Position numbers and translations under genes: made by a program. From Arctopsyche grandis (Eukaryota > Arthropoda > Insecta > Trichoptera > Hydropsychidae): a stretch of DNA of 64,000 nt. A model generated the notes under the pieces. It was not told the DNA's origin. It saw only the letters and a list, made by a program, of their open reading frames with translations, and ran no database searches. Positions 1 to 64,000 of this stretch are shown here, one piece after another; position 1 is the first letter of the stretch; every line of letters begins with the position of its first letter. The DNA is taken from NCBI RefSeq assembly GCF_051622035.1, contig NC_135355.1:32902486-32966485 (forward strand), given 5' to 3'.

Positions 1-786
1 GCATAAAATGAGTATTATAAAAAATACACCGAAAATAAAATGACACACAAGCCTATGCGCAATCGGCAAAACGCTCATAGACATGTTGAAATCAAAGCGC
101 TTCCTAGCTAGCGGGTTTGGAATTTTTAGCAACGATAGAAAGTGGTTCACCATTACCAGGCAGTGCCATCGAAGTCGAGAAGTGCGCACTCACCTGCACC
201 ATTCGCGGGCAAAATATGTTAATTGCATTGATTAGTTGCAACGTTTAGTACGCAACTTTGACAAATTGCATTAACCCTGCTATGCGGCAAAAGAAAAAAT
301 CAAAAAGATAAAAAATAATCCTAACCGAACGAAAACTGCGATACCGTAACAGTTTATGCGGTTATGTATGTATGTATAATAAATAACACAAATTTGCAAA
401 AAAAATGCTATCTGAAAATTGGCACACACGTGATTATATTATTTATTTCAAAGACGAATATGACTAAAAATCTATCTAAAATAAAAATATAACGGCGAAA
501 GTGTTACACGCTGAAATTTTCATTGCATAAATTATTACCGCCTTTGCGTAATATAAAACGGTAGTATTGTAATGGGAACAAGGACTAGAAAAATTTTATT
601 CGATGAAAATAGAATCGTTCCGATTCAGGCTTACACAAAAATATCCAGAAAACTTACTCATAAACATTGGAAAATTCATCACACCTCATCACGTATCATG
701 TTATATTTGGGATATAGACAATTGGAAATTTAATTAGAAAATTAGTTCAATGGAAATTCTCCACAGCTAAAACTTTTCAAAACATA
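1..786. other. AT-rich spacer, no gene seen
   Basis: No open reading frame with coding character, no RNA gene and no clear repeat was recognised. The stretch has short TATG microsatellite runs (near 361-378) and a slightly GC-richer start. Confidence 0.5.
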
Positions 787-1090
787 GGTAGAGCTATCGC
801 ATACTATGTAGTAGAGAGGTCGTGGGTTCAAGTCGCAGCCAAAATACGCTGCTGGCGAGATATTGTGGTCATTAAAACACAGATCAACCGTCTCCTATTA
901 GAATTTTCCGAATTTTCTAGCGTAATTGTTGTGACGCATCTAATGAATCGTTACCCTCCCCCTCAGTTACTCGCAATTTTGAGTTATTGGCTTCTCGAAT
1001 TTGTTGAACCTTATGAAATGCTTTATAATGTTTGATGTGTCAAATAATTTGTTGACTGTCAATAGATGTCTCTAATGTCCTTTTATGTTT
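787..1090 (+). repeat. tRNA-headed SINE, family B (copy 1)
   Basis: The stretch aligns by eye over about 300 bp with 61629-61985. Shared landmarks are a B-box-like GGGTTCAAGTC, an ACACAGATC(A/G)ACCGTCTCCT block, a TACCCTCCCCCTC-type block and a closing ATAGATGTCTCT. A B-box-like motif close to the left end fits a tRNA-derived SINE promoter. Two dispersed copies in one window support mobility. The 5' end is uncertain by about 20 bp. Confidence 0.6.
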
Positions 1091-1184
1091 GAAAAACCGT
1101 TAGTACTTATGTACAAAAATAATCTAACCATATGTGTCGTAATACTTGGGGTCATTACTTTAGTAGTAGTAGTAAGACCTAGAC

Positions 1185-1525
1185 AATTAATTACAAACAT
1201 TGCAGCTTTTTTATTAGATTAATCGCTGTATGTCAAGAGGCTGAAAAACACCAAATTAACAATTAATTAATTAATAAATGATTGAATCCATAAATACATC
1301 GATGGATTTAGACTTGTACATACATTTTTAGATATTGTACATAAATCAAATTCAGATATTTGTGACATAGCGGGTAGGATGATTTTTGCCAATTTGATGG
1401 AGGAACCGATTCAACAATGAAATCAGATAAATTGACAAATCAGAGATATGAAACGATTGACTTGGACTCACAAATATCCAAGTCTGACAAGTGTTTAAGA
1501 TTAGCACGGGATCGAACCCGGTATC
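1185..1525 (-). repeat. tRNA-headed SINE, family A, reverse copy
   Basis: Read on the minus strand, this begins with a B box inside GGGTTCGATCCCGTGC. It continues through the family-A body (GTGAGTCC, AATTGGC, CATCCTACCCGC blocks) and ends with the AATGCAGC-type tail region. It matches the full copy at 3060-3490. A short open frame on the plus strand here (1417-1653) is an accident of the reversed SINE, not a gene. Confidence 0.65.
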
Positions 1526-2603
1526 AAATTTTGCAAATTCACTACAACGACAGAAGCCTGTACTTGATTAAATTTTCGATCACGCCGAAAGGGTTAACAA
1601 TTCGAATGCGCGAAAGCGATAGGCACACACGCACATTTAGTACGAACTACTAAACGACTCGTATAAATTCAACGCGCATTCGCCACGCTTCTCCAATTTT
1701 TCAGTATGCGTCGCCCTGTCCTCCAATCTATTATTTAAATTAGCTTTCATCGTACGTGTCCTTGCGGTTCGAAGAAGAAGAGGTAAAAAAATGGCGACGC
1801 TTTCCCGCCGACGCGAATTTCACCCGTCGACGATTGCGCAAGCGAACCGAGAAAATTTCACTGCGCATCGTTTGAGAATCCTTGGTTACCGTTTTTTTTT
1901 TTATTTTATCTAGAATATTTTATTTATTTATGACATTGAAATCCATCGATCAGCTGAATGCAGCGTTGCCAAACAAATTTTTGAGTTCGACGCGTCGAAT
2001 GAATTATGAAAAATTTGAAGAAAATGCACTTTCATTGCCGTGACATTTTTGGGAGAAATTACGTTGCTATTTTGTAAAGTTCAAAGACTGCATATTTAAT
2101 TATATTTATTACACATCTGTCCACGATGATAAATATAATATTTCAAGATTTCGTCTGCATAATATCTATTCAATTTTAGCTTTATCCATGTATGCACGTA
2201 GTGACAATAGATAAAGATTCGCGATTCGACCTCGAGATTTTGAGTGATTTGAACTAAGAATCAATCACTCAACAAGTTTTTGTGGTTTAGAAAGAACGCT
2301 TATGATTTTTTAATACAGTACGAATTAGCCTGTAACATTCTTAATTTGTCTTATATAAACGTAATGCATCACAATTCATAATTACACTATTTATTGTTTA
2401 TATAACAACAACAAAGTATAAAAACAAATGGACATATAATCTTGATGTAATTAGATTGTGAAGTTGCATACACTCGTATAATAAGCGAATGTAATTTCAA
2501 CATATCAAATTCAATTAAAATTAAATATCTAATTGTCAGCTAAAATGTTCAACAGTAAGTAGCGGTATATAAAAATATGAACAAAATTAAAATAGAGTGA
2601 ATT
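1526..2603. other. AT-rich spacer, no gene seen
   Basis: Nothing recognisable. A slightly GC-richer patch at 1660-1880 has no convincing open frame or splice signals. Confidence 0.4.
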
Positions 2604-2720
2604 TGGTAGAATGATTGCTGTTCCACTTGGCCTGAAGAAGAAAGTTTTCAATCAACGTGTGTTGCCAATAATGACGGATGAGTGCAAAACACAAAATCCA
2701 ATTCACTCAAAGACGAATGG
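2604..2720 (+). pseudogene. RTE-type LINE reverse-transcriptase fragment
   Basis: Translated in one frame this gives VPLGLKKKVFNQRVLPIMT, the same linker that follows the fingers/palm domain in the RTE-type element at 9206-10410, where it reads MPLCLKKRIFDQCVLPVMT. Only about 40 codons survive before similarity is lost, so this is a dead remnant. Confidence 0.6.
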
Positions 2721-3059
2721 AACGATGTATGCTCGGTATAGTGACGAGACACATTGGTTAAAAGTTTCGGCGATTTTTCCGTACAGGATGTAACCACACA
2801 CTGATAAGTTCAGATTTGGAAATTCAGACAGATTTTTCCATGCATTCATTTTTTCGTACGGGATTTATTGATGTAAATTTGTTAATTTTGAATGGGGGAC
2901 GAGCCACCACTGGTCAGTGTACGAAAATAATCTTTCCGCAATGTTCACGTCCAGACAAATCATGTACGGAAAAATCGGAGAACTGACAAGGGTTTTTGAC
3001 ATAGTGGAACCAGTAGAGATAAAAATCACAACGGGAGAGTTACACATCTAGAATAATTA

Positions 3060-3490
3060 GCCAGCAGCATAGCTCGGTCTTTAAGCTTCTGCTTAGCGTC
3101 GAGAGGCACCGGGTTCGATCCCACGAGCTGACCTTGATCGAAAAGGATTTTTCTGAGTACATATATCTGACTCCAGGTCGATCGTTTCCGATCAGAGTTT
3201 GCCAATTTTTTTCTTATTTCATTATTGAAACGGTTCCCGGTAAAATTGGCTAAATATCCTTCCTACCTACTATGCATGTCACCACTATTTTAGATTGATT
3301 AATGTACAATCAAATTTATGTACAATTCATAGACGTCTCGTTAATTTGCGAGTTTTTCAGTGTCTCGTAATTCAGCGACTTGTATAATTAAATTAAAAAA
3401 ATGCTGCAACGTTTGTAATTGGTCAGGAAAGCGCATTGGGGTTACCTGTAAGGCCTTCCTGGTATATATGTAAAAATAAATAAATAATAA
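3060..3490 (+). repeat. tRNA-headed SINE, family A, full-length copy
   Basis: The best-preserved family-A copy, about 430 bp. The head resembles a tRNA, with an A-box-like TAGCTCGGT near 3070 and a canonical pol III B box GGTTCGATCCC at 3112-3122. The body includes GTTTCCGATCAGAGTTTGCC and AAATTGGC blocks. The 3' end folds as a hairpin (CAGGAA...TTCCTG, 3424-3461) and is followed by a short (AAATA)n-like tail. Other copies or pieces lie at 1185-1525, 10405-10745, 12030-12345, 16850-17150, 33211-33510, 40777-40940 and 55268-55400. The tail matches the 3' hairpin of the LINE at 23432-24003. Confidence 0.75.
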
Positions 3491-6182
3491 TGGCCGAAAA
3501 GTGTTCGAATGGTGCCCAAAAGTTGCAATTTACTACATAACAGATAATTACATTGTGTATTTCATAACATAATATCGACTATATGTAGTGAATACGAAAA
3601 CCAATATATTAAATACAAATCAAACCTACGGATTCGAACGGGAAAGCTTTCGCTTGAAAGTTCCGCTGCAATTCCTTACGCACACTCAATTTGACATACA
3701 ATACGAAAAAGCGCATACCGCATTCTATGCAAATATTATGCAAATGGTATGCTATTATCGTGCGTCTACTCGTACGACCCGACGTAAATTATAATTATTA
3801 TTAAATAAATACATTTCAAAGTTATTTTATAATACACGCACGCAAGTGCATGAAATGTTTGCTTGTTCGCACACTAACATACATATGTATGTACATATAT
3901 ACATACATAAGAGGCCTGGTTAATTACACGTTGAATTTCACTTTTAAATAATGGAAGATGCGATCGGGTCAAATCTCGATTGCGCAACCGATAATAAATT
4001 CAAGGTTTGTGCTTGTTACACATCGATAATCTGAATGTGAATTTCAAAATGAATAGGAAAGAATATTTCAGCAACAGATAATAAGCAACATATGGGCAAC
4101 AGCTTACCTTAACTAATTTGACTAAATTGCTATTAAAATGAATTACGATTTTAATTTAAGATAAATTTGCTGGTTTTATCTCCAAGTAATTGATTTTGCA
4201 ACACGTAACAATGTATGTATCTATTAAATTATCACATTACATGTATGTACATATGTATATGAACAAGTGATAATGAAACACTGGACATCTGTAACCGCAA
4301 CAATCATCAATATATGTACATGTATGTATGTAGTGTATTTACATAATATTACCTGATTGGTCGAGCTTATCCTATCCGTGTCTATTAACATTTGGCATGA
4401 TTTATCTTATTATAAATATGACATTCAATTTAATTTAGAATTATCTGTAACTATCTACCTTTATATTAATATATAATATATAAAATGGATTTTTAATTAC
4501 ACACAAAACATAAAAATTTAATTTTACCATCACTATTTCACTAAATTAATAAAGTAAGAAAAAATCCAATACCAATATACATACATACATTATGTCACAT
4601 TCTAACTGTTACATATAAATTCCATCCCGTCCTCTATTGACGGTAATATCTCGGGATATCGTACAAATGATTTTTGAAAATTAAGAAATTACGGTAGATT
4701 AGAAATAAAAAATGTATAAGCATATCTGAATATTTCATTTCACAGATGTTTGCAGTACAAAAAAGAACGACTCTTATCAGGTAAGTTGTTTTAACCAATA
4801 GGAATCGTGAATGTAAGATTCATATAAAAAAAAAACTTTTCAACCAATAAGATACAAGATTTAGACTTTGCCAACTGCAAGCAGGGCCGCCGAGAGAAAT
4901 CCCGGGCCCTGGGAAAAAATAAAGTCCAATGACAAACTAAAAAAAAAGTTCTTATAGATATATTTTAAATATGTGAAAAAGATATCAGAACTATTAGAAA
5001 AATACCTATATGCAGAATTAACGTATTACAGGCCACCAATATTTTTAAATATTGTAAAACGCAAAACATTGTATTTAATATTTTGCGAAATATTTCTCAA
5101 AATGAATAAAAGTGTACTTATGCCATTTTCAAATATAACGGCTCATATAAACATATTGATATATTTACATATGTATTTAAAACGAAACTAGATTTTGAAA
5201 CATTGACAAAGGGTCAATGTTTGTAAACAAAAGTTTCAGCATTGCATTATTCAATGCGCAATGCAATATAAAACTGACCTTAACCTTGACACAAATGATT
5301 TTCTTTTCGAATTATCCACTAATTTCTACCCTACAAAACTTATTACGCATTATAACAAATCAATAAGTCAATTTTGATCGTCAAATACGGTTCCCCATCA
5401 TAACTATCACATAATATGCAATTCAAGTTCACGCACACATACATTTCGCAACTTTTTGATTACTCCCAATACACATACATATAATTTTAGTTACATCACT
5501 TGCCGTAGACATTTAATTGGTCAACCTGGTACTTTCGTACCGAATAGATAATTAATAGTGATTTTTGTGTGGGCAACGGCGAAAAAGAGAACGTACATAT
5601 GTACATACATATATGCATACATAAGTGCATATCTGATCGGTTGTGAAATTGCACATGTATCATATATATAAATAGATCGATCCGACGATAATTTACAACT
5701 TAGACGAATATGATAAATATGTTTTAAACCGAATTGATCGATTGATAAAAATCGAGCCTTAAACGGCGACAAATTAGCACCGACATATCAGGCACCCCGC
5801 AGAGTTGTGCGTATGTATGTGTGTATGTAATTGACGACTTAATCGTTTTAACTTTGTGACGCGAATGTGAACTTCACCTATTTCGGACTAAGGTATGGAC
5901 CATTGTAAATTGTTGTGATGGGTCTGTCGACTCTTTAATGGCTCGCGTCGTAGAAGGATTGCATATCCTGAAAACTAATGTACATAGTATAATCAGAATC
6001 GCATCGAATCACACTAAGAAATATCATAAGACGAAGTTCAAATTGTCATAATTTACCAACACGACTAGACTTGTATTAGTTAATTATAATATATGTAAAG
6101 CACGTTTCTAAAGTTTTGACATTGACAATGATAGTGACGGGACAGAATATGTGACATTTATCGACTGCGTTATGAAAGTCCA
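3491..6182. other. AT-rich spacer with microsatellites, no gene seen
   Basis: Several mixed TATG/TACA microsatellite runs occur (3880-3912, 4245-4262, 4310-4332, 5598-5626). No open frame has coding character. The short frames here are AT-rich and run through microsatellites. No further structure was recognised. Confidence 0.4.
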
Positions 6183-6248
6183 TGAAATATTATTATATTT
6201 ATTTATATATATGTATGTATACATATATATATATATATATATATATAT
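6183..6248. repeat. (AT)n microsatellite flanking the hAT element
   Basis: Imperfect AT dinucleotide run directly abutting the left end of the hAT element. The same dinucleotide resumes at 9142 on the other side, so the element appears to have inserted inside one microsatellite. Confidence 0.8.
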
Positions 6249-9138
6249 CAGTGGCGGGCGGTGACTTTTCAAACAAGGGATGCTGTCCCTTGTTTGAAAA
6301 AAAAAACCGACCAATTTATTTTTTAAAATTTAATTTTATTCTTCGTTCCTTTTTACAAAATTCATCGATAACCGCATCATAGAATTTTTTATTGTTTTTT
6401 AAATTTGACATTATTTTCTTTTCGATTGCAATTAAAGCAAGACCAGAGAGTCTTTCTTCACTTTGACTACTTCTGGTGAACGTTTTAATTCTTTTCATAG
6501 TCGAAAATGATCGATCAGCCGATGCGCTCGTGGAAGGTATCGTACAAATTAATTGTATTAAACTAAATACTTGTTCCAAAACGTCTATTAGATCATCTTT
6601 CACAATTAATTCCTTTACGTCATTTATAGATTTCAAATGAAAATCTTGCGTTGAGTACATGTAAATTAATTCGCTTTTTAATTTCATAAAATCAAAGTAT
6701 TTTCCATAAGTTAGGTGGAGTGATTTAAATAGGAAATCTGGAAAATTATTTTCATATTCTTTAAATTTTTTGACGTTAAAAAATTCGAGAAATTTTAAAT
6801 TTTCGATATCTCGAAATCGATTGGTTGTATTTACTGAAAGAGTTTCTAAAATTTCAGAATAGTGAAGTTTATACGTTGTTTTCACATCTTCTTCACATTC
6901 AGCATATTTTCTTTTTCTATTAAAATTTTTAGTTATTACTTTGTTCCACAATGAATCAAAATCGTCTTTTTTGTTATCTAAATATTTTACAAATTTTTTA
7001 ATTTCACTTACGCAATACGATATGTCAAAGGTTTTTTTTTGTAAAATTTCAAATAAAAAATCTGCCGAATTAAATATTGCAGAAAATAAATGCAAATTGA
7101 AATTGAATTCAAACTCTTTTAAATAACGATGAAGGACTTCAGCATTTATGACAGCATCAGTATCCCATTCGTCTTCGTCATTAATTATTTGATTAAATAT
7201 TTCCATTAATTCTGTTTGATATTCTAATATCATATTTAAAATTTTGCTATTGTAGTTCCATCGTGTAGGGGCAGCAGTGGGAAATCGTTTTTTTATTTGA
7301 CAATCGAGAAGGGAAATTCTTCTTGAAGACTTACAAAAAAAAGTTGAAAATGACAACATACGGCTGAAAAAACGTTTGCATCCGGATATATGTTTAACAG
7401 ATTGCGACAAAACTAAATTCAATCTGTGAGCGTAACAATGGACAAATAAAGAATTAGGACAAATATCTCGAATTTTTCGTTGCACTCCATTATGCTCCCC
7501 GGACATTACAGCCGCTCCATCGTACGTTTGTGCAATTAATTTGTCCAAACAACCAAATTCTTCCAAGGTCTCACGTATGTGCTGAAAAAGAGCATTAGCT
7601 GTTCTATTGGGACTAACATCGACAAATCCAACAAATCTCTCCTGAATTTCATTATTTTCATCTACATATCTAAAAATAGTAGATAGCTGAGCTTTGCGAC
7701 TGATATCTGTAGATTCGTCCACAATTATGGAAACAAATTTTGATGCACGTATTTCAGTTTTAATCTCATCTAGCAAGACTTTTGATATTGCGGATACCAA
7801 GTCATTTTGTATATGGTTCGATAGTCCAGTAAACACCGTAGAGTTATCTAAATGAGTTTTCAATTTTATGTCTGATTCACTCAACAGATACAGCAATTCA
7901 ATATAATTCCCTCTATTTTCCGATTCCTGGTGCTCAAAATGTCCTCGTAAAGGTTGTTCTTGTTTTGCTAAAAAATAGATCGCGCTTATTAATTTCGACA
8001 AAATGTATCTATTTGCAGTAACTTCTTTGTTGTGCATTTCAATATTTGCTTTAAATTGAGCACTTAAAAAATTTTCTATACGAGGTCCCTTTCCAAATTT
8101 TTTAAATTGAGCAGCAGAACATATGTGAGCTTGAGAACATTCATGTCTCTTGCGCGATTTACTTAAATTGTTTAGGTCAGAAAATCCAAATTTACTCCAG
8201 ACATTCACTTCTTGAGAAAATAAAATACATGGCCAACAGAATAATTTCGTTAAGTGAGCACATCCACAAATCCATGAAATTTTTTCGTATGTTTCTGTGT
8301 TAAAATACCTTTTAAATGTTTTTGTTTTAGACTGAATATTTAATATTGGTGTGGGTTTGGGGCTCTTAACAATAATCTCCTTTTCATTAAATGGGAGAGA
8401 AGCAAATCTTCTTTTCAGCACATTTTCAATTAAACAATTGCAATTATTATTGATCTCGACGACAAGTCCACTCTCATTGTTATTTTCGATATCCATATTA
8501 AAGGCAATAATGAAAACTCGTAAGTAGTGGAACAGTAAACTAAAAATAAAGTTAGACGAAACTAATTTAAATGAAAACTTAATTCAAAAGTAAAAAATAA
8601 CCAACTTACAGTATAAATGATTAACTTCGTCTAAAGAAATGAATCGGCTAGCTTTTTGATAAATAACTTGGGGCGTAGCGTGCGGAAATATCGATCAACA
8701 GCGGCTTCCAAGTGAAACTCAATAGATAAGCAAACAGAGAAACCGAATCCACCGTAGAGGTTAAACAAGTGTCAACGCGTCCGCGCGAATAAGACAGCCT
8801 CATAGTGCGCATGCGCAAATGGGATCGGTCGCGACTCCGAATCCATGACGCGCGCGCACTTCACTCAGCGTCTACTCGCCAGCGTCACTCGCCTGTGGCC
8901 GGCCTATGCGAATGCGGCCTATGCGAATCCTTAATAAAAATTATCAAAAGATCCTATATAATGCATCATGTAACAAAAAACACGTGATATGTGAAATATA
9001 TATCATATACTACATCATAATCACGTACATCACTAAGAATACATCGAAGCGAAATTCAAATATTTATTAAAAATACTCTTGGCTTTTTAAAGTTATAGGG
9101 GATGCGCCGCATCCACCGCATCCATGGACCGCACGCCA

Positions 9139-9141
<3 letters not shown>
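6249..9141 (-). mobile_element. hAT DNA transposon, apparently complete
   Basis: A 2.9-kb element with short terminal inverted repeats. The left end starts CAGTGGCGGGCGGT and the right end, reverse-complemented, starts CAGTGGCGTGCGGT (one mismatch in 14). The flanking 8 bases are ATATATAT on both sides, as expected for the 8-bp hAT TSD, although the surrounding AT microsatellite means this proves little. Inside lies one uninterrupted transposase frame (6316-8496, minus strand). The 8497-9141 segment would hold the promoter; its 8750-8930 part is clearly GC-richer. Short non-autonomous relatives with CAGTGGC-type ends lie inside the repeats at 54815-55200 and 55458-56788. Confidence 0.85.
6316..8496 (-). 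CDS. hAT-family transposase (ZMYM1/DUF4371 type)
   Basis: Encodes 726 residues with no stop or frameshift, the normal size for a full hAT transposase of the type often annotated as zinc finger MYM-type protein 1-like. A TTF-type zinc-binding region is at about residues 77-127 (CGCAHLTKLFCWPC, then spaced Cys/His). The catalytic-core landmarks IIVDESTD (~257-264) and YDGAAVMSG (~325-333) follow, then HCYAHRLNL (~353) and TRW (~411-413). The C-terminal dimerisation region is at about 655-700 (PSTSASADRSFS, then a hydrophobic LSGLALIAIE). In this family the first two aspartates belong to the RNase-H-like catalytic triad. The start codon is the first Met of the frame, about 650 bp inside the right terminal repeat. 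It would cut and paste elements sharing its termini. Intactness suggests recent activity. Confidence 0.88.
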   Translation of the reverse strand: MDIENNNESGLVVEINNNCNCLIENVLKRRFASLPFNEKEIIVKSPKPTPILNIQSKTKTFKRYFNTETYEKISWICGCAHLTKLFCWPCILFSQEVNVWSKFGFSDLNNLSKSRKRHECSQAHICSAAQFKKFGKGPRIENFLSAQFKANIEMHNKEVTANRYILSKLISAIYFLAKQEQPLRGHFEHQESENRGNYIELLYLLSESDIKLKTHLDNSTVFTGLSNHIQNDLVSAISKVLLDEIKTEIRASKFVSIIVDESTDISRKAQLSTIFRYVDENNEIQERFVGFVDVSPNRTANALFQHIRETLEEFGCLDKLIAQTYDGAAVMSGEHNGVQRKIRDICPNSLFVHCYAHRLNLVLSQSVKHISGCKRFFSRMLSFSTFFCKSSRRISLLDCQIKKRFPTAAPTRWNYNSKILNMILEYQTELMEIFNQIINDEDEWDTDAVINAEVLHRYLKEFEFNFNLHLFSAIFNSADFLFEILQKKTFDISYCVSEIKKFVKYLDNKKDDFDSLWNKVITKNFNRKRKYAECEEDVKTTYKLHYSEILETLSVNTTNRFRDIENLKFLEFFNVKKFKEYENNFPDFLFKSLHLTYGKYFDFMKLKSELIYMYSTQDFHLKSINDVKELIVKDDLIDVLEQVFSLIQLICTIPSTSASADRSFSTMKRIKTFTRSSQSEERLSGLALIAIEKKIMSNLKNNKKFYDAVIDEFCKKERRIKLNFKK

Positions 9142-9208
<67 letters not shown>
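9142..9208. repeat. (AT)n microsatellite
   Basis: About 60 bp of nearly perfect AT dinucleotide between the hAT right end and the 3' end of the reversed LINE. Open frames reading YIYIYI through here are artefacts of the repeat. Confidence 0.85.
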
Positions 9209-10410
9209 TCATCATCATTTACAGCCACTCGCCATCCACTGCTGGATGAAGGCCTCTCCAACACGATTCAACTCGTCTCTGTTTTGCGCAACACTCATCC
9301 ATCTCATTCCGCACATTTTCCTAATTTCGTTCACCCATCGTCCTTGCGGTCTTCCTTTTACTCTTTTGCCTTCTCTCGGGTACCATTCAAGCACTTTTTT
9401 TGTCCACCTTTCGTCCATCCTCCTAGCTACGTGACCCGCCCATTGCCATTTCAATCTCTTCACTCTATCCACTATGTCCACTACTCTTGTCATTCTCACC
9501 CACGTGTTCCGCTTTCTGTCTTTTCTCGTTATGCCAAGCATACAGCGTTCCATACTTCTTTTAGTGCATGGATTTGGATTTGGATTTTATTTAGCATCTT
9601 GGCGTTCAGTGTCCAAGTTTCACATCCATACGTCATCACTGGCAAAACGCATTGATCAAAGATCCTTTTCTTCAGGCAGAGTGGCATTTTTTATGTAAAA
9701 ACAGCATTCATTCGTCCAAATGCACTCCATCCTAATTTCATACGTCTCTTTATCTCTTCATCTTTACTACCAGACATGTCAGTTTTTTGACCTAAATATA
9801 AATAATTATTTACTACTTCTACTGGTTTATCATCTAATGGGATTCTATCAGGCATGCAATAACTATTGAACATTAGTTTGGTCTTATCTACGTTAATTTT
9901 TAATCCTACTTTTCTACTTTCCCTGTCCAGCTGTGTTAGTCTGATAAGTAGGTCAGCTGAATCACGAGCTACTAAAACTATATCGTCTGCGAACCGAAGG
10001 TGACCCAAGAAGCGACCATTAATGCTTACTCCGGCTGTGTCCCAATCCAAGTTCCTGAAAACTCCCTCAAGCACCGCATTGAATAACTTGGGCGAGATTG
10101 TATCTCCTTGTCTTACTCCTTTTCCTATGCTAAATCTATCTGTACCTGAAAAAATTTTAACCGAAGCTGTGGCATTCTTATATATTGCAGCTAACAGTCC
10201 CACATAGGTTTCCTGCACTCCCTGTGTTTGTAGAGCGTTAAGTACTGCATTATGGCTAACTGTATCGAAGGCTTTCTCATAATCGACGAAACCTAGGCAC
10301 AATGGTCGTTGATATTCGTTGGCGCGCTCGATTAGTTCGCCAACTACTTGTAGGTGGTCCATTGTGCTGAAATTTGCCCTAAGCCCTGCCTGCTCTATTT
10401 GCGAATCCAA
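9206..10410 (-). mobile_element. RTE-type non-LTR retrotransposon, 5'-truncated and broken
   Basis: On the minus strand, 10410-9691 encodes a reverse-transcriptase piece with motifs VDYEKAFDTV, KGVRQGDTISPKLFNAVLE and LRFADDIVLVA (FADD active-site box), then LKINVDKTKLM. After an in-frame stop the same frame goes on (MPLCLKKRIFDQCVLPVMT). A frame change then leads to 9553-9215, with WQWAGHVARRMDERW and GRPQGRWVNEI, the C-terminal part typical of RTE-like elements annotated as endonuclease-reverse transcriptase in insects. The 5' half (endonuclease and early RT) is missing. The 3' end runs into an ATG/AT repeat. One stop, one frameshift and the truncation make it non-functional. Confidence 0.85.
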
Positions 10411-10575
10411 ATCGATTGTTTCCTATCAGAGTTTGATAAATTTATCTGATTTCGATGTCGAAACGGTTCCTCGTTCTACCCACTATGTCACCACTATTTG
10501 AATATGATTTCAAAAAATTTAATCTATGAATTTATATACGTACAAGTTTATTTTCATATTTATTTATCATATAAC
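10405..10575 (+). repeat. SINE family A, 3' body fragment
   Basis: Begins abruptly at the LINE boundary with the family-A GTTTCCTATCAGAGTTTG block and runs through the CTACCCACTATGTCACCACT block. The tRNA-like head is absent. It meets a second, reversed SINE tail at about 10577. Confidence 0.6.
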
Positions 10576-10576
10576 A

Positions 10577-10745
10577 GGGAGGCCTAACAGGTAAACCCCA
10601 ATGCGCCTTTCTTGCCAATTACAAACAATGCAGCATTTTTATTACATAAGTCGCGAATTACGTGACACTGAAAAATTCGAAATTAACGAGACATCTATGA
10701 ATTTTAAACTTGTACATAAATTTTATTTCATTTTTATTAATTTAT
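10577..10745 (-). repeat. SINE family A, reversed 3' tail
   Basis: On the minus strand this reads through the AATGCTGCATTGTTTGTAATT block into the family 3' hairpin (stem AGAAAGGC...GCCTCCCT) and a short AT-rich tail. It lies tail-to-tail with the preceding fragment. Confidence 0.6.
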
Positions 10746-12029
10746 TAAATTTTATTGAATCTCTCGGGAATCACCGAGCCATGCTGCTATAATTCAGCAT
10801 ATATGTAGTATACTTATAATTCAACTTTTCACCACTGCGCTTGCATCTTAATGAAGACTTTCAAAATGCGCCAAATTAAATAAAAATGAAAAAAATTTAC
10901 GTCGTGTCGATAAAAATTTCAGTAACCGATACTAAGTTTCAGTTCGATAGGACTAATGGTGTTCAATAAACCCCCAAAATACACAGACACACATTTTTTC
11001 TAGATCATGAAAACGTGATCAGTGATCGATTCTGAGTTCGAATCAGTCAAAACCTCGAGTTCGAATTTTCGCATGATCACAAAACTTCATCTATTGTTAC
11101 TACGTACATAGATAAAGTAAAAAAAAATAATACACTTACGTTATATAACACTTCGAAAAATCGGCCGTACGTAGATAGATGTTTGAAATTTGGTATTTTA
11201 CCTGCAATGAAAAAAAAAACGATTATTAATTCACTGTCAAAACATTGGTCACACTTCCGGACGGAATTTTATTATTAAGATGACGACAAAAAGTGGTTGC
11301 ACAACTAATTTTCATTATTTTGGCACATGTGATAATACATTTTGACATAGGGCCAGATGCACAAAAACCGCCAATGTCGTACGATCGTCATTCATCTACG
11401 TACATACTTCACAAAGTTGCATGCGATTGCATCGTTTCGCTGCAAAAATGCATTGTAATTGCGAAACCAGTGGATTCACCCGACACCTGAAAACACCGTC
11501 GAATTGTGCAACCGTTAATTTACGACTTATTTGAAGTAAATCATACGAATATACATACATACACATCACGTATACATTATAATAAACAATAATACATGCA
11601 ATAGATCAGAAGTGAATTGCTTGAAAACAGTTTTATACGCGTATGAAAGGAGTTTATCTGGTTTGAAAAAAAGGGCAGGAATAAAAACCTGACTTTGAAA
11701 TGAAAAAAATGACCTCGATATGAATCAGATCCAGTTTTTCATACGTAAAAATCCTGAACACCATATCCTTGAAATATTAATTTTGACTTTTTAGCGCCAA
11801 CTAATTTACTACACATACATAATTTTTTTTAATACATAGATATGTAAGTAAAATCAATGCCTGTGCATGTAGAAATAAAGGCCTGCTAAGTACCGCCCTG
11901 TAATAATGATCATCAGGATAGTTGATTAATAAAGAGCATACTAATTTATATTTAGTAGCAGTCAATAAAAAAAAGTAAGGCATATTTTATTTTTATTATA
12001 CATACATACATACATGCATAAGTATGTAT
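10746..12029. other. AT-rich spacer, no gene seen
   Basis: No coding frame, RNA gene or clear repeat recognised. Short microsatellite runs near 11550 and 11995-12025. Confidence 0.4.
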
Positions 12030-12345
12030 AAACCAGGAAGGCCCAACAGGCAAACCACAATGCGCCTTCCTGGCCAATTACATATATAGTAAACAATTTA
12101 TAGAGCAAATTTGACAAACATTTTTGCAGTTTTATAAATTCGAGATGCTGAAAGCTCGAATTGTGCGAGAAATAGGACAAGGTTGCCAATTTATTGGAAC
12201 CGTTTCTATAGGAAACCAATAGAAACGATCGACCTACATAGAGTAACAAAGCCAAGGTCTGGCCAGCAGCACCAAGGCGGGGGTTTGAACCCGTGACTAC
12301 TCAGTTAAAAGCATTGCACGCTAACCACTGATTTATACTGCTCTC
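12030..12345 (-). repeat. SINE, reverse copy, diverged head
   Basis: On the minus strand the 3' hairpin of family A is perfect (CCAGGAAGGC...GCCTTCCTGG) and the body matches weakly. The head differs: a tRNA-like segment carrying the B-box-like GGGTTCAAACCCC lies at about 12276-12290. This may be a subfamily with another tRNA head sharing the same tail. Confidence 0.6.
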
Positions 12346-12570
12346 TATATGTATGTAGAGATTGCATGAATAAAGATAATAATATGTGCATACATACAAA
12401 CATGTGTATATTAATGTACATATCTACATACATACTTGAATTGAAAAAGTACGGGTCAAACTCAATACTAGAACATCAACCATCATAAGACAGACTAGCC
12501 GACTGACTGGTCAATATATGTAGTTGCATATTTTGCATTAGCGCTTCTGCATATCTTATAACAAATATAC

Positions 12571-12870
12571 CGGTCTCCGTCACGAGCCCGAATGTGAAAC
12601 GCCCGAAAACACAAATGTCAGAAGGCAAAGACCGAAAATCGAAAGATCTTAAGTCGAAAGATCAAAAAAAAAATGTGCGCGCACATTAATACGGGAGGAA
12701 AAGCCTGTTCCTCTTGTTCCTGTTGTATCCTGCTCGCGCAAATTAAGTGAGGATGTACGTGAGTATGTACCGTTTACCATGCACCCTTTTTTTTTGATCT
12801 TTCGACTTAAGATCTTTCGATTTTCGGTCTTTGCCTTCGGGTTTCACATTCGGGCTCGTGAGGTAGACCC
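12571..12870. mobile_element. MITE with 9-bp TSD, family M9, copy 1
   Basis: A 300-bp non-autonomous element. The left end reads CGGTCTCCGTCACGAGCCCG. The right end reverse-complemented reads GGGTCTACCTCACGAGCCCG. Long internal inverted arms of about 100 bp follow. It is flanked on both sides by CAAATATAC (12562-12570 and 12871-12879), a perfect 9-bp TSD. Nine-base duplications are typical of Mutator-like elements, which is the best guess for the superfamily. The middle carries a unique segment with CCTGTTCCTCTTGTTCC shared with the copies at 54815 and 55458. Confidence 0.8.
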
Positions 12871-12879
12871 CAAATATAC

Positions 12880-13999
12880 ATATATAATATAAAAATCGAA
12901 AGCGAAGTAAGAAGCGACTAGTAAAAATGTTTAGAAAATCTAAAGCGAAGTAATAAGAGACTAGTAAAAATGGTAATTTTTTCGATAAAAATTATCAGTC
13001 TTAATTTTGATTGAGGAAACATTCACATATAATACAGCATAATAAAACGAAAAAAATCCTTATGTAACAATTATAGAGACAGGTAATTTAAATTCGGTCT
13101 TCGTCGGCACATCTGTCAAGGCTTTTTTATTTCATGCGATCAATTTTTCGCCTCTTTTCCGAATGATTTTTCCGCGAAGATGTCAATGTCGCGATGTGGG
13201 CAGCCCGAAGTGAAATCATCGGATGACCTTCGCGAGGCGATATTGAAAATTCTTCGGCAATCTCGTTGCCCAACCGCTCCTTCGTGACATGTTGTGTCTG
13301 TCAAATGCAGAAGAATGTCCCATTTGTGCAACATCTGATCAAAAAGTGTCAGCGGTATAAATCACTCGAGCGTTTTCGAGAAACACCGCAAACGTTGACG
13401 TTTCCAAACAACCGCACATTCGACACATGTAGAAAGGTTAGAGTATATAATATGTAAAACAAAGACTAAATCCTGATAAACAATTTTAAGCTTTCATCTT
13501 TAATTTAAAAGCTGTTCGTCAAACTCCAATACTCTCAAAGATGATCGAACTGAATTTTAATGCTATTCAAATCTTACAATTATTAACGAAACATTTAACA
13601 TTTTTCGATTTAAAATGTCTGTTACAAAAGAAGAATCTTTTTATCGTAAAATACAGATTTCGAGAGGGAAAAGATTCTGCGTATCGGTTAGATTACTTTT
13701 GCCAGAATATTATTACTTTTGATATTAATCAAATGAATAATTGTGACATTGGACCTGTGAAATCTATGAAAAAAAATGTGAAACGACCGAACGCCATATT
13801 GAATTTGAAAAGAGCATAATACCTATATAAAGAAGAAAATATATACATATATAATTATTTCCTTTTATTACAGAAACATTCTACGAGATGCAGCTTTTAC
13901 AATACTTAAAAAAAACAAATAATTCAGGAAATTATGATGCAATTTCAAAGATTAACACTTTACACATTATCAAATATCCAAATCAAGTTCCGAATCTCC
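12880..13999. other. spacer, no confident gene
   Basis: A GC-richer patch at 13130-13400 has short open frames on both strands. None is recognised, and there is no convincing splice context. The rest is AT-rich. Confidence 0.35.
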
Positions 14000-14302
14000 A
14001 AGTGCAGACACACACAGTGGTACGCGCCGCTTGTTTTTATTTTTTTTAGATATTTTCGCACATGCAAAAAAAACGCAGGCATGCCTAGTCTGTACCGTCG
14101 CGATCCTTCCCAAAACTGGAGATTTTTCTGTGACATTTTATCCTTGTATTGACAGTGATCGATAACGTTGTTGCCCATATTTGAAGAAATATGGAAGAAA
14201 CTCGCCGAAATAATAAAATCGTATGAATTTATTAACAATGACATATTGGCACACCTATCACAGCTGGAGTCTACCTAAACATATTTGAGTGTGCCTTACT
14301 AT
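14000..14302 (-). repeat. unclassified dispersed repeat (family U), copy 1
   Basis: On the minus strand the copy has the family landmarks AGACTCCAGCTGTGATAGG, ATCGATCACTGTCAATAC and AAGGATAAAAT. Other copies lie at 17735-18215 (minus), 26715-27580 (plus, interrupted), 29265-29490 (plus) and 41280-41580 (plus). No terminal inverted repeat or coding frame was found, so the class is unknown. Confidence 0.55.
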
Positions 14303-14914
14303 TTAACCCTTTCAGGAGTACGACCGTACGGGTACGGGAAAAGTAAAATGGCCCCGCCAGAGTATGGCCGTACCCGTACGGTTTGACACGTTCAATCACT
14401 CAAAATACTCTACCTCTCTCATTGTTCGACATATTTGCATCTCGTTTTTTTCAAGTGTTGCTGAGGTTTCTCTTTCACTCTTGTGTATATATATTTTTGT
14501 ATTCGAATAAAGAAACCAAATTTAACGAGGCGTGAAAGCCAGTTAAATTTTTATGACTGAACCATGATGACAATTTTTTTTCTAAAGTAATATTTTCCAC
14601 AAGTAAAAAATATAAAATATATTCCGAACGAATAACATTGAAACGTCTGACTAAATTTAGTTCATTTGACCCTCATAAAAATAATTTAGCGTAAAATTAT
14701 AGATTTATTTTCGAGAGAATTTGGTCCGGGATGCAACGCAAAGCCGCCGCCGGGCAATAAATCAATCATATAATCGAGCGAAATATGTCAACTTTAAAAC
14801 TTCCCACAAAATAAGAGTGTTCGCTCGGATTTTTCAAGTCAGTTGATTCCGAAAATAAAAATTAATCCTGAGACGTTTCTGGTGTTCAAATTAACTCACT
14901 ACTCAAAAGGTTAA
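14303..14914. mobile_element. piggyBac-like MITE flanked by TTAA
   Basis: Both ends are TTAA tetranucleotides, the piggyBac target site. The left end reads TTAACCCTTTCAGGAGTACG and the right end, reversed, TTAACCTTTTGAGTAGTGAG, about 16 of 20 positions alike. Just inside the left end is an inverted pair around ACCGTACGGGTACGG (14325-14383). No transposase frame is present. A related TTAACC-type element is at 52163-52493. Confidence 0.5.
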
Positions 14915-16849
14915 GGTCAAACAGTCAATGGAAATTGATAATACATAATTAGATGCGCAGACATATGTACATATGTATGTAAGTATGATTCTCTAATATA
15001 TCCAAAATGGTGGAAAATCACTTTATTAATGTAATAAATATGTATGCATGTGTCATGATAAATATGATAATTCGATAAATATGATAATATTTTTGATGCA
15101 AATTTTAATATTATCTAATTTACATATATTATATACTTAATATACTTAAATTTAAATATCGCCAATTGACAAAATAGCCGGGAGTAAAATTTTGCATATT
15201 TAAACTAGTTATTATGTATATTAAATAAAACAAGTCATACAAAAATTGAATCAGCAATAAAAATAATAGTTTTTTGACCTTTCAAAATACATGGTCACAA
15301 AACCATCCTAGGGGGCATTCCTCTAATTATAAAAAATACAACATATTAAAGATATGAAATGACATACGTAAAAATATTTGGCATAACATAAATTATGTGG
15401 GATAATATTTTAGATATTGTATTATATGTACATTTAACCTTCTAAGAAAATTTTGCACAAGTTTGATTAATTTTGTAACGTCGGCTATAATATGCAAATA
15501 CATACATACCTATACAACCCAAGACAATCTTCGTCTTCGACGAATTGAATTTCGACACACGAAAAAACATATGAATCCGATTTGATTGACTAAAACACAT
15601 TTTGACCAAATATAAAATAAATTCCGACTTATTTAATATTCATCATTCTAACATCATACAAATGGAACACGACACTTTTCAATCAGATACATATGTACAT
15701 ATAATACATACGTACATATAGCGGATCATCAGCATTCACGTTGCAAGCTCAACAATGCTAATTGTGAACTTTAAATTTGGAAAGTATGCTGGAGTGTGCA
15801 ATATATCTATAATAAATAGCGCTTCTAACAAGGCTTGTAAAACGTTTCCTCACAAAATGAGCGAAAATCGGCCAATTAGCGGACACTGAGATTGAGAATG
15901 TGAATGGTCAATAATAATAATCAAAAAAAAAAATCGTTCACATTTCGAAATGCCGATCGAAATAAAACAAGTTGAATAAAATTAAATTACACGAATTTAA
16001 TACACCTATTAATATGTACGGATAAACTTTAGTCGAACTTAACATGTAAACTAAATTTCAACACAATGCAATGGGACCAAACGACACAAATAAAACGGGT
16101 TTATGAATGAGCGACAAGGTTGTAAAATTAAAAAGAAAAAAAAATAACGGATCGATACGTCTAAGTAATGATGATAATAATTAATTCCATACACCAGATG
16201 GATGCGACACTGTTCAATGATGTGAAACACATCGAAATAAACATTCTGTCAAGAGCGGTTACCGTTATGCAAGCGCATTCGTTCGTAAAGGTCAAAATCA
16301 ATATACATATGTATGTACATATTACACTTGTAAACAACAACAAACTCTGGGCAAGTTCAACTTTTATTGACGAATTTTAAAGGGTGCTGTCGCGATGACG
16401 CATACTAACGAGTAGTATACCGTCTTGCCATTTCATAAAATAGACGTAGATCTGTCGTACAATCAATTGGATGATTTGTCACAACGGGCGAAAACACACT
16501 GAGTGGTATGGAACGTTATGTGTCCTTGACTTCCCGCTGTGCACGTGCATAATATGTTTTGGAGGTCGCACGTGTATGCATATCCATTAGGGATCCCAAA
16601 TCCGAATATTCGAATACTTTTGTATCAATTTGCTCAATTTCTATCGAAAATGCTGTCATAGCTATTAGTATTTCATAATGCTGCCGGTATGTGTGAATGT
16701 GTCTGTACGGTTCAATATCGAACTTTGTTTTGTGACTTTCTGATATTCCTCAAATACATAGATAAAGTCATGGGTCGGTCACACCCCAAATTTTTACTTT
16801 ATCTACATATGTTATAACATATATCCCTGAATTTTGAAATACCGAAAAA
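14915..16849. other. AT-rich spacer, no gene seen
   Basis: Only AT-rich sequence with scattered microsatellites (14960-14985, 15690-15720). No gene recognised. Confidence 0.4.
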
Positions 16850-17150
16850 CTCGAAATTAACCAGACATCTATGAATTTAAACTTGTACATAAATGTTATT
16901 ATATATAAATCATATTCAATAGTGGTGTAATAGTGGGTAGAATAGTTTTTACCAATTAGACGGAGGACCCTTTTCAACAATGAAAGCATTGGCAAATTCT
17001 TTTAGGAAACGATCGACTTGCGAGTCACAAAAATATACAGTATAAGTCAGACAGCAGTTGAATTCAGCATTAAAGAATGCTGAATTCAACAGCATTCTTT
17101 GATACTGTTGAATTCGAATCTTTATTAGCACGGGATCGAACCCGGCAACC
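16850..17150 (-). repeat. SINE family A, reverse copy
   Basis: Minus-strand copy with the B box GGTTCGATCCC (rc at about 17131-17143) and the usual body. A small local inverted duplication (GAATGCTGAATTCAACAG, 17080-17117) interrupts it. Confidence 0.65.
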
Positions 17151-17186
17151 TTCTTGAGTGATTAACATAAACGCAATTTGCTATTA

Positions 17187-17631
17187 AGGTCTGACCGCAC
17201 TATACGACAACCGAACGATCCGTCACATCACAACAGTGTGCGACAATATTAAGTAAACCGCACTTGAACGACAGTAAATTATGTCAATCATTCGTTCGGT
17301 AACTTGGAGCAAGATGGACGAAACGGACGCTATTATAATATCGCTGATATGCGAGGAAGAACAGTCGAGAAAACCTAAAAGATTATGGCTACATGCTATT
17401 TCAAAGTCACGATATGAAGAAGGAGAATAATTGTCGCAAAGCAACCCCCCACTCAACGACAACTTGCGCCAAAGTTCGTCGAAAAGTCAACTTTGACGCA
17501 AGGTGTCGTTCTACGTCATGCGACTGTCGCGCAGTGCGTTTTGTCTCATACAATTTCATACAAACAATATTTGTTCGCGTACTGTTGTGAAGTGTCGGAT
17601 CGTTCGATTGTCGCATAGTGCGGTCAAAGCT
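17187..17631 (+). mobile_element. PIF/Harbinger element, internally deleted
   Basis: A 445-bp element with ends AGGTCTGACCGCACTA (left) and, reversed, AGCTTTGACCGCACTA (right). Inverted similarity extends about 47 bp through CGAACGATCCG and CACAACAGT. It is flanked on both sides by TTA (17184-17186, 17632-17634), the 3-bp TSD of PIF/Harbinger. It still carries the beginning of a Harbinger-type transposase frame at 17314-17430, so it derives from an autonomous copy by internal deletion. Confidence 0.75.
17314..17430 (+). pseudogene. N-terminal remnant of Harbinger (ALP1-like) transposase
   Basis: A 38-codon frame beginning MDETDAIIISLICEEEQSRK and continuing PKRLWLHAISKSRYEEGE before a stop. 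The basic/aromatic pattern (R-L-W-x-H-x-I-x-x-x-R) is the characteristic N-terminus of PIF/Harbinger transposases and their domesticated ALP1-like relatives, which then normally continue into the DDE nuclease. Here nothing more of the nuclease is present. It lies within an element with Harbinger ends and TSD, which supports the call. Confidence 0.6.
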
Positions 17632-17734
17632 TTAGTATGTATGAATGTGTCTGTACGGTTCAATATCGAATTTTTTTTGTGACTTTCTAATATTCCTCAA
17701 ATTTCATAGATAGTCATCGGTTGGTCACATCCGA

Positions 17735-18215
17735 TTTTTTTTATAGTTTTGCACACGCAAAAAAACGGTAGCACGCCTAATTTACAGTCGCGATCCTTAC
17801 CAAAATTCAACCCCTGGAGTGTTTTCGGCGATGTTTTACACTTGCATTGAGATATGACATAAGAAATGTACATACATATGTATGTATGAGAAACAAAATA
17901 ATAACCTTTTCCAAATATTTTAATACTATAGTTTAATTATGCAATGTTCTACATATTTTTTCATGCCTTTATTCTTTACTTTTTAATTTGTTTTCCTTAT
18001 ATTTATCTTTTTCATTTTTGTAAAAATCTATTATTGGACTCGGATGTTACATTATTTATTTACTATTTGTTTTTTTATACATATCTATGTACATCCTGTC
18101 TGTTGATTTTTCAATTAATAAAATAAAAAAAATAAAAAATAAGATCGTATAATGACATGAAAACACACCTATCACAGCTGGAGTGTCCACCTAGGCGTGT
18201 CTTAGAGTGTGTTCT
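17735..18215 (-). repeat. unclassified dispersed repeat (family U), copy 2
   Basis: Carries the family landmarks CACAGCTGGAGTG and CGATCCTTACCAAAA in the same order as the 14000-14302 copy. It is lengthened by about 280 bp of extra AT-rich sequence (17880-18150) in the middle. Confidence 0.5.
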
Positions 18216-18729
18216 TACTATAATTGGCTGTTATTGATTTAAGCTAGGTTTTTTTTCATCTTCAAACTAAACATTCACCTTAAGTCGGGCGATTTGTTTG
18301 TATTAAGAACGGACGATTATAGTATAATATTATTAATTTACGATACATTAACAGATTAATAAAAATGATTTAATGCGTAGTTCAAAGAGCAATTAAAATT
18401 TTACAACTTCTAGCCCTAGTTAATTTAACGAGCCATAAAGCACATATGCATCGAACATTCACCAAATTGTATAACCTTGTACATCTACAGACCCGCATAC
18501 TTTGACATTGGACCTTCTAAAACCAATTATTACGAAACACCAATTAAGAAAAAATCAATCTCTTCTCTTGCGTTGTTTTTTTCTTCTTCAAATTATTATT
18601 TATTTCAATATCAACATCCTCGTAGTGCTTTCATTATGATTACGCACACAAAACATGCGAAAGTTGCAAAGTACCGAAAGTGAAAACGCGTAAGGTGACG
18701 CAATTACGCTCGCAGCGTCTTCTCTCGTT

Positions 18730-19162
18730 TTACACATTTTCATAGCCTCGGTGGTCCACCAATACGATTACATCGATATATACATATATGTACATATGTA
18801 CATGTGTATAAACAATTCGAGGAATATGAGTAATGTGTCCGGACGACGAACCGGAACAGGGAGGGCTTGACGAACCGGGTCCGGTCGGGTCGGACAAAAG
18901 TAAAAGTTGGCTGTTGAATGTCGACAGTGCATCATTGAAAAGCGGATTTTCCGGATTCGCAATGAAACTGACTGTAGGCGAACTTGACCCGAACTTTGTC
19001 CCTTCGATTTCCCGAGGTGCGTTGACCCTTAATTGAGGACGCTTACTGAACATGCTGAAGTGGTCAAAGTCGAAAATGGTTACTCACTCGTCAATTAAGA
19101 TCGGTTCACTGCAGACAGGAACGCGAAAATGATGATGAATACCAACACAATGATTGTAAATA
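18730..19162 (-). other. possible C-terminal exons of an unrecognised membrane protein
   Basis: Minus strand. After an acceptor-like TTTTTTTAG (ending at 19163), one frame reads FTIIVLVFIIIFAFLSA, a good transmembrane helix. A GTGAAC donor follows about 70 bp before a long open frame (about 19040 down to 18730) reading RPQLRVNAPREIEGTKFG and, further on, FIANPENPLFNDALSTFNSQ. The hydrophobic helix next to a basic, then Ser/Pro-rich, segment looks like the membrane anchor and cytoplasmic tail of a single-pass protein. I do not recognise the family. A strong GTGAGT donor just downstream is in another frame. The frame ends through a microsatellite, so the 3' limit is unclear. It may be chance. 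Confidence 0.25.
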
Positions 19163-19349
19163 CTAAAAAAATGCAATACAATAGTAAGTCGGTATACAAA
19201 TGGATTCATTTGTTTTGAAAAAAATAATTAATTCAATTCTATTAATTGTTTATTTTGTTTAAATAAAATACAATTCTTATACAGACTTATTTCTTCCGAA
19301 TGGAACTGGTTAATTAAATGAGCCAATTCACGAAGATAAGTCTGCCAAT

Positions 19350-20070
19350 AAATTAATGGCTACGAAATTTGTCGAAGCTAAATATGCTACAAAAGATACT
19401 GTAGAGAAGGAGCCATTAAACCCAACAAATTAATTTTAGGCTAAGAAATTTGTTGAAGCAAAAGATGCTACGACAGTTCCTGCGAGCTATTGAACTAAAC
19501 ATATCTCTCTACTTTGTTTCTGAGAAGCTTTTGTATAATATATTTTGTACATGTAATGTTTGGCTGCAAAAATTGTAGGAGCGCCAAATGCTACGACAGA
19601 TTTGAACAGACGTCAAATCCAGAAACAAATCCCTCAACTTATTTTGTTGAACAAAATAAGTTTTGCCTACGAAATTTTCTGTAGGGAAAGATGGTATGAC
19701 AGATCCTGCGAGCCATTAAACCCAGTAAACAAATCTCTCAACTTTGTTTCTGAGAAGCTTTTAACAAAATAGTTTTTGCCTACGAAATTTGTCGTAGCGA
19801 AGGCTGTTACGATAGATCCTACGACATTAAACCTAATAAATAAATCTCTCGAATACATTTCTGAGAATATTTCAAAATCGAATTTACCTACAAAATTTTT
19901 TGAAGCAAAAGATGCTAAGACAGATTTTTAGCACAATATTCAAATCGTTTTTGAGAATCTTTTGTCGAAGAGAATAATTTTAGCTTACAAAATTTGTTGT
20001 GGTTAAAGATGCTACGACAGATTCTACGAGACATTAAACCCAAAAAACAAATCTCTTGTCTTCGTTTTTG
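19350..20070. repeat. decayed tandem array, ~110-bp unit
   Basis: Seven diverged units, each starting near GCCTACGAAATTTGTCG and followed by AAAGATGCTACGACAG-like and AAATCTCTC-like blocks. Unit starts are near 19359, 19438, 19561, 19667, 19777, 19887 and 19983, so spacing is about 80-123 bp and mostly near 110. Short open frames in it (e.g. 19560-19772) are repeat artefacts. Confidence 0.65.
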
Positions 20071-23000
20071 AAAATTTCAAAAGTTCTCTTCGAAAAAAAT
20101 TTGTTTTTCTTTTAATAAACAGCTACGCCAAACAAATTTCAAGTGTTCTGACCAATATCTAAGTCAAAAATCCATAGAATTTTTCCTAATTGTTCTTAAA
20201 TTAAAAAAATATGACGTTATAACTTAGGTACTAATATTTACAAATAAAAAATTTTGTATCGTCTATGTAAATTATTATACATCAACGAAACGATTTATCA
20301 CTTGATTTGTCTGTCGTAGCGATGCAATCATATTTCTTTTGTACTGATTTTACGATCGCTTAGCTTTTATTGAGTAATTCGTTTCGGAGAATTTTTTGTG
20401 GACAAACAACTAATTAGACTGCAGTTAGCAAATGATTTACAATTTAGTCCATTCCACTGTTAAATAATATTTCGAATCCTTGAAAGATCTACATACTAGT
20501 TTGTTAGATTGCCCAACTAATTGTTTGACAGGTCGTTGGGTCCTTAATTGAAATGAAACTTAGAAATACGCTCCAAAAAGCAATTCCGAGAATTACTGAT
20601 GCAATGATAAATTGTATTTTTGTTAAACAATGAGTGTTACGCAGAAACAAACCCACTATCCACGGTGACTATTCACCATATATATTATATATATGTACAT
20701 AAATTTGCCAAAGAAATGTTGAAAATATTATTCAATACGTATTATTTGCATATATGAAATAAATCAAGATCAAGCTGACCCAAATTAACTCGTTTCCTTA
20801 CCGCACCAAGTCTTCAATCAATTGAATGATTTGTAATGTGTTCAAATGCAATGTGGTTGACTTTCCCCATAAATTTTCCATCGCAATTGAAATTTATGAA
20901 TAAGTTCCACTCGGGCTTTTTTTCATGACTTAAACCTCGCATTGAAATAACCTCACAGTCTAATCTGGTCAAAATTCAATTGGATTTTGAAAATGTGAAA
21001 AATGAAAATGCGAAATTGATTTCGGATTATTCAAATTTATTAAACGAAAAAAGAAATGTAATCGCGTAATATTCAAATCATGAAGTAATTTTGATACGAA
21101 TTTCACAACAGACAGTTTCGTGAAAATAATTCAATAGTTTATACGTACATTACTTTATGCGAAATGATGATTAGGATTTCAGTTTGGCGATGACGAATCA
21201 CATATATTTTTAACAAATTACTTTTTTTGGACTTTCAGCTTTATAAGTGGTTCAAGAGCACACGATCTTTCGGGACTTTGATTGGGTCAATTTACTACTT
21301 GTAAAAAAAAAAACAATTAAGAAATTCAATTCCAGAAGTTTTTAGAAATATTTTCATACCAAATTATTTTTAGAAGACAATTTAGTATAGATATAGGTGA
21401 AGAGACAATTATTTGTCCTCTTACACTAGTCTCTATACTGAAGAACTATGGACGAAATACAAGCAGGAGACAATGAAGATGATACAAATAAAATACAACT
21501 ACTACCGAGCTCTCTTCGGGCTACCAAGGGGTTGCAAACGCGTCGTATATGTTTGTTAAAAGGCATGCATTCTCAGGATGAGAGCGGCCTCCCTACATTA
21601 TCGTGTCTCTTTATCTTCAAATTAAAATCTTGCTGCCGCGATAACTAATTTCCGTTCATCACTGTATGTACATATATTCGATGGATGGAACTGCTTCACC
21701 GACCACCATAAATTATTTGTCAATTGATTAATGACTTATTTGAATTATTTATTTACTTTTATTATATGTATATTATTATTATATTTATTTAATAATTTGT
21801 ATTATGTGTAAATGTTTTTTATATGGACAATAGGATTGCACTATTCTTCCTATCGTCAGGGATAAACATTATTAGCATTATATGTCGAAGTTAAATCAAT
21901 CCAATGAAATAATGCAAATTATAAAATATAATAAAACTTGCATATAAAAAAAATTTCATTGCTTTCCGTACTTTTTGTAATGAAAAACGGCATTTACATA
22001 ATTTCATTACAAATGAAATATAAAATCGATATTTTTATCAATCAAACATAATAACATATTAATCGACCGATGTACAAAATCCAACGGATGTACATAATTT
22101 GAAGCAATTTTCCGATTTTTTTTTCATCATTACAAGTTATATAAGATTACTAACTCTTACACGAACAACCATTTTCTGAAAAAATAGAGATACGTTCATA
22201 ATCACAGTCATACCACAAAAATTTACATCCAAAAATTAGACTAGAAAAATTCAAAAAATTCTAATTAAAAAGACGCGTGAACAATTTAGATAAATTTTCC
22301 GTATGTAACAGAGCGTTGATAATTAAACGAGTAAAAGTGTGCGTATTCCACGACTGATTTCTATAAAACGATCGCGTTTGATACGAGAAATATGAATATT
22401 TTACATAACGCGGTGAAATCGTCGATATTTACATACATACATACAACTTACATATACAATCTAAGCGTAGTTTTTTACGAACGAATGTACACATGTCATT
22501 AACTATCGAAAGTTTGAGAAGCTGCGGTTCGCGGGTGCATCTTTCGGAAATGCATTTGCAACACGACAAGTTCACCTTAACCCGAAGTGCGACCTGTTCT
22601 CTCACTAAATAATTGCGAAAAACAATAAGAACGTGATCGATGATGGCTGAAACGGCACACCGTTCGCGTTTCCCACCGTCGTATTGCCATTTGCTTATAC
22701 TATGGTGCATAATTACCCCCATTGACAATGAGATTAGGAATTAATTAGTGTGGAAAAGCGGTCAGAGAACATTCGAATGCGATGCAATCAAAACTAATTA
22801 ACAAAAAGTGACAAAATACTGTCAAGGACTGTTTATATATAATTGAAAGTAAATCTCTAGATTTTTCTCATACAAATTTTCATATATGTATGTACATATA
22901 AAACGTAAATATTACTCGGTAATGTATCGTTGTGTGAGAGTAGTTTTTTTTTTTTTTGACATTGAACTTGAACTTGGGGATGTTTAGTGGAGATGTTTGT

Positions 23001-23431
23001 TAGTTTTTAAAGCAAAACAACAATAAACAAACAAACAAACGACGACGTTTAGGCGAGCAAACGAAAAAGAAAGTGATTCCGCACAAACGAGTATTGTTGA
23101 GAAAGTCGTACGAGCAACATCGGCCAGAGTGCGCATTAAAACGAAACACGATTGCACTCGATCGACCAATGAATGCGCAACATAATAATGAATAAGTCAG
23201 TTTGAAATTGGATCATATCGTCCGTATGTGATTCAATCCGATCGATTGAGTCCCAAGAAAGTCCGACAACTCGAAAATTTTCCATTAATACCATTAAATT
23301 GGCATATTAGACTAATCGATTGATGACGCTCAAAGCTACATATAAATACATACATACGTATATGAGATCGACTATGTTGTGAAGCAGAACCGCATAAAAG
23401 CTTTCAACTTACAACACAATATATATGTACG
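20071..23431. other. AT-rich spacer, no gene recognised
   Basis: Contains a few modest open frames (22429-22728 minus, 22984-23169 minus, 21448-21648 plus) without recognisable domains or splice context. A somewhat GC-richer patch lies at 22500-22730. Nothing could be assigned. Confidence 0.35.
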
Positions 23432-24003
23432 TCATGGTCGTCGTTGCTGGAACAATTAGGACTTTATGTCCCTAATAATTATGTGCGTGGTAGACATCCG
23501 CATTTAATGGTTGTACCTCCTGCCCGCACAGTTCTTTATCGGATGGTTCCTATTCCAAGAGCTATCCGACTTCTCAATGAAATCGTTGCTGCTGAGCCTG
23601 AATGTGATATTTTTCACCTCCGTGAGCGTAGGTTATCGGAGATTATTCGAACCTATATGTCTGATAGCCTGCGCTCATGCTTATTTTCATAATTGATTGT
23701 GATGTATGAGTGGAATTTTGATCTTCTCCCTTCCATTTGGGCTTCGCAGGAATGTTTTTTATTTGCGGCTGGTTCATATATATTTGTGATGGCTTTAGGT
23801 GCAAGACCCATGTATTATTTTATATTTTTACTTCATCTGCTACTACATATTATAATGCTATTGTTTTACATTTTATGATTACTTATAAATATATTTTTTG
23901 TTTGTGTGTATATGTATGTATATATTTTTATTTTTCTCATCATTGTGGCGCATTAGGGACTCCTGTAATGCCACAATGGTCCAAAATCAAACTTAAGCAA
24001 ACA
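23432..24003 (+). mobile_element. jockey/CR1-like LINE, 3'-terminal fragment (copy A)
   Basis: A 5'-truncated LINE preserving the ORF2 C-terminus. The frame at 23444-23692 reads [20 protein letters not shown] and then ARTVLYRMVPIPRAIRLLNE, a region found downstream of the RT in many insect LINEs. It ends in a hairpin at 23941-23978 (CATTGTGGC...GCCACAATG). Related copies: 30300-30560 (minus), 31853-32240 (plus), 58606-59462 (plus). Confidence 0.7.
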
Positions 24004-26714
24004 TAGAAAGTAGATTTAATCAAATTTTGTATGAAAACATCTTCATGTATTGTCACGATCCCGAGCTTCAACCTTTGGGTGCCTGAGAAGCTGAGAGAAT
24101 TTCGCTCCAGAACTTTCTGTCAATTCTGATCAGAACCAATGTGCTTGTAGAGCAACCCCTTACAAAAGCCATCCGACTGCTAAACGTACTGCGATATATT
24201 CATTGCATCATACAATTATGTTAGAGAATTACTTAAGGCTCTTAGTTACAAAAACTTTATATATTGTATGTTACATATACTATGAAAGTATACTTTCACT
24301 AGCGTTTTGGGGAATTCATATTTCGAATATTTCAAATTTATTTCTGATACTTCTATTAATGTTGTGTTTTTTTCTTCTAACTCTAACAATAGTTTTTCAG
24401 TGCCTAATGTTTAATAACATCAGAATGAAAATTTTATGATGTCAAACCAAATTTTTTTGTTCAAATGGAGCTTCATCTGGGGACCGTTTGATTTCTGAAT
24501 GAAATGCCTATTTTTCATAAGATATTCTTCAGTCTTTTCTTTGGTGTTGTTATGATCTAGCTGATCAATTAATATGATCAATTGGTGCTGTCATGATCTA
24601 GCATTGATATGTCCTGATCTGGTGGAAGTATCAAACAACTACCACCAGATTACGGAACCCAAATAATTCAAAAGTATGTACACAGTTAAAAAAAATTAAA
24701 ATGAACCCTAAATAATCTCCTCCTAATTTAAAAAAATTACCATATGTACATATGTACATACATTATATGTACTATGAGTAACACGTAATATTCCGACAAA
24801 GATTGTTTTCAACCAATAATGTGAACTATCCGGCAATTATACTTTTATTTTGACGATTTGCGTCACCAAACCAAACAGAAAAAAAGATGCCATATTTTGC
24901 AACTCAAAAACTCGAGTCTTAGCGAATCGATAAAATTCAACAACTATTGCCTGAGTGTAACACAGCACTTACATATGCTACGAGTTATTTATAAAACGAA
25001 TTTTGGTTTAGCAGTACAACACTACATATAGGAAATTTTAAATGGTCTATTTATTGTACAAATTAAATATTTCGTATACAAAACGGCAACATGTACAATA
25101 TGTATGTAATTTTACTTGTAAATTAAAGGAAAACGTGAGTATTAGCACTTCAGCCTACGCACATCGCGCTGACCCAATTTCGAAAAAAATTGTAGACCGC
25201 TGACCTAGAAAAACATCTCGGTTTTCCTCTTCCTTAGGTATAAACGAAAAGACAACGAAAAAAACTGTTCCATTACAATATCAGTAAATCAACGATGAGT
25301 TGCCGAATCATTATATCTAATTCAATTTTTTTTCACATTTTATTCTGATCATTTCGTTGCCCTGATTACTAATTAATTTACACAACATTATTTCCAATTT
25401 TTTTTACTACATACATACATACAGCGTGTGATGAAAGTGTCGACGCCTACTCTAAATTGGCAATAAGAATTATTATAAATAATGCATACATAATATTATT
25501 TGATGCAATCGGCATTGATTCGGTACACATTGTAGAAGAAATCATCCGGTCAACGCGTCACAAGTTGCGTACGAATTATCATCACCTTACTTGCAGACGG
25601 ATGATGCAAGCGTTCATTAAGATTTTTCAACGATTATCTTATTTCGACCGGACGTGCTAAAATTCTTAACCATATTTAGAAGTGAAACAGTCATACATTT
25701 AAAATATGAAACAAAAGCGTGTGACACGAAGGAAACATACTGCGAGCGCGAAAAATCGCGATGCAGTGAAAATGCACTTTTTTCATCGTTTATTTGTAAT
25801 TAATTGTCGAATTAACATACGAAAAGAAAGCGTACATCTGTCGGTGGAAATTTGCCGTTAAATAAAAATTTTGAACAGACAGATAGTATCGCAGACTCGC
25901 TTTCCATTGTTTTCGGAGACGATCATCATTAGGTACGTGCTCTTGAGATGAAATGAAGTCATTTTTTTTCTGAATAAGGAAAAATGGAAACTTGAATGCT
26001 GATGTAAATTTGACGTCATCAAATCCAGTAATTTATAATATAAGGATAAAAAACAAATAAAAAATTATTTTTACATCTACATACGTAAAATATATATGAT
26101 AATTTTCCTGTGCAAGTTCAAACTAAACATATTAAACTAAAATATCGAATAAACGAATTCTAGTTAAAATATCCTCGTACCATATCAGAAAATTAAAGAT
26201 TGAACAAATCCAATTTGATAGCAATCTGGTTGGGCAACTTGATGCCCTTTGCGACAGGTGATTGAAACCAAGTTGATACGTGCCACAGGAGACGAGAACA
26301 AACTGCGGCATCTCATGTACCCAAGTTGGCTGGGATCATTGAAGCGGAATTCTGCAATAATTTGAGGATTGCTCATCAAACCAAACAGCAACTTTTAGAT
26401 ATACTACATATAAGTCGAGAGAATTATAACCCAGTACTCCCAATAAGTTTTAAAACGACCATAAATTGAAATATATACAAGTATATCTCTACACTATGTA
26501 CCTCAAGCAATGTATTATATTACCAGGGATCCATATTACAGAAGTATCCTCAAGAATGCTTCGTACTAAAGATTCATATAAAATTGAATCACTGAGTAAG
26601 TAAACCACAGTAAGAATCCTAACATCTCAGTGACTCAAACAAATATTAGTATGAAAGTTCCTAGCAACGCATCGTATAAGTGGTTATCATGTTTGCGTTA
26701 CGGCACGGCATACA
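24004..26714. other. AT-rich spacer, no gene recognised
   Basis: Includes a minus-strand frame at 26185-26391 (containing AEFRFNDPSQLGYMRC) that reads protein-like but matches nothing I know. A duplicated ATGATCTAGC motif lies near 24550-24600. Otherwise nothing. Confidence 0.35.
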
Positions 26715-27580
26715 TAGGTAGACTCCGGCTGTGATGGGCGTATCTTCATGTCATTCTTAATTCGTACAATCTTATTATTTCGACTATTTTCCTTTAATTT
26801 TCGACTATTTTCTTAAAAAATGGGAATCACCGTTATCGATCACTTTTAAATATATGTCAATTCAAGACGAAAAAGAATTCTGGTACGAACACGCTCAAAA
26901 GTGCGGCTCGGCACGCCTAGTTAGACTCCAGCTGTTAAAGGTCTATTCATATTAACACAGTACAGACCGAAAGCTACACGAAAACACCAAGTACAAAAGT
27001 TATTATTGGTTGTAGCTATTTGCAGGTACTATATCTGCAAATTATTGACTATTTGCAGGTACTATATCTGCGAATTGTTGGCTATTTGCAGGTACTATAT
27101 CTGCGTGTCACTGTCAGCGTGTTTACTGTTAAAATTTTATTTTAAACCTCTTAAAATTTCGTTCGAACTCGTTAAGTGACGTAGAGTAAAAAATATAATC
27201 CAAATTAGTTAATATTATTAATTGTTAGAAAATTATTATCATATACAACGTATAATACCTACATACAAGTACAAGCCGCGAACTAGCTAAATGATATAGT
27301 ACCTGCAAATAGCCAATAATTTGCAGATATAGTACCTTAAAATAGTCAATAATTCGCAGATATAGTATGAAAGTTCCTAGCAACGTCACACCTGTCACAC
27401 CTGTGTCAATACAAGGATAACTATCACACCTGTGTCAATACAAGGATAAAATATCACCGAAAACACTACAGGGGTTGAGTTTTTGCCTGGATCGCCATAG
27501 CATAGATGAGACGTGGTAGCGTTTTTTTTACATGCGCAAAACTATCTAAAAAAATCACGTCTCGCGTACCACTCCGTCTG
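26715..27580 (+). repeat. unclassified dispersed repeat (family U), interrupted copies
   Basis: Family landmarks occur twice: GGCTGTGATGGGCG with ATCGATCAC at 26727-26850, and TAGACTCCAGCTG at 26920 resuming at TCAATACAAGGATAA (27404-27460). The second is interrupted by about 450 bp that holds the fold-back triplets at 27015-27367. Confidence 0.5.
27015..27367. repeat. triplicated 33-bp repeat facing an inverted triplicate
   Basis: Three head-to-tail units of CTATTTGCAGGTACTATATC plus TGCRAATT at 27015, 27049 and 27082. Three units follow in the opposite orientation at 27293-27367 (GATATAGTACCTGCAAATAG and variants), about 185 bp further on. The insertion starts near TTAAAGGTCTATTCATA at 26935, reminiscent of the Harbinger end AGGTCTGTTCATA at 39811. 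Confidence 0.65.
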
Positions 27581-28109
27581 CGTCCTTACGGTCTAATCTT
27601 GACCTACAACGGCAACAGACCTATACCACAGATATCATCGACAATCATCAATATAAAAATATAATTGAAATTCCGAACCCTCTCTTTATGCAGTGTTCAA
27701 ATCAATACATTCCCCACACTGTGTACAGAAATAACGATTACAGAACAGCTAATGGTACTAAAGTGTTGCCAATATAAATCAAAAGCACATTACGGATTGA
27801 CAGTTTAATAAGGACAAGTTTTACTACGAAGCCCAGTATTGCTCCAGTTAATAATATGTTACAAAAGATTATGTACTTTATCAGTGATAATATCTATGTA
27901 TGTACAATGTACAGTTGATAGTACAGTTGATACAGAAATATGTACATCTACTGGCAAAGTGATACCAAATCGAAACCAATTAAACAGATGTGAAATTAAA
28001 CTCGTGTGAATTGACTCCATTAGACAAATCCCGCAATACTCCAATTGAGCCCGCAACACGGATGACCAATAAAAAATCATGAGTTTTTTTTTCTAAAATC
28101 CAATTTCAG

Positions 28110-28191
28110 AAGAGCATTTTGAGGCGGACGCACCCATCGTTAATCTGACGAAATCCAATAACGAAAAGTGCAACGTGTCGTCATTCGAACG
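28110..28191 (+). other. exon-like island
   Basis: Preceded by a strong acceptor context (run of T, then CAATTTCAG ending at 28109) and closed by a possible GTGATT donor. Between them one frame is open and reads EEHFEADAPIVNLTKSNNEK, then CNVSSFER, with balanced composition. No family recognised. Without a partner exon this stays a candidate. Confidence 0.22.
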
Positions 28192-29264
28192 GTGATTAGG
28201 CCACGTGAGAAAATGTTGACAACGCCTGACCGCAACGAACGAAGCACTCTTTCATACACCGGAAGAGAAATCGGTGAAAAAATGTTCTCGCGGACACCTT
28301 CTCCCAAAAAACCTGATTCGACCAGATCGTTTATCTAACATTCACATTGTCGATCAATAAAATAGACCCTCGGGCGATCAGTGGTTCTAAACCAACCCCT
28401 AAAAAAATCGAAATATTCGATATCATCATAGAGAGCGTTCTTCAACTCTGCGACATCTTTAGATCAACAAAATTGTAATTGCTATTTTCAATTCAGATCT
28501 CCACATTGCCAGTCGTTTAGTCATTTTACAAGTAGAAATAAAGCTAGCAATGCACGTCAACACCTCGGCACAAAACTGCATGGAAAAGACTACTTTTATT
28601 CATACTATACAGCACCGCCCGTTTTCAACATATTCATATTTGAATTGGACAAGTTCAAGGTAAAATCGGCTAGCATATATGTACACTTAAAGAGCGCGAC
28701 GATACGGCCCAATGTTGCTTGCATGGTATCGTCGAGTCAATATCGTCACAATATGACATATTTATATGCACATGGCAACACATTCATTAGTACGGGTACA
28801 CTCGCCACTATGACGTCACGCCATGCGTGAATATTTCCACAATGAAAAAAAAAACAGTTCAGCTTGATACGTTTCGGTGATATGTACGATGTACTTCTGT
28901 ATAATATAAATAGATGTACTAAATAATGTTTTTCGTACTGCTGTTTACGTGTATTTGCCAGCTTGAGACTGGTAAAACGAACCTTAATAAATAAATAAAT
29001 GTAAGCTTCGATATGTCAAAATGTCCGATCTGATGTTTATGGCGTCAATGTGTATTCATCGTTTGTACGCTTAAATGTAATATGAAACAGTAAAAATCTC
29101 TATCAGGAGCCAAACCTTGCAAAATGGCAAAGTTTTAAAGCGATCGGAAGAATTTAGGAAATTTTGCTTAACCGATAAGCGAAGTGAAACTAAGAAAAGC
29201 CTTGTAAAAACAATATATTTCACATGGTTTAAATATGTATTAAAAGGCGGTCAAAAATAAGCCT

Positions 29265-29490
29265 AATGGTAAGAACACACTCAAAAGTGCGGCACAGGAT
29301 GCGCTCATGGTATCCAGCTGTGATGGATGTATCTTCCTGTCATTACTACATTTCTGCTAATATGGGAATCACCGCTATCGATCACTGTCAAACCTATGTA
29401 TGTACATATATCAATACAACGATAAAATATCACCGAATACAGTTAAGGGGGTGAGGTTTGCGAAGAGACGCGATGGTGCAGATTTGACAA
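29265..29490 (+). repeat. unclassified dispersed repeat (family U), copy 4
   Basis: Shares AAGTGCGGCAC, CCAGCTGTGATGG, ATCGATCACTGTCAAAC and GATAAAATATCACCGAA with the other family-U copies in the same order. Confidence 0.55.
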
Positions 29491-30299
29491 TATGTATGTA
29501 CATATGTAAAAAATGACGACCACTGGTTTGATGTCACTCAATGTCAAAGTGGATGAGAATTACACGCTTTGAGAATCGCTGCTTTGTAGTGATAGTTCGT
29601 GGCACGTCACTGACGAGAAATTATCGCACGTCGTACAAATATTGACACCAGTCTACGTGTTATATAATGTCAAGAGCATCGGGGTGACATGTTCGTCTCG
29701 TCAACTGTTGCGTTGATTCTAATATTTGTGTATTAAAAAAAACAACAAACGAATATAGAAAATATCATGTAAGACAAGTCTATGAAACATTCTATACCTG
29801 TTGCGGCAAATTAACCGTGGAGAATAAACAGAACGTTTACTGGTGAATTAGGCATAGTGCTAGTTGGTCTCTAGTGGCACGTTCACACCGGTGACTCTAT
29901 TACACATTGATGACGGAAACTGAAAGTGTGAACATGTCTTCACTTTGACGCGAACAATCCACATGTTGTCTTCGATTCAATTAATCGTCTCGGAATTGGG
30001 GAGTGTAGAGTTCAACGAGACACAACAATCGGCCGTATAATAAACATTCACTCTCGAATGGAAGCCTCTCAAAGCCTCTTTCGTAATATCAATCCTGCTC
30101 AACTTTCATCCACTCATCTTCAAGCATTGTTTTATTGAAGCGTTCTAAAAAATAATTATATAATTTAAATGTGAAAATCCGTCAAAATCTTAAGGTTGAA
30201 TATTTCCAACATTGTTTTTTATCAACAGATATCTATGTACATATGTAAATACATCTTGAAAATGTAAAAATTAGGGATAGGTCATTTTTTTTCTTTCTT

Positions 30300-30560
30300 T
30301 ATATTCTTATTTATTTAAGTTTAAGTTTGGACCATTGTGGCATTACATGAGTCCGCAATGCGCCACAATGGTCGAAATAAATACAGAGAGATGAGAAAAA
30401 TAAAAAATATATACTTACATATGTATGTGCGTATATACACAGACAAAGCATACATTTATACATAATCATAAAAAACAATAGCATTATAATAAATACAAGA
30501 TAAAGTAAAAATATCAAATAATAAAATACTAATTAGGGAATGTCGCCAGCCGCAAATACA
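30300..30560 (-). mobile_element. jockey/CR1-like LINE, 3' tail (copy D)
   Basis: On the minus strand the copy ends in the family hairpin GACCATTGTGGCGCATTGCG...GCCACAATGGTCC (about 30328-30375). Upstream of it is the poorly coding 3' region seen in copy A. The coding part is lost. Confidence 0.6.
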
Positions 30561-30589
30561 AAACATCCCTGCGATATACATATGTATGT

Positions 30590-30960
30590 AGATTGGAATG
30601 AAAATATTATAGGTGGTTCATGTGGCTATAAGAACGATATCTGGACGAAAGAAGTGCTCGAGTGGTACCCAAGAGAGTGTTAAAAGGTACAAGGAAGACT
30701 ACAGCGGAAGTGGGTGATTACATTAAAAGGAGAGGCTTTCATTTAGTAGTAGACGGCGAACGGCTCTGAATGATGATGATATACTATGCATATTTGGTTA
30801 AAATAATGGAGCAAGTGAAGAGATTTAAATTATAATAGGCGGGTCATGGACGGATGAAAGAAGTGCTTAATGGATACCCGAGAGAATGTAAAGGGAGATC
30901 ACAAGGAAGATGGGTAGATGAAATTAGTAATGTGTGGGATGAAATGGAAAGATTTATAAA
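30590..30960 (+). mobile_element. two RTE-type LINE 3' fragments
   Basis: Two tandem remnants of the end of the RTE-like ORF: around 30640-30780 (GAAAGAAGTGCTCGAGTGG, GAGAGTGT, GTGGGTGATT, ending ATGATGATGATA) and around 30835-30950 (GAAAGAAGTGCTTAATGG, AGATGGGTAGATGAAATTAG). They correspond to the KKVLEWYPRE...GRWVNEI region of the element at 9206-10410 in opposite orientation. Both have stops. Confidence 0.6.
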
Positions 30961-31442
30961 GAAATAACGCATCGATTTGCAATGCATATTCCCATAATTG
31001 TGAAAAAATTGTACTGCGACGCATCTATATGATTTACATATTGATTCATATGTACATATAGGGATATACATACATTGAAGAGTTTTTGTGTCAACTTCAT
31101 TGACATTTAAACCGAGTTAATTATTTGTTTTTAAATTCAAGTCCTTAATTGCATCCGAAAAAAATTATAACAAGTTTTTATTAGAATTGGCCCATAAAAG
31201 TTGTTTAGCACGTTCAACAACTTTTATGTGCCATGCTTGATCTATATACAAATATATTACATACATACCTTATCAATATTTTTGATAAGCGACTACCTAT
31301 GTACATATGTATGTACCAAAGAGCGATTGATTATAGTCCAAACATATGTACATAGAAACCTATAACCCTATAACACACCAGTTCATTTTTCTATATAGTT
31401 GATTTCATTTTAATCAGTTGGTATGTACTACATTATATATTA

Positions 31443-32469
31443 GGCCGGAGCGAAAAAATAAAAATTTTGGATTTCCCAAAAAAAAATAATCAATTTTAAA
31501 CGATGCCTTGTGCCATATGAAAAAAAAAATTAACAGAATTTATAATTTTTTGTTTCACATAAGGATGTCATATTTTACGTCAAAATATGTCATTTTGGAC
31601 CGCTTATATTACATAAATTTTCAGAATTTATTGTATTTAAAATAAAGATAGGACACTTAAGAAAGCCCTCAAAAACTTTTATTTTCATAAAGATGATGAA
31701 AACCTAATTTAAAAAACAAATGGAAATTTTATGATTTATTTTTAAAATTTTCAATAAAAACATGGCAGATATGAACGTGGCGCGCTCTGTATGGGAGTTT
31801 CTGGCAAAACGGCGACTTTGAATTCTCATTTATCGGTCAAAATTAATTACTAATGAAGAGCTATCCAACTTCTAGATGAAATCGTTTAACGATTTTAACT
31901 TATTTGTCTGGTAGCCTGCGCTCATTATTATTTTCATAATTAGATGTGAATTTTGATCTTCTCTCTTCTGTTTGGGCCTCATGGGGATATTTTGTATTCA
32001 CGACTAGTTTTTGCGCACACATACATATGTACATACATATATAGATGCTGACTGTCGATGCAAGACAATTTTTCTTCTTATATTTAAATAACTATTATTA
32101 TATATTTTGTGACTACTTCTATTATTATTTGAATTTTCGCTGCTATTGTTTTTTGTATGAATTACTTCTGCTCTGTTATATTTTCGACCATTGTGGCCCA
32201 TTAATGCCACAATGGTCCAAACTTTAAATAAATAAATATAAAAATATAATCGAACCAAGAGATGAATTTTAAATGTACATATATTTTTTTTAAATAAAAA
32301 ATATCGAAACTCTTCTTAAGAAAACCCACTTTTTCAAAGTTTTCGTTGAGATAAATCTATATTTTTTATTTAATGTTTCCTTGATACGACACAAGTTTTC
32401 AACTATCTACATATGTATGTATGTAGGTCCATCGTGGGTAATTCAAAATTCGCATATTTCGCTCCGGCC
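31443..32469. mobile_element. TIR element flanked by TA, carrying a LINE insertion
   Basis: Ends are GGCCGGAGCGAAAAAATAAA (left) and, reversed, GGCCGGAGCGAAATATGCGA (right). A TA dinucleotide flanks each side (31441-31442, 32470-32471), the target of Tc1/mariner elements. No transposase frame is seen. A LINE 3' fragment (31853-32240) lies inside. Confidence 0.5.
31853..32240 (+). mobile_element. jockey/CR1-like LINE, 3' fragment (copy C)
   Basis: Matches copy A over AAGAGCTATCCAACTTC, GTAGCCTGCGCTC and TTTTGATCTTCTC. It ends with a shortened form of the hairpin in which most of the loop is deleted (GACCATTGTGGCCCATTAAT, then GCCACAATGGTCC) and an AAATAAATA tail. Confidence 0.6.
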
Positions 32470-32636
32470 TAATGTACATACATACATTCATAAGTAAGTC
32501 AAAAATGAATGCTATGCGTCAATAACGTAAATAAAACTTATCTATTACAAACAGCTATACATATTTATATTATCAGATAACATGTCGAAGTATGCATCTA
32601 AAATATTTACGTTTGACATTGCAAATTTATTTATTA

Positions 32637-32769
32637 GGTGCACCGGAGACAGAAGAGTCGCCAATTAAGTCAGAAATAAAAAGTGCACTTTTTCCAACTA
32701 CGAATACACGAGACGAACGCTTTCAGCTTTCACTCGATCGCCGCACAATTACGAAAATCAAACATTTTT
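32637..32769 (+). other. exon-like island, open to a stop
   Basis: After an acceptor-like TTTATTTATTAG (ending at 32636) one frame stays open for 43 codons, reading APETEESPIKSEIKSALFPT, then NTRDERFQLSLDRR, before a stop near 32769. The composition is more protein-like than its surroundings. No family recognised and no start codon present. It could be a terminal exon or chance. Confidence 0.2.
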
Positions 32770-33210
32770 AATTGAAATATAGCCGCGACGGCGGGTTTCT
32801 ATGCGCGGCAAAATGCGAAATGTATGCATATTATGCCGAAAAAGATTTGTGCAATCGTTCGCAATAGGTCAAGTGCCCAGACTCTAATGTTAAACTTTCC
32901 CCTATCAATACCGCGATTAGTATACTAAATGTATGGGCACACACATATTTCAAGCATTTATCGAAACGGTAATTTTATACAGGCCGAAAATTGGGAAGCT
33001 TTTTGGCCAAACGAAAACTGTCATTGTTGCACAAGTATAAAAATTTTGAAATTGTACATTGCGAGATTCGACTCGTAGATCTTTAGATTCGTATTAGTTC
33101 GTGAATATTCATATTCTGCAACTCTAAGAATTCAAGTCCATTACCGCTAAACGCCCCGAAAAATAGCTCGGTAAATCATTACATAATTTTACCGGTAAAT
33201 CAACAAAACA

Positions 33211-33510
33211 GCAGCATGGCTCAATGGTTGAGTTAAAGCTAAGCATCGAGAGTTCGCCGGGTTCGATCCCGTGAGCTGACCTCGATTGAAAAGAATTTAT
33301 TCCGAGTATAATCTGTAGTGCTGCTGGTCAGATTTGGATATTTGTGACTCCAAATCGATCGTTTCCAATCAAAATTTGCCAATTTATCTGATTTCATTGT
33401 TGAACCGGTTCCTCATCAAATTGGCAAAAACCATCCTACCCATCACTATTAGAATATGATTTCAAACATTTATAATCTATAAATGTATATATGTAAAAGT
33501 AATATAATGA
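33211..33510 (+). repeat. SINE family A copy
   Basis: Head AGCAGCATGGCTCAATGG and B box GGTTCGATCCCG at about 33260, with the full body to ATGATTTCAAACATTTATAA. The 3' hairpin is missing, so the copy is 3'-truncated. Confidence 0.7.
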
Positions 33511-36036
33511 CATCTGGAGAAATATATTCGCTGCGTTTTACCACATTCCTCTCCTCTATTTTATCTTCTGGTAACACCGATCTGGCAATACAATAATGAA
33601 AATAATAGTAGAAGTTATAGAACGAATTTAAAAGGTAGATGTAGTAAATCTTTAGCTATGTCTCCACTTGTTCATTTTTCATGCAACTTAGACGCATGCG
33701 CTTTAAATTTGAATGGACGCGTTTTGTCGGGTATTCTTGCGACTTTTCGTGCGTCATATCACGTCACACACTCAAATCGGAGGAAATTATAAATTTTATA
33801 GAAATTTTCCCCTACTATAGGGACTGCAAGGATAAAAATTACGTAAATAAAAATAAATAACTGACGCTTTAAAAGTTTTGGGAAGTTCTGAAGTGAAGAA
33901 AAAACTTTAATTTTAAAAAGAAAACAAAGAAAGTGGCACTAATGAAACAATTTTCAGTCAAAGGTATTGGACAAGTGTGGACGGTAGATTGCATGCGTCA
34001 CGCATACGCCTTTTGTAAGTTTAATGTTGAAAAGAAAATAGTGGAAAACATACAAGACGAAAATATAGTGGAAAACATAACTTTTCAGTTTCCGATAATG
34101 ACATTGCAATAGTTCCATCTACGACTTAACGTTTATCAGTAAAAAAAAATTCCCTTCAGTTAGCTATTAGAAACAAAATTAATTTGTGGAAGGAACCTAC
34201 CCAGAAGAAAAATATAAAGAAATTGTGAATGACTTATTTGAGGAAATTAAATAAAACAAAAAAAATTAGATCCCAACTATCGGATTACCGGTAAACATTG
34301 ATTTTTCTCTTGAAACTCCCTATTGGAAACGTTGATTTTCCATTTTTAAAACAGTGGATAGATGCGAAAGTGAACTTTTCGAGGAGCTTTCGAATTTGCG
34401 CATTTGAACAAATTCAATATCAATTTTAAAACATCAAGATTCATTTGTTTCATTTTCACTTGGCAATTCAAAGAAGAAATGTTCAAAACAAAAGAACGGT
34501 GTTATTTAAATTTTAAATCGTACTTTATACGTGCGTGAAAGTTATGCGTTTTCAAGTTGGGATTTCAAATTTTAGCGCGAAATCAAGAGTTTATGTGATT
34601 ATACGAGAAAAACGCCGTTTAAATTTATTATCCAGATGCAGTTTAAAATTTTATCACATACATACTCAAATAAGATCGGTATCGAACTCAATAATCGATA
34701 ATAATAATCGAAATAAAATATTTAAACATTATTTTAGCTGATAACAATATGATCTTTCTGGCATAGGCAATGTCGTCATTACCGATGTTATCATAAAGAT
34801 AAGATCGATGATTTCGTTTTTAAAAAATAACAATCAAAATTTTAAGAAATAACACGCAAATGTTAATTATGTTTGCAACATCGCCAACAGATTTTTGTCA
34901 ACAACAAGTTTTATTGATTTCGGAACGCCTATAGTGTTCATATATGTATGTAATAAATAAAAATGATGAATATTTTTGTTAATAAATTCAATTCTAATTC
35001 TAATACTTAATAAAAATTGATTTTCAGCATGTTTAATGTATGTATGTATATACACAGAACTAAATTTCATCGATCAATTCAACGAAATATTATATTCACA
35101 TAAGTACATATGTACATCCTAACACGTAAATGATAAGATAGCTTTCAATTTATGTCACTTTAATAGTATTTACACTACACTTTGTTATTTATAGAATTTC
35201 AGGAACTGAAATTAGATTATGCGTATGTATTGAAGCATTTTTATTTCCATTGGACATGTTTTAAAATGAAATAAATACATTGAAAACCGGCGACTAACAA
35301 TAATTGTAAAAACCTTATTTTAAATTTATCGTTTACATTGATGGACTTTGGAGAGGAAAAAATACGACTATTTTTATTTCAAATATAAAAAACCAAAAGT
35401 TTTTGGGGGGCTGCATTTTAGAAAATTAATGGAAAATTTCGGAGGTAATAAACAAATAAAAATTGGTATGTATACACATTTAATTTAAGCTATATTAAAT
35501 CTAACAATGCGTTTTCTTTCGTTTAATTTCTACTTTATGGCTCGCTGACAAAATATAATATAAATAAATATTTCGCAAATATGTGTAGTTTTAGGCACAA
35601 AACCGATTGTCGTTTTTAAGAACAATAAATACGTTATATTATATGTATGTTGTACAAATTTAGTACAACGTTATATGTATGTTGTACAAATTTAGGTTAC
35701 AAATTTTAATTGTATATGCCGTACAGTGTATACTAACATTAAAATAAAATAATACTAAAAATACTAAAAAAAAAAAAATACTAGAATATGTCTTAATAGA
35801 CCTAAGTTTTTGCTATCATAATTTATAAAAGCATTTCAAAATCAAAAAAAGCTTACAATTTTCAATTTGTTTTAATGCACAAAAATACTATTCATATTAT
35901 ATATTTTTTTTTAATAACAACACCAAACTAATTAAACGGGTCGTTATTTTTTTGACAATTTCAAAAACATACTTGAGGCTTAATTTTATATTATTAATAA
36001 TAAATACAGCATTTGTAAATGGTAGAATCGTTATTT
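33511..36036. other. AT-rich spacer, no gene seen
   Basis: AT-rich with microsatellites. A 30-bp direct duplication (GTTATATTATATGTATGTTG and neighbours) lies at 35633-35697. No gene recognised. Confidence 0.4.
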
Positions 36037-36593
36037 ACATGAAATTATAAAATGCGACAAATTAAAGCTAGACTATCATTATAATTGTCTGAACTATCAT
36101 TATAATTGTCATTATTACCTTTAATGAAAACACTCATCTTAGAGGACACTCTCAGACTCCAAAAAAGAACAATCTAATAAATTAACTAGAGATTCCTTTA
36201 TTTCAAACAGAGTGGTTACAGTTTGGAATAGTCTTCCCAAAAATGTAGTAAATACTGAAAACCTTAATATTTTTAAAAACAAACAGATGTGGTCTTTAAA
36301 TTTAAAGGATTTTTGTAATTCTTCTTTTCCAATGTCTTTTCTATTCTTTTGTTTTATTTTAGATATTATTATATTTGTTAGTTATTCCAGATATTTGGTT
36401 TTTATTTTTCTTCTTTTGTTTTATATTTCCTCTTATTTCGTTTTTATTTTCATGGAATCTCTAGTAAATTTATTAGTATTTTCTATTTTGGAGTCTGAGA
36501 GTGAGACCTCTAAGATGAGTGTTTCCATTAAAGGTAACAATGCCAGTTATAATGATAGTTTAGCTTTAATTTGCCGCCTTTTATAATTTCATG
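36037..36593. repeat. inverted repeat, ~110-bp arms
   Basis: 36037-36165 and 36483-36593 are reverse complements over about 110 bp (AAATTAAAGCTAGACTATCA...CTCAGACTCC against GGAGTCTGAGAG...TTTAGCTTTAATTTG). The left arm has an extra ATCATTATAATTGTC copy. The loop contains LINE sequence (36190-36480). Confidence 0.65.
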
Positions 36594-36812
36594 TTTTATT
36601 TTAGTTAATATGTTACCGTTTCAGATATTTTATATTTATTATTCTTCTTTTGTTTTATATGTTCTCTTATTTCGTTTTTTTTCACGTCAACATTTTTTCT
36701 TCTTTCTTATTATTGTTATGAATGCTTTTGTTTTTATTTTATTATTTATATAAGTCAAACCCGGTGGGTCTATCGACTTTCTCCATGTATAATATTTAAA
36801 TAAATCAATAAA
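36190..36812 (+). mobile_element. CR1-like LINE 3' remnant
   Basis: The frame at 36212-36330 reads TVWNSLPKNVVNTENLNIFK, the C-terminal ORF2 signature (x-WNSLP-x-x-VV) of CR1/Rex-type LINEs. The following 3' region holds two direct near-copies of TCTTCTTTTGTTTTATAT...CTCTTATTTCG (36408-36440, 36643-36680) and ends with ATAAATCAATAAATAAA. The coding part beyond 45 codons is gone. Confidence 0.6.
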
Positions 36813-37019
36813 TAAAAATCACCGCTACAGTGGTACGTCAGCGAATAAAAACGAGCAACTACTTTATTTAAACAAAACAAGCACATTAATTTGAAAATAA
36901 CATTTTTAAATTAATAAATATTTTTTTATATAAAACAAAATCGATACATTTTAAAGTCCCAATATTTGAATGTTACAAATTCAGTCAAAAAGAAACAAAA
37001 ATAAAATTTAAAATAAAAA

Positions 37020-38115
37020 GTGGCGTGCAGTTTCACGGCACAGTACGAGCGTCGGATGCGCGGCGTTCGCGAGCCGCGGCGAGTCCGCGAACGCGCCCTG
37101 CCGACCCGCGCGCAAACGTCACATTTTCAAATCGGCGCGCACTTTTCGCGAAAACTTCACGGAGACGGGTTATCGTCCGCGATGTAAACGTCTGCGATGC
37201 GATAATTTCTCTCGTCGACGGGCGGCCCGCCGCCGTCGAGAGTAAAAGTTGCCGCGAGAGGCGAAAACGCGACAGATTTCACTTTCGTGCGCCAAAAAAT
37301 ACCAACACCGATATATACGAGTACATTTTGACGTAGGCGAGCCTCGGCTCACGTGCTCGGGCCCAGGCGTATAGGTTACGCGCGCGCAATACGCAACGCA
37401 ACGCAACTCAACACGACGCGGGCGCTTTCACGCGTTGTGCAACTGGATTCTATATAGTGTCGACATTGCGATAGAATCGCATTTCAGCCGCACCTTGATT
37501 GATAGTGCGCCTGAAAAACGGCGAGCGAGCGCGGTTTACGTAACAGGAGGGGGGCGGGTGCGGGTGCGGGTTGACAGGTCGATCAGCTGAGCGCCGAGTG
37601 GCGGGAAAAGGCTGACCTGAATGTGAATGTGCTGCGGCGGCAAGTTGGCGGTACGATGACAGACGGGCTGGGAAGTGGCAGCTGAGAGTGAGAGCAGGCG
37701 ATGGGCGCGGACGAGCTGTCCCTTGAGGCCGGCGCGGCCCGACCCGAGGCAGGCCATCTCGGCGGCCGAACTGCGAGCGCAAACGCGACCACGAATACAA
37801 ATGCCGCGCAACACTCAACACGCAAGACGCAAACGCAAGACGCAAGCGGCCGACTGCGGACGGAGGCGAGAGGCGAATGGAGATCGGCGGCGCTCCTACC
37901 GACTCCTACCTGCGTTGACAGGCGGGGGCTTCGCCCTCTCCACTCGCCCCACGCGCCCCTCTCGCCCCTCTCGTCCCCCGCCGCAGCCGCGCCGCGCCAC
38001 TCCGACACATCTGACATTTCGCAACGACCACTCGAACGCCGCGCTCCACTCTCGCCGTCACTTCGCCCCACCACCACCTTCCCTCCTCTCCTCTCCTCTC
38101 CTCCCTACCACATCT
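37020..38115. promoter_or_regulatory. GC/CpG-rich island, probable promoter or 5' UTR of an unseen gene
   Basis: About 1.1 kb with a sudden shift from AT-rich to strongly GC- and CpG-rich sequence (runs such as GCGCGGCGTTCGCGAGCCGC). All six frames have open stretches here because stops are rare at this composition, and none encodes a recognisable domain. In insects such islands typically mark promoters and non-coding first exons of regulatory genes with long introns. The 38030-38110 end is a CCTCTCCTCT-type pyrimidine tract. Orientation cannot be decided. Confidence 0.45.
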
Positions 38116-38203
38116 GACTTCAAATTCATCCCATGTTTTCACCATCGAATTCATTCACTCTTTCAAAACTTCAATTCGAATCGGCGCATATTGGTCCGTA
38201 CGC

Positions 38204-39072
38204 ACCAAACCAACGACGATTTTGGGCCAACTTTTAAAACCAGTAGCGTACAAAATATCGAAATGCTTATATTATGCATTACAACTAGAGAAATATTATA
38301 ATTACGAGCGAAAAAAACCTTGTTATTGTTTCTTATAAGTCGTCACGATACACCAATGTGTTTCGCCGTCGATGAAATATTTAACAAAAAAATGTCGGTG
38401 ATTTGTCAAAGGGTTTTTTTTTCTTTCGTCGAAATAAAATTAATAATCACACATTATCCGATAAATTTTACCTCTGAGATGGATTTAATTATTTGATTTA
38501 TTTCGACGAGAGAAACAATTGAAGACATTATCCGATAAAATTTACCTCTGAAATGATTTAATTAATTGATTTATTTTGACGAGAGAAACAATTGAAGACA
38601 AAAAAAATTTCCTTTGATAAACCGACAACGTGTCGGGTTGAAACCATCACTCGGTCACCCATACTAACACATGATATATTCTCAGTAACTGCGCATTACG
38701 GGGAAGTAAAAATAATAATTCTTTGATTTTTTTTTCGATCTTAGTGCGTATCTACGTAAGTCAAAACATCTTCGACAAACAAAAGTCGAGGATTACCTGT
38801 ATGTGATTGTTGATGATCTAATTTTAGGTCAATCTCGAAAATTTATTTAAATTGGGCATGTTCTGTTTTAACTTTCAATATTTAATTTTAATTTTATTTT
38901 ATTGATTATAATTTTATTTTGATATTTGAATTTAATTTTAATATAATAATAATATTTTTAATTTTGATATTTAATTTCAATTTTTAAATTTAATTTTTAT
39001 TTCGATATTTTGTACGCTACTGGTTTTATCCTGCTGGTTAAATCGTTGGACCAAAATCGTCGTTGGTTTGGT
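38204..39072. mobile_element. TIR element with 8-bp TSD (hAT-like, non-autonomous)
   Basis: Terminal inverted repeats of about 65 bp starting ACCAAACCAACGACGATTTT on both ends. Flanked by CCGTACGC on both sides (38196-38203, 39073-39080), an 8-bp TSD consistent with hAT. Inside, a 76-bp segment (ACATTATCCGATAAATTTTA...) is tandemly duplicated at about 38450-38526 and 38527-38600. No transposase frame. Confidence 0.7.
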
Positions 39073-39192
39073 CCGTACGCAGCATATTACATTGCACCTG
39101 GACGACATCGCCAACTCTGTGGCCTACTCCAATCGCTTTCGACCGGGCACAAGTTCGCCAACTTGACTCAAATCTAGTTATTGGATTATTAC

Positions 39193-39440
39193 CATTGATG
39201 TATAATACACTAGAACATCCTCACGCTTTATACTGGTCTCCCTTTTGGCGCATGCAAAATACATGGCGCATGCACAGTTTCTCTCAGTAGGTAGGTAGGT
39301 ACCGCTGCGTCGTAGGGAAAAAACCATTTTTTTTCCCAACTTCCTCGCTAGTTAAACCCCCCGCACCCCTCAGTTAGTGAAGACAATATCTCCAACCAAA
39401 ATCACACGTCAGGGCCCATCTAGTGTATTATACATCAATG
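39193..39440. mobile_element. MITE with 8-bp TSD (family T8), intact copy
   Basis: A 248-bp element with 22-bp inverted ends CATTGATGTATAATACACTA(GA). Flanked by ATTATTAC on both sides (39185-39192, 39441-39448). It provides the uninterrupted reference for the copy at 39772. Confidence 0.75.
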
Positions 39441-39771
39441 ATTATTACTAGAGGTAGGATAGTCACAGGGTTCGGTGATTACTGGTCACAAATTACTCGT
39501 CACAAAGTCACTAAAATCTCTATAACGGAACATCTGGCAGCCGAAAAGTCCATCATACTAACGATAACTATCATAGTAACGAGAACTTGAGTGCCAAATA
39601 TTGTGTATTTGCGATTTTCATGACAAAAATTGTCTTTGTGACCACCCCAATGTGACGAATAGTCCAATTACCTAGTCACAGTGCTATCCATTGTTCGGCA
39701 AACCTTTAACAATGCATTTACAACCTTTGAACAATACACGGCCCCCTCAGGCTCCGGTGACTAATTATTAC

Positions 39772-40227
39772 CATTGATGTATAATACACTAGATCCGCCC
39801 TCACGCTTTAAGGTCTGTTCATACCTATCCAGCACGATCCATAACCTGCAGGTGTCATGCAAGTGCGGATAGTATTCTTTAGTACATTCTATATGGACGC
39901 GCATGAATGCGGAAATGCGCATGCGCGAATGGTGTATGAATACGTCCATATAATGTACCAAAGAATACTATCCGCACTTGAATGACACCTGCAGGATACG
40001 GGTCGTGCTGGATAGGTATGAACAGACCTTTATACTGGTCTCCCTTTTGGCGCATGCACAGTTTCTCTCAGTAGGTAGGTAAGTACCGCTGCGTCGTAGG
40101 GAAAAAAAAACCTTTTTTTTCCCAACTTCCCCGCTAGTTAAACCCCCCACACCCCTCAGTTAGTGACGACAAGATCTCCGACCAAAATCACACGTCAGGG
40201 CCCATCTATGTGTATTATATATCTATG
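39772..40227. mobile_element. MITE family T8, copy interrupted by a Harbinger MITE
   Basis: Same sequence and ends as the 39193 copy, but split by the 219-bp palindromic insertion at 39811-40029. Flanks are ATTATTAC (39764-39771) and ATTATTAT (40228-40235). It appears to lie inside the end of the GTCAC fold-back element. Confidence 0.7.
39811..40029. mobile_element. palindromic PIF/Harbinger-type MITE
   Basis: 219 bp, nearly a perfect palindrome with arms of about 88 bp starting AGGTCTGTTCATACCTATCC on both ends. Flanked by TTA on both sides (39808-39810, 40030-40032). Comparison with the intact T8 copy, which reads CACGCTTTATACTGG at this point, gives the exact pre-insertion site and confirms the TTA duplication. 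The terminal AGGTCTG matches the Harbinger element at 17187. Confidence 0.85.
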
Positions 40228-40236
40228 ATTATTATG

Positions 40237-40588
40237 GTAAACGGACTACTAGTCATATGTGAACCAGTCACAGGACAACTGGTCGCTCTAGATCGGTCAC
40301 AGGACAACTGGTCGCTCTAGATCGGTCACACGTGATCACCCGTCACACTAAAACTGGTCACACCCTAAAACTGGTCACACCCTAAAACTGGTCACACCCG
40401 AAAACTGGTCACACACAAAAATTCGATCATTTTTAATTTTTGGGTTTGACCAGTGTTTTCGTGACCAATTTTCGGGTGTGACCAGTTTTCTCGTGACCCG
40501 TTTTGGTGTGACGGGTGATCATGTGTGACCGATCTAGAGCGACCGGTTGTCCTGTGACCGGTTCACATTTGACTAGTAATCACCGAAC
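40237..40588. mobile_element. fold-back element rich in GTCAC motifs
   Basis: Two arms of about 170 bp are reverse complements. The left arm contains two copies of GTCACAGGACAACTGGTCGC (plus TCTAGATCG) and four copies of AAAACTGGTCACACCC-like units. The right arm has one of each. TGATTAT occurs on both sides (40225-40231, 40590-40596). Related GTCAC-rich sequence lies at 39460-39700. Confidence 0.65.
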
Positions 40589-40776
40589 TGATTATATTAC
40601 GCACGTTGCCATCGCCCATAAGACAATTTTTGCCATGAATAACAAAATAAAGCTATGAGAGGTACATATTTCGAATGTTGGTAGATTTAAAAGTATTAGA
40701 AGTATGTTATATGAATTGGGATGGATGAGTATTAGAAATAGTTTAAATCTTAGTACATTGTCTTTTGTTTTTATAG

Positions 40777-40940
40777 CCAGCAGCATAGCTCGGTCGCTAA
40801 GCTTCTGCTTAACACCGAGAGGCACCGGGTTCGATCCCATGAGCTGACCTCGATTGAAAAGAATTTTTATGAGTACATCTGTAGTGCTGCTGGTCAGACC
40901 TGGATATTTGTGACTCCAGGTCGATCGTTTCCTATCAGAG
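40777..40940 (+). repeat. SINE family A, head and partial body
   Basis: Head AGCAGCATAGCTCGGTCGC, B box GGTTCGATCCCA at about 40828, body to GTTTCCTATCAGAGC, then truncated. Confidence 0.7.
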
Positions 40941-41279
40941 CTATGAATTATGAAAAGACGTATGAATGTATTTATCAAAAAAATGCGTCGTACTGTCGAG
41001 AAAATGAAGTAAACGGACACGTTTATTGTCAACTGGTGAATGAATTTATTTCTCTATGTTGAATTTGATTTAAATCAATAACGACAGACGTACACACATA
41101 CATTTGTTATGTCACACATATCTTATTAAAATATATTTATGTTCATATAAATAATAAATGAGTTCGTGAATTCCTAATTTTTAGTTGAGTTTAAGTAATG
41201 GAAGATCTTCTTTCAGCGTAGGCCTAGATTGGATGTAACTAGGAGCAAAATAAATCAAGGTTAATATATTACATTTATA

Positions 41280-41580
41280 AATATTAGGGAGAAAACATAC
41301 AGCGATGAACGGCACACCGCGTGCATGGCTCCTCACCGTGAGTGGTCTCCTACATTTCTTCAAATATGGGATACACTGTTATCGATCACTGTCAAGCAAG
41401 GATAAATACAAGCATACAATTTGACCAACAAAGGTCCAGAGGATCATTGTGAGGCGGGGCATGTCGGGCGTCCCACGAATGGCCGGCACACAATTTTTTT
41501 CGCATTTTTAAAAGTATCTAAAAAAAACCACATGCCACATTCACCGCTGTGTGATTTCGCCCTGTGTTTTTTGTCGTATG
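41280..41580 (+). repeat. unclassified dispersed repeat (family U), copy 5
   Basis: Has ATTTCTTCAAATATGGG, ATCGATCACTGTCAAGCAAG and GTATCTAAAAAAAACCACAT in the order seen in the other copies. Confidence 0.5.
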
Positions 41581-43005
41581 TACGCTGTGCAAATCTACAG
41601 ATTTTAATTTAGTGTCGTCAAATTTGGTATATATGTATGTACATATGTAGTCGACCTCTCTATATCGAGCCAAATCGGTTGAGTATGAAATAAAATAAAA
41701 TCTAAAATTAAGAGGAAACTATATCCAGTGTTATGTTTATTTAGTTCCTTCATTTTTTTTTCATTTTATTGCGGAACAGATCTTGTGCGTTGAAGGGTTG
41801 GTTATACTTGTACGATTATCTTACGGTATTCTAATTTAGACTTCAGACCGTTTTAAGACAGGATCAAAACTAGGGGTTAAAATAGGGGCACACATATATA
41901 AATACTACTTGAATTTCATTTTAACTTTTATTTCTTCAAATTTTAATGCAAACAGCTACATACAAATAAAATGTCAGAACCTGTTTCGTAGACGAATCGA
42001 TTGATTGGAATTTGAACTAACAATAGTTGAAATATTAGAACGTTTAAAATGGTCTTGAAATAACGGTTATCTGGCAATATTATTCAATTTGACAGTTCGT
42101 ACGAATCAGGTGTTGTATTACAAATTTGTTGAGAAATAGTTAGCCAATATTTGCAAGGTGTCCATACAGTAGTGGGGCTTTATTGGATAGAATTTTGCAA
42201 TAAAAAAAGTCGAACGAATTCATCAGTGATGCACGCAGGATTTAATTTTGGGATATACTTGCCACAATGAATCGAATAGATAAAAATATTTTTATTAAAA
42301 ATTCAGATCCATGTTCTGCTATAAAAATACATTTATGAATAAAATCCAGCGTTACTTCGGCTTGAGCTCAGAAAATAATTTTGGGTGAAAAGTGGTTTCT
42401 TTAGCATATTATTTTTAGTTATTCTTTCAATTTGTGGGAGCGGTAGGTAAGAACTTATGACCTTCTTTTCTTTGGATGCGTCACCGAAATTTTTAATTTT
42501 TTAAGATTAATGTGGAATTATAGAATAACTTAAATTAAAACAAACCCACCCCTAGAACAGCTTAAAAACACTGAGCACGAAAAACGGGACTGAATAAACA
42601 TGTTTTCCATAATTTTTAATAAAAAATAATTCAAAATTTAAACTTTGTATGATTACAATATAATAAAGTTATATTAGGTATTGTTTCCTACTAGACAATG
42701 ACTTGATAGAAAAAAGTTTCTATATTACGACGGCCTCGCTTTTTTCCTACTACTAATTTAATTAAATCTGGCTAATTTTTCAATTTATAAATTAAACCAT
42801 TTTTGTTAAATATCTATATTTTAACCCAACGAGAAATTAGATAAGCAGATGAAATATTAGACGTTAGTTAAAAATATTCATAAAATGGAATTCATAAAAT
42901 TTCAGATTAAATGTCAAATATTATAGCCGTGAATGCATTGCTTACGGCTTGCAACTAGAAGTGACAGCCCGGACCGTTTGCCCTGAAGTCGTTTAGTTCG
43001 ACAAA
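41581..43005. other. AT-rich spacer upstream of mRpL32
   Basis: No gene or repeat recognised up to the mRpL32 start. The last ~60 bases are GC-richer and would hold the mRpL32 promoter/5' UTR. Confidence 0.4.
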
Positions 43006-44035
43006 ATGCAATCTATTGCAGCAGCTGTCACTGCAGCACTAAGAAAAGCGGAGACTTCTTTACTATCAGCTATCTTTGGTCGACCCTTTCCTCCTCCCGG
43101 TTATTATTTTTGTCTACTTCCAGTACATAACCTCACTTATGTAAAAAGCACGTTCAAACTCTCCGACTTCTAAATGAGTATTTAAGCTGTCAAGCGAAAC
43201 TCAAACAGATTGCAAATTTTAATATATTTATATCGTATGCAAAACAATGCAATTATTAACTTCTGTATTATGCCAAAAGAATCGACGATTTAGTAGATTG
43301 AATTGTATAATGATCGGTGCAGTAAATGTTAGAATTTTCTAATTTACAGGAAATTACATTTTTTCAGTTCTTTGTGTAGACACTTACGAATCACCCATCA
43401 CTAATGGTAATAGATCGCCATTTTCTATAAAAGATGTAATCGGAGATGGATTTCTTTGGGCTGTTCCGAAGACTAGGAGAACTATTGAAAAACGATTGAA
43501 TCGTAAATATGGTGTGCCCGGTTACTATTACAAACCGCTGCGTGTAAAGACAAACTTAAGGGTGTGCAACACCTGTGGACATGACCATGAAGTAGGTCTT
43601 CTGTGCCGTGAGTGTTTCACTAAATTCAATTCGTTCTAATGGAATTGAAAGATACATAATTAATTTGTATGTTTATTTCCAGCTAATTGTTACAATAAAA
43701 TAATGGAAGAAACTAAAGAAATGCAAGAGAAAATAAGATCAGAACTAGGGCTAAACCCAATTGAACAGGAAGTTATCGTCCTTTATGAAGGTGAAGCTTT
43801 GGAAGAGGTTCGTATCAATATACCTGATGGGCATCAATATTTATAATCGTGCATTTATAGTAGACATTATATATATAATACATTTATAAACTTTTAGCCT
43901 GAAGAATTCTGGAAGGGCAAACGTGTTGTAGAAATGAAAAAACCAAGGCCAGCATGGTTCAGTAAAAATCTCTTACAAAAAACAACACAGAAACCTGCAA
44001 CATCTACCGATATCAAACCAACAGAGCTTGCTTAA
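43006..44035 (+). CDS. mRpL32: mitochondrial large-subunit ribosomal protein bL32m
   Basis: Four exons: 43006-43099, 43368-43607, 43683-43807, 43898-44035. All introns are GT-AG and in phase, giving 198 residues, close to the usual ~190. The N-terminus is Ala/Leu/Arg-rich without acids early on, as in a mitochondrial targeting sequence. The core has GDGFLWAVPKTRRTIEKRLN (57-76), then KTNLR and the zinc-ribbon Cys pairs C98-x2-C101 and C111-x2-C114 of bL32. The tail EQEVIVLYEGE...RPAWFSKNLL is typical of the animal protein. It acts in the mitoribosome large subunit; in yeast and mouse its maturation by the m-AAA protease gates ribosome assembly. An in-frame alternative acceptor lies 17 bp upstream of exon 2 (AATTTACAG). 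It is transcribed towards the minus-strand gene at 45516-46870. Confidence 0.93.
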
Positions 44036-44156
44036 TGCAGTTGCTGATTTAATTTTTTAAGGATATGTTTAGCTAGATTTACTTGTTTGTATTTTCAATT
44101 GATTAATTATGAAATAACATAATGAGAGTTTTATTTATTTTACACACCAATAATTT

Positions 44157-44870
44157 CACTGTTCGACACGAAAATTGGTTCAGAGACGAGATATGACTTT
44201 TCTTATAGATCTATGCCCAGTAAACACGAATCTGTTAATAAAAAATGTTGATTGGCTCGAGATTCGGAGATATGTGTTTTTTTAAATCGCGCGATTTTTC
44301 TATATCTTGGTGTTGTTCGGGAGATGTCTCAAAATCTGTCAATTTCCTGTTCAAAATGAATATTGGATTCTATAGTCAGGTATTTTATCTTTCATTTGTA
44401 GTACTTTTCAGCTTTCAAATCTTTTTTTTTCCCACCGTTAATACTATTTATATTGAAACATGTTTATTGGGATAGTGTTCTGGCCAAACTATTTTTTGTT
44501 TTCGTTTAAAAGGGTTAATTGGAAGTGTGATGACTTTAAATCGGTAAAATTGCGAGCTAAAAGCTCGTACTAGTATTTACACGAATCTGAATTGAATTAA
44601 TAGGGATAATACATTAAATTGTTTTTATATGAAAAGTACTACAATTGAACGATAAAATACCTGACTAGATTTTAATATTCATTTTGAACAGAAAATTGAC
44701 AGACATCGCCCGAACAACACCAAGATATAGAAAAATCGCGCGATTTAAAAAACACATCTTCGAATCTCGAGCCAATCAACATTTTTTATTAACAGATTCG
44801 TGTTTACTGGGCATAGACCTATAAAAAAAGTCATATCTCGTCTCTGAACCATTTTTCGTGTCGAACAGTG
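44157..44870. mobile_element. non-autonomous element with ~245-bp inverted repeats
   Basis: Left arm 44157-44410 and right arm 44630-44870 are reverse complements with few differences. They begin CACTGTTCGACACGAAAA and include GGTGTTGTTCGGGAGATGTC, with about 220 bp of unique sequence between them. CACTG termini followed by TA on the right suggest a Tc1/mariner relative; the left TA is degraded. No transposase. It lies between two convergent genes. Confidence 0.7.
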
Positions 44871-45515
44871 TAATTCATCTGCAGAGTTACTATTAAAAAT
44901 GTATCAATAATCCATACTTGTCGATGCAATTATGGATTATTTGCTTCCGTTTTCATGTAAGCTTCGAAAATAAACGCCATTTTTTTTTTTTCAATAGATA
45001 AAAAGTATATGTATTTATTATAGGTAGGAATGCGACAGTATCATCCAATCAATTGCACTTTTTTATATATATATGTAATAGGTATATACAATAATAAATG
45101 ACGATATTTGTGATAAACATTAATAAACCATTTGCGATAATAATTAATAGATTAATATGAAACGATGTTTCAAATTTGTGAATTACTTAAATATGTACAT
45201 TTAGTTTGCTCCTACACTATTTTTTTTTTGTCTAATTATATCACAAACTAAACATTATTTCGCAATATGACTATAAAGCTGATGCTCTAATATGTTCAGA
45301 AGTCAATACGAATAAGCTACTTACATATAATCTCACTTAAAATCAATATTTTTTAGCTTTTGACCTCATTGATCTAAGAGAATTACAATTAAGGCACTAT
45401 ACTTGAATATGAAACAAGTTAAATTATTTACAAACAATACAACCGAAATTAAAAATATGGAAGGTACAATTTAAATATTTTTTTCAATTAAAATTATTTT
45501 CAATTTCAAGTTAAA

Positions 45516-46870
45516 TCAATTAAAATTATTTCCGATGGAATTAGCTACAACTTCATAGTTTTCAGCAATGGAGTCAAATCCATCGTCGGCTTTAAAGTGA
45601 CTTTCGACATGAATTTCAAAGTCGTCAAATGATATGTCTGCAAAATTTTCTCCACACATGGGACAAATCATTTTTGAAGTCTTCTTGTGTGCATTGAATT
45701 TCTTCGAATGCTGCGGAAACTGTCCGGGTGATTCGTAATACGTGTGGTTGGTATTGTTAGCACCGTTCACGTTTTGTGAATTTTCACTAATATTCGTAGC
45801 ACTTGCCTGATGAACACGATTTGGTGGAAGTCTCTCAACCAGTTCATCATTAAAAGACGTTAAACTGTTTGCAGTTTCCCACTTTGTGGAACTATCATGC
45901 AATCCTACATCGGAAGAACTTGTTTCTAATTTTTCTTTGATTGGAGATGTTTCCATCAAGTTTTTTGACAGATTTCTGCATTTTTTACATTCAGCTTTAT
46001 CTGTAAAATGAATAAAAACACAGTAAAAAGAACAAAAATCGTTATTTATTATGAAAATGAAACAAACAAATGAAAATTCTTTAAAATTTCAATTTTACCT
46101 GCTTTTAAAGCTTCTATGTTATTCAAGCACTCCTTCAAATCTATTTGTTGCTGTAAGGCTAATTTCTTAAGATTGCACATATTTTCTTTCTGCTTCTTGA
46201 TCGCAGCAAGGGAATCATTATTGAAATCGTCCAGATATGTGAAGCCTATTGAACTTTCATTACAAGTTCTTTCAGAATTTATTTGCATGTCTACCATTTG
46301 CTCATATTGATGAACCAATTCGCTCTTCTCCCACAGAAAAGTGTCGATCAATTTGAGTGAAATCTCTTCCAAGCTGTTCTTGAAGTCTTTGTTTTCCTCC
46401 TCTAACTTGGCTGCCAATTTTGAATCGGATCTATAGTGTGTGAAAGTTTGAGATCGAGTTAGGGGCGGAGCCGTAAATTCTATCTTTTCATGGGTCGAGT
46501 CCATATCTGTCGTCTGATTATTCCTCTCCTTTTCGGTGTTGCTAGCTTTAGTCAGCTGAGACAATCGCGACCACAATTTTTTATTTTCGCAAGCAACTAT
46601 GAAGATGTGGTGGGCTAATTGAGACTTTTCTTTGGTGAGTTGTGCAATACTTGCGTTTAGAGATTCGACAGAGCTGTTGGGGACATAGGTCGGTTTCATT
46701 TTACTATTAGTCACACTGAGCTGAACGTTTTCTTTCTCGAGCGTGTTCAGCCTGTGCTGCAACAAGTAGCAGCGCTCCTTCATTGTCTGAAGGGCGATGC
46801 GGTTGGCGCTGCGACTTAACGCGTTATTTCCACCAGATAAACACATAGGCACCTTTAATTCTGCGTCCAT
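45516..46870 (-). CDS. coiled-coil protein with C-terminal UBZ-like zinc finger (possible spindle-F)
   Basis: Two exons on the minus strand: 46870-46099 and 46000-45516. They are joined by a 98-bp GT-AG intron in phase 1, giving about 418 residues. Starts MDAELKVPMCLSGGNNALSR. Residues ~27-60 (ALQTMKERCYLLQHRLNTLE) and 65-105 form heptad-rich coils, and a longer coil lies near 150-255. A CKKC pair opens exon 2. Near the end CPMC...H-x3-H (C370, C373, H388, H392) matches the UBZ/CALCOCO-type finger of TAX1BP1-like autophagy receptors. The N-terminal ALQTMKERC...RL..LE.EN block resembles insect spindle-F, a cytoskeletal partner of the IKK-epsilon-like kinase Ik2, but I am only moderately sure. 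If so, it would work in oocyte polarity and bristle/dendrite shaping. The intron and frame are clear regardless of the name. Confidence 0.75.
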
Positions 46871-47149
46871 GTTTAATAGTTGTATTGTATACGAAAACCG
46901 ATAAGACAGCTGAGCTTATCAACAGAAGTAGCACGAAATGTCAACACTGTCAACTGAGTCGACAATTGGAGAAAGCTATGTAAGCCCATGAAGCCAAATT
47001 CATGGCCATCACCAAATAAATTTAACTTGTCAATATCACAGAAATTGATGGATTGTAAATTAATTAATTCAAAACGAACAACAGCTTCAGTTTTTCCTCT
47101 ATTTAATTACATAAAATATTAAATTTAGGAGGGGGAGAAAATATTAAAT
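46871..47149. promoter_or_regulatory. upstream region of the minus-strand coiled-coil gene
   Basis: No coding. The ~100 bases next to the start (46871-46985) are less AT-rich and contain CAACTGAGTCGAC and GATAAG-type motifs, but no core promoter element can be asserted. Confidence 0.3.
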
Positions 47150-47232
47150 TTAAGATTTAAGTCCCTGTATTGGATTTAAATCCCTGTCGTTGGATTTGAA
47201 TCCCTCTCATTGGATTTAAATTCTGGCTGTTG
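47150..47232. repeat. short tandem repeat, ~21-bp unit
   Basis: About four imperfect units of TTGGATTTAAATCCCTGTC. No coding. Confidence 0.65.
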
Positions 47233-47483
47233 CTTAAAAATCCCACCTGGTTTCGACCCATCGCGACTCCTACTCTGGCTTTGACTCCAATTCTAATTTA
47301 AATTTCAACTATGATTAGATGGCGAAATCATAAGCATATGGGTACAGCAATGTGCAACACAGTAGCAATTATATTGGATCCTCATCCTCTTCATCATATA
47401 AATCTTGTCCAGAGTTCTTTGGTGTATATACTGGTGCAAAAAGACTGTCTTTTCACATTTTTTTTAGTTATTTTTTATTGTAA

Positions 47484-48318
47484 TGTAGGCGGGGTAGCGG
47501 GGTACGATGTGTTGACCGTATCCCGGCCTAACGAAACACTGTTGTGTGGTTCAAAGATGGGGTCACCAATGTAGGCGGGGTAGCGATGTGTTGACCGTAT
47601 CCCGGCCTAACGAAACACTGTTGTGTGGTTCAAAGATGGGGTCACCAATGTAGGCGGGGTAGCGATGTGTTGACAGCGCTGTTGGATGATCAGAAGGTTG
47701 CGTAGATCACGTCGGGGTAGTACCAATGTAGGCGGGGTACATGTGTGTTGACCGTATCCCGGCCTAACGAAACGCTGTTGTGCTAGTTTTATAAAGTTTT
47801 ATTGTTTGCCTATGGTTGTACAAAGGTATGGTATTTGTGGGCAAAAGTATGTCGTTCAGCGGTCTCTGGATATGGTAGAGTGTCGCTGGCTCGGTATTCA
47901 GCTATGTTCAGAAGGTCTCTGGATGCGGCAGTGTGTTGCTGGCTCGTTGTTCGGCTATGTTCGGAAGGTCTCTGGATACGGCAGTGTGTTGCTGGCTCGT
48001 CCGGCTGGTTGATCTTCCAAGTCCGCGTAGTGTAGTGGTGGCTGGTCAGGAGCTGTATGTTGACTGGTCTGCTGCTGTGTGTCGACGCTTGCTGCTGTGG
48101 GTCGACTGGCGTTGTTTGGGTTGTACCTCCTTTTATAGTGTTTTTGGAATGCTTGGTGGAAGTGGTTATTGACGCGTACGAAAGGAATTTTGTTTTCGTC
48201 GAGGCGTCGAATTTTCTGGAATGCTTGATGGAAGTGGTTATTGATGCGTGCGAGCATTTAGTTGTTGCGGAATATTCTCGAAGGTTTCGATGACGATGAC
48301 GACGACGAGATTCCTACA
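47484..48318 (-). mobile_element. solo LTR (Ty3/gypsy-like) with internal tandem repeats
   Basis: 835 bp bounded by TGTAGG and CCTACA, with GTAA duplicated on both sides (47480-47483, 48319-48322). This is the structure of a solo LTR left by LTR-LTR recombination. The minus strand is the likely sense: it carries CTATAAAAGGAGG (TATA box, 48126-48138) and then AATAAA (47798-47803) in the right order for U3-R-U5. The U5 part (47484-47785) is built of four ~79-86-bp units each starting TGTAGGCGGGGTA. R holds three ~55-bp units (GGTCTCTGGATACGGCAGTG). U3 holds two ~63-bp units (GGAATGCTTGRTGGAAGTGG). Open frames through it are not genes. Confidence 0.8.
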
Positions 48319-48831
48319 GTAACATAAAGAAATGGGTTACATTAGTACATACAATTTTGCAGGATATAATATTTAATTTCATTGTTGGTCATGTGTACCT
48401 TATCAGAAAAGAGGAGCTCTTGTGCCTGATAAATTCAGCTATTACTATTTTCATGAGTTTGGTCATCGTATGCTTTTAGTCAATAAAGAAGTGTAGAGGT
48501 GCACTTAAAGACTATCCTCTATTGCATTTTAATTTCGAGAATCAATGCAACTTCTGACTTCTCATCTACGAAGCCGTGTCAGTTGGTCATGTTTATTTTG
48601 AGTTACAAAATAAAAATAAGTGAATTGTTTTTTTTTTGTATCATATATTATTTTTCAAAAATATATATTTTTAGATTTGTTTGATCTTGGTGATAAGTGA
48701 CCAGATATTTTTCGGTGTAATCGTCCAAAAAAAAAAAAAAAACCAAGTGAAATCTCCAGTAACACAAACAGAACCACCTTCTTGTGTAATAAATTATTCC
48801 ACAAAAAACAATCTCGCACCATGTACCGTTT

Positions 48832-48943
48832 ACCATGCACCCTTTTTTTTGATCTTTCGACTTAAGATCTTTCGATTTTCGATCTTTGCCTTCCAATATT
48901 TGCGTTTTCCGGCTTTTCACATTCCGGCCCGTCACGGAGACCG
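48832..48943. mobile_element. MITE family M9, one-ended fragment
   Basis: Matches the right arm of the 12571-12870 element from GTACCGTTTACCATGCACCC to the terminal CGTCACGGAGACCGG. The left half is missing. Confidence 0.65.
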
Positions 48944-49099
48944 GGAAATAGGATGTATGTAATCTGTATAACCACTTCGGTATAATTTATATGAATAAAT
49001 AAAATAACTCCGCCAAAAATGTTACGATTCTAGATATCACTAAAATGTTGTGACGAAACACCAATTTAGGGTTTTTAATACTTGAAATTGCAATCGAGG

Positions 49100-49236
49100 A
49101 AATGTTGTAGTGTATGTAATATGTAATTAGTGCGCATGAGGTAGTCAGTGGCGTGATTGCGGGTGTTTGGGCCATAAGCGTCGGACGTCGGACGGTTGGG
49201 ATTGCAGTTGCGGCCGCCGCCCTCTGCGTCTGAGCG
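49100..49236 (+). promoter_or_regulatory. Nrx-IV 5' UTR and probable transcription start
   Basis: GC-richer stretch directly before the Nrx-IV start codon. A TCAGTG at 49145-49150 fits the arthropod initiator consensus (TCAKT), so transcription may start near 49147 and give a short 5' UTR. This is inference from sequence only. Confidence 0.35.
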
Positions 49237-49300
49237 ATGTGGTCTCCGTTGAAGGCCCTGGTGGCTCTCTGCTGCTTCTCTCCAGCCCTGGTGGCCTCCG
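49237..49300 (+). CDS. Nrx-IV: Nrx-IV exon 1: signal peptide
   Basis: Encodes [20 protein letters not shown], a classic signal peptide with a hydrophobic core and small residues at the cleavage site. It ends one base into a codon at a GTGAGT donor. The start is the only Met in frame after the GC-rich leader. A 437-bp intron separates it from exon 2, which supplies [11 protein letters not shown], the first Cys of the discoidin domain. Confidence 0.9.
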
Positions 49301-52300
49301 GTGAGTCCTCTCCCCCCCCTCTGCCCCTCCCCCTCGCAGCTAACCTCGCAGCCCCGCCCGGCTCCACTCTTCTCGTCGTGACTCACCGACCGCGCCCCCT
49401 TCATCAACAATATTCCATACTGAATACTGAATTCCAACAAATCATTTTCGCGCATTTTTCCATACCGATTCCCGCGGAAATATGACTCAATTTCGACACT
49501 CATTCATTAATTATTTATTAGCGGATGTGTCATCGAATGCACTATTCGTCGAATATTCTATCGATTGTGCGACTTATTGCATGTCAATTTTTATTAAATC
49601 AATTCCAAATGTGTCACCGCACATTTTGTTTAATCAATATAGGCATAGATTTTTTGTTTTGGTGTTTATTTGATCAATATTTTTGTCTCGATTGATTTTA
49701 TGTAAATAATGTTTATATACATATATATGAATTTCAGATTATTACAACAAATATTATGCCGACTATGAATGCAATACGCCGCTTTTAGATAGGGCTATTT
49801 TAAAAGCTACCTCATCGATGCAAGACAGAGGACCAAATAATACCAGACTTGATGGTAAGTTTCAATATGTGTATAAATTATATGATAACTTTTAAAAAGT
49901 AGTTAGATTTAAAATCTCATTACTTTCTGATTGGAATCTGTGAAGAATTTTTTTAATCAATGAATTATTTTGATTGTTTTATTTGTCGTAATAACAGTAA
50001 AATAATTTGGCGATGTGTTTATTTGCATAGATGCTTCTTATTTTGCTTTGATTTATATTTATGTAAATATACAGAACTCTTCTCATATAATAATTTTAAC
50101 AATGTTATTTAATATGAAGAGTTTAATATGTGTACGTAATTGTATGTATCAATTTTATATTTTTATGTCTGTGTTACATTTTTTGTTTTGAATTTAAAAA
50201 TACTAGTGTGATATTTTTTCAGCATGCTTTTTACTATTTTGAATATATTGACGGTATTTATTAGGTTTAGAATGATTTAAAATCGATTTTTGTGAACGTT
50301 TAAGGTGTTGAATAAATCATGGTAATACCTTGAATGTAAAAAATTCAGTACAGTTTGCTTTGTGCTGATGAAACATGTTTCTTAATTGTAACAAATTAAT
50401 ACCGTGCATTTGTCTGCAGGTGGTCATAGCTGTTGAAGTTTCACTGAGTATTGTTTCTAGTGTTTGGACTTTGAATAGAATATTTTTAGTAGTGATACCT
50501 CGGTAATGTTACACGTTAAAACGATGGCCGGTAAAAACACTTATAGGTGGGCCTTTCACGTACCTTCGTGGACCCCCACCGATGCTGAAATAATGTTATC
50601 TAGTGCTTGCATACAGTCCGAAGAAAAGGAGAGGATATCTAGATTCGTCTTCAAGCAAGATTTTAAATCGTCTCTAATCGGTCGACTGATGATGAGGAAA
50701 TTCGTCAACGTGTCCATGTCTATCCCCTATTCGGACATAATTTTTCAACGCGATCAAAAAGGAAAACCCGTTTATAATTCCGAGAAATGTACACACAAGT
50801 TCGACTTTAATATTTCTCACCAAGGCGACTATGTCGTATTAGCTGGACACGTCGGAGAAGCGAAAGTGGGCATTGACGTTATGAATATTGTCCCGCCCGT
50901 GAACAAAAATGTGCCTGAATTCTTCAGGTTGATGAATCGCCAATTTTCAGCACACGAGTGGAGTAGCATTAAGAAATTTAACACCGTCAAAGATCAACTG
51001 TCGTCGTTCTATAGGCATTGGTGTTTGAAAGAAAGCTATGTTAAAAACATCGGTGTCGGAATCACTGTAGATTTGCAGTCGATTAGTTTCAACGTAATCA
51101 CTCCTCGGTTGAAAGTGGGAGAGTTCATAACTGATACCGACGTCAACGTAAATGGTGTAAATTTAAAAGGTTGGATATTCGAAGAGAGTTCATTAGACGA
51201 TAATCATTCTGTAGCGGTCGCTGTAGATCTGAGAGGTGAAGAATATCATTCTCCGACTTCGTACACTATGTTTGATTTTGAGCAGCTTATCGATGGTGCT
51301 GTACCATTCGGAGAAGCCGATGAAGAGTTTACGTCGAATTTTTTCATGAAAGATGATAAAACATTTTAGTTCATAATAGTGTGATTTAATTTGTTGATAA
51401 AAATTTAAGGGTGTGGAATTCTTATATATATATATTTCGAATGTATACATTTGTTTATTTGTATCATAATAAATTGAAACATATAATTAAGATTTGCAGT
51501 ATTTTATTTTTAAGTAATTTACTTATATATATATTGTACATATATTTTATATATATATATAATATTTACCATACACCTTGAAGATATAAATGATTATTTA
51601 AACATAAGCTTAGAACTATTGATATTATAAAAAACTTAACATCACAAAAGGAGGCAACGCATGGACGGCGCAAGAGAACGATTTCGATCAGCAGCTGATA
51701 ATTAACTTGGGTTCTGTAATGAACATCACTCGCATAGCAACTCAAGGTCGTCCGCACTCTGCTGAATTCGTCACCGAGTTCGGCGTCAGTTACGGCTACA
51801 ATGGGTTGGATTACGCTGATTACAAAGAGCCTGGTGGCGACTCGAAGGTAAAAACAATAATGATACGGCTTACAAAACGCATCTTCCATTCAATTATTTC
51901 CGGAATGCTCTCTCGAAGGTCTTCGTTCATTACTGCTGCTATTTCACATGATAACATTCGCAACTAATGGTGGTGGAGTTTACCTTCAATAACCAATAAC
52001 GATATGAAATGGAGATGTATTGATGCATTTCTAGTATTGTATTTGAAATGTGTATGAAATGCAACCACGTTTATATAATATGTAGATATTGTTATTATGG
52101 CAAAAGAATGGAATATTTTAAATGTTTGATATTATTATGCGTAGAGTTTCAGGAATGCTTTGTTAACCTTTCCACTGCGGACGACTACTATACATGTCCT
52201 AGCGAACATGCCCTCAGCGCGCGAGACACGCATAGATGTCTCGGAAGTTCCAACCTGTATAAGAGCCGTCTTTTGTGTTAAAATTTTATAACTTGGTTGA

Positions 52301-55300
52301 AAATATTACTAAATGTAAACTTTACCAAATTTAATAGATGGCAGTAGTCAAAAAAAAAAAAAATATAGGTTGTAAAATTCAAAAAAATATTACAACCTAT
52401 ATTTATAGTCGAAAACGCGATAACAAAATGCGCAAAAAAGCAGCCGCGTACAGGGCATGTTCGCTAAATTTGGTGACGCGGGCAAAGGGTTAAGCAAACA
52501 TTTTAGTGCATATTTAGTGTCTGGGTAATATGTAAATTACATTTCTGAAAGTTTTTGATCAAATTATACATATATACTAAATGCCATTAAAAAATATAAA
52601 GCATAAGACTATTTATTTATATTTTATTTATTGATTATATATTTTTTTTACTCTATTGTATATATAATTTTTTTTTGGTTTTATTTCTTTTGTATGCATT
52701 TGCATGCTTTTATAATTTAGTGCTATGCTTTGCTTCTTAACAATATATTTTTATTATTTATATGAAATTATGATTCCAATTAACGATTGTGACATTAAAT
52801 ATACTGTTATATTATTATGAAAGAAGTTTCGCAAATAAGTAATGGCATTTTTTTTGTGTGATGTTAAAAATGTCACTCACGCGTTCCGGTCAGACTTGAT
52901 TTCAATTACAAATTTGCTATCATTAAATAAATTTTAGAACGTTCTCGTAAACCAAGACAATAAATCGTACCATAAAATCAGTTATACGTTTTACTTTCGC
53001 CGTTTCGACATACATATGCATATTTTATTTAAATTTTCTAGACTGTATTTAACCAGTTAAATGCCACTCGCGAAATATTTGATTTTTACCCGTACACTAG
53101 CGATTTAAAAATTATTTGAACATCAAAAATTATTTGATTCGCATAATTTGGGCCTCCCATAGGTTTAGTGTGACCTTGAGTGCATATCATGATGCACGAG
53201 AGTGCATCCTGATATGCAGACCTGATGATATTGTTGCATTTTTATTAAAAAACTCATTCAATAGTTTTGTTTAATTTTTGTAACCAAGTTCATTGATAGA
53301 TGGTGCTTGTAAATCCATTTTTAACGCTAAACATTTTAACATTTTGGAAGAGATATCGACGCGACTCGCCCGTGAGACGCTGGCGTACAAGGCGAATCAA
53401 TACGCGACTCACCAGTGAGTCGCTAGCGTACAATTGGCTGAATGGTTTCTTGTTGTCTTTTATATCATCGGTCTGTACAACGTGTGCAATGTGTAAATGT
53501 TGATTAAATATGAGTTTTATTAATGTTGTTGCGAAGGGGTGGGTGGAGGATCCAAGTAAAAGGCCAAAGTCGTCTCACAGCATTTATTCATGATTAAGGA
53601 GATACACGCACTGGCAGTGCTCAGTTCAGAATGTCTTGATATCGCCTTATAAGGGATAGGTCTCTCAGGACATCTTCGACTTCCGATTTGTTTACCTATT
53701 GTTATGGTCACATACTCGGATATGCATTCCCACGACACTCAGATCCACGGTATGGGTCACTTCTGAGAACTCCATTGGAATGCGACCGAGTACCGCTATC
53801 GCCGCATTGTTTAGCTTACTTGCACTTAGTTTGCAGATAATCCTCGAAACCAATATTATAACAGTCTCTGGGATGCTACTCGGGCTAAGCCGATTGCAAC
53901 TACTCGGCGGCTCTTTTTAGTATACGTAACAATATTTTAAGTTCGATCTCATTTGAATGATACAAAAAAAAATGCCATTATTATTGAAATTTCTTTCGGC
54001 TATACATATGTACATACATACATACATATATGCATGCAGAAAAAATGATACTAATACCGATATTAACTGTGGATTATTAAATTTGTGTGGTGGGGTCGCA
54101 GGCTCGAATGCGTGGAGCCCCGAGTCTAATAATTTAAATCAAGCGCTGGTGGTGGATTTGCGTAAACGTTACGAGTTGAGAGCGATGGCCACGCAAGGAC
54201 GCCGCTCGCCTCCAGATCATGTCACCGAGTTTATGCTCCAATACTCGGACGACGGTGAGGGCTGGCGAACTTACTCGACGCAAGCAGGCGAGGAAGAGGT
54301 ATTTGTAAATATATTGTAAATAGAGACGTTGTCGTTCACATACATACTCGTTATGCAAATGTATATGTTTTGTCGGGTTCATTAGTGCCGACGTGAAAAT
54401 GATCACAATGGAAGGTTAAAATGTCAACTTTGAATTCGATCGCTTAACAAAAGCTTCACCCTTTGCTTTAATATTCAATGCTTCACTATGAGCAATCACT
54501 GATACTAAAAAAAATGTTTTATTTTGCATGTTCAACTTTCATACTGTTTTTCTTTTCTATCATGTGTAAAGGTGATGGATTCATTTGTATATACATATAT
54601 AAATATATAATTTTAAGTGTGGATGTTTTTTTTTTTTATATATTATATTATTCAGGTTGAAGGTTGTTGATTCGATTAATCAATGTGAAATAAAAGTTTC
54701 TTTTAAACAAACTTGTTCGATCTGAAATAGTGCTACTCAGATGGTACGCAGTACTGTGTAATTTGGGTTTTTGAACGTTATTAGTGGTCTGCATCATGAT
54801 TACGTATTACAAATGGGTCTACCTCACGGGACCGAAAGTGAAATGGTCGAAAAAGCAAATGTCGGAAGGCAAAGATCGAAAATCGAAAGATATTAAGTCG
54901 AAAGATCAAAAAAAAAAGGGTGCATGGTAAACGGTACTATGTATATATAATATATATCAGTGGCATGTGGTGAAATTATCTCTCTTTTTGTCATACAGCT
55001 TTGTTTAATGTGCGCGCGCAGGATACGGGAGGAAAAGCCTGTTCCTCTTGTTCCTGTTGTATCCTGCTCGCGCAAATCAAGTGAGGATGTACGACGGGAG
55101 GAGATGGACTTTTACCGCACGCCACTCAATAATGTATATACAAACCGTTTTTCATATGTATGCATGATAAACGAATATTTTTGACTTTTTCACGGTCACC
55201 CATTACAAATGGATGCGTATTATAATAATTCTGTAAAAACCTGTGTGTTAATATATTTTATTTTTTTATTTATACCAGGAAAGCCTAATGGGTAACCCCA

Positions 55301-58300
55301 ATGCGCTTCTCTGGCCAGAAACATTGTACATTTGATACATAGATAATATTATACAAAGTAAATTCATATCAATCAACATCCATAGAGACATCTATGGTCA
55401 AATATGTAAATTTGCAGCGTTTTAACAGTTACTTTTTTCACACTATATTATTCTCACGGGTGACCGTCACCGTACCGAATTTTAAAAAGTCGAAAATGTT
55501 CGTTTACCATGCATACATATGAAAAACGGTTAATATATATATCGTCGTTTGGTCCAAGCTGGATTGGAAGTACGGCTACCTGCAAAGAAGCCAATGTTGA
55601 CCAAAATAATGCGAAAATCTCGTTTAAATTGGGCCAGACAGCATCAACACTTCTCTCTGGATGATTGGAAACTGGTAATTTAATATGAAAAAAAATAATT
55701 ATGAAATTAGACTAAATTTACAAAATCATTAATATGTGATTAATATTTGACCAAACGAAGTCGTACTGTTGACGTAGATATTTCACGTTTTCGTCCTTTA
55801 ATTGTTGTTGAATATTTTTTTTGTATTAAATCGATTCTTGGAAACAAGCCTGGCGATTTTTCGATCCACACGAGGGCCAATTTTTTTTTAGTACCACTAT
55901 TAGCTCGCCGACTGAGTGTGGGGTCGCAATCAGTCTCCAGATTTTGTTTTATTTTTCTAATAGACGCCCTACTAACACCCTCCATTGTCGCGATTTTGTT
56001 TTGAGAAAACTTTCCTGTATTTAATAATGATGTAATGCTTGCAATTTTTTCTTTAGAAAGATCTGATTTTCTACCCATCTAAAAAAATCCAATAAAAGTT
56101 TTACACGCAATTTAAATCTTAAAACAAAGTAAAATTTCGAGATATTATATACCAACTTACCTTAGAAATATGATAAAGTTGCAGTAAAAGAGAAAAAAAC
56201 ACAGTGCTTTTCACAAAATAATGAATGATTTTAACGGAAACGCACGTCAATATTGAACAAAATTCAGACGCAAACCGATTTCAAACATCTTTCTTTTGTT
56301 TTTGAAGACCTTTTGAGGGATAATCCACCGATATTTTTTGCTAGTGAATAGAGTTGCATTTAAGGATAAGATCACAAAAAAAATGAGGCCAAAAGTTCCC
56401 ATAATGAGTTATTTACGACCGTGACAAATTTACCCAAACGCATCTCGAGAGGGGTGGCGTAATATTCTGGTCAGGGACTGTATATCAGTGGCGTGCGGTA
56501 AAAGTCTCTCTCCCCCCCGTCGTACATCCTCACTTAATTTGCGCGAGCAGGATACAACAGGAACAAGAGGAACAGGCTTTTCCTCCCGAATCTGCGCGCG
56601 CACATTAAACAAGGCTGTATGACAAAAAGAGAGATAAATTCACCGCATGCCACTCATATATATTATATATACATAGTACCGTTTACCATGCACCGTTTTT
56701 TTTTATTTAATATCTTTCGATTTTCGATCTTTGCCTTCCGATATTTGCTTTTTCGGGCTTTTCACTTTCGGTCCCTTGAGGTACACCCTATTCTCACACT
56801 TATTATTTCATATAACATTATATAGGTATTATTGTACTATATAAAAAAAACTTGTCAGATTTAGTAAATTGGGGAAAGTATTAGAAAATTTTACTGTGTG
56901 GTAGAAACCTTGAAATATTTCGTAAAATCTTAGTAAATCCTATTGAATTTTATGTTTGAATAAAAAGTTTGAGGTTAAGAAAATTTTTTAAAATTATCGC
57001 AGAACTCTAGATGCGATTTTGATTTTGCAGAATTACTGCGTTACCGAATGAGTAGCACTGATTTAAAAATTTCTATTGATTGGATAAGATCAAATCAACA
57101 ATTCCACCTGATTTTTTGATATTTCAATGACACATTTGATACATAAATCTTTTTCGTTAGATGTTCAAAGGAAACATAGACGGAAATAATATAAAACGGA
57201 ATGAATTTGAAGTGCCCATTATAGCACAATGGTTGCGAATTAACCCGACCCGTTGGAGGGATCGCATATCTTTACGCCTTGAAGTTTACGGTTGTGATTA
57301 CGGTGAGTGACTCAATTCCGATTCGACATTGAAATCATACTACGTGTACTAATTCGTAGCGTTTATTTAGATGCCGATACACTGTACATGAACGGCTCGT
57401 CTTTGGTGAAGTGGGACTTGACCAGAGAACCGATATCAGCATCTCGCGAATCATTACGTTTAAGATTTAAAACGTCCATGGCCTCTGGAGTACTTTTGTA
57501 TTCGCGTGGATCTCAAGGAGATTTCATCGCTTTGCAGTTAAAGGACAATAGGCTGCTTCTAAATATGGATTTAGGTAATTGTATGGTGTGAATGCTTTAT
57601 TTGAATGCTAACATTTTTCGATTGTAATATGTGTTTTCTTTTTTTTTAAGGTTCTGGACTCATGACGCCAATGTCAGTCGGTTCTTTGCTGGACGATAAT
57701 ATTTGGCATGATGTGTTAATTTCACGAAATCGTCGTGATGTCGTATTCTCGGTGGATAGAGTTATAACGAGATCGCGTCTCAAGGGCGAATTCAGTCGTC
57801 TCAATCTCAATAGAGCGGTATATATTTTATCTCGTGAAGAATGTGTGCAAAATGTTTTTTAATTATTGCTAATTTTGTGCTGCGATTCTAGCTGTACATC
57901 GGAGGTGTGTCGAACAAGCAGGAGGGTATCGTCGTGACTCAAAACTTCACCGGCTGTATTGAAAATTTGTATTTAAATACGACAAACATGATTAGAGATA
58001 TCAAGGAAGCGTACGAAAATAACGAAGCCTTGCGATATGAGAAAGTGAACACTCTCTATACTTGTCCCGTAAGTTTGATCGAATGTTTAGGATATTTAAT
58101 GCTGTTTTTATTCGTTTTAATGTTTTGTGTTGTATTTGTAGGAGCCTCCGATTGTGCCTGTTACATTCTTGACAGAAGGTTCCTTTGCTCGTCTGCGAGG
58201 CTACGAAGGTTCTTCGACTCTTAACGTTTCGCTTTCGTTTAGATCGTACGAACCTAAAGGAATTCTCATCCAGCATAACTTCACCTCGCAAGGCTACTTA

Positions 58301-61300
58301 AAGGTTAGTTTGATTACACTAAATAATGGTAGATAGACAATGTGGCAAAATACTTACTTGCATATATACCCATTTTGCATAAATCTGATATTGTAATTTG
58401 TTTCAAGTTTTCCATATAGAATGTATGAATTGTGCATTATCTTTAAATTTTTTTAGACTCATCTAAACGAGCAATTTTTTCAATTTTTATATATTATGTA
58501 CTGGATACTTTCACTTGTATTTATATATATGTATTTATGCTATTTTCACCTGAAAGTTTAATATGTAAACATATTTAGCTTTCAAATTTTATTATCATAT
58601 TCATTAGTGTGTGGAATCTATGGTTGATTTGGGTATCAATTTTGATCCTCAACTCACCTTTCACAACTACATCAAGACAGTCGCTGACGTTTCCTTTCGC
58701 CAACTTAGATTTGTCTTGAGATATGCAAGGTTGTTCTCCATCCATTTGTCTTCTCGCTTGTGACAAGCACGCTAGAGTATAATGCTATAGTGTGGAATCC
58801 GCATGAAGCAAATTACTCTCTACGGATTGAGAAAGTGCAGAAAGTATTTCTTCGTTTCCTGTGTAAGAAAGAGTATGAGTATTAGCCATATCTCCACCCT
58901 ATTTATTTCATTTTGGGCATTCTTGGTGATAATTCCCCTGAACTTCAGAGAAACTTCTCATTAATTCGTTTTGTTCTCCACCTACTATGTGGTAATACGT
59001 CGTGCCCGTCCTTGCTGGAACAGTTGGGACTTTATGTCCCTATTAATTGCGTGCGTGGTAGACATCATCATTTGATGGTTGTACCTCCTGCCCGCACAGT
59101 GCTTTATCGGACGGCTCATATTCCAAGAACTTTCCGACTTCTCAATGAAATCGTTGTTGTCATGTGAATGTGATATTTTCCACATCAGTGAGTGTAGATT
59201 ATCATAGATTATTTTAACCTATTTGTCTGGTAGTCTGCGCTCATCATTATTTTCGTAATTGGATGTGATGTATGAGTGGAATTTTGGAATTTAACATCGG
59301 TTTTCTCCCTCACACGCGATCTCGCTCGCGTTAGATCAAATTGGCGGGTACCAAGTTGCTATGCTCATCCCTACTACATATGTATTTTGTTTATTTGTCC
59401 ATTGTGGAGCATTAGGGTTCTTCCTGTAATGCCACATTGGTCCAAAACTATAAATAAATAAATGTAAGTGGGTCCGAATTGGTGATTTTTTTTTGTATTC
59501 ATATTTTTACGTGCTTCTTCATAGGTATTTATGGAAGATGGTAAAGTGAAAGTCGAATTGGTGTCCGAAAACAATCCACCCATCCTCTTGGATAATTACG
59601 ACGAAGTTTTCAACGATGGTCGTTGGCATTCTTTGGTTTTAAGCGCATCTACAAATTCACTGGTTCTGTCAATCGATCAGCGTCCGATGCGCACCACAAG
59701 ACTGCTTAAGATTTCCACCGGATCCATTTATTACATTGCCGGAACTGGTAAATAAATCGGCAATGATTTTCTTAATAGAATGTTTGTTGATCACGTCAAT
59801 TTAACGGTAACGTTTTTCGCAGGCGAAAAATCAGGCAACGTTCGAGGTTTCGTCGGCTGTATGAGACTAATTTCCATCGACGGCAACTACAAACTACCTT
59901 CGGATTGGCGTGCAGAAGAATACGAAGGCCCAGTCGTATTCGACTCGTGCCGTATGACCGATAGGTACGATTCTGTTGAAATTTTATTTATGATTCATTC
60001 AACGTATCATATTTATTTGTTTTATAATTATCTTCAGGTGTAATCCAAATCCTTGCAAACATGACGGTGTCTGCCAGCAAAATTCAAGGGAATTCTTCTG
60101 CGATTGTTCTAATACTGGATACGCCGGAGCTGTTTGTCATACTCGTTAGTAATTTAATTTTGTTTATACATATATTGTTGTTATTAGTATTGTTTATAAT
60201 ATTTATTTTTTATTGTTCAGCCATTCATCCTCTATCTTGCCAAGCGTATAAAAACGTGATGCAATCTGATCAACGAGCTGAAATTCAAATCGATGTGGAC
60301 GGCTCTGGACCTTTGGATCCGTTCCAAGTCACCTGTGAATTTTTCGGTATGCATCGACCGATTATTTGTATGAATAATATGCTATCGGTAGTGTTATATG
60401 AAAAAGGTTTTGTATGTTTTAGCTGATGGGCGAGTACTTACTGTTGTGAGTCATTCGAACGAAATGACGACAAACGTAGATGGGTTCCAAGAGGCCGGAG
60501 CTTTCCGACAAGACATCACATATACGGCCTCCGCGCCACAGTTGGAAGCTTTGTTGAATCGTTCGCATACTTGCCGTCAGAGATTATCATATTCCTGTCA
60601 CGCATCTCGGCTGTTGAATTCGCCCAGTATGAATATGGAATATTTTATAGTTTGTTTTTATGATGTACGTATTTATTAACGGAATGTTAAATTATAGGTG
60701 ACGAGATAAATTTCAGACCGTTTGCCTGGTGGATGTCGAGGCACAATCAACGAATGGACTATTGGGCCGGTGCTTTGCCCGGTTCACGTAAATGCGAATG
60801 TGGCGTGCTAGGGACTTGCATTGATCCCAGCAAATGGTGCAACTGTGATTCCGGTCAAATAGGTATATAGTGTTCATACTGGTGTCGTCGGTCGTGTAAA
60901 TATTGCATGGTATTGATTGTGCGCTTAAAATTCAGGTTGGCAGGAGGACGGTGGTGATTTGACGGAGAAAGAGCATTTGCCAGTGAAACAGTTGCGGTTT
61001 GGCGATACTGGTACTCCGTTGGATGAGAAAGAAGGGCGTTACACGCTCGGACCTCTGATATGCGAAGGAGATGGTGATTATTTGTTTCTGTTTGATGTGG
61101 TTATTTTTGTGAATGCTTGCTTTATTTTGTTTGTTTGTGCGTTTTAGATTTGTTCAATAATATGGTGACGTTCCGTGTTACCGACGCTACTATCAATTTG
61201 CCGACGTTCGATATGGGTCACAGTGGAGATATCTACTTTGAATTCAAGACTACGATTGAAAATGCTGTTCTTTTCCATTCCAAGGTATGCAAATTACGCT

Positions 61301-63407
61301 GTTGTGTGTATTTATTTGTGGGTTTACTTTGATTAGTCGATATCTTGGATATTGACATTCGACTTGTGAAATTATTACCTAACCTATCTATTGCCTTCTT
61401 AAGAGAATACTCATACAAATCTGTATTACAGGGACCGCAAGATTATATAAAGCTTTCTATAATCGGTGGTAATCAAATCCAATTCCAATATCAGGCTGGA
61501 AGTGGACCACTCGGAATTTCGTCGCAGACCTCTAAGAGATTGGCCGATGATGAGTGGCATTCTGTTAGTGTAGAACGTAACAGGTAAATATACTGATCAA
61601 TCTGGATTCATTATTATGCTCACCTGACGATGGGCTCATAAGTCACAATGTAGTGCACTGGTAGAGCCATAGCATACCAGTAGATAGGTCGTGAGTTCAA
61701 GTTCCGGCCAAATACGCTCCTGGCAAGGTCTTTTGGTTATTAAAAAAACACAGATCGACCGTCTCCTGTTTTTATTTCACCTAATTTTTCGATTTTTCTA
61801 GCTTCAATGTTATGCCGAATCCAATAAATCGGTATCCTCCCCCTCTGTTTCTGGAAAATTCGAGTTATTAGCATCTCGAATTTGTTGAATCTTATAAATG
61901 CTACCTACATAATGTATTTCTCGCAAATTTGCTGTGTATCAAAATTTTGTTAGTTGTCCATAGATGTCTCTATTTGTATTCTATGTATTTATAAGTATGT
62001 ATGTAAATGTAAAATAAATATATTTTTCTTTAGAAAAGAGGCACGTATTGTAGTTGACGGCTCTGACAAATCTGAAGTGAGAGAACCTCCAGGTCCAGTG
62101 CGAGCGTTGCAGTTGAATTCACCATTCGTCTTGGGAGCTTCGGTGGACTATCGAGATGGATTTGTAGGTTGCATTCGGGCTCTGTTATTAAACGGCCGAC
62201 CTCAAGATCTCAGAGGATATGCCGAAAGAGGTATTGACTTGAATTCATATCGCATTTCATCAACGTGAAAGCGTATTTTGCTAATGTTTGGATTATTTTA
62301 GGTATTTACGGAGTCGGACCGGGATGCGCTGGTCGTTGCCATTCGAATCCTTGTCTCAACAACGGCACGTGCCACGAAGGCTACGATAGTTACACTTGCG
62401 ATTGCCGATGGACCGCTTTCAAAGGACCAATTTGCGCTGATGGTAATAAATATTGCATGTTGTTTATTTGGTGCTTTTTATTAAGTGTGCATTTTGAAAT
62501 GTTCGTTTTTTAATAGAAATCGGAGTGAATATGAAACCAAACTCGATGGTCAAATATGACTTTATGGGATCATGGAGGTCGACTATAGCCGAGAAGATAC
62601 GTGTCGGCTTCACCACGACTAATCCTAAAGGTTTCCTGTTGGGATTGTTCTCAAATATATCTGCAGAGTATCTCACTATTATGGTTTCTAATTCTGGTAA
62701 TTATTATATGACAATTTTTTATTATGATTGTACATATTGTAATTAGTACAATCTGAAATAATTTTTTTTTTTATGAATTATTAGGATACTTGCGTGTCGT
62801 TTTCGATTTTGGATTTGAACGTCAAGAAATTATATTCCCCAATAAGCACTTTGGCCTCGGACAATATCATGACGTGAGATTAACAAGGAAAAATGGAGGA
62901 TCTACGCTCGTATTACAGGTAAGATTTGTACAGTTTGCGAATTATAAGTAATCGTATCATATTAATTCGTTTTATTTAACTTAGGTGGACAATTATGAAG
63001 CTCACGAATATAACTTCGATATAAAGGAATCGGCTGACGCTCAATTCAATAATATACAGTACATGTACATAGGAAGGAATGAATCCATGGCAGAAGGCTT
63101 TGCAGGATGCGTGTCTCGTGTTGAATTCGACGATATATACCCGCTTAAATTACTCTTCCAAGAAGCGGGACCTTTGAGCGTCAAGAGCTATCCAGGTTAC
63201 AGTCTCTTTCGAAACGTGTAATCGGTTCAGAATCGGACATTTTATCAAACGAGTGCTTTATTTTTTTAGGTCCGTTGACTGAGGACTTCTGTGGCGTTGA
63301 ACCGGTGACACATCCACCGCTCATTTTAGAGACGAGACCACCGCCGTTGTTGGATGAAGACCAACTCGCCAAAGATTATCACAGAACTGACGAAGCCATC
63401 CTCGGAG
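49237..63407 (+). CDS. Nrx-IV: Neurexin IV (Caspr-type septate-junction protein), 3' end beyond window
   Basis: Exons: 49237-49300, 49738-49854, [51651-51847 or 54102-54298], 57161-57302, 57371-57574, 57651-57817, 57892-58068, 58142-58303, 59525-59747, 59823-59964, 60038-60144, 60221-60346, 60423-60626, 60698-60862, 60936-61073, 61148-61284, 61432-61583, 62034-62230, 62302-62442, 62517-62696, 62785-62918, 62985-63195, 63270-63407. All are GT-AG with consistent phases, giving 1208 codons in the window. The family is about 1280 residues, so only the transmembrane segment and protein-4.1-binding tail are missing. Domain order: signal peptide, discoidin (32-173), LamG1, LamG2, EGF1, fibrinogen-like, LamG3, EGF2, LamG4. 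In Drosophila it acts with Contactin and Neuroglian in septate junctions and the blood-brain barrier. The first introns are long and transposon-loaded. From 57 kb on most are 60-80 bp, except intron 8 (LINE), intron 17 (SINE) and the 147-bp intron 16. Confidence 0.95.
50506..51369 (+). CDS. Aasdhppt: L-aminoadipate-semialdehyde dehydrogenase phosphopantetheinyl transferase, nested in Nrx-IV intron 2
   Basis: Single-exon frame of 287 residues; the family has about 300. It transfers 4'-phosphopantetheine from CoA to serine of carrier domains (cytosolic fatty-acid synthase, mitochondrial ACP, lysine-pathway enzyme). Motifs in order: GRLMMRKF (~64), [10 protein letters not shown] (~86), [15 protein letters not shown] (~105), VGIDVM (~121, Mg-binding Asp), and [19 protein letters not shown] (~168, the W-x-x-KES/A-Y motif with catalytic/metal Glu). 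Two starts are possible: Met1 at 50506 (weak context) or Met7 at 50524 (A at -3, G at +4), and the second may be the main one. An AATAAA lies at 51468. It lies wholly inside Nrx-IV intron 2 on the same strand. Confidence 0.93.
   Translation: MLHVKTMAGKNTYRWAFHVPSWTPTDAEIMLSSACIQSEEKERISRFVFKQDFKSSLIGRLMMRKFVNVSMSIPYSDIIFQRDQKGKPVYNSEKCTHKFDFNISHQGDYVVLAGHVGEAKVGIDVMNIVPPVNKNVPEFFRLMNRQFSAHEWSSIKKFNTVKDQLSSFYRHWCLKESYVKNIGVGITVDLQSISFNVITPRLKVGEFITDTDVNVNGVNLKGWIFEESSLDDNHSVAVAVDLRGEEYHSPTSYTMFDFEQLIDGAVPFGEADEEFTSNFFMKDDKTF
51468..51473 (+). promoter_or_regulatory. polyadenylation signal of the nested Aasdhppt gene
   Basis: AATAAA about 100 bp after the Aasdhppt stop codon and about 180 bp before Nrx-IV exon 3a. 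Because both genes run the same way, Nrx-IV transcripts contain this signal in an intron. Confidence 0.6.
51651..51847 (+). CDS. Nrx-IV: Nrx-IV alternative exon 3a (discoidin half)
   Basis: 197 nt, entered in phase 1, left in phase 0. Encodes [20 protein letters not shown], then [20 protein letters not shown] and [19 protein letters not shown]. This is the central part of the discoidin domain, parallel to exon 3b. The acceptor (ACTTAACATCACAAAAG) has almost no pyrimidine tract and a branch-like TTAAC only about 12 bases from the exon. The donor is AAG|GTAAAA. By order it corresponds to Drosophila exon 3, the isoform reported in glia/septate junctions. Confidence 0.9.
51963..52000 (+). promoter_or_regulatory. 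possible HOW/Quaking binding site downstream of exon 3a
   Basis: ACTAAT at 51963-51968 followed by TAAC at 51990-51993 and again at 51997-52000. The spacer of 21 is one longer than the 1-20 range of the Quaking response element consensus. It lies 115 bases after the exon 3a donor. Confidence 0.35.
52163..52493. mobile_element. piggyBac-like MITE in the intron between exons 3a and 3b
   Basis: 331 bp bounded by TTAA on both sides. Ends TTAACCTTTCCACTGCGG and, reversed, TTAACCCTTTGCCCGCGTC. Inner inverted pairs AGCGAACATGCCCT/AGGGCATGTTCGCT and ATAGGTTGTAA/TTACAACCTAT could fold the whole element. No transposase. Confidence 0.6.
53524..53931 (-). mobile_element. putative second solo LTR
   Basis: About 408 bp, GC-richer than its surroundings. 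On the minus strand it starts TGTTACGTATACTAAAAAGA, has TTATAAGGCG then AATAAA in LTR order, and ends CCTTCGCAACAACA. No clean TSD was found, so the ends are uncertain. Confidence 0.4.
54050..54067 (+). promoter_or_regulatory. HOW/Quaking response element upstream of Nrx-IV exon 3b
   Basis: ACTAAT-N8-TAAC, an exact fit to the bipartite ACUAAY(N1-20)UAAY element bound by STAR-family proteins (Quaking, Drosophila HOW). It sits 35-52 bases before the exon 3b acceptor, which is also where the branch point should be. CTAAT and TTAAC both fit branch-site consensus, so a bound HOW could block or tune branch recognition. Function is inferred. Confidence 0.5.
54102..54298 (+). CDS. Nrx-IV: Nrx-IV alternative exon 3b (discoidin half)
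   Basis: 197 nt, the same phases as exon 3a. Encodes [20 protein letters not shown], then [20 protein letters not shown] and [21 protein letters not shown]. It aligns without gaps to exon 3a (NAW, ATQGR and VTEF are shared). The acceptor is G-rich (TGTGTGGTGGGGTCGCAG) with no pyrimidine tract. The donor GAG|GTATTT is weak. By order it corresponds to Drosophila exon 4, the isoform reported in neurons. Confidence 0.9.
54815..55200. mobile_element. MITE family M9, copy 2
   Basis: 386 bp. Ends GGGTCTACCTCACGGGACCG and, reversed, GGGTGACCGTGAAAAAGTC. Perfect 9-bp TSD ATTACAAAT (54806-54814, 55201-55209). An internal hAT-type unit at about 54958-55128 has CAGTGGCATGTGGT and ACCGCACGCCACT ends, like the hAT at 6249. 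Confidence 0.8.
55268..55400 (-). repeat. SINE family A tail between two M9 copies
   Basis: Minus-strand 3' end with a hairpin related to the family consensus (stem CCAGAGAAGC...GCTTTCCTGG) preceded by a short stretch of body. Confidence 0.55.
55458..56788. mobile_element. MITE family M9, copy 3, inverted and enlarged by a Tc1-like insertion
   Basis: Reads in the opposite direction to copy 2: begins GGGTGACCGTCACCG and ends GGTCCCTTGAGGTACACCC. Perfect 9-bp TSD TATTCTCAC (55449-55457, 56789-56797). It contains the same internal hAT-type unit (56486-56662). A roughly 940-bp Tc1-like fragment (55543-56480) lies between that unit and the left end. All of this lies in the Nrx-IV intron before exon 4. 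Confidence 0.8.
55543..56480 (-). pseudogene. Tc1-like transposase, truncated with an inverted segment
   Basis: On the minus strand 56078-55740 encodes [20 protein letters not shown] and the rest of a Tc1 N-terminal helix-turn-helix region, ending [12 protein letters not shown] at a stop. The continuation lies in the opposite orientation on the plus strand at 55543-55683: [20 protein letters not shown], then [19 protein letters not shown], the classic next block of Tc1 transposases. Both pieces share CGTTTGGTC at the junction. The catalytic DDE half is missing. The outer end TACAGTCCCTGACC (56467-56480, reversed) is a typical Tc1 terminus at a TA. Confidence 0.75.
57161..57302 (+). CDS. Nrx-IV: Nrx-IV exon 4: end of the discoidin domain
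   Basis: Encodes [20 protein letters not shown], then [20 protein letters not shown], the conserved C-terminal strand of F5/8C domains with its closing Cys (pairs with the Cys of exon 2). It is entered in phase 0, so either exon 3a or 3b can join it. Confidence 0.9.
57371..58068 (+). CDS. Nrx-IV: Nrx-IV exons 5-7: LamG1
   Basis: Exons 57371-57574, 57651-57817 and 57892-58068. The LamG pattern is clear: [20 protein letters not shown], then [20 protein letters not shown], then [19 protein letters not shown], then LYIGG and the closing [11 protein letters not shown]...C. Introns here are 73-76 bp. Confidence 0.9.
58142..59964 (+). CDS. Nrx-IV: Nrx-IV exons 8-10: LamG2
   Basis: Exons 58142-58303, 59525-59747, 59823-59964. 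LamG2 reads [20 protein letters not shown] across the intron to [12 protein letters not shown], then [20 protein letters not shown] and [17 protein letters not shown]. The intron after exon 8 is 1.2 kb because of a LINE insertion (58606-59462). Confidence 0.9.
58606..59462 (+). mobile_element. jockey/CR1-like LINE, longest 3' fragment (copy B), in Nrx-IV intron 8
   Basis: Retains more ORF2 sequence than the other copies: frames with [40 protein letters not shown] and [20 protein letters not shown], interrupted by stops and frame changes. It ends with the hairpin CCATTGTGGAGCATTAGGGT...GCCACATTGG (59399-59440) and an (AAATA)n tail. Confidence 0.75.
60038..60144 (+). CDS. Nrx-IV: Nrx-IV exon 11: EGF1
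   Basis: One exon encodes one EGF module: [20 protein letters not shown], then [13 protein letters not shown]. All six cysteines are present in standard spacing. Confidence 0.9.
60221..61073 (+). CDS. Nrx-IV: Nrx-IV exons 12-15: fibrinogen-like region
   Basis: Exons 60221-60346, 60423-60626, 60698-60862, 60936-61073. Reads [20 protein letters not shown], then [12 protein letters not shown], the fibrinogen-C-like start, later [20 protein letters not shown], then [20 protein letters not shown], as in Caspr proteins. Confidence 0.9.
61148..62230 (+). CDS. Nrx-IV: Nrx-IV exons 16-18: LamG3
   Basis: Exons 61148-61284, 61432-61583, 62034-62230. LamG3 reads [20 protein letters not shown], then [34 protein letters not shown] and [17 protein letters not shown]. 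The 450-bp intron before exon 18 holds a SINE (61629-61985). Confidence 0.9.
61629..61985 (+). repeat. tRNA-headed SINE family B (copy 2), in Nrx-IV intron 17
   Basis: Matches 787-1090: B-box-like GAGTTCAAGTTCC at about 61693, ACACAGATCGACCGTCTCCT, ATCCTCCCCCTCTG, ending near ATAGATGTCTCTA. It lies about 50 bp before the exon 18 acceptor. Confidence 0.65.
62302..62442 (+). CDS. Nrx-IV: Nrx-IV exon 19: EGF2
   Basis: Encodes [20 protein letters not shown], then [17 protein letters not shown], a second complete EGF module in one exon with symmetrical phase-1 borders. Confidence 0.9.
62517..63407 (+). CDS. Nrx-IV: Nrx-IV exons 20-23: LamG4 and juxtamembrane stalk
   Basis: Exons 62517-62696, 62785-62918, 62985-63195, 63270-63407. 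LamG4 reads [20 protein letters not shown], then [36 protein letters not shown] and [20 protein letters not shown]. The last exon ([20 protein letters not shown]) is the Pro-rich stalk before the membrane and ends in phase 1 at GTAGTA. The transmembrane exon must lie beyond 64000. Confidence 0.9.
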
Positions 63408-64000
63408 GTAGTAATTAACTCATTATATATATGTAAATAGGCTGTAAACACATGTTGTGTTTTCAATGAAATTTTAAATCCTCCAAACTTCATACAAAAA
63501 AGTAATATTTAAATGATTTGATTTTGATTTTTGAATGCTTTTTATTATTACTAAATTATGTTCACAATACATCTTATATATATTTTAATAGCTACTGATC
63601 TACTGACCATTTTCTATTTTACAATTTTAATTTAATTTTGTTAGTAATCATAGTATTATATTATTATAATGTTAATATGTACAGCGTAATAGGAAAAAGA
63701 GCTCAAAAACCTATTTACAATTCTTATAAATGCTCATAATACATCTAATACATCATATTAATTTAAGACTCTCGAAAGTCGATGACCTAAAGCAGATTAG
63801 GTAATCTGTGTTTATACCTGAAGGGTATAGACATTTTGTTGTAATCACCGAGACTCTCTTCACAAGTGTGTTAGACTGGCCGCGTACTAAGCAGCCAATC
63901 TAACATACGGTGGCTCATTGGAGCCCGCGCACTAGGCAGCCAAGAATTCCTGGCTGCGGCAGCCAATAGATCGCGTACGATTGCACGGCAGCCAGCTGGC
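63408..64000. other. Nrx-IV intron, with a GC-richer repeat at the window edge
   Basis: Mostly AT-rich. From about 63870 a GC-richer block has a recurring CGCGYACTARGCAGCCA motif (63882, 63925, less exactly at 63972) and a short palindrome GCAGCCAAGAATTCCTGGCTGC-like (63932-63955). It looks like the start of a repeat cut by the window end. Confidence 0.4.

Follow-up and report, generated by a model that had tools for sequence, protein, structure and literature searches.

Does the Neurexin IV gene of the caddisfly Arctopsyche grandis carry the same kind of exon switch as its Drosophila counterpart? In a passage of PMC11893892, exons 3 and 4 of fly Nrx-IV are described as mutually exclusive, with exon 3 promoted by Cdk12, Prp40 and HOW. 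The question arises from a 64,000-nucleotide stretch of caddisfly DNA (the window), in which a first-pass annotation had proposed two alternative versions of one discoidin-domain exon. These are called exon A and exon B below.

The Neurexin IV gene and its paired exons

The gene model within the window consists of exons 1 and 2, either A or B, and 20 common exons. Exon 1 (49237-49300, + strand) holds a start codon, chosen by eye, and a signal-peptide-like sequence in an open frame that runs to a CCG/gtgagt donor. Exon 2 (49738-49854, +), placed by the splice and frame model, ends in phase 1. The common exon after the alternatives (57161-57302, +) contains the end of the discoidin domain according to the splice model and Pfam. 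The remaining 19 common exons (57371-63407, +) encode laminin G and EGF sequence, and the gene continues past the window. Pfam analysis of the 1,208 codons of the isoform with A found one discoidin domain, at the N-terminus, four laminin G domains and two EGF stretches. This is the composition of a Neurexin IV/Caspr (CNTNAP) gene. Just past the window, in a stretch labelled L003, there is an open reading frame with a hydrophobic stretch (by eye) and the C-terminal residues EFFI. Its connection to the final exon of the window is a judgment by eye, and the only Pfam match there is unrelated and below threshold. For comparison, the C-terminus of fly Nrx-IV is given as EIFI and is required for Varicose binding (in a passage of PMC2414870), and insect Neurexin IV and Caspr are treated as an orthologous group (in a passage of PMC2570956). 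The domain composition supports the identification of the gene as Nrx-IV made in the first-pass annotation, and the EFFI-ending frame is compatible with it.

Exon A (51651-51847, +) and exon B (54102-54298, +) are both 197 bp long. The borders that had been assigned to them are exact, with AG before and GT after each. Exon 2 closes with a single leftover G (49854). In the splice and frame check A and B alike take it up, and both exons end in phase 0 ahead of the exon at 57161. Either one fits between these two neighbors with matching phases and an open frame, as had been suggested. The exon at 57161 had been called exon 4. Physically it is the fifth, which fits the Drosophila numbering in which 3 and 4 are the alternatives.

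The two exons are related in sequence. Read in frame with the joining codon, A starts GGNAW and B starts GSNAW. Their peptides align without gaps over 65 codons, with 20 identical and 35 similar positions (BLASTP, E 2e-13 as a single comparison). The in-register BLOSUM62 score is 105, a value reached by none of 100,000 shuffles. The description of A and B as alignable yet distinct versions of one segment, sharing NAW, ATQGR and VTEF, is therefore accurate at 20/65 identity. When exon A was compared with the 5,533 overlapping stop-free 65-codon stretches in the six frames of the window, B was the best after A itself (105) and the next scored 7. No third version was found among these stretches. 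In the 476-Mb genome, exon A matches only itself and B (E up to 0.001; two matches, two candidates scored). A and B are thus adjacent homologous exons of equal length and phase. Both are also recognized by the Pfam F5/8 type C model, at 44.2 and 51.4 bits respectively against a cut-off of 28.2. A covers positions 24-88 and B positions 24-86 of this 127-position model, about half of the domain.

Could the second copy have arisen through misassembly or by tandem duplication in recent times? The divergence of A and B, whose protein identity is 31%, contradicts both ideas, and the two exons are flanked by different introns. Such an origin can be dismissed for practical purposes. Another reading is that one of them has dropped out of splicing and survives only as a dead or cryptic duplicate. 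The pair is known here from genomic sequence, and the pyrimidine tract of exon A is poor. None of the other acceptors among the 23 is as short of T: here 3 of the 17 nt scored are T, and the next has 5. Counting C and T together, its tract (7/17) is second lowest, the lowest being that of exon 60698 (6). For the reading as a regulated, exclusive pair, the low T count is a point in favor and the C+T ranking a point against. However, A and B are both stop-free, their phases match and their AG/GT signals are present. Both have kept the shared discoidin residues and exceed the Pfam cut-off, whereas decay down to 31% identity should have broken the frame of a dead copy. A dead duplicate is thus very improbable.

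One exon at a time

What happens to the reading frame if the exons are combined? With A alone the frame is open for 1,208 codons inside the window, and likewise with B alone. Joining both shifts the frame, giving a first stop at codon 138, and skipping both gives one at codon 70. The frame is therefore open with only one of them at a time. Because both or neither stops early, exactly one exon is needed in a protein-coding message. Messages with premature stops are degraded by nonsense-mediated decay, and this would be the fate of transcripts wrongly spliced to contain both exons or neither. Cells would make use of both A and B, and the choice would exchange roughly half the discoidin domain. 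Given the splice sites, the homology, the frame arithmetic and the fly precedent, A and B are very probably a mutually exclusive pair within the Neurexin IV gene.

Some familiar bases for exclusivity were considered and rejected. With 2,254 bp between the exons, steric exclusion does not suit. Every donor listed is GT and by eye none has U12 character, which sets aside U2/U12 incompatibility. Intron pairing of the docking-site type was checked with stems of at least 20 nt, and only AT-rich or transposon arms were seen in the 25 inverted pairs listed of 29.

Fly precedent and likely tissue roles

The tissue roles of the fly exons have been described. According to passages in the sources, exon 4 is used in neurons only and exon 3 in septate-junction cells (PMC8891220), the glial form is the exon 3 form and depends on HOW (PMC4267209), and a junction form exists alongside a neuronal form that works through Wrapper (PMC10635556). 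Together with PMC11893892, these passages bear out what the first-pass annotation had said of Drosophila, namely that exons 3 and 4 are mutually exclusive and distinguish junction from neuronal forms. The exon position, equal length and phase, frame arithmetic and domain composition found here lead to a fit with the Drosophila switch, and by position A and B would correspond to exons 3 and 4. In both species two alternatives replace each other after exon 2, and in the caddisfly the frame permits only one. HOW-type motifs, those of the caddisfly being candidates, are nearby in both cases, a likeness judged by position and descriptions.

Is the switch old, as had been proposed? Agreement comes from a passage of PMC8891220 naming similar Neurexin IV isoforms in Manduca, Galleria, Tribolium, Nasonia and Apis, with which the caddisfly pair was compared by description only. 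Neither neurexin nor Nrx is named in the main text of two surveys of mutually exclusive exons (PMC3303723, PMC6071210). No relatives of A, B or the A/B alignment were confirmed in viral contigs or in bacterial and archaeal genomes. Comparisons with other animals were limited to PDB chains. Among these, A is closest to lactadherin (40.8 bits), with CASPR2 at 29.0, and B scores 49.0 with coagulation factor V and 41.6 with CASPR2. The discoidin domain of human CASPR2 (PDB 5y4m) belongs to the same family and is matched by A at residues 44-102 and by B at residues 43-100. However, the solved chain has a single version, versus two here. These scores do not decide the tissue roles.

By position, A would give the septate-junction form and B the neuronal form. 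This assignment is made purely from the order of the exons in the gene and, by analogy with the fly, exon A is likely the junction form. What if A and B are both in use, only along other lines than the fly division between junctions and neurons? They might be split by developmental stage, for example, or the roles of A and B might be exchanged. Gene order, being the only basis for the roles, leaves room for this. Nevertheless, the fly roles do follow exon order (passages of PMC11893892, PMC8891220, PMC4267209 and PMC10635556), and similar isoforms are reported for five other insects (PMC8891220, in a passage without a word on tests of tissue use). A different division of labor is accordingly rather unlikely, and assignment of A to junctions and B to neurons is preferred.

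Introns, a nested gene and candidate control sites

The introns around the pair differ in repeat content. The first-pass annotation had put about 2.25 kb and several transposons between the exons. The spacing stands, the A-B intron being 2,254 bp, but the transposons are not confirmed. A search of the window, L003 and the further stretch L004 (blastn, E 1e-8) turned up no other copy of this intron, and the repeats that could be demonstrated lie after B. In the same search, the intron before A also has no second copy in these stretches, whereas the intron after B has many. The latter contains a repeat-rich stretch with inverted arms (54799-56802, no strand assigned; blastn and repeat listing), including an open reading frame fragment (55740-56078, - strand) with a helix-turn-helix match that appears Tc1-like by eye. 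Other copies of this repeat family are at 12672-12870, at 48823-48942 and at 344-915 of L004, beside a STAR-family gene. Within the A-B intron, 53359-53433 holds an imperfect direct pair of a 32-nt unit (53359 and 53402, 88% alike, 43 nt apart), and 52200-52466 has 22-nt inverted arms (52200 and 52445, 86% complementary, 223 nt apart). These small repeats could be traces of mobile elements. Transposons in the A-B intron are neither proven nor disproved.

Elsewhere in the window, a 755-codon open frame (6316-8583, -) matches DUF4371 and the hAT transposase dimerization domain (Pfam), and a reverse-transcriptase open frame (9691-10422, -) is probably part of a LINE-like element, a class assigned by eye. 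Two overlapping open frames at 45516-46915 (-), one of which matches an autophagy-receptor-type C2H2 zinc finger (Pfam), likely represent a host gene upstream of Nrx-IV.

Intron 2 contains a gene of its own. An intronless open reading frame for an AASDHPPT-type phosphopantetheinyl transferase (50506-51369, +), with AASDHPPT_N and ACPS domains (Pfam), is on the same strand as Nrx-IV and has a single match in the genome (one match, one candidate). The coordinates are counted from its first ATG (50506), and another follows in frame at 50524. It is followed by an AATAAA (51468-51473, +), identified by its letters, 177 nt before exon A. A literature search found no account of this nested gene among the matches listed, which does not in itself prove absence. 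Might the nested gene be part of the switch? Cdk12 suppresses intronic polyadenylation. If the nested gene were transcribed, or if messages were polyadenylated prematurely there, use of A would be hindered unless Cdk12-dependent elongation suppressed this. If true, this would link an intronic poly(A) site with the dependence on Cdk12 reported from flies, but it is a long shot.

The other potential route of control is through HOW. A passage of PMC12868882 states that HOW binds ACUAA-type motifs, and adds that in one target an extra half-site did not increase binding. The related Quaking site consists of a core, NACUAAY, and a UAAY half-site (in a passage of PMC2697983). One candidate HOW/Quaking-type site in the A-B intron (51963-51993, +) begins 115 nt into the intron and consists of ACTAAT, a 21-nt spacer and TAAC. 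Another (54050-54067, +) is about 50 nt before B and has the same elements separated by 8 nt. In Quaking sites the spacer between core and half-site is 1-20 nt. The first candidate site exceeds this range. The A-B intron has no ACTAAY cores besides those at 51963 and 54050, each of which has TAAC downstream, and these are also the only ACTAAY-TAAY combinations in the gene's part of the window.

How surprising is this arrangement? Dinucleotide shuffles of the A-B intron placed bipartite sites in both flanks in 3 of 2,000 cases and cores in both flanks in 14 of 2,000, with flank limits (150 and 60 nt) and a spacer limit (25 nt) that were set after the sites had been seen. ACTAAY itself is not enriched in the intron (two cores against 1.59 expected, P 0.45), and at least two bipartite sites occur in 12.9% of shuffles. 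The window as a whole has 38 cores and 14 bipartite matches on the + strand, and 36 and 11 on the - strand. The 23 introns (10,349 bp) contain four cores, one of which is 22 nt before exon 57371 and resembles a branch point. A branch point of this kind is also a possible reading of the site before B.

A protein of the right type appears to be available. A STAR_dimer (STAR/QUA1) exon on contig C11 scores 66.8 bits with Pfam (cut-off 26.3) and matches GLD-1 and Quaking chains with E values of 3e-5 to 6e-3. Judged by its STAR_dimer exon, the genome contains a HOW/Quaking-type gene. This exon presumably belongs to HOW rather than to another STAR protein, to go by the fly sequence. In Drosophila, work by Rodrigues, Thuma and Klaembt in 2012 reportedly found that inclusion of one member of the exon pair depends on one HOW site, and that exclusion of exon 4 takes three further motifs. 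By a similar mechanism, a nuclear HOW/Quaking-type STAR protein would favor A and block B through the sites near the A donor and the B acceptor. The two candidate sites, where binding is putative, are weak evidence of regulation, and the chances that they put the A/B choice under HOW/Quaking-type control are about even.

The exon switch and its sharing among insects are already in print. The caddisfly pair is real and largely expected, and it leaves the accepted picture unchanged. What it adds is one more genome in which the Neurexin IV pair keeps its length, its phase and its shared discoidin residues despite 31% identity, along with exact coordinates for counting splice junctions. The two candidate HOW sites, in turn, permit a specific test of this regulation outside flies.
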